From: a virus
Virus record (IMG/VR): IMGVR_UViG_3300020370_000028
Coordinates: 1-25,738 of that record
DNA: 25,738 nucleotides
Direction: 5' to 3' (one strand)
Shown one piece after another: positions 1 through 25,738 of this stretch (position 1 is its first letter; every line of letters begins with the position of its first letter). A model generated the notes under the pieces. The model saw only the letters and a list, made by a program, of their open reading frames with translations, was not told where the DNA came from and ran no database searches. A program made the translations under genes and the position numbers.

Positions 1-36
1 GTTATAAAATAGTGTGTAAGATTCAACACAATACAA

Positions 37-240
37 ATGTCAGGAGATTTTTTCTCACATAATGATCAACAACCACCTATACCTGTAAAACAGGCACGTG
101 ACCTACAACAGAGATGTAGAGCATCGCTGGCTATGGATGAGATTAAAGAATCTCGGTGGTATAATACAAACTATATTTTAGAAATAGAATCTATGTTAGT
201 CAACGAACGATACAGGACTGGTAGTCCAATGCAAGAGTAA
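37..240 (+). CDS. small hypothetical protein (67 aa)
   Basis: A 67-residue soluble protein with no signal peptide or membrane segment that I can see. The N-terminal third is polar with a proline stretch (QQPPIPV), and the rest looks helical. I do not recognise a family. The ATG at 37 has no clear Shine-Dalgarno sequence. An AT-rich TATAAAAT lies at about 3-10 and could be a promoter element. The gene converges on gp53, with about 85 bases of T- and A-tract-rich DNA between them. It is probably a phage accessory or small virion gene, but no function can be given. Confidence 0.6.
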   Translation: MSGDFFSHNDQQPPIPVKQARDLQQRCRASLAMDEIKESRWYNTNYILEIESMLVNERYRTGSPMQE

Positions 241-280
241 GGGGGTCATATATTATTCGATCTTTGATTCCCAGGAAACC

Positions 281-323
281 GCAAAAAAAACTCGGCATGT
301 TTTTTGGCAAAAAGGGTTTTTTA
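281..323. terminator. possible bidirectional terminator between converging genes
   Basis: The spacer between the plus-strand gene ending at 240 and gp53, which ends at 325 on the minus strand, has an A8 tract (283-290), a T6 tract (about 300-305) and a second T6 tract (about 317-322). GC-A6 near 281 can pair imperfectly with T6-GGC near 300-308. On the minus strand, runs of A and T follow the gp53 stop. The position between convergent genes fits a two-way terminator, but the stem is weak and bulged. Confidence 0.35.
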
Positions 324-324
324 C

Positions 325-1068
325 CTAAACATCAATACTTGAAGAACCAGGTCCATTATCATAAGAAGTTACAGTTCCTAGTTCTACTTGATTACTTACA
401 CTAGCACTAATATAACCTCTAGTGTCTATGAATCGCTGTGCTACATTTAGCACAGTTTTTTTATTGTTTTGATCATCCAATTCTGAATGTGGTTCATATG
501 CAACCAAATTGGAAAATTCGTCAGTAATCATATTTGTTAATTGTCCTGTAGGAATTCTTATAAGTCTCTTCATATCGTTTTCATACGATTCGTGCTCATA
601 ATTACTTACTGGATATATTGATTCTTCTGATGTCTTAGTTGTTCCGTCTGGTAATACTGCTCTAAATGTGGAATTAACCTCTATACCTCTTTTAATGAAA
701 ACTATATCATTGTACAGTATTTCTTTAGTTTCGTAATGATGGACTTGATCGGAATCTGTGTATTTCTCCTCACAGTAGTTTTGAAGGTCATATTCGGATT
801 TTGGCCATTGTTCGTATACGTCTGTAATGTTGTTTACGAGAAGTATTACCCAATCAAGTCCAGAACTGCCAAGTACTGCTAATGCAAGATCTGAAGGTTT
901 AATTCCATCTGGGATAGATGTGGTTTCAAACAGAGTTGTGTATTTTTCAAGATCATCTCTTATCTTACATCTTCTGAAGATATTCTTGACAAGGCGATAT
1001 TTGAAGGATTCGTCATCTGTAAGACCTTCTCCAATATAGGTATTTGGTAATTGTGAAAAATATGCCAT
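325..1068 (-). CDS. 53: baseplate wedge protein gp53
   Basis: T4 gp53-type baseplate wedge subunit, a late structural protein that joins wedges into the hexagonal baseplate. The N-terminus MAYFSQLPNTY and the following stretch of about 100 residues (IPDGIKPSDLA, then the GLDWVILLVNN and YEQWPKSEYDL patches) are typical of the family. At 247 residues it is longer than T4 gp53 (about 196), and the extra length is C-terminal. The ATG is only 2 nt after the gp48 stop, so the two are co-transcribed and probably translationally coupled. The pair is on the strand opposite to all other tail genes in this window. I am confident of the family; the role of the C-terminal extension is unknown. Confidence 0.85.
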   Translation of the reverse strand: MAYFSQLPNTYIGEGLTDDESFKYRLVKNIFRRCKIRDDLEKYTTLFETTSIPDGIKPSDLALAVLGSSGLDWVILLVNNITDVYEQWPKSEYDLQNYCEEKYTDSDQVHHYETKEILYNDIVFIKRGIEVNSTFRAVLPDGTTKTSEESIYPVSNYEHESYENDMKRLIRIPTGQLTNMITDEFSNLVAYEPHSELDDQNNKKTVLNVAQRFIDTRGYISASVSNQVELGTVTSYDNGPGSSSIDV

Positions 1069-1070
1069 AT

Positions 1071-2159
1071 TTAGTAACCGTCTACGATATCTTCTGTTGT
1101 GAGTAGTTTAGTCTCTGTAAATTGTACGTTTAGTACTAATGCTGGTACATTGAGCAGTGAATTACCACCTGCTCTTTTTAATGCATTGTATTGGTTATCT
1201 GGAGTATAATTTACTGTAACGTTTGTGCATACTGAAGGATGAATTTTAAAATGTAGATTACTATCTAAATCACCACCACTTGATACTAGATTTCCTTGAG
1301 AGTCAAAACGACAGAATTGTATATCAAATTTTCTTGGAACTTGGAAATATCGCTGACTTTCAGCAGTTGTCATCAATTGTTTCTTTCCTGTCCAAGGATC
1401 ATCATCGCTGTTATCCCATCCAAATAGATCTTTCAATGCTTTGATTGTTTCATCAAATGGTTCGTATTTTGCTCCTTTTTTACCAATTTGGGATTTCTTT
1501 TTTCGTACTTTTCTTGCTAATTTACCAGATTCAAATGTTGGGTGAGAACCCATTTTAAACCATTGACAAATTGACCATATATTTTCTGCTTCTGTAGGGT
1601 TTCTAGCAAGCATCTTAAAACTGAAATTATGATTACGGAAACTCATGTTATTGAAGACTTGTTCCGTATAGGGGTTAAATATTCTCCCCTTTGTCATTTG
1701 CTCTAAACTGTTAATATCAACACTACCTTGTAATCCTAAAAATCCACTAATACTGTTTGCTGCCTGTACCATTGCACTTGCACCAAATTCAGGATTTGCT
1801 GCTTTTGCAGCCATTTGGATTGTTTCTGCTAATTTATCAAAATTTATATCACCTTCTACATTTGCTGCTGCGTTAGCAAGAGCAATACCACCAACTCCGA
1901 GATCTACTGTTCTATAGTTTGATTGATATGTTGTTGATAATGCTGGTGGCATATTGATGTATACCGTATCATTATCATATACCTTATCTGCTTCAACTGC
2001 ACCTATATTTCCACCATAAAATGCTTCATTACTGTCTTTGAATGACATTTGGAAGCTTTTAAATCTAACCCAGTCAATTGCATAGGTAGCACCATCAGCA
2101 TCTCTATGACGTTCACCGTGAGATACAGGAGCTCGGTATGGGTATCTAAAAATTGACAA
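1071..2159 (-). CDS. 48: baseplate tail-tube cap gp48
   Basis: T4 gp48-type protein that sits on the baseplate hub and starts the tail tube. Its 362 residues match T4 gp48 (about 364). The N-terminus reads FRYPYRAP, and a later segment (GRIFNPYTEQVFNN, then FRNHNFSFKMLARNP) resembles the tube-like beta domain of gp48/gp54/gp19 proteins. The C-terminal part (KIHPSVCTNVTVNYTP) also fits. The start is TTG at 2157-2159; an in-frame TAG lies four codons upstream and no ATG is available. An AGGTAG stretch just before it can serve as ribosome-binding site. It is followed immediately by gp53. A minus-strand late-promoter motif lies about 29 nt upstream of the start. Confidence 0.85.
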   Translation of the reverse strand: MSIFRYPYRAPVSHGERHRDADGATYAIDWVRFKSFQMSFKDSNEAFYGGNIGAVEADKVYDNDTVYINMPPALSTTYQSNYRTVDLGVGGIALANAAANVEGDINFDKLAETIQMAAKAANPEFGASAMVQAANSISGFLGLQGSVDINSLEQMTKGRIFNPYTEQVFNNMSFRNHNFSFKMLARNPTEAENIWSICQWFKMGSHPTFESGKLARKVRKKKSQIGKKGAKYEPFDETIKALKDLFGWDNSDDDPWTGKKQLMTTAESQRYFQVPRKFDIQFCRFDSQGNLVSSGGDLDSNLHFKIHPSVCTNVTVNYTPDNQYNALKRAGGNSLLNVPALVLNVQFTETKLLTTEDIVDGY

Positions 2160-2188
2160 CTTAACTACCTAAATATTAACGTGACCTG

Positions 2189-2199
2189 TATTTATTTAT
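2189..2199 (-). promoter_or_regulatory. T4-type late promoter motif for gp48-gp53
   Basis: Read on the minus strand this is ATAAATAAATA, two overlapping copies of the ATAAATA core of T4-type late promoters (TATAAATA). Its proximal edge is 29 nt from the gp48 TTG. It lies in the divergent gap between gp48 and gp4 and overlaps the gp4 start. The assignment rests on motif and position only. Confidence 0.55.
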
Positions 2200-2620
2200 G
2201 CGTTATAAGCGAGGAAAGTACTTTCCTAAAAAACCTAATAAGTATAAAGGTGATTATCGTAATATAGTCTATAGGTCAGGTTGGGAACTTAAGTTCATGA
2301 AATTTTGTGATTATAATTCTTCTATTACCGAATGGGGTAGTGAAGAAATTATTATTCCTTATATTTCACCTGTTGATGGTAAACGTCATAGATACTACCC
2401 AGATTTTTATGTTAAATCTAAGGGTAAAAAGTATATAGTAGAGGTTAAACCATTAAGACAGACTAAAGAACCAAAAACGCAGAAAAAGGTTACTAAAAAG
2501 TATATTAATGAAGTTGTCACTTGGAGTGTCAACAATGCAAAGTGGAAAGCAGCAACCGAGTTTTGCAAAGATTATAATATGGAGTTCATGATCATTACAG
2601 AAAAGGAGCTTAGAGTATAA
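2198..2620 (+). CDS. 4: head completion protein / endonuclease gp4
   Basis: T4 gp4-type head-completion protein (140 residues, T4 about 150), required to finish DNA-filled heads before tail joining. The sequence shows a PD-(D/E)XK nuclease core like TnsA: E30 in the SGWELKFMKF helix, P68-D69 in RYYPDFYV, and E82-V-K84 in YIVEVKP. The N-terminus is strongly basic (RYKRGKYFPKKPNKYK), fitting DNA contact. The family is reported to cut branched DNA. The stop TAA overlaps the ATG of the next gene by one base (TAATG), so the two are probably translationally coupled. It starts only 38 nt from the divergent gp48 start. Confidence 0.85.
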   Translation: MRYKRGKYFPKKPNKYKGDYRNIVYRSGWELKFMKFCDYNSSITEWGSEEIIIPYISPVDGKRHRYYPDFYVKSKGKKYIVEVKPLRQTKEPKTQKKVTKKYINEVVTWSVNNAKWKAATEFCKDYNMEFMIITEKELRV

Positions 2621-3534
2621 TGCCTTGGCGTTCAGACATACCACATAAACAGCAAGCTAGATCGGGGTATCCAAGTTTGCAAGAGATGATGGCATTTTCC
2701 TTAAAAGATAAGGATTATTCTCCAGCTTCGACTAATTTATTCACAATACACATTACAACACCAGCGTTATTAAAAAACTGGCAGGCAAGAGATGATGGAA
2801 GTCATACAATATCAGATACTATTGGATATAGAGATTCAACATTTATGCCTGATGCAGGTGGTAAAGGTGGACTATTAGGTAAATGTTTAAATTTTTATTG
2901 TCAAACTATTAGTATACCAAGTAAACAGGTTACAACTGGTTCACTTGTTAATATAGGTACTGCAACTAAGTATGCTACAGGATCTGCTTTCAGTCAAATT
3001 TCTGCAACCTTTATTGCACCTAAATCTCAACATAGTAGAAATTTCTTTGAAAGATGGATACAATTGATGGCTCCTGATGCCAATCAATATAGTGATTATT
3101 ATGATTATTATAATGCTCCTAGAATGATGATTTTTAAATGGGAGAAAGGTGGACAACGTGAAGAACCTTATACATTTGAAACTAGAAATCAAAATGCAAA
3201 GATAGAAGGATGGAATCCTAATGATAGACATCCACAGAAAGCATTTAATTATAAGTTGACCGCTAGTTGGGAGATGCAACAAGCATTTCCTTATAATCTA
3301 GGATCTACTCAGTTAAATAACCAAGCAGCACGTGCTATGACGTTTACAGTAGGATTCTTCTTTGAGCGTTATAGATTCTATACAGGAGCAGATTTTGATG
3401 AACCTGGTATAAGAACACAAATCTCTATTCCTGGAATGGGATCACGAGATAATGATTATTATGATCCTCTTGTTGATGCTCAACAGATATTTGGTGAAGT
3501 AGATGCAACACAAAAATCCCTCGGAATATGGTAA
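2620..3534 (+). CDS. 54: gp54-like baseplate tail-tube initiator
   Basis: A 304-residue tail structural protein, close in size to T4 gp54 (about 320), which sits on gp48 and nucleates tube polymerisation. Two blocks fit the tube-protein fold shared by gp54, gp48 and gp19. The first is a SIPSKQVTTGS strand followed by SQISATFIAP and a helix FFERWIQLM. The second is a late strand pair ending in AMTFTVGFFFERYRFY, which parallels the TTFDVTFAYRVM end of T4 gp54. A tyrosine-rich loop (DYYDYYNAPR) lies near residue 160. It is coupled to gp4 by TAATG. A divergent gp19-like tube protein is the alternative. The family is read from pattern memory, so confidence is moderate. Confidence 0.6.
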   Translation: MPWRSDIPHKQQARSGYPSLQEMMAFSLKDKDYSPASTNLFTIHITTPALLKNWQARDDGSHTISDTIGYRDSTFMPDAGGKGGLLGKCLNFYCQTISIPSKQVTTGSLVNIGTATKYATGSAFSQISATFIAPKSQHSRNFFERWIQLMAPDANQYSDYYDYYNAPRMMIFKWEKGGQREEPYTFETRNQNAKIEGWNPNDRHPQKAFNYKLTASWEMQQAFPYNLGSTQLNNQAARAMTFTVGFFFERYRFYTGADFDEPGIRTQISIPGMGSRDNDYYDPLVDAQQIFGEVDATQKSLGIW

Positions 3535-3540
3535 AATAAT

Positions 3541-3759
3541 ATGCCACTACCAGAAATACCTTACGACCCCTGGTTTCATAAACCTCACCCCCACGATTCT
3601 ATGCCTATTGCAACCGATGAACCTTTAGATCTTGCACCAAGTTCTGTAGAACCGCAAGATGAAGAGAAAGAAGAAACACCACACGAAACTGCTTATCGTT
3701 TAGCAGTTGAAAAACATAGTCCTTGGCCTGGCGGAGGTTCCGAGAACTTTCATAAATAA
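3541..3759 (+). CDS. small acidic, proline-rich hypothetical protein (72 aa)
   Basis: A 72-residue, proline- and glutamate-rich, probably disordered protein (for example QDEEKEETPHE around residue 40). The N-terminus MPLPEIPYDPW resembles the start of the neighbouring gp26 (MPLPTLTVP), but similarity stops there. It lies 6 nt after the gp54-like gene and ends 21 nt before gp26, so it is part of the tail operon. No family is recognised. It could be a small baseplate or chaperone-associated factor. The late-promoter-like ATAAATA for gp26 overlaps its stop codon. Confidence 0.65.
   Translation: MPLPEIPYDPWFHKPHPHDSMPIATDEPLDLAPSSVEPQDEEKEETPHETAYRLAVEKHSPWPGGGSENFHK
3752..3758 (+). promoter_or_regulatory. 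late promoter motif upstream of gp26
   Basis: ATAAATA overlapping the stop codon of the preceding gene, with 22 nt between its last base and the gp26 ATG. The same motif and spacing recur before four other plus-strand genes in this window. Confidence 0.55.
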
Positions 3760-3780
3760 TTTTACTGAATTGAATTTACA

Positions 3781-4491
3781 ATGCCATTACCTACATTAAC
3801 TGTACCTAAGTACAAACTGAAACTGCCTTCTGATGGCAGAACTGTCAATTTTAGACCTTTTCTTGTAAAAGAAGAGAAATTGCTACTTCTAGCAACTGAG
3901 ACAGGTAGTCAAGAAGATATTGTTGCTGCAATTAAAAATATAATTGCTGAATGTACTGATATTCATGATATTGATGACCTTCCAACTTTTGATATTGAAT
4001 ATGTCTTCCTTCAAATCCGTACCAAATCTGTTGGTGAGGCTGTTGAAGTTAACGTGACATGTCCTGATGATGGAGTAACGGAAGTACCTGTTAAAATACC
4101 TTTGAATGAAATCAAAGTCAAAAAAGACAAGAAGCATAAGAAGGAGATTAAATTGGGTGAAGATATTATCTTAACTATGACTTATCCTAGTTTAGATACA
4201 TTTGTTCAAATGAATTTCCAAGATGAAGAACCTACTGTAGATTCTGTTTTTGAAATGGCAGCAGGTTGTGTAAAGCAAATTGCTGATGCTGAACAAGTAT
4301 ATGATGCTTTAGATACTCCTAAAGAAGAATTGATAGAATTTTTTGACCAGTTGAGTAGTAAGCAGTTCCAAGAAGTACAAGCCTTCTTTGATACTATGCC
4401 TAAACTATCTCATACTGTTAAGGTTACTAATCCTAAAACTAAAGTTGTAAGTGACATAGTTCTAGATGGATTAGCATCTTTTTTCGGTTAG
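3781..4491 (+). CDS. 26: gp26-family baseplate hub / tail assembly chaperone protein
   Basis: A 236-residue member of the T4 gp26/gp51 baseplate protein family (T4 gp26 about 208 residues). The N-terminus (LPTLTVPKYKLKLPSDG, then VNFRPFLVKEEK) is the hallmark beta motif of the family. A mid-region with a divergent CPDDG turn and a lysine-rich loop (KVKKDKKHKKEIK near residue 115) follows, then a helical C-terminus (FFDQLSSKQFQEVQAFF). In T4 these proteins act in hub assembly. Its position just ahead of the tape-measure genes matches that of the lambda G / P2 E tail chaperones. The last codons contain a -1 slippery heptamer (see 4479), so this ORF is likely also the N-terminal part of a 300-residue frameshift product. 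Confidence 0.8.
   Translation: MPLPTLTVPKYKLKLPSDGRTVNFRPFLVKEEKLLLLATETGSQEDIVAAIKNIIAECTDIHDIDDLPTFDIEYVFLQIRTKSVGEAVEVNVTCPDDGVTEVPVKIPLNEIKVKKDKKHKKEIKLGEDIILTMTYPSLDTFVQMNFQDEEPTVDSVFEMAAGCVKQIADAEQVYDALDTPKEELIEFFDQLSSKQFQEVQAFFDTMPKLSHTVKVTNPKTKVVSDIVLDGLASFFG
4479..4485 (+). other. -1 programmed ribosomal frameshift slippery site (T TTT TTC)
   Basis: TTTTTTC is placed in the gp26 frame as T TTT TTC, the exact X-XXY-YYZ layout for a tandem -1 slip. It lies two codons before the gp26 TAG stop (4489-4491). In the -1 frame the ORF stays open from 4455 to 4682 with no ATG, GTG or TTG start until ATG 4542. I see no strong stem within 10 nt downstream. Confidence 0.75.
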
Positions 4492-4682
4492 CTCTACTCC
4501 ATCAAAATTTACAGACCTTCTATGAAGTTAATTTTGCACTTATGCATCATCATAAGTGGCCATGTGATTATATTGATAACTTGATTCCCTTTGAAAAAGA
4601 GATCTATATGAATCTCTTAATGAATTATCTTAAAGAAGAAAATAGGCGAATGGAGGAGAGCCAGAGGCAACAACAAAAGTAG
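4485..4682 (+). CDS. -1 frame extension of gp26 (GT-like tail chaperone C-domain)
   Basis: From the slippery site the -1 frame reads 65 codons to TAG at 4680-4682. It includes LQTFYEVNFALMHHH and then IPFEKEIYMNLLMNYLKEE, ending in a charged, glutamine-rich tail (EESQRQQQK). If the ribosome slips at 4479-4485, the product is residues 1-235 of gp26 plus these 65, about 300 residues. This is the arrangement of phage tail chaperone pairs (lambda G/GT), which bind the tape-measure protein encoded immediately downstream, as here. The protein-like stretch begins well before the first possible start (ATG 4542), which argues against independent translation. It is too short to be T4 gp51 (about 249 residues), despite gp51 following gp26 in T4. 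Confidence 0.7.
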   Translation, partial: RLALLHQNLQTFYEVNFALMHHHKWPCDYIDNLIPFEKEIYMNLLMNYLKEENRRMEESQRQQQK

Positions 4683-4694
4683 CATTAACTAATA

Positions 4695-7600
4695 GTGGCA
4701 AATAAGTTTACACATAAGTTTGTAAATGCTGGAGTAAAGGGTAAACTTACACCAGCACTTTTTGCTGCAAGGAAATCTATTACTGCTACTAATAGGATAG
4801 GTAGTACAGTAGCTAGTATTGGTAATGTTGTATGGGATATGAGGCAAATTGCTGTCAAATCGGCAGCAAATAAAGTACTAGCAGAACAGGCACGAAGAAG
4901 AGCAGAACAAAGAGAAAGGGATGCTGAAGCAGAGGAAGCAGCAGAACTGGATAAATCGTTACAGAAGGATGGTAAAGCAGCTAAACCAACCTCTAAACAA
5001 AAGAGTCTTGCCGAAAAGCATTTTGGTTGGTTAAATGGGTTCCTTAGACCTATAATAGAATTTTTTGGGTGGTTAATTAAGATTACGGTCATTAAGAGTA
5101 TTCTTGATTGGCTGCAAGATCCGAAGAATAAGAATAGGTTAAAAGATTTTTTAAAGAAGTTTACTTTTGTTGTAAAGAAGTTATATTCATTTGTATCTTG
5201 GATTGTAAAGGATAATATTATTGATGGACTCGCAGATCTGTTCGGAGCTGGGGGTAAAGACGGTAAGGATTCATTCTGGGATAGAGTAAGAGGACTAGGT
5301 AAGCTCATGTTTGGGCTTACCATGATGCGATGGTTGCTCAATCCATTTGCAGCAGTAACTGATATTGTAGGGTTACTTGATTTTATAATGAATTGGCGAT
5401 TGCCACCATTGAGGATAAAAGGATTAAAGAGGCTTTGGGGTAGACGGATAAAGAAAGGATTTAATGCACTTCGAGAGAGTAAACGTCTGAAGAAGATGGT
5501 TCAAACCATCAAGAAATTTGGCAGACCCATAATGAAGCCGATTAAGTTCATTGGGAAGCAGTTTCAGAATTTTAGGAAGGGTTTTAAGGGTATAACAAAG
5601 TCAGTAGATATTGCTAAGACGACTAATACATTATTTCCTCATATAGCATCTGGTTCTAAGAAGGGTAGTAAGGCATTTGAGGCTGGAAAACAAGTTAGGC
5701 AAACTCTTAAAAATTTCTTTGGACCTGGAAGTAAGTTTGGTAATTTATTAAACAAATTACCTTTTAAAAATTTCCAAGTTCCTAAACCAATGAAGCCAAA
5801 CCTTTTTGGTAAGGCATTGAGTAACAGGTGGAAAAAGGCTGTTGATGGGATTAAAGCTGGTGTCAATACTATTGGTAAGTGGGGTAGTAATGGATGGGAT
5901 TATCTAAGTAAACTTCCTAAAAAACAATTTGATAAAGTTTCTAAGAGATTCCTTGAACCTGTATGGAAACGAGTAAAACCGATTGAGAAACATGCTCGGA
6001 GAGTAATGGATCCGTTTAATAATGCGGTTAAAAATTCTCCTGTTGGTAAGCTTGTTAGAGGTGCAGGAGCAAAGAAAGTAGGTGCTTCAAGATTAAAGGA
6101 TATACCTCTTTTAGGTTCTCTTGTCAATTTTTACTTTGCTGTTGATTCGTTTAAGAATGGTGATACTGTTGGTGGTGTATTAGAGTCTATTGCTGGTGCA
6201 GCAGAATTAGCTGGTTATTTGGTGCCAGGTGCTCAAGCGTTAATACCTGCTGGTGTTTTAATAGATCTATATTTACTTTCTAGAATTATTCCTGGTGGTG
6301 TCGGTGAATCTATAATGGAATGGGAGAGAACTAAAGCGATTCCAGGAATGGCTAATCTGTTTGAAGGTGCTCTTGCAGGTACTAAGGGTACAGTTCAAGC
6401 TGCTAAAACACAGATAAGTAAAGCATTTGATGGTATTAATAAATGGATTGGTGCTGATAAAGAAGCACAAAAAACAAAGCATATAACTGAAGGTCAGGGT
6501 GATGGCGAAGGAATGACCAAGGAAGAAGCTGATGCTGCTTATGAAAAAGATAAAACAGGTGGTAGAGGTTGGGGATGGTTAAATAAACTCTTTAGAAATA
6601 AGTCTCAAACTGATAAGCAAGTTAGGAAGGATGTTAAAAAGTATGGATATACTGTTCCTTCAGGTTCATTTTCTGCAGGGTCTTCACATACTGATAAAAC
6701 ATCTAGACATAGTACTGGTCATTCATCTAACCAACCAGCATTTAAACCTAAGAAACCTTGGTGGAAAGTATGGGAAAGAGGTGGTTATCCAGTTAAAGGT
6801 GCAGGTGGATCATTCTTTCTTGGTGGTCTAGCTAAAGGTATTGGAAAGGCATTTGGTGGGATAGGTAAAGCAATTGGTGGTATAGTTAGTGGTATTAGTG
6901 GTGCTATTGGTGGCATCATTAACACAGTAAAGGATGTTTTAGGTGGTCCATTAGGACAAATCTTGATGATGGCATTACCAGTAATGTTCCCTGCTGTTGC
7001 TTGGTTGGGACCAGTATTGAAAGGTATTAATGCTGTTATGGCATTGGCAAGTGGTGACCCATTAGGGGCCATAATGTCTCTGTCTGGTGCATTTAGCAGT
7101 ATTAATACTGTTAACGCCATAGCTATGCCTAAATGGATGCAATCCATGAGGTTCAGTAAGTTTGGTAACTTTATGGCAAACTTGAATGGACCAGGTGGAT
7201 TCTTAAGTAGTAAGATGGGTAAAATTGGTGTAGGGATACTCTCTGGTAACTATGGTGCTGCATTTAATGCTGCTATTGATGGTACATCTTTAGGTGCTAG
7301 TTTGGCTAACCTTGGTAATAAAGTTGATGAAATGGGACTCGGAGGTGTCCTTGGAGCCATACCAGGCTTAGGACCAACCCTACAGAATATGGGTCTTGGT
7401 GATGTTGTTGGAATTTCAAGTCTATTAACAGGTGATTTCTCTGCTGCTGGTTTCATTACTGGTATGGCAGAAAAGCATGGTTATGGTGGACTTGTTAAGG
7501 CAGCTCTTGGTATGGTCGGAGGTAATTTTGAACAGGGTATGATAGATCTTGCTAGTGAAATGGGTGTAAATCCTGAAATGTTTGGTGTTATTGATACATT

Positions 7601-7796
7601 ACAAATGTTAAGGGAGGGTGGTGAATCAGAGAAGCAAAAAATTATGCAGGAGATTGGAAGTATATCTGTTGTTAGTTTCCCTGTTGTTATTCAAAAACTT
7701 TTATCAATTCCAACACCAGTTGGAGTTGAGTCTGGAGGTGGAGGTGGCTCCAGTGGATCTGGTGGACTTCTAAGTCGATTGGGATTTGGTAAATAA
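4695..7796 (+). CDS. tape-measure-like tail protein 1 (1033 aa)
   Basis: Probable tape-measure or tail-lumen protein. It follows the putative G/GT-like chaperone frames, the usual site of a tape-measure gene. Residues 1-90 are helical, with a charged coiled-coil-like segment (QARRRAEQRERDAEAEEAAE, 65-84). Residues 116-218 hold hydrophobic helices that match residues 102-202 of the next gene. Residues 225-470 are very basic, with many aromatic/lysine repeats. Residues 690-830 are glycine-rich and hydrophobic (LGGLAKGIGKAFGG), typical of tape-measure proteins, which are extruded at infection. The C-terminus is a glycine/serine linker. The start is GTG at 4695, 12 nt after the frameshift ORF stop. 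No T4 gp29 identity is claimed. Confidence 0.65.
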   Translation: MANKFTHKFVNAGVKGKLTPALFAARKSITATNRIGSTVASIGNVVWDMRQIAVKSAANKVLAEQARRRAEQRERDAEAEEAAELDKSLQKDGKAAKPTSKQKSLAEKHFGWLNGFLRPIIEFFGWLIKITVIKSILDWLQDPKNKNRLKDFLKKFTFVVKKLYSFVSWIVKDNIIDGLADLFGAGGKDGKDSFWDRVRGLGKLMFGLTMMRWLLNPFAAVTDIVGLLDFIMNWRLPPLRIKGLKRLWGRRIKKGFNALRESKRLKKMVQTIKKFGRPIMKPIKFIGKQFQNFRKGFKGITKSVDIAKTTNTLFPHIASGSKKGSKAFEAGKQVRQTLKNFFGPGSKFGNLLNKLPFKNFQVPKPMKPNLFGKALSNRWKKAVDGIKAGVNTIGKWGSNGWDYLSKLPKKQFDKVSKRFLEPVWKRVKPIEKHARRVMDPFNNAVKNSPVGKLVRGAGAKKVGASRLKDIPLLGSLVNFYFAVDSFKNGDTVGGVLESIAGAAELAGYLVPGAQALIPAGVLIDLYLLSRIIPGGVGESIMEWERTKAIPGMANLFEGALAGTKGTVQAAKTQISKAFDGINKWIGADKEAQKTKHITEGQGDGEGMTKEEADAAYEKDKTGGRGWGWLNKLFRNKSQTDKQVRKDVKKYGYTVPSGSFSAGSSHTDKTSRHSTGHSSNQPAFKPKKPWWKVWERGGYPVKGAGGSFFLGGLAKGIGKAFGGIGKAIGGIVSGISGAIGGIINTVKDVLGGPLGQILMMALPVMFPAVAWLGPVLKGINAVMALASGDPLGAIMSLSGAFSSINTVNAIAMPKWMQSMRFSKFGNFMANLNGPGGFLSSKMGKIGVGILSGNYGAAFNAAIDGTSLGASLANLGNKVDEMGLGGVLGAIPGLGPTLQNMGLGDVVGISSLLTGDFSAAGFITGMAEKHGYGGLVKAALGMVGGNFEQGMIDLASEMGVNPEMFGVIDTLQMLREGGESEKQKIMQEIGSISVVSFPVVIQKLLSIPTPVGVESGGGGGSSGSGGLLSRLGFGK

Positions 7797-7799
7797 ATA
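7793..7799 (+). promoter_or_regulatory. late promoter motif upstream of second tape-measure-like gene
   Basis: ATAAATA overlapping the TAA stop (7794-7796) of the upstream gene, with 22 nt between it and the ATG at 7822. A GATGAGG ribosome-binding site lies in between. Confidence 0.55.
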
Positions 7800-7821
7800 G
7801 AATGATGAGGTATATTCTCTA

Positions 7822-10800
7822 ATGGCAAGTATCCAGAAGTCATCAAAAATTAATATGTACAAGTTCGTCAATGTTGACGATCAAGGTGCAAGTGCGGATC
7901 CTGTTGCCAAAAGTATTAATGTACAGACTAGTGCCATTAATAATATGGGTAAAACCATTAATGGTATTGCTCAAACTGTCGTAACTTTAAAAAATATTGC
8001 TCTTCATAGATTACAGCAAGAAGAGAAAGCAGCACGAGAAAAATTTAAACCGAAATATACTAAACAAAGACAAAATCCATTCAAATCTTTAATGCTTAAT
8101 GTGAAAGCATATAAAGTTAAGGGATTCTTAGAGAGTATGCTTTCATTCTTAGGAAGTTTACTTAAAATATTCATTATTAGACCAATATTAAATTGGTTAT
8201 CAAATCCAGAGAATAAAGATAAATTAGTTAAGATATTAGAAGGTACTTGGAAGGTATTAAAAGGTATTACTGAGTTTCTTAGTAGTCAATTTGTTCATGC
8301 TATAAATGAGCTCCATGATGTTCTGAGTGGTGAAACTAGTATTTGGAAAAAGATAACATCATTCACTAAACTTTGGATTAAATTTGCTCTTGGCTTTATG
8401 GCCATCAAGTTCTTAAGAAATCCAGTTAAACTCTTAAGATCTGTAGCAAATGTTGGCAAGATGCTTGCCATCAAAACAAAATTAGCGAAGGCACAATTAG
8501 TTAAGAGGAAAAAATTCTTAACTGGTGGTAAATGGGCTAGAGGTAAATGGTTACTTGGTGGTGCTGTTGGTGCAACTGTACTTTGGCAGTTTGCTCAGTG
8601 GGCATTAGGTAAGAAGGAGAAAGAAGAATCTGGTGATGATAGCACTCCTAATTCTGGTGGAGGTGCTGATAGAGGTAAAGATAGAGCATTCTCTATACAG
8701 GAATATGGTGAAGATCTTACCACTGCTATGTACGATTCATTAGGATTAGAAAATCCTAATGATAAGAAGAAGAAAGAGAAGAAGAATATGTGGAACCCGA
8801 AGAATTGGTTCGGGGGTAAAAAAGATAAAGAATCTAAGAAGGATGGTAAGGATCCTAATGCATTAGGAATTCTTGCTGGAATGTATACGGCAAATAAACA
8901 GTTTGAACATCTGATTAAAACATTTAAGGAAGAGAGTTCAGAATTTAGCGGTAAGATGAATGATGCTGATGGTTCTGGTAAAGCAGAACTAATGCTTAAC
9001 CTTGCTGCTACACTTGAATCAGCATTGGGTAGTAAAAACCAAATGTTCCAAAAACTGCAACTGCAGACTCAGAATCTTGTTGAGAGTGCTTCAGATGTTG
9101 CTAATGGTGATAAGACTAGTATAGGTGACTTTTTAAAATGGGCAGGACATGATGTACAATCTAGAGAGGAAGGTGGTCCAGTTGGTTCTTTTGAAAACGG
9201 TGGAAAGTGGTTAAATGGACCTAATAGTGGATACCCTGCAGATCATAACGGGAATCCATTAATTGCTCACGGGTTAGAAGGATTGTTTACTAAGCCTGGT
9301 AGTAAGGATGGATTTATAGTACCATTTGATAATGCTGCAACTAGAAAAGATCCATTGTTAACTATGGTGAGGTTAGCACAAGCTAAGAAACTTGGATTTA
9401 AAAATGGACCACCAGGATTTGAGAAAGGTGGTTTTAATCTATTTAATCCGATGTCTTGGTTTGGGGATAAGAAAGCACAGACATTTATGAGAGGTGCTCA
9501 TGGAGATAGAAATGTACAAATTCAAGGAAGTGGATTAGCAGCTCAAGTTGGTCGTAACCGTCAAAATTTAAATGCTATTATGCAAGAGATGGGATATGCT
9601 TCTCCTTATGGTAATTACGCTCTTGGTGGTCCACTTGGAGTGCAAAATCTTAAGGATAATAAGACATATAGAATATCTCAGGATAAAGGATACTTTGAAA
9701 AATCTAAAGTTAAATCTGGTGGAGGAGGTAATTGGTTCACCAATATGTTTAAAGGTTGGGGTGGTGATAAAGGAAGTGGTGGTAACTGGGGATTAGGTGC
9801 AAACTTTGGGCAACAATATCAAGAACCTGGTTCAGGTGGATTAGGATTAGTACAAAGATTGGTTGCTTCTCATCGTGGAGATGAACTAACTTCAGCATTA
9901 CTAGCAAGAACAATCTTTAATAGAAAGGCTGCTATTGATAAGACTGGTAATTCCCAAATGTTTAAAGCGAAGAGTGGAAGTTTCCATGATATATTACATG
10001 CACCAGGTCAGTATCCTAATGTAGAAAGTGGTAAGATAAAGGGTACATTCTCTAATTCTGAGTTGAATGCTGCTGGTAAAGCTATGAAGTTAGCAAAAGA
10101 AGCACATAAACTTAAAGAACGTTTAAGTGAAAGTGGACTAGATCCAGCTAAAACACAGCAATTACTAACTGCTACCATATTCAAACCTGGTTCTGGTTTG
10201 AATAAAGGTGGATTAATGGGGTTACTTACTGGTGGTGGTGGCGTTAGATTTGGTAAATATACATTCCAGAATAAACCATCCAATGCTATGAATGCTTTGA
10301 TGGGTGGAATGAATCCATTAATGTTGAAAGGTATGATGAGTATAGTTAGTAATCTGGTCGGAGGAAAGGATGGTGGATTTGGTAAAGATCTTATTATGAC
10401 ACTTGCTAGTGGTATTATAGGTGGTGGGTTTGGTCAAAAAGAGGGAGGTAAAGGTGGTGGAATGATGGATGCTTTATTTGGAATGTTTGGTATGCCTACT
10501 AAGAGAGGTGGTCAAAAGGATAAGAAGCAATCTATGTCTGGTGGTTTAGGTCAAGTACTACAGAGTGTATTTGGTGGTAAAGGTGGAAAGGATAAGAAAG
10601 AAGAAAGGATGGAGTTTAAGAAGAGAGAGAATGAAAGACATAGACAGATAATGAAGTATGAAGCATCACAGCAGAAACGTAATATCATGTCTAGATTGCA
10701 TGACCAAGCTAGTCAAAATGCTAGAGAGATTACATCAGCAGTTAACTCATCCAATAAATCTGCTGCTAGTCAGGCAAGAATGGGTGCAGAAGCTGTTGCT

Positions 10801-10896
10801 AGATTATCTCAACAGGCACAACAATCAAAAGGAAATGCCTTTATGAGTGTATTCAAGTCAATAGCAACACAACTAAGTTCATCTAAGAAAAAATAA
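7822..10896 (+). CDS. tape-measure-like tail protein 2 with SleB-like segment (1024 aa)
   Basis: A large tail protein paralogous to its upstream neighbour. Residues 40-62 and 102-202 align with residues 33-55 and 116-218 of that protein (IIRPILNWLSNPENKDKL against VIKSILDWLQDPKNKNRL). Residues 455-520 contain a GG..NGPNSGYP...AHGLEG...FIVPFD pattern that I associate with cyanophage virion and tape-measure proteins. Residues about 673-765 resemble the SleB cell-wall hydrolase family: LVASHRGDELTSALLARTIFNR parallels AEARGE...VANVVLNR, and FHDILHAPGQYP parallels the VVYQPGQF block. Residues 790-900 are glycine-rich. The C-terminus (from about 925) is a charged coiled coil ending KSSSKK-like. 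It may span the tail tube and carry peptidoglycan-degrading activity, although the expected catalytic Glu lies in a diverged motif (SHRGD). Confidence 0.6.
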   Translation: MASIQKSSKINMYKFVNVDDQGASADPVAKSINVQTSAINNMGKTINGIAQTVVTLKNIALHRLQQEEKAAREKFKPKYTKQRQNPFKSLMLNVKAYKVKGFLESMLSFLGSLLKIFIIRPILNWLSNPENKDKLVKILEGTWKVLKGITEFLSSQFVHAINELHDVLSGETSIWKKITSFTKLWIKFALGFMAIKFLRNPVKLLRSVANVGKMLAIKTKLAKAQLVKRKKFLTGGKWARGKWLLGGAVGATVLWQFAQWALGKKEKEESGDDSTPNSGGGADRGKDRAFSIQEYGEDLTTAMYDSLGLENPNDKKKKEKKNMWNPKNWFGGKKDKESKKDGKDPNALGILAGMYTANKQFEHLIKTFKEESSEFSGKMNDADGSGKAELMLNLAATLESALGSKNQMFQKLQLQTQNLVESASDVANGDKTSIGDFLKWAGHDVQSREEGGPVGSFENGGKWLNGPNSGYPADHNGNPLIAHGLEGLFTKPGSKDGFIVPFDNAATRKDPLLTMVRLAQAKKLGFKNGPPGFEKGGFNLFNPMSWFGDKKAQTFMRGAHGDRNVQIQGSGLAAQVGRNRQNLNAIMQEMGYASPYGNYALGGPLGVQNLKDNKTYRISQDKGYFEKSKVKSGGGGNWFTNMFKGWGGDKGSGGNWGLGANFGQQYQEPGSGGLGLVQRLVASHRGDELTSALLARTIFNRKAAIDKTGNSQMFKAKSGSFHDILHAPGQYPNVESGKIKGTFSNSELNAAGKAMKLAKEAHKLKERLSESGLDPAKTQQLLTATIFKPGSGLNKGGLMGLLTGGGGVRFGKYTFQNKPSNAMNALMGGMNPLMLKGMMSIVSNLVGGKDGGFGKDLIMTLASGIIGGGFGQKEGGKGGGMMDALFGMFGMPTKRGGQKDKKQSMSGGLGQVLQSVFGGKGGKDKKEERMEFKKRENERHRQIMKYEASQQKRNIMSRLHDQASQNAREITSAVNSSNKSAASQARMGAEAVARLSQQAQQSKGNAFMSVFKSIATQLSSSKKK

Positions 10897-10898
10897 TT

Positions 10899-12278
10899 AT
10901 GAGTAGCAAGAGAGCTAACACAGCAGAAATCGATTTTAAAATTAGCCTCTGGCGTAATGGTAAGAGGATGGAGAATGCTTCTGGTAAGTATGAACTTGCT
11001 GAATTTGTCAAGGGTTTTGAAATTGTAGAAGCGGTTGAATCTGCTACTATTGAAGCACGTATTATTGTTGAAGATGCTGCTGGACTTATGGGAGCATTGA
11101 CTGGATCTGAAGTATTTAAATTAACTATATTTCATTTCACAGGTAATAGGGATTATTGGTTGAGGTGTGTTCATATTGAGGATAGAGTTAGAACAGCACA
11201 AACAGCAGATGTTTTTATCGTTAATTGTGTTTCTGATGAGTTTATTAAGAATGAAATTAAAAATGTTTTTGGTCATACTGAAAAGATATTTTCTGGTTCT
11301 ATAGAGGCAACACAGATTATTAGGAAGTTGGTAAGAGATAAGAAGTACTTAGGAAGTAAGAAACGTATGTTCTTAGAGCAGACTATCAATAAACAGAGGT
11401 TGGTTATTCCTAATTGGAGACCAATTGATGTGATTTATTGGGTTGCTGAAAGATCTGTTCGTAAATCTAAGAAAGGTGGAGTATTACAGAATGGATTTAA
11501 TTTCTGGGAATCTGCTTTAGGATTTCATTTTAAATCAATTGATAAGATGATAGATGATGTTAATGAACAGAAGGAAGAATCGACAGATCATGTAAAAGGT
11601 AAACCAGCACTTTATACTTACACATATTCACCTAAAGGTATGAAGGTTGATGCAGGTGAAGACCAATATAAGATTGATAGTGTAATTTTCCCTGAAGAGA
11701 GAAGTTATCTTATGGGGTTAAGACATGGTTCATGGTCTGGATATAGTATTGGGTTCGATCCAGTTTCTATAAACCAATCAAGACTTGGTGTTAGTACTGA
11801 TATGAAACAGAAAGAATATAACTATGCTCTTAAAAAGGTATGGAAAAAAATGTCTCATGTTGGTGGTACAAATTATGTCAATCCTAATACTTTGATGGAT
11901 AAAGAAATACAAAAAGTTCTTGACCAACCAAAGAGAGTTAGATATACTATGATACCTAATCAGTTATTTGATCCAAAATATAAATTGAATCCTCAAAAAA
12001 ATTATGAAGAGGTTGTTGAACTTCAAGCATATGAATACTTACGGAGAGAGACACTAAAAAATATTAAATTATCTATTACTATTCCAGGTAATTTAGATCT
12101 CTATGCTGGACATGGTATACAGGTTAAGTTACCAGGAACCTTCAGATCTGGTACGACAGTACAGAATGATAGGAAGTATAGTGGTAGATATATTATTATG
12201 GGTGTACGTCATCATACTGGAGATGGTCTTAAAATGAAGACAGAACTGTTGCTAGGTCGAGATAGTATACTAGGATAA
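10899..12278 (+). CDS. 27: gp27-like baseplate hub protein
   Basis: A 459-residue protein that fits the baseplate hub ring protein (T4 gp27 about 391 residues), which joins the tail tube to the gp5 spike. The N-terminal domain shows the hub pattern FVKGFEIVEAVESATIEARI, then VEDAAGLMGALTGSE. A second block, VIPNWRPIDVIYWVAERSVR (residues about 168-187), matches the PNxxPIxxIxWLAERA signature of hub proteins, with a domain-swap-like FNFWESALGFHFKSI after it. The C-terminus (LDLYAGHGIQVKLPG, then YSGRYIIMGVRHH) is the second tube-like domain of hubs. It starts 3 nt after the preceding stop. Its position between the tape-measure genes and gp5 supports the call. Confidence 0.7.
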   Translation: MSSKRANTAEIDFKISLWRNGKRMENASGKYELAEFVKGFEIVEAVESATIEARIIVEDAAGLMGALTGSEVFKLTIFHFTGNRDYWLRCVHIEDRVRTAQTADVFIVNCVSDEFIKNEIKNVFGHTEKIFSGSIEATQIIRKLVRDKKYLGSKKRMFLEQTINKQRLVIPNWRPIDVIYWVAERSVRKSKKGGVLQNGFNFWESALGFHFKSIDKMIDDVNEQKEESTDHVKGKPALYTYTYSPKGMKVDAGEDQYKIDSVIFPEERSYLMGLRHGSWSGYSIGFDPVSINQSRLGVSTDMKQKEYNYALKKVWKKMSHVGGTNYVNPNTLMDKEIQKVLDQPKRVRYTMIPNQLFDPKYKLNPQKNYEEVVELQAYEYLRRETLKNIKLSITIPGNLDLYAGHGIQVKLPGTFRSGTTVQNDRKYSGRYIIMGVRHHTGDGLKMKTELLLGRDSILG

Positions 12279-12284
12279 TAAATA
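12278..12284 (+). promoter_or_regulatory. late promoter motif upstream of cp12
   Basis: ATAAATA overlapping the last base of the gp27-like gene, followed by 35 nt before the cp12 ATG. A GTTAC/GTAAC hairpin (12290-12305) and a GGAG ribosome-binding site (12306-12309) lie in between. Confidence 0.5.
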
Positions 12285-12289
12285 GTATT

Positions 12290-12305
12290 GTTACCTATTA
12301 GTAAC
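12290..12305 (+). other. small hairpin in cp12 leader
   Basis: GTTAC (12290-12294) pairs perfectly with GTAAC (12301-12305) across a 6-nt loop. It ends directly before the GGAG ribosome-binding site of cp12. It could modulate translation initiation, but a 5-bp stem may be chance. Confidence 0.3.
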
Positions 12306-12319
12306 GGAGACAAAAAATT

Positions 12320-12547
12320 ATGAAAACTATCGAACAACACATTCAAGCAGATAGAGACATTCTTGATAACCCAACAACTAGTCCTGCAGCTCGTAGGCAT
12401 GTTGCAGAAGAGTTACACGAGTTAGAAACTTATCGTGAGCACCATATTGAAGAGATTAATGCTGGTGACCATCATGATCCTAATACCATTGAACTATTCT
12501 GTGAAATGCATCCTGATGAGCCAGAGTGCCTAGTGTATGACGATTAA
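12320..12547 (+). CDS. cp12: CP12-like Calvin cycle regulator
   Basis: A 75-residue homologue of CP12, the small redox-sensitive protein that ties up GAPDH and phosphoribulokinase and so shuts down the Calvin cycle. The C-terminal part is diagnostic: IELFC-8-residues-C-LVYDD (C61 and C70) parallels LEAFC...EC-RVYDD of plant and cyanobacterial CP12. The N-terminal region keeps a helical EELHELE stretch but lacks the N-terminal cysteine pair, and the AWDxVEEL motif (PRK interaction) is degenerate, as in some marine cyanobacterial and phage versions. It is a known cyanophage auxiliary metabolic gene, thought to divert host carbon to the pentose phosphate pathway. It is coupled to cpeT by TAATG and has a GGAG site 10 nt before the ATG. 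Confidence 0.85.
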   Translation: MKTIEQHIQADRDILDNPTTSPAARRHVAEELHELETYREHHIEEINAGDHHDPNTIELFCEMHPDEPECLVYDD

Positions 12548-13005
12548 TGAACAATTTTTTATCATGGTTACTTGGAACTTGGTCTAATAAACATCAAGCA
12601 CAATCAGCTCCCACTTTATACAAATCCGTATCTGTTAAATGGGAGCAAAACGGTGAGTTTATAAATTCGATTCATTGGGGTAGGAGAACACCCCATGATC
12701 CGTATTTAAAAACTTATAAGAAATTAGTAGAGGTGTCGGATAAAGAAGTTATTTTAGAACATTGGGGTGGAACCTATAGTGGGTTGCAACGCAATGAAGA
12801 TTGTGATATGGTATTAAATTATGATGGTACAGCATGGTTGGGTAAGTTTGATACCAGTATGGATGAAACTGGGGAAGTCATAACAGGTCATGCTGAACTT
12901 GGTGTCTATGGACATAAACTTTTTATGAGGGATAGATTTTTGGATTCTACAGGTAGGATTGTCTGGGGTGCAGATGAAATTTATAAGTACCTGAGAGTTC
13001 AATAA
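12547..13005 (+). CDS. cpeT: CpeT-type phycobiliprotein lyase-like protein
   Basis: A 152-residue member of the CpeT/CpcT (T-type) phycobiliprotein lyase family, which attaches or chaperones bilins for phycoerythrin or phycocyanin beta subunits. The N-terminal FLSWLLGTWSNKHQA (residues 4-18) is the family signature (WLxGxWSNxxQA). A mid block (residues 85-101) carries CDMVL, then GTAWLGKF, and the C-terminus has FLDSTGRIVWGADEIYKYLR, matching the family end. It is shorter than host CpeT proteins (about 200), as reported for cyanophage versions, one of which binds phycoerythrobilin without clear lyase activity. It follows cp12 with overlapping stop and start, forming a two-gene metabolic cassette between hub and spike genes. 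It suggests a phycoerythrin-bearing host. Confidence 0.85.
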   Translation: MNNFLSWLLGTWSNKHQAQSAPTLYKSVSVKWEQNGEFINSIHWGRRTPHDPYLKTYKKLVEVSDKEVILEHWGGTYSGLQRNEDCDMVLNYDGTAWLGKFDTSMDETGEVITGHAELGVYGHKLFMRDRFLDSTGRIVWGADEIYKYLRVQ

Positions 13006-13008
13006 ATA
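13002..13008 (+). promoter_or_regulatory. late promoter motif upstream of gp5
   Basis: ATAAATA overlapping the cpeT stop codon, 23 nt before the gp5 ATG at 13032. Confidence 0.55.
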
Positions 13009-13031
13009 TACATGATAAGACCCTAATAAAA

Positions 13032-16000
13032 ATGAACCAGACAATAGATGGTATAATTAATGAGAATAACATTAACTTTGTAGGGAAAGACGGATTTTTC
13101 TGGTGGGTTGGTGAAGTTGAAGATAATGAAGATCCTATGGAGTTAGGTAGGGTTAGAGTTCGTGTGCTTGGATATTATACTAATGTTCGTGGTGGTACTA
13201 CAGCAGATCTAAAGACAGACCATCTTCCTTGGGCAACAGTATTACAACATACATCTCAAGCTGGTAATGATGGGCAAGGAGAATCTTCAGGACAGTTGCA
13301 ACCTGGTGCAGTTGTTATGGGATTCTTTATGGATGGTGATGATGCACAGATGCCAATAGTAATTGGTGTTATGCGTGTTAATAAAGCTACAGAATCAAGA
13401 CAGATAAAAGAATTTGCTTTCACTGGTGAAAGTATGAAAGCAAGTAGTACTGGAACTATAAATCCTGCATCAAATAGACCAGGAGACCCTAATGGTATTG
13501 GGTCAGATAATTTTAGAAGACCAGGATTGCAAAATAATAGTGTATCAACAGTTGCAGCAACTACAACTACAGAGATTGGAGGTAAGGGGTCACCACTTAA
13601 TGTTGGTATGACTCCAGGTATTAATGGTAGTGCTGGTAATCCTCAAAAACCAAGACAACCTGAGAAACCAATACCTGCTGCTAATGGTGTTGGTGGACCT
13701 TGGAAGAGTTTAGATTATACATTATCATATCTTATAGAAGATCTTGCAGACCAAGCAGGTTTGTTAGTTAAATCGGGTGATGGTCAATATTTAAATGTTA
13801 TTACTGGAACTCTTGTAACAAATGCAGAACTTACTGCAAAGATACAAAATTTCTTAGGTACTGTATTCACTCAAGTTGTTAGTGCTATGCGTACAGCAAC
13901 CTCTACTCTTATTGATGATTTGGAGTTGTCTGTTTTATTGAATAAGTCAACTGGAGCACCTTATGTAATACAAACTACAGTACAGGCAGAAGTTAGTAAA
14001 ATATTATCTAGTCTATGTGCTATTGATAATAATCTAACAGATTTTATTAATACACCATTAACTACTGTAACATCTAATTTAGATTCATACTTAGGTAGTC
14101 TGATTGATAAACCAACGTTTGTTACTCAGGGTGTTGAAGGTGTTATTAGTATTGTAATATGTAATGTTGAAAAGTTATTGAATAATCTTACTACAGTAGT
14201 ATCACAAACTGAAGAAGTAGTTGCTAATTACCAAGATGCAAAAGAAGTATTAGATACTTGGAAAGCAGGTAATAAGATATTCTCTGAGAAGACTAATTTA
14301 TTTACTAAAGACGTTAATACATTAACTGGACTAATAAAGTTATTTGTTGAGTTTTCTGAATCTGGTTGTGTTAGACCACCTAAAAGTGGAGAAGATAATG
14401 TTGGATGGTTCCCTTTATTTGGTGTAACTCATTGTACTCCTGAAGAATTTGCTTCCATAGCAGTACTTAGAGGTGAGACTAGAGGTAAGTGTGGAGAGTC
14501 TACTACTATTGCTGGTGGACTATTTGATTCTGTATTCTCTGAAGCAGATCCTTATTTAACTACTGCTAAGACACAAGTTAATGGTTCATTTGAATTGTAT
14601 GTTGGTACACCTGGTCGTCAAGCAACTATTATAAAGAGGGAGAATGGTACTACACATACTTCAGTAAGTTTGAATAATGCTATGCACCAAGAGTGGATGG
14701 CTAAGAGAAAGATTAAAGAAGATTTCCCAGATCTATCAGAGGATGAAGTTAGTATTGCAGCAGCAGAGGCAGTTGCAGCATCAACTAGAACAACGTCTTC
14801 ACAGACTGCTTGGGTTAGATCTGCTGACAATTTACCAGATGGTGTACAAAATTTATGGAGTGATTTCTTAAAAACTTATGGTGTTTATCCATCTAATACT
14901 TCAGCATTACTAGGAACACATACTGGTACATGGGAAGTAGTTGTTACTGTTGAGGGAACATATACTTTTGATGTTCAAGCGGATAATCAAGGTAGTATTT
15001 CATGGGATGGAGTAACTCTAGGTCAGACATCAATGTTCCAATCTCATAATGTAACATCTACATTTACTATAGAGAATGTACAAGCAGGTACACATACTAT
15101 TAAAGGTAGTATAACCAATGTATATACTGAAAATGCTGGTTCTGGATGGGAAAGAAATCCTGCTGCTATTGCATGGACATTAAAAGATCCTACAGGAACA
15201 GTTGTAAAAACATCTCTCGATTCATTCCCAGTTAGATATCATCCTAGTACTTCTGCTAATGGAGATGAGGGTAATTTACTTGCTGACCATATTAGTTGGG
15301 CTGGAACTAAAACTGAAGAAGTGCATGGAGATGATGCAAAGGTTATTGATAATGATTATTGTAGAACAGTTCAGGGTGACTATAGGTTAAAAGTAACAGG
15401 TGACTGTCATATTGAAGTTGGAGGAGGATTCTTCTTTAGTGCTCAAGGTGCTCCAAAATCTGTTAGTAAACATGGACATCCTAAGAATAAAGAAATTCAA
15501 AAGCATGTTATTAGTTTTGGTTCTGACGTTGATATGAATGTTGCTGGTGCTGCATTTGAAATGCAAGCAGCAAATTTAAGAATGGCAGCAACTAAGACAT
15601 CTATTACAGGTAAAGAATTTGAAAATGCATCAAAACTACAGAAGTATTCTGGTGTAGAGTGTATTATCAGTGCTGATAATTCTATTGAAATGGTTACTAC
15701 TGCTTTGTATCAGAAGATTAATATTAATAAGAATCCTGCTGCTACTAAGTCTGGTATTAGTACAATATGTCATGGTTCTGTAGATCTTGCTCTTATGCCT
15801 GGTGGTTCTACAACTGATAATGTTCCTAGATTTACAGTTGCTAATCCTTCAGGACCAGTTTCTATGCAGTGCGGTTCAACTGGATTTAATTTGAATGTAA
15901 TGGAAGGTGCTTATAATGTAATGGCACATGATGGACTTATTCGTATGGAGTCTAAGACTGGACCAGCAACCATTAAGGCAAAGGGTGCTATTGGTATAAA

Positions 16001-16052
16001 TTCAGTTGCAGGTGCCATTTCTCAAACTGCCACCTCTATTTTCCTAAATTAA
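13032..16052 (+). CDS. 5: gp5-like baseplate central spike protein, no lysozyme domain seen
   Basis: The N-terminal OB-fold of T4 gp5 is clear: FFWWVGEVEDNEDPMELGRVRVRV (about residues 22-45), then LPWATVLQ and a GAVVMGFFMDG strand, like WFVGVVEDRMDPLKLGRVRVRV of T4. T4 gp5 is 575 residues with a lysozyme domain; this one is 1006 and I find no lysozyme catalytic pattern. The remainder holds a long helical section (about 220-450), a beta domain at about 612-730 (YTFDVQADNQGSISWDG, then AGTHTIKGSI) that resembles PA14- or carbohydrate-binding folds, and a C-terminal beta spike region from about 745 (VQGDYRLKVTGDCHIEVGG). It acts as the central puncturing spike of the baseplate on the gp27-like hub. 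Confidence 0.85.
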   Translation: MNQTIDGIINENNINFVGKDGFFWWVGEVEDNEDPMELGRVRVRVLGYYTNVRGGTTADLKTDHLPWATVLQHTSQAGNDGQGESSGQLQPGAVVMGFFMDGDDAQMPIVIGVMRVNKATESRQIKEFAFTGESMKASSTGTINPASNRPGDPNGIGSDNFRRPGLQNNSVSTVAATTTTEIGGKGSPLNVGMTPGINGSAGNPQKPRQPEKPIPAANGVGGPWKSLDYTLSYLIEDLADQAGLLVKSGDGQYLNVITGTLVTNAELTAKIQNFLGTVFTQVVSAMRTATSTLIDDLELSVLLNKSTGAPYVIQTTVQAEVSKILSSLCAIDNNLTDFINTPLTTVTSNLDSYLGSLIDKPTFVTQGVEGVISIVICNVEKLLNNLTTVVSQTEEVVANYQDAKEVLDTWKAGNKIFSEKTNLFTKDVNTLTGLIKLFVEFSESGCVRPPKSGEDNVGWFPLFGVTHCTPEEFASIAVLRGETRGKCGESTTIAGGLFDSVFSEADPYLTTAKTQVNGSFELYVGTPGRQATIIKRENGTTHTSVSLNNAMHQEWMAKRKIKEDFPDLSEDEVSIAAAEAVAASTRTTSSQTAWVRSADNLPDGVQNLWSDFLKTYGVYPSNTSALLGTHTGTWEVVVTVEGTYTFDVQADNQGSISWDGVTLGQTSMFQSHNVTSTFTIENVQAGTHTIKGSITNVYTENAGSGWERNPAAIAWTLKDPTGTVVKTSLDSFPVRYHPSTSANGDEGNLLADHISWAGTKTEEVHGDDAKVIDNDYCRTVQGDYRLKVTGDCHIEVGGGFFFSAQGAPKSVSKHGHPKNKEIQKHVISFGSDVDMNVAGAAFEMQAANLRMAATKTSITGKEFENASKLQKYSGVECIISADNSIEMVTTALYQKININKNPAATKSGISTICHGSVDLALMPGGSTTDNVPRFTVANPSGPVSMQCGSTGFNLNVMEGAYNVMAHDGLIRMESKTGPATIKAKGAIGINSVAGAISQTATSIFLN

Positions 16053-16075
16053 AATACCTGTGGTATAATATCGTT

Positions 16076-16237
16076 ATGGATGAACTACGACAACAACAAC
16101 TAATAGAACTCAAGGAAATACTTGAGGATACTATTCAATATTTTTGTGATGAGAACATGGTCTCTGGGGAAACCGCATGGAACATGGTAGGTGCTTTATC
16201 TGATGCAAAATTAAACGTGGAATTTACTAATGACTGA
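16076..16237 (+). CDS. small hypothetical protein (53 aa)
   Basis: A 53-codon ORF starting MDELRQQQLIELKEILED, followed by YFCDENMVSGETAWNMVGAL. It looks like a two-helix protein and no family is recognised. It is likely real because it fills the gap after gp5 tightly and its stop overlaps the next start by 8 nt (ATGACTGA), a pattern seen four more times in this island. A TATAAT hexamer sits 7 nt before the ATG, with a poor -35. No clear ribosome-binding site is visible. Confidence 0.6.
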   Translation: MDELRQQQLIELKEILEDTIQYFCDENMVSGETAWNMVGALSDAKLNVEFTND

Positions 16238-16448
16238 CATTCAAGATGTAACAGAAGAAGAGGCATGTAAAAACCTCAAATTTCTTTTGACTATGACTGA
16301 AAGGAATCGTACTGTTTGGAGAATTAAATCTCCAGAAGGTGCGGTTGCTTTGTTGTCACCAGTACTTCAATCTGGTCCTCCAGTTGATGAGGAAGTACTG
16401 AAGCAAGTTGAGGAATTCCAACAGGATTTTGTTGACAATCCCAACTAA
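16230..16448 (+). CDS. small hypothetical protein (72 aa)
   Basis: A 72-residue acidic protein (MTDIQDVTEEEACKNL...) with a central RTVWRIKSPEGAVALLSP strand-turn-strand stretch and a helical C-terminus. It has no membrane segment and no family I recognise. It overlaps the preceding gene by 8 nt. Its last codons contain the -35 hexamer of the strong promoter at 16432-16460, so its 3' end doubles as regulatory DNA. It is probably an accessory cyanophage gene. Confidence 0.65.
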   Translation: MTDIQDVTEEEACKNLKFLLTMTERNRTVWRIKSPEGAVALLSPVLQSGPPVDEEVLKQVEEFQQDFVDNPN

Positions 16449-16460
16449 ATATCTTATAAT
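16432..16460 (+). promoter_or_regulatory. perfect consensus sigma70-type promoter
   Basis: TTGACA (16432-16437), a spacer of exactly 17 nt, then TATAAT (16455-16460), which is full consensus at both boxes and in spacing. It lies 22 nt before the ATG of the 42-codon gene at 16483 and would drive the small-gene/2OG oxygenase/pyrE island with the host housekeeping RNA polymerase, as phage early genes are. Confidence 0.85.
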
Positions 16461-16482
16461 CATCTAGTAACTGAGCAGACCG

Positions 16483-16611
16483 ATGCGTCTTAAAAGCCAT
16501 GAAACTCCTAGAAAGCGAGGACGCAACACCAAATCCCGTCTAGCGTCTGCTCGCTTACGACAATTAAAGAAACGTACAAAATTATTCGTGAAGAAACTTT
16601 ATAATGAGTAA
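16483..16611 (+). CDS. very small, highly basic protein (42 aa)
   Basis: A 42-residue ORF starting MRLKSHETPRKRGRNTKSR with a second basic segment RLRQLKKRTKLFVKKL. Roughly two residues in five are Arg or Lys, suggesting nucleic-acid or polymerase binding. It is the first gene after the consensus promoter, and its stop overlaps the next ATG by 8 nt (ATGAGTAA). No family is recognised. Short basic early proteins often modify host functions, but nothing in the sequence proves that here. Confidence 0.65.
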   Translation: MRLKSHETPRKRGRNTKSRLASARLRQLKKRTKLFVKKLYNE

Positions 16612-17236
16612 TCCTATAATACTTTTCCCTATAATAATTCATCAGTTTGATATTCCTGATTTTGATGTAGATGCTATAGTAGAGTATTGTTATGGTGAAC
16701 AAAGGATAGACCCAGAAGGAAAACAAAAATCTAATAGAGGAGGGTGGCAATCTCAAGATCATTATTCTAGGTTTGATAATATCTTAAGTAGAACTCTTAT
16801 GAAGGGATTAAATAAATGGGCTGAAAGTGATATCCTTCAGAAAGGAACTCAAATGGAAGTTGGTGCAATGTGGATTAATATAAATGGTACTAACTGTTAT
16901 AATATGAAACATAATCATCCTAATTCTGATTTGTCTGGAGTATTTTGGGTTAAGGGATCTGGTCCAGATATAGGTTCTTTAGTATTTGATGATTCTAACA
17001 ACTATTCAAGATTTCAAGAAAGTGTATGTTATAGTGACAACTTTAAAAAATCTCATAATCTATGGGACCAATTTACATTTGAACCTACAATAGGACAATG
17101 CATTATTTTTCCATCATGTCAGGATCATAATGTAGAAAATAATCAAACAGATGAAGAAAGAATATCAGTTTCTTTTAATATAACACTTGACATAGATTTT
17201 AATTCTGCTACAATAGGCAAAGCAATTAACAATTAG
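16604..17236 (+). CDS. putative 2OG-Fe(II) oxygenase 1
   Basis: A 210-residue member of the short putative 2-oxoglutarate/Fe(II)-dependent oxygenase family common in cyanophages. The visible core is MKHNHPNSDLSGVFWV (H103, H105 and D109 as candidate iron ligands), a GSLVFDD strand, GQCIIFPSCQDHNV (H175 as distal ligand), and ERISVSFN (R186 as candidate 2-oxoglutarate-binding arginine). The substrate cannot be deduced; roles proposed for the family include protein, nucleotide or small-molecule hydroxylation. It is one of two paralogues separated by three small genes, and it overlaps the preceding basic-protein gene by 8 nt. A structured RNA element begins at its stop codon. Confidence 0.8.
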   Translation: MSNPIILFPIIIHQFDIPDFDVDAIVEYCYGEQRIDPEGKQKSNRGGWQSQDHYSRFDNILSRTLMKGLNKWAESDILQKGTQMEVGAMWININGTNCYNMKHNHPNSDLSGVFWVKGSGPDIGSLVFDDSNNYSRFQESVCYSDNFKKSHNLWDQFTFEPTIGQCIIFPSCQDHNVENNQTDEERISVSFNITLDIDFNSATIGKAINN

Positions 17237-17277
17237 TGGGAGTACAAAAGATGTCCACGTAGAAGGACTGCCCACTA
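17234..17277 (+). ncRNA. structured intergenic RNA element (nested hairpins)
   Basis: TAGTGGG (17234-17240, including the oxygenase stop codon) is a perfect 7-bp complement of CCCACTA (17271-17277). Inside it, GTCC (17253-17256) pairs with GGAC (17265-17268) around an 8-nt loop. No U-tract follows, so it is not a standard intrinsic terminator. It may be a processing site, a regulatory leader for the 17308 gene, or a stability element. It is called from pairing alone. Confidence 0.4.
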
Positions 17278-17307
17278 CCTATATAAACCAGCGTATAAAA
17301 TGTTACT

Positions 17308-17538
17308 ATGAGAGATCAGTTATTAAAAGCAATATCTGCCCATGCAAAAGGTGAGATTGAAAGACACAGAGCGAATGTTGAAGTATATCTTAGTAATCCT
17401 GCTGGTATAGGTGAACATTCAGATATAACAGATGCAATTCAAGTAGAAATAGACAAGATCTCTCGTTATCATGACCAGATAGAAGTAATAAATACTTACT
17501 TAAGAGATAAGAAGCATCCAATACAGTTAGATGAATGA
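17308..17538 (+). CDS. small helical hypothetical protein (76 aa)
   Basis: A 76-residue, largely helical protein (MRDQLLKAISAHAKGEIERHRANVEVYLSN...). A helix-turn-helix-like pair with YHDQIEVINTYL at the end suggests a small coiled-coil bundle. I believe similar small proteins are widespread in T4-type cyanophages, without known function. It follows the structured element by 30 nt. A TATAAAAT stretch lies 6 nt ahead of the ATG. Its stop overlaps the next ATG by 8 nt (ATGAATGA). Confidence 0.7.
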   Translation: MRDQLLKAISAHAKGEIERHRANVEVYLSNPAGIGEHSDITDAIQVEIDKISRYHDQIEVINTYLRDKKHPIQLDE

Positions 17539-17677
17539 CTATAAAGCAGCAAAGAAGTTATTAAAATTAGCAAAAGAACATCCCGATTGGTATTCCAAAA
17601 AGGATGTTTTTTATGCTAAAACAATAAAGAAAGAACTAAAAAAAGCAAAAAAACTTAAACAACCCCCTGAAACCTAA
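17531..17677 (+). CDS. small lysine-rich hypothetical protein (48 aa)
   Basis: A 48-codon ORF, MNDYKAAKKLLKLAKEHPDW then YSKKDVFYAKTIKKELKKAK and a PPET tail. It is very lysine-rich and apparently two-helical, with HPDWYSKKDV as a distinctive middle motif. It starts within the last codons of the upstream gene (8-nt overlap) and ends 2 nt before the next ATG. No family or function is recognised. Confidence 0.65.
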   Translation: MNDYKAAKKLLKLAKEHPDWYSKKDVFYAKTIKKELKKAKKLKQPPET

Positions 17678-17679
17678 TT

Positions 17680-17880
17680 ATGGCATTATCTGAACAAGTT
17701 GAAACTGCTTTAAATGAAGCACAAGATAACCTGAGAGAAGCATTAGCTTTCGCAGCAAGGAGTGAAAAACCCTATATCAGCAAGCATATCTCTGATATGA
17801 TGATGAAAATAGATTGTTTATGCGAAGTGTCTGTATTAATTGACCACGTTGAAGATAGTATGAAAGTTGAAGATGAGTGA
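17680..17880 (+). CDS. small helical hypothetical protein (66 aa)
   Basis: A 66-residue acidic helical protein (MALSEQVETALNEAQDNLREALAFAARS...) with a CLCEVSVLIDHVEDSM C-terminal helix. It starts 2 nt after the preceding stop, and its final codons overlap the start of the second 2OG oxygenase by 8 nt (ATGAGTGA). No family is recognised. Confidence 0.7.
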   Translation: MALSEQVETALNEAQDNLREALAFAARSEKPYISKHISDMMMKIDCLCEVSVLIDHVEDSMKVEDE

Positions 17881-18595
17881 AGTTCCTGAGTATTATCAAG
17901 ATAATATGCTAGCCTCAACGGTAGCACAATTTCCTAGTGGAACAATGTTCCATGCGTTTTCGACACCGATATACGCAACTAGGATTAAAGATAATCTTGA
18001 TGCAATTCAGACAGAACTCAGTAGATCTTATAGAAAGACTACTTTTACATATAAAGAAGAGTTTGGGATGACACATCAGTTGTCAGATACTACTTTTTCT
18101 GGTAATGTTATAGTTGAACATGGATTAAAAGAATTTGAACAAGTAATCCATTTTCATCTTTGTAATTACATGACAGGGATAAAATTTCCCCAGGATGGAG
18201 GTAGGAGTAGTAAGACTAAAATAGAGGATGTAAAATATACAATCTCACAATCTTGGTGGTCTAAGTTTGGATATAGAGATTATGCTCATTTACATAATCA
18301 TGGTAATAGTGATGTATCTGGAGTGTACTATTTCAAAGCACCATCTAGTGAAGAGATAGCATCTTTTGACACTCCTTGGGGTACTCAACCAGAAGGAAAT
18401 ATATATTTTAGTTCACCTGCACCTTCTTCAGTAACATCATTTGTTTATGCTCATTATGCATTTAAGCAAAGTATGTTAGCAGAAGTGGGTAAAATGGTAT
18501 TATTCCCTGCTTACTTAGATCATGGTGTAACAACTAATGAAACAAAAGAAGATAGGGTAAGTTTAGCATTTAACATTAATTTTGACAGAACATAA
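17873..18595 (+). CDS. putative 2OG-Fe(II) oxygenase 2
   Basis: A 240-residue paralogue of the 16604 oxygenase. Core motifs are LHNHGNSDVSGVYYF (H141, H143, D147), GNIYFSSPA, GKMVLFPAYLDHGV (H217) and EDRVSLAFN (R228). The N-terminal region (FSTPIYATRIKDNLDAI) is the beta strand and helix typical of the family. I chose ATG 17873 over an in-frame TTG two codons upstream, because it makes the same 8-nt overlap as its neighbours. The stop and the next ATG share one base (TAATG). The substrate is unknown. Confidence 0.82.
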   Translation: MSEVPEYYQDNMLASTVAQFPSGTMFHAFSTPIYATRIKDNLDAIQTELSRSYRKTTFTYKEEFGMTHQLSDTTFSGNVIVEHGLKEFEQVIHFHLCNYMTGIKFPQDGGRSSKTKIEDVKYTISQSWWSKFGYRDYAHLHNHGNSDVSGVYYFKAPSSEEIASFDTPWGTQPEGNIYFSSPAPSSVTSFVYAHYAFKQSMLAEVGKMVLFPAYLDHGVTTNETKEDRVSLAFNINFDRT

Positions 18596-18801
18596 TGGCA
18601 TTACCTAAACATACACCACCAGGTGCTTTGACAAGAAAGACATTTGGTTATACTGCACCTAGTCATGAAGAGTTGATGAAAGAAATGGAATATATAGCAG
18701 AGGAGATGGGTGGAACTTTATCAGTTCTCCATTGTTCTGATCCAGTTAGAACTTGGAAAAGAATTGAAATTGTTTACGATAAAAAGGAGAAAAATGAGTA
18801 A
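18595..18801 (+). CDS. small hypothetical protein (68 aa)
   Basis: A 68-residue protein, MALPKHTPPGALTRKTFGYTAP..., with a helix EELMKEMEYIAEEM and a charged C-terminus that includes a VRTWKRIEIVYDKKEK strand. It has no membrane segment and no recognisable family. It is coupled upstream by TAATG and overlaps the downstream gene by 8 nt (ATGAGTAA). Confidence 0.65.
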   Translation: MALPKHTPPGALTRKTFGYTAPSHEELMKEMEYIAEEMGGTLSVLHCSDPVRTWKRIEIVYDKKEKNE

Positions 18802-18934
18802 TATATTTTATAAAATCAAAGAATGGGATAAGAGATGGGCATTTAAGATTCAAGGTAAGTTTGGATTATCTAACTATCAAATGTTTTGTCTTTGCTTTGC
18901 AAAAGGATTTATTATTGGTGCTATTCTATTATGA
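18794..18934 (+). CDS. small single-span membrane protein (46 aa)
   Basis: A 46-residue protein with a charged N-terminal half (MSNIFYKIKEWDKRWAFKIQ) and a hydrophobic C-terminal segment (MFCLCFAKGFIIGAILL) able to span the membrane once. An AAGGAG site at 18784-18789 sits 4 nt before the ATG and decides the start; a longer in-frame reading that begins at 18710 lies inside the previous gene and is rejected. Its stop overlaps the pyrE ATG by 4 nt (ATGA). Confidence 0.65.
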   Translation: MSNIFYKIKEWDKRWAFKIQGKFGLSNYQMFCLCFAKGFIIGAILL

Positions 18935-19569
18935 ATAATTATACAGAAGATAAAAGAAGATTGAAAGATCTGTTAAAAACTTATGCTTATCGTAAAGGTG
19001 AGTTTAAACTTTCTTCAGGTCGTACAAGTGAACACTATATTAATTGTAAACCTGTTATTTTAAGAGGTGATGGATTAACTTTAGCTTCTAATTTATTATT
19101 AGAAAAGATACCTCTTGCTTCTAATTGTGTAGCTGGACTTACTTTAGGTGCAGATCCATTAGTTAGTGGTGTTGTTATGGCATCTCATGGATTTTGGGAT
19201 GAGAGTGCATTTAAGTTTGGGATTCCTGGTGGTTTAATAGTTCGTAAGAAACCTAAAGGGCATGGAACTGGAGCATGGTTAGAAGGACCACTTCCACCTC
19301 AAGGAAGTGTGATAACAATATTAGAAGATGTTATTACTACTGCAAAGTCTGCTATATTTGCTGCTGAAAAGATTCGTGATGCTGGATATTTTGTAGACCA
19401 TGTAGTTTGTATCGTAGATAGGCAAGAAGAAGGTGAGGCAGATAAAGCATGTAAAGATGCTAAGATAAAATTAACAAGTATATACAAATTAGATGATATT
19501 GTTCCTATGCATGATGATTCTTTTAAATCAAATGACCATGAGCATATGAGTCTTAACATGGCTAAATAG
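18931..19569 (+). CDS. pyrE: orotate phosphoribosyltransferase
   Basis: A 212-residue orotate phosphoribosyltransferase (OPRTase), which makes OMP from orotate and PRPP in pyrimidine synthesis. Visible motifs are GEFKLSSGRTSEHYINCK (residues 23-40), CVAGLTLGADPLVSG (66-80), RKKPKGHGTGAW (105-116, catalytic loop lysines and H111) and the PRPP-binding LEDVITTAKSA (131-141, with A138 where Gly is usual). I chose ATG 18931 over an upstream in-frame ATG at 18886, which lies inside the membrane-protein gene. It is a known type of auxiliary metabolic gene in cyanophages and would supply pyrimidines for phage DNA. It is the last gene of the small-gene island. Confidence 0.88.
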   Translation: MNNYTEDKRRLKDLLKTYAYRKGEFKLSSGRTSEHYINCKPVILRGDGLTLASNLLLEKIPLASNCVAGLTLGADPLVSGVVMASHGFWDESAFKFGIPGGLIVRKKPKGHGTGAWLEGPLPPQGSVITILEDVITTAKSAIFAAEKIRDAGYFVDHVVCIVDRQEEGEADKACKDAKIKLTSIYKLDDIVPMHDDSFKSNDHEHMSLNMAK

Positions 19570-19594
19570 ACATGTAGCAAAGGTATGATTATTC

Positions 19595-20920
19595 GTGGCA
19601 ACTAAGAAGATATCACAGTTAGAAACAATATCAGACTCCAATCTATCGGGTGAAGCAATTTTACCTGTTGTTGTATCTGACCCATTGATTCCTAATAGGA
19701 AAGCAAAAGTAAATCAACTATTTAAAGGTGTATCACAAGGAACCAAAGCGGAACCTGGTCTTACCTTTGACCTTGATAGGGATACTGGTTTATACCAGAA
19801 TGCCTATGACCAAATAGGTGTTGCTTTTGGAGATGGTGGTTTATATTGTACACGACTTGATAATGGTAACAGTAGTACATCATTATATGTAAACGCTGTT
19901 GATGATGTTGCTAATAATACTGATATAGTTTTTGCTCCAAAGGGTACTGGTGCTGTTAAAGTAACAGGTCAGTTCTTAATTGAGGATGGTTCTTTTGTAT
20001 TGGAAGATACTCAAGGTCCGAGAGCAAGATTTGAGGTTGGTAATGTAGGAACTGGTAATAGTATCAGGATATTTACATTTCCAACTATTACTCAAGGTAG
20101 TGGTACTACTATAGTTGGTGATGATACTACTCAAACATTAACAAACAAAACTGTTCTTATTGATGAGGATAACTTTGTTATTGTTGATGGTACAGAGGAA
20201 GCAATCTTTCAAATAAATTGGCCAACGACTTCAGGTACTAGGAGATCTTATTTCTTACCTGATGCTGGTGCTGTAACAACAGCAACTGAACCTACTGCTA
20301 CTTCATCTACTTTACTTGATACTAAAACTGAGCAAACAGTCTTAAGTAAGACTCTTGTTAATCCAAGATTTGTTTCTAATGCAGATGTTGGTACAAGTTA
20401 TGCTCAATTTTCTACTGGTGGTTTATCAGGTAATAGAACAATAACTATTCCTGACTTAAGTTTAACTTTAGTTGGAACAGATGCTACTCAGGTTTTAACT
20501 AACAAGAGTATTGGTGGATTGATACTTCAAGACACCACAGATGTAACTAAGAAACTTAATTTTAGTCTTGCTAATCAGAACGCATTAACAAATACAAATT
20601 ATCAGTTTCCAGCTACATCTCTACTAAATAATTCAGGTAACGTCACTACAACTTTAGTTGTTGAGTTAGCAGCTCAAGAATTAAAGAATAAGACAATTTT
20701 CTCTCCTACTATAAGGAGTGTAAATAATAACAACGGTTCTGCTGTTATTGAAGTAGATAACTTGACATCAAATAGAATCATTAGATTCCCTGATGCTGAC
20801 GCAACTCTTCTTTCTACGGAAAACGTTACTGTTGATGATGTTAACTTTGGTGCTGGTATTGGTGCAGCAAACTTAACTTCACGAACACGATTACAACAAT
20901 TCTTTTACGCAGGTTTTTAA
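19595..20920 (+). CDS. tail fibre-like repeat protein (441 aa)
   Basis: A structural, fibre-type protein. After an N-terminal MATKKISQLETISDSNLSG segment typical of cyanophage tail proteins and an EPGLTFDLDRDTGLY block (residues 53-67), it carries about five imperfect repeats of 55-64 residues. Their nucleotide starts are near 20067, 20243, 20434, 20597 and 20772. Each begins with an R-x-I-x-FPD-like strand, and the first four lead to a TQxLTNKTI-like turn. The start is GTG at 19595, since no in-frame ATG is available nearby. It follows pyrE by 25 nt and precedes the next structural gene by 6 nt. It is probably a virion protein, trimeric by analogy; its exact attachment is unknown. Confidence 0.75.
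   Translation: MATKKISQLETISDSNLSGEAILPVVVSDPLIPNRKAKVNQLFKGVSQGTKAEPGLTFDLDRDTGLYQNAYDQIGVAFGDGGLYCTRLDNGNSSTSLYVNAVDDVANNTDIVFAPKGTGAVKVTGQFLIEDGSFVLEDTQGPRARFEVGNVGTGNSIRIFTFPTITQGSGTTIVGDDTTQTLTNKTVLIDEDNFVIVDGTEEAIFQINWPTTSGTRRSYFLPDAGAVTTATEPTATSSTLLDTKTEQTVLSKTLVNPRFVSNADVGTSYAQFSTGGLSGNRTITIPDLSLTLVGTDATQVLTNKSIGGLILQDTTDVTKKLNFSLANQNALTNTNYQFPATSLLNNSGNVTTTLVVELAAQELKNKTIFSPTIRSVNNNNGSAVIEVDNLTSNRIIRFPDADATLLSTENVTVDDVNFGAGIGAANLTSRTRLQQFFYAGF
20070..20830 (+). repeat. five degenerate tail-fibre protein repeats
   Basis: Within the 19595 gene, the strand motifs FTFPTIT, YFLPDAG, ITIPDLS, YQFPATS and IRFPDAD recur every 163-191 nt. The first four are each followed about 20-30 residues later by LTNKTV, VLSKTL, LTNKSI or LKNKTI. 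The repeats are in protein sequence; the DNA itself has diverged. Confidence 0.7.
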
Positions 20921-20926
20921 TTAACA

Positions 20927-22375
20927 ATGGCAGACCAAGGACTCTTAGCACAATCAAAACCAGGAGCAAATACCAACGTGCTTTTGTACGGTGCTGACAC
21001 TGATAAATCAGCAAGTGCTGTATTGACTATCGCAAATGATGGAACAGGTTCAGCATATAAAGTTGGTATAAAGGATTATGACCAAAAATTAACTGTTGGT
21101 TCAGGTGCTCTTCTTCACGAAGGTGATGTAATTACTGGATATAAAGTAACAGTTAATAACGCTATGTCTGATGCTACTGGTTTAGTGGCAGGAAATGAGA
21201 TAACAAGTGATGACAGTGAAAAGAGTTTTTTCTTTGAATCGTTTATAGTACCTGATTATACAGAATATTTTGTTAAAGATGTTTTACTTAGAAACGTTAC
21301 TACTGAATCAGTAACTGGTACGTTTACTGTTGGTGAAACAATAACCAAAGGTACTGGTGGTGATACAACAACAGCAATTGTTTACAATGTAAATGGTACT
21401 ATACTTAGTCTTGGACCTTCAACTATTAATGGATCTGGTGCAGAATTCACTGATGGTGATTCTATAACTGCTTCTGGTGGTGCTACAGCAACTGTATCTA
21501 CTGGTGGTATTGCAACAGGTGTTCAAACTTGGGTTTTCTCTATTACAACTGCTGGCGGTACTTATAATTCTTACGAAACGGATAATTTACCTGTATTTGG
21601 GGATAGGATTTATAGATTTAATGTTGGTGATTCCTCTATGAGTGGTAGAGATTTTAAACTATCATTAGGAATTAATGGTGAGTGGGGATTAGATGGTATT
21701 GCTGGTAACGCTGATGATGGTACAGAATATACCACTGGTAAGACTTCTAGTGGTGCTGAAGGTGATGGTGCTAATGGTTATATCCAATATGACTTTAGTG
21801 CAAACACAACATTAACTGGATTACTTTACTTTTATGATGGAGGTACTGGTACTGCTGGTAATAATATTTACGGTGGTAGTACACGTAATATGAATATATC
21901 AACTACTTTTACATACCTTGATATGTTTGTTTATAATGTAAAAGGAACATGGACTAATGGTGCTGATTCATTTACCGCAGCAGGTACAACATTTACTGTA
22001 AATGCTCAAGATGTCCAACCATACGGATATGTTCGTAGTTATAGTGGAACTGATCTTAAAGTAATTAAGGGTATTAATTCTCCTGATTTTGCTGGTAGTG
22101 ATACCTTTAGAGATGCACCCAGACAATTAGCTGCAGATAGATCTACTGTTACTGTAAGTTCTGTTGATGTTGCAACTACTGCTCTTGAAGATGCGAGTTA
22201 TCTCGTTAATGGTACTACCAATGGTAACAATGAAGTTGATAGAATCACTTCTATTGTTGTTGGACCAGGTGAGAGATTAATTGTTAATAGTACAACTGCT
22301 AATAACTCATTTAATCTTATTGGATTTGAAGATGCTTCAACAGCATTATCAACTAGAGTGTTTGGCGGTGCATAA
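20927..22375 (+). CDS. virion structural protein, tail-associated (482 aa)
   Basis: A 482-residue protein rich in Thr, Gly, Ser and Asn, with an N-terminus MADQGLLAQSKPGANTNVLL seen in cyanophage structural proteins. Two copies of a beta motif (FTVGETITKGTGG then TATVSTGG) look like the FxVGExIT...ATVV motif repeated in cyanophage virion proteins. The C-terminal half (YNVGDSS-like, GGSTRNMNISTTF, then VVGPGERLIVNST at the end) reads as a beta-rich fibre or baseplate decoration. It has no signal peptide. It follows the fibre-like gene by 6 nt, so it is probably co-expressed. The exact role cannot be given. Confidence 0.7.
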   Translation: MADQGLLAQSKPGANTNVLLYGADTDKSASAVLTIANDGTGSAYKVGIKDYDQKLTVGSGALLHEGDVITGYKVTVNNAMSDATGLVAGNEITSDDSEKSFFFESFIVPDYTEYFVKDVLLRNVTTESVTGTFTVGETITKGTGGDTTTAIVYNVNGTILSLGPSTINGSGAEFTDGDSITASGGATATVSTGGIATGVQTWVFSITTAGGTYNSYETDNLPVFGDRIYRFNVGDSSMSGRDFKLSLGINGEWGLDGIAGNADDGTEYTTGKTSSGAEGDGANGYIQYDFSANTTLTGLLYFYDGGTGTAGNNIYGGSTRNMNISTTFTYLDMFVYNVKGTWTNGADSFTAAGTTFTVNAQDVQPYGYVRSYSGTDLKVIKGINSPDFAGSDTFRDAPRQLAADRSTVTVSSVDVATTALEDASYLVNGTTNGNNEVDRITSIVVGPGERLIVNSTTANNSFNLIGFEDASTALSTRVFGGA

Positions 22376-22384
22376 TACTGTCGA

Positions 22385-22391
22385 ATAAATA
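22385..22391 (+). promoter_or_regulatory. late promoter motif upstream of the last gene
   Basis: ATAAATA 9 nt after the previous stop codon, with 25 nt to the ATG at 22417 and a TAGGAA ribosome-binding site between. Confidence 0.55.
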
Positions 22392-22416
22392 ACCATATAG
22401 GAATAGCGTATAAGTA

Positions 22417-25400
22417 ATGTCACTAACTAGGTTAAAGAATATTATCACGTCCCGTACGGGACGGATTATCTACGTCAACCCTGACGATTTCGATGCGTCA
22501 GACGCTATTGATAATAGGGGTAACTCTGCATTGCGTCCTTTCAAGTCATTGCAACGTGCATTTCTTGAGGTGGCAAGGTTCTCATATAGAGTTGGTTTAA
22601 GTAATGACGAATTCGATGCATTTTCAATTTACTTATATCCTGCTACTTACGAGATTGATAACAGACCTGGTGATGTATTATATACAAACGTTGCTCCTAT
22701 TGACGCTAATTCTAACCTAGACTTAACATCCCCTAATAATGTACTATACAAATACAACTCCGTTGAAGGTGGTGTCATTGTACCTAGAGGTTGTTCTGTT
22801 GTTGGTACTGACCTTAGAAGAACTAAAATAATTCCAAAGTATGTTCCATATCCTACAACATACGCTGCTAAAGGTATAAACACAGAAGAGCAAGTTCCCT
22901 CACGTACAGCAATCTTCAAAGTAACTGGTGGTACTTACTTCTGGCAATTCTCATTCTTTGATGGTGCAGAAGAAGGTGTATATTTCAAACCTGATAGTGT
23001 AGAGACATTACCACCTAAGTATTCACATCATAGACTTACATGTTTTGAGTTTGCTGATGGTTTAAATCCATTATCATCTCTTATTTCACAAGGAACTGTT
23101 CCTAATGCAGATTACTCTGCTGTTCCTAATATACTTTCAAGAACAGACTTAGACATATATTATCAGAAGATATCTAAAGCGTTTGCTACAATTCCTGATA
23201 CTTCTGGAGATCCAGCAACTGACCAGATTCAGGCAAGGGTTGAGGAAAACAGAATTGTTGGTCCTATTTCTGATGAATATAGAGTCCTACAGATTACAAG
23301 AAACGGTCAAACTGCAACTGCTGTTACTGTTGATGAGTTCGATAACCCAAGAGATCATGGATTCTCTGTTGGTGTTAACATTAACATCTCTGGAGTTACA
23401 GGTTCAACTGGACCTCAATCAGAATTAGACTCTGGAATATATAATGGTTCATTCACTGTTACGTCTGCATCTGGTAACGTATTTACTTACCAAATGTCAG
23501 CAGAACCTTCTGGTAATGCTGTTGGTTCAAACGTAACTGTTAAGACAGAGATTGATACAGTTGACTCTGCATCACCTTATGCGTTCAACCTATCACTACG
23601 TTCTGTATGGGGTATGAATGGTATGCATGCAGATGGACTTAAAGCAACTGGTTTCAAATCAATGGTTGTGGCACAGTTCACTGGACTATCACTACAGAAA
23701 GATGATAGAGCATTTGTAAGATATAATCAATCAACTGGTAACTATGATGTAGCAACATCTGGAGATGGTGCTCACTTAGATGGTTATGCAGAATATAGAA
23801 AAAATTGGGGTCATAGACACATTGTTGCATCTAATGATGCATTTATTCAGGCAGTTTCGGTGTTCGCTGTTGGATACTATGCTCACTTCTCTGCTATTGG
23901 TGGTGCTGACATGTCAATTACCAACAGTAACAGTAACTTCGGTAACACTGCATTAAGATCTGCTGGATTTAAACGAAAAGCATTCTCTAAAGATAAAGCA
24001 GGTGCATTAACTCATGTTATACCACCTAAAGCACTTAATGTTATATCAACTACTGCTAATGGTGCTAATGGTGCAACTACAATAACACTCGCTAATGATG
24101 GTTCTGTTAATGGATTAGTTCAAGGAATGTTAGCTCATGGTGAGGGTATTGCTACTGGTGCAACTGTTGGAAGTTTTAATACTAATACTAGAGTAGTTAC
24201 TCTAAGTACTGCTAATACTGCTCCTGTTACTGGTAATGTTATCTTTGGTGAAGAAACTACTGCTAACTGGACAAACATTGATATTAGAAGAACTAAAACT
24301 ATTAACTCTGCATTAGCAGGGCAAGGTGGTACTCCAGGAACTAGATTATATCTCTATGGTTATACTGTAGAAGCATCTCCACCAACAACAAGAGTACAGG
24401 GTTATACAGTTGGTGCTAGACAAGATGGTACTGGAAATAGTGCGGTAGCAGATAAATTAAATTGTTTGTTGATTGCTAATGGTGCATCTGAACCTACTGT
24501 TCAATCAGCAAGTATTACACCTTATGGTCCTAGTGTATCAGGTAAATCTGCTGGTACTGATGGTTCTCCATTACAATATGACCCAGGAACATATACTATT
24601 AATGGTGTTCCCGATCAAGTTGGTGGTTGGTACTTAGCAGTTGATTCAACAAGTAATGAAATATATACAACACTTTCAACTAATAACGTTTATAATACTG
24701 TTAATTTCACTCCTACTACTTTCCTCAAGAGAATCCCAGATCCAAGAGATTTACAAGATAGAACTTGGAGAGTCCGTTATGTAATTGATAAAAATAAGAG
24801 TAATCCATTACCAAGGGATCCCCTATCTGGTTATGTATTACAACCTTTGAATAGTGATACTACATCATATGCATTATCTAAGTGTTTCTATGTGTATGAC
24901 ATTGAAGTAGTACAACCATTTGTTCGAGGTGTTGATGATGGTATCTATTACTTAACATTATTATGTGCTTCTATTGCACCTTCAACTGCTAACTTTAATG
25001 ATAGATTTTTCTCTCAGAATGTTAATGAGGTATATCCTACATTTGACAGAGATAATCCTCTTGCTGACCCTGATGCTTCTGTATCAGTTGCAGATAATCA
25101 AGTTATTGGATTGGTAAATGCAACTGATGGTGCAACTCCAACTCCTAATTTAGATCCTAAGTTATCTATTACTAAGGAATGTACAGAGTTCTTACTAACA
25201 GATACTGGATGGACACAACCAGGTACTACACCTAACTATGACTCAGTTAATAAGAGACTATCTAATATTGAATTAACTGCTCGTGCTGGTGATGAAGAAA
25301 CCAGATCAATTATGATTCGACAGAATAATGATGGTACGGTAGCACCTATTAATGTAGAGTTTAGACGACACTCAATTCTAAGATCAGGTAACCATACGTT

Positions 25401-25738
25401 TGAATATCTTGGTTTTGGTCCAGGTAACTACTCAACTGCGTTCCCTCAAACTCAAGTTGAGACTTTATCACAAAACCAAGTTAGATTCTCACAGAGTATT
25501 AAAGAAGAAGCAGGTGTTGCTTTCTACTCTGGACTTAACTCAAATGGTGACCTATTCATTGGTAACCAGGTTATTAACCCAGTTACAGGTCAGATAACAA
25601 ATGAAGATATTGCACAGTTGAATGTTATTGGTGAAGAGAACACAACTATTGAGACATTCTCTGAGTTGGTTCTTACTGATAAGATAACTGTTATTGGTGG
25701 AGCATCTAACCAGTTAGAATCTATATTTGCTGGTCCTG
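22417..25738 (+). CDS. large tail structural protein, N-terminal 1107 codons (3' truncated by window)
   Basis: Open from ATG 22417 to the window edge, about 1107 codons with no stop, so it is partial at the 3' end. The N-terminus, MSLTRLKNIITSRTG then IYVNPDDFDASDAIDNRGN and RPFKSLQRAFLEVARF (residues about 41-56), matches a large virion protein conserved in T4-type cyanophages. The RPFKSLQRAFLE and SIYLYPATYEID patches resemble the opening of pectate-lyase-like beta-helix domains of phage tailspikes and fibres. Later parts are Thr-, Asn- and Gly-rich and beta-repeat-like. A KGxN- or FGVG-type chaperone or collagen domain is not visible in this window. Probable tail fibre or baseplate-linked receptor protein; the enzymatic role is uncertain. 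Confidence 0.8.
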   Translation, partial: MSLTRLKNIITSRTGRIIYVNPDDFDASDAIDNRGNSALRPFKSLQRAFLEVARFSYRVGLSNDEFDAFSIYLYPATYEIDNRPGDVLYTNVAPIDANSNLDLTSPNNVLYKYNSVEGGVIVPRGCSVVGTDLRRTKIIPKYVPYPTTYAAKGINTEEQVPSRTAIFKVTGGTYFWQFSFFDGAEEGVYFKPDSVETLPPKYSHHRLTCFEFADGLNPLSSLISQGTVPNADYSAVPNILSRTDLDIYYQKISKAFATIPDTSGDPATDQIQARVEENRIVGPISDEYRVLQITRNGQTATAVTVDEFDNPRDHGFSVGVNINISGVTGSTGPQSELDSGIYNGSFTVTSASGNVFTYQMSAEPSGNAVGSNVTVKTEIDTVDSASPYAFNLSLRSVWGMNGMHADGLKATGFKSMVVAQFTGLSLQKDDRAFVRYNQSTGNYDVATSGDGAHLDGYAEYRKNWGHRHIVASNDAFIQAVSVFAVGYYAHFSAIGGADMSITNSNSNFGNTALRSAGFKRKAFSKDKAGALTHVIPPKALNVISTTANGANGATTITLANDGSVNGLVQGMLAHGEGIATGATVGSFNTNTRVVTLSTANTAPVTGNVIFGEETTANWTNIDIRRTKTINSALAGQGGTPGTRLYLYGYTVEASPPTTRVQGYTVGARQDGTGNSAVADKLNCLLIANGASEPTVQSASITPYGPSVSGKSAGTDGSPLQYDPGTYTINGVPDQVGGWYLAVDSTSNEIYTTLSTNNVYNTVNFTPTTFLKRIPDPRDLQDRTWRVRYVIDKNKSNPLPRDPLSGYVLQPLNSDTTSYALSKCFYVYDIEVVQPFVRGVDDGIYYLTLLCASIAPSTANFNDRFFSQNVNEVYPTFDRDNPLADPDASVSVADNQVIGLVNATDGATPTPNLDPKLSITKECTEFLLTDTGWTQPGTTPNYDSVNKRLSNIELTARAGDEETRSIMIRQNNDGTVAPINVEFRRHSILRSGNHTFEYLGFGPGNYSTAFPQTQVETLSQNQVRFSQSIKEEAGVAFYSGLNSNGDLFIGNQVINPVTGQITNEDIAQLNVIGEENTTIETFSELVLTDKITVIGGASNQLESIFAGP

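Follow-up and report, generated by a model that had tools for sequence, protein, structure and literature searches.

In tail assembly chaperones of T4-like phages, frameshifting is reportedly conserved in several groups, and the T4 group is reported to use genes 26 and 51. The T4-like tail assembly chaperone genes were identified by Vladimirov, Gautam & Davidson 2022 (Virology 566:9-15; 10.1016/j.virol.2021.11.003). In later articles, the same work is cited for poly-T slippery sequences within TAC-N genes of T4-like phages (PMC12846349), and some T4-like phages are described as having a short copy plus a fused longer copy in place of frameshifting (PMC10885494). T4 gp26 and gp51 themselves have been listed as hub assembly chaperones, the function of gp51, an essential protein, being given there as unknown (PMC3004832). 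Since the work of 2022, as summarized in the articles citing it, covers T4-like phages, the frameshift arrangement in these phages is already published, and the frameshift considered here was correctly recognized and belongs to a kind already described; the suggestion of the sequence-only reading that it might be unpublished in T4-like cyanophages did not hold.

The window, i.e. the whole stretch of DNA analyzed (25,738 nucleotides of IMG/VR record IMGVR_UViG_3300020370_000028), carries a gp26 homologue of 236 aa at 3781..4491; this gene, the elements at its 3' end, the tail tube-like gene and the 1033-aa tape-measure-like gene are on the plus strand. The protein matched Pfam family PF12322 (T4_baseplate; E 3.1e-74) and phrog_150 (E 7e-85), and an AF2 model was obtained at pLDDT 87.6, in which the FF pair is carried by a short helix at the end of the protein. 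This gene was assigned to the short chaperone form (TAC-N). Its 3' end reads, in the 0-frame, GCA TCT TTT TTC GGT TAG. The slippery heptamer T_TTT_TTC (4479..4485) is in register for tandem Phe-tRNA slippage by -1 and stands one codon (GGT) ahead of the stop codon TAG (4489..4491), at which the short form ends. The -1 frame extension (4485..4682; 65 codons plus stop) is translated as FFRLALLHQNLQTFYEVNFALMHHHKW..., running to the stop at 4680-4682, and the predicted fusion would consist of 235 gp26 residues plus 65, or 300 aa (TAC-NC). The segment is homologous to the C-terminal domain of T4 gp51 and matched phrog_634, labelled 'baseplate hub assembly catalyst' (= gp51), at E 2e-26. No start codon of any kind was found in the -1 frame of the window ahead of ATG 4542, which lies 19 codons past the slip and beyond conserved residues. 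The sequence-only reading had placed the heptamer and the open -1 frame at the right coordinates and in the right frames, and its statement that the latter is without a start for about 19 codons was confirmed. The genes of the window comprise approximately 7,500 codon positions, and among these TTTTTTC stands in slip register at just two, the second copy being 380 codons from the stop of its gene; from codon usage, NNT TTT TTC given X-F-F is expected about 0.08 times per gene. The slip site of gp26 is far beyond chance. Within the record, one gp26 match only was obtained; as it covers only a 25.7-kb fragment of the phage, another gp51, of full length, may lie outside it.

A tail tube-like gene is located upstream at 2620..3534 (phrog_45 'tail tube', E 3e-44), separated from gp26 by one 72-aa ORF. 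Downstream follows a tape-measure-like gene of 1033 aa (4695..7796), which is the presumed client of the chaperone; its role is suggested by size, position and matches to phrog_790/1272. The order tail tube, chaperone, tape measure is that of lambda-type (G/GT) loci. The ORF at 4695-7796 is followed by another of tape-measure size (7822-10896; 1024 aa). The two share a paralogous N-terminal region of approximately 220 residues (23% identity, E 8e-10), and both matched PHROGs labelled 'endolysin'; either of them may be the tape measure.

Conservation of the heptamer and of the -1 ORF among relatives, which had been proposed as a check, was assessed in two comparisons. In the first (83 sequences: 80 IMG/VR loci, two isolates and the window), TTTTTTC stood exactly one codon ahead of the gp26 stop and the -1 frame was open to the limit of each sequence in 83/83. 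In the widened comparison of 160 distinct sequences, a T-rich slip heptamer was retained at the same Phe-Phe pair, together with the -1 frame, in 158/160. It lay close to the stop, a few codons away at most, in 152; in six further sequences, three of which were inspected directly, the T-run was at the same Phe-Phe pair and the 0-frame stop came later. Deeply diverged carriers, phages of other hosts among them, included S-H34, Astolliot, pf16, phiN3, Aeromonas CC2, Yut3, XG4, Cronobacter S13, Schizotequatrovirus (Vibrio) R11Z and Xanthomonas X1, with the variants TTTTTTT (pf16, phiN3) and TTTTTTA (XG4). The heptamer was absent only from the Vibrio phages D503 and K364 (loci L090 and L091), which have a TAATG stop-start at the gp26/gp51 junction and still carry the gp51 domain in the -1 frame. 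A scan of viral contigs with the Vibrio gp26 as query gave no matches. Among 100 non-redundant sequences, selected because a heptamer was present, no variation occurred at any of the six T, and third positions nearby varied freely. Differences within the -1 extension were distributed over the -1-frame codon positions as 30/17/53%, a pattern by which the extension behaves as real coding sequence. It is also conserved as protein, with invariant P and E.

Both T4 gp26 (208 aa, 9e-64) and T4 gp51 (249 aa, 4e-52) matched PF12322, and the two proteins matched each other (E 2e-6); phrog_634 was matched by gp51 alone. A profile of 47 -1 extensions, with no T4 sequence included, was aligned by hhalign to T4 gp51 residues 200-244 (E 1.5e-5), with the second slip-site Phe falling on F200. 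A comparison of another profile (A1) with T4 gp51 was set aside, since A1 itself includes T4-type gp51 rows and the result would be circular. The AF2 model of a T4-type gp51 (pLDDT 95) consists of a gp26-like domain with three extra C-terminal helices. Judged by sequence comparison, T4 gp26 and gp51 are paralogues, gp51 corresponding to the frameshifted long form and gp26 to the short form. The separate genes 26 and 51 of T4, to which the sequence-only reading had drawn attention, are explained in this way, gp51 having the -1 domain fused. Genes 26 and 51 are divergent neighbours in T4 and in Aeromonas phage 31. RB43 (L094, 3001-4294) has, unlike T4, a gp51-like gene and then a gp26-like ORF (recognized by eye) in tandem on the same strand. 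Most simply, an ancestral frameshifted gene would have given way to duplicated genes in the T4 group, the change presumably having run in this direction.

The features of a T4-like (gp26/gp51 type) chaperone were found in the window: a PF12322 N-terminal domain, a C-terminal gp51 domain reached by a -1 shift, and a conserved slippery heptamer at the junction. Because slip site, start-less -1 ORF, gene position and homology all agree, the locus very probably represents a tail-assembly-chaperone pair of the lambda G/GT type, produced by programmed -1 frameshifting in a T4-type cyanophage, as had been proposed. Most ribosomes would stop at TAG 4489 and yield the 236-aa short form (gp26), and a minority, by presumption, would slip by -1 on T TTT TTC and read the 65 codons of the -1 frame. 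The extra helical domain of the resulting 300-aa long form would be the gp51 C-terminal domain. If lambda gpG/gpGT is taken as the model, the tape-measure protein from the downstream gene may be coated by numerous short and a few long copies, which would also recruit tube subunits; a chaperone action of this kind is suggested by gene order and by T4. Foldseek against the PDB returned no significant match for gp26 or gp51; the HK97 chaperone 2ob9 appeared at rank 2 for gp26 (E 0.73) and was absent from the best 50 matches for gp51. The window protein did not match any Pfam lambda-type chaperone (TAC) family, PDB sequence searches provided nothing useful, and a search of NCBIfam gave noise only.

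In most relatives, an SD-like element GA(G/A)GG stands at a constant 9 nt ahead of the slip heptamer; the window has a weak variant, GATGGA, at 4465..4470. The codon 14-12 nt ahead of the slip was GAG rather than GAA in 61/84 Glu cases, compared with 35% at other places of this region (Fisher p 1e-10), and predicted anti-SD pairing showed a sharp peak at the element (mean about -6 kcal/mol). The signal is partly protein conservation (Glu-Gly). The element resembles the stimulator of dnaX, in which an upstream SD stimulates frameshifting. A conserved RNA structure downstream of the slip site was not found: the consensus fold reached -2.1 kcal/mol without real covariation, and a downstream RNA stimulator was rejected on these grounds. 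Single-sequence folds of the downstream region gave a z of about -1.6 versus base-shuffled controls, which is weak. It is tentatively suggested, with somewhat more doubt than confidence, that GA(G/A)GG stimulates the -1 shift by anti-SD pairing, in the manner of dnaX and with no help from a downstream structure. If so, T4-like phages would have solved the same problem in three ways: by a frameshift with a stimulator, by duplication of the gene (T4, RB43), and by the TAATG stop-start of some Vibrio phages. Both the SD-like element and the Vibrio stop-start are possibly new to the literature.

A gp51 that is an independent small gene, re-initiating after the gp26 stop at an ATG, GTG or TTG of the -1 frame, would make the T-run incidental. 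This would agree with GenBank, where 'gp51' is annotated as a separate gene, and with the Vibrio phages D503 and K364, where a stop-start occurs without a heptamer. Against this, -1-frame start codons stand at no conserved place (the best position has ATG in 68% of the 100 non-redundant sequences), and the first one in the window is past conserved residues. Moreover, the same set has all six T invariant, the SD-like element keeps a constant distance to the heptamer and not to any start, and T4 carries the gp51 domain fused. A separate gp51 start was rejected as no start is conserved, and re-initiation is considered very unlikely.

The uninterrupted fused gene of T4 would equally suit a -1 ORF left over from the decay of a once-fused gene, or split off from such a gene by a sequencing frameshift. 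Such an origin does not agree with an identical break at the same heptamer in 158/160 distinct sequences, nor with the codon-position constraint on the extension; it is already refuted by this conservation and is given next to no weight. Similarly slight is the chance that slippage occurs and serves only to set the amount of gp26, the extension being functionless. Against this, the extension is conserved as protein down to its invariant P and E, and it is retained in the essential T4 gp51. Programmed frameshifting to a functional long form is preferred.

Under programmed frameshifting, the small cyanophage genes named 'gp51' carry a wrong annotation and represent the frameshifted end of gp26, which was confirmed in the larger set. 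In close cyanophage relatives, gp26 is followed by a very short 'gp51' with a start differing by record (S-IOM18 45 aa, P-SSM7 31 aa), and many cyanophage records (e.g. KJ019044, HQ634191) contain no separate gp51 gene over the -1 segment. A correction of the annotation would touch several hundred public phage records, and the puzzling T4 gp26 and gp51 would be explained as short and long chaperone forms. The BFVD entry A0A0A0YVM8 of Citrobacter phage Moon, named 'tape measure chaperone', matched the gp51 model (E 1.6e-3); its length of 545 aa hints at a fusion, or at an annotation in which genes were joined.

Compared with lambda gpG/gpGT, the locus has in common a position ahead of the tape measure and two forms, a short one and a long one reached by -1 frameshifting, whereas no sequence relation was detected and the slip site is T TTT TTC, unlike the G GGA AAG of lambda. 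The locus of Vandenendeviridae and Andersonviridae (PMC12846349) likewise shifts by -1 on a T-rich sequence close to the end of TAC-N, but with the motif GTTTTT and in other phage families. T4 gp26 and gp51 have domains homologous to those of the window and would jointly supply equivalent short and long forms; they differ in being two separate, divergent genes without a frameshift, the -1 domain being fused in frame in gp51. With the T4-like chaperones of Vladimirov et al., as described in the articles citing that work, the window shares short and long forms of the gp26/gp51 family and the poly-T -1 slip sites of some groups, and it represents a further, unannotated member of these chaperones.
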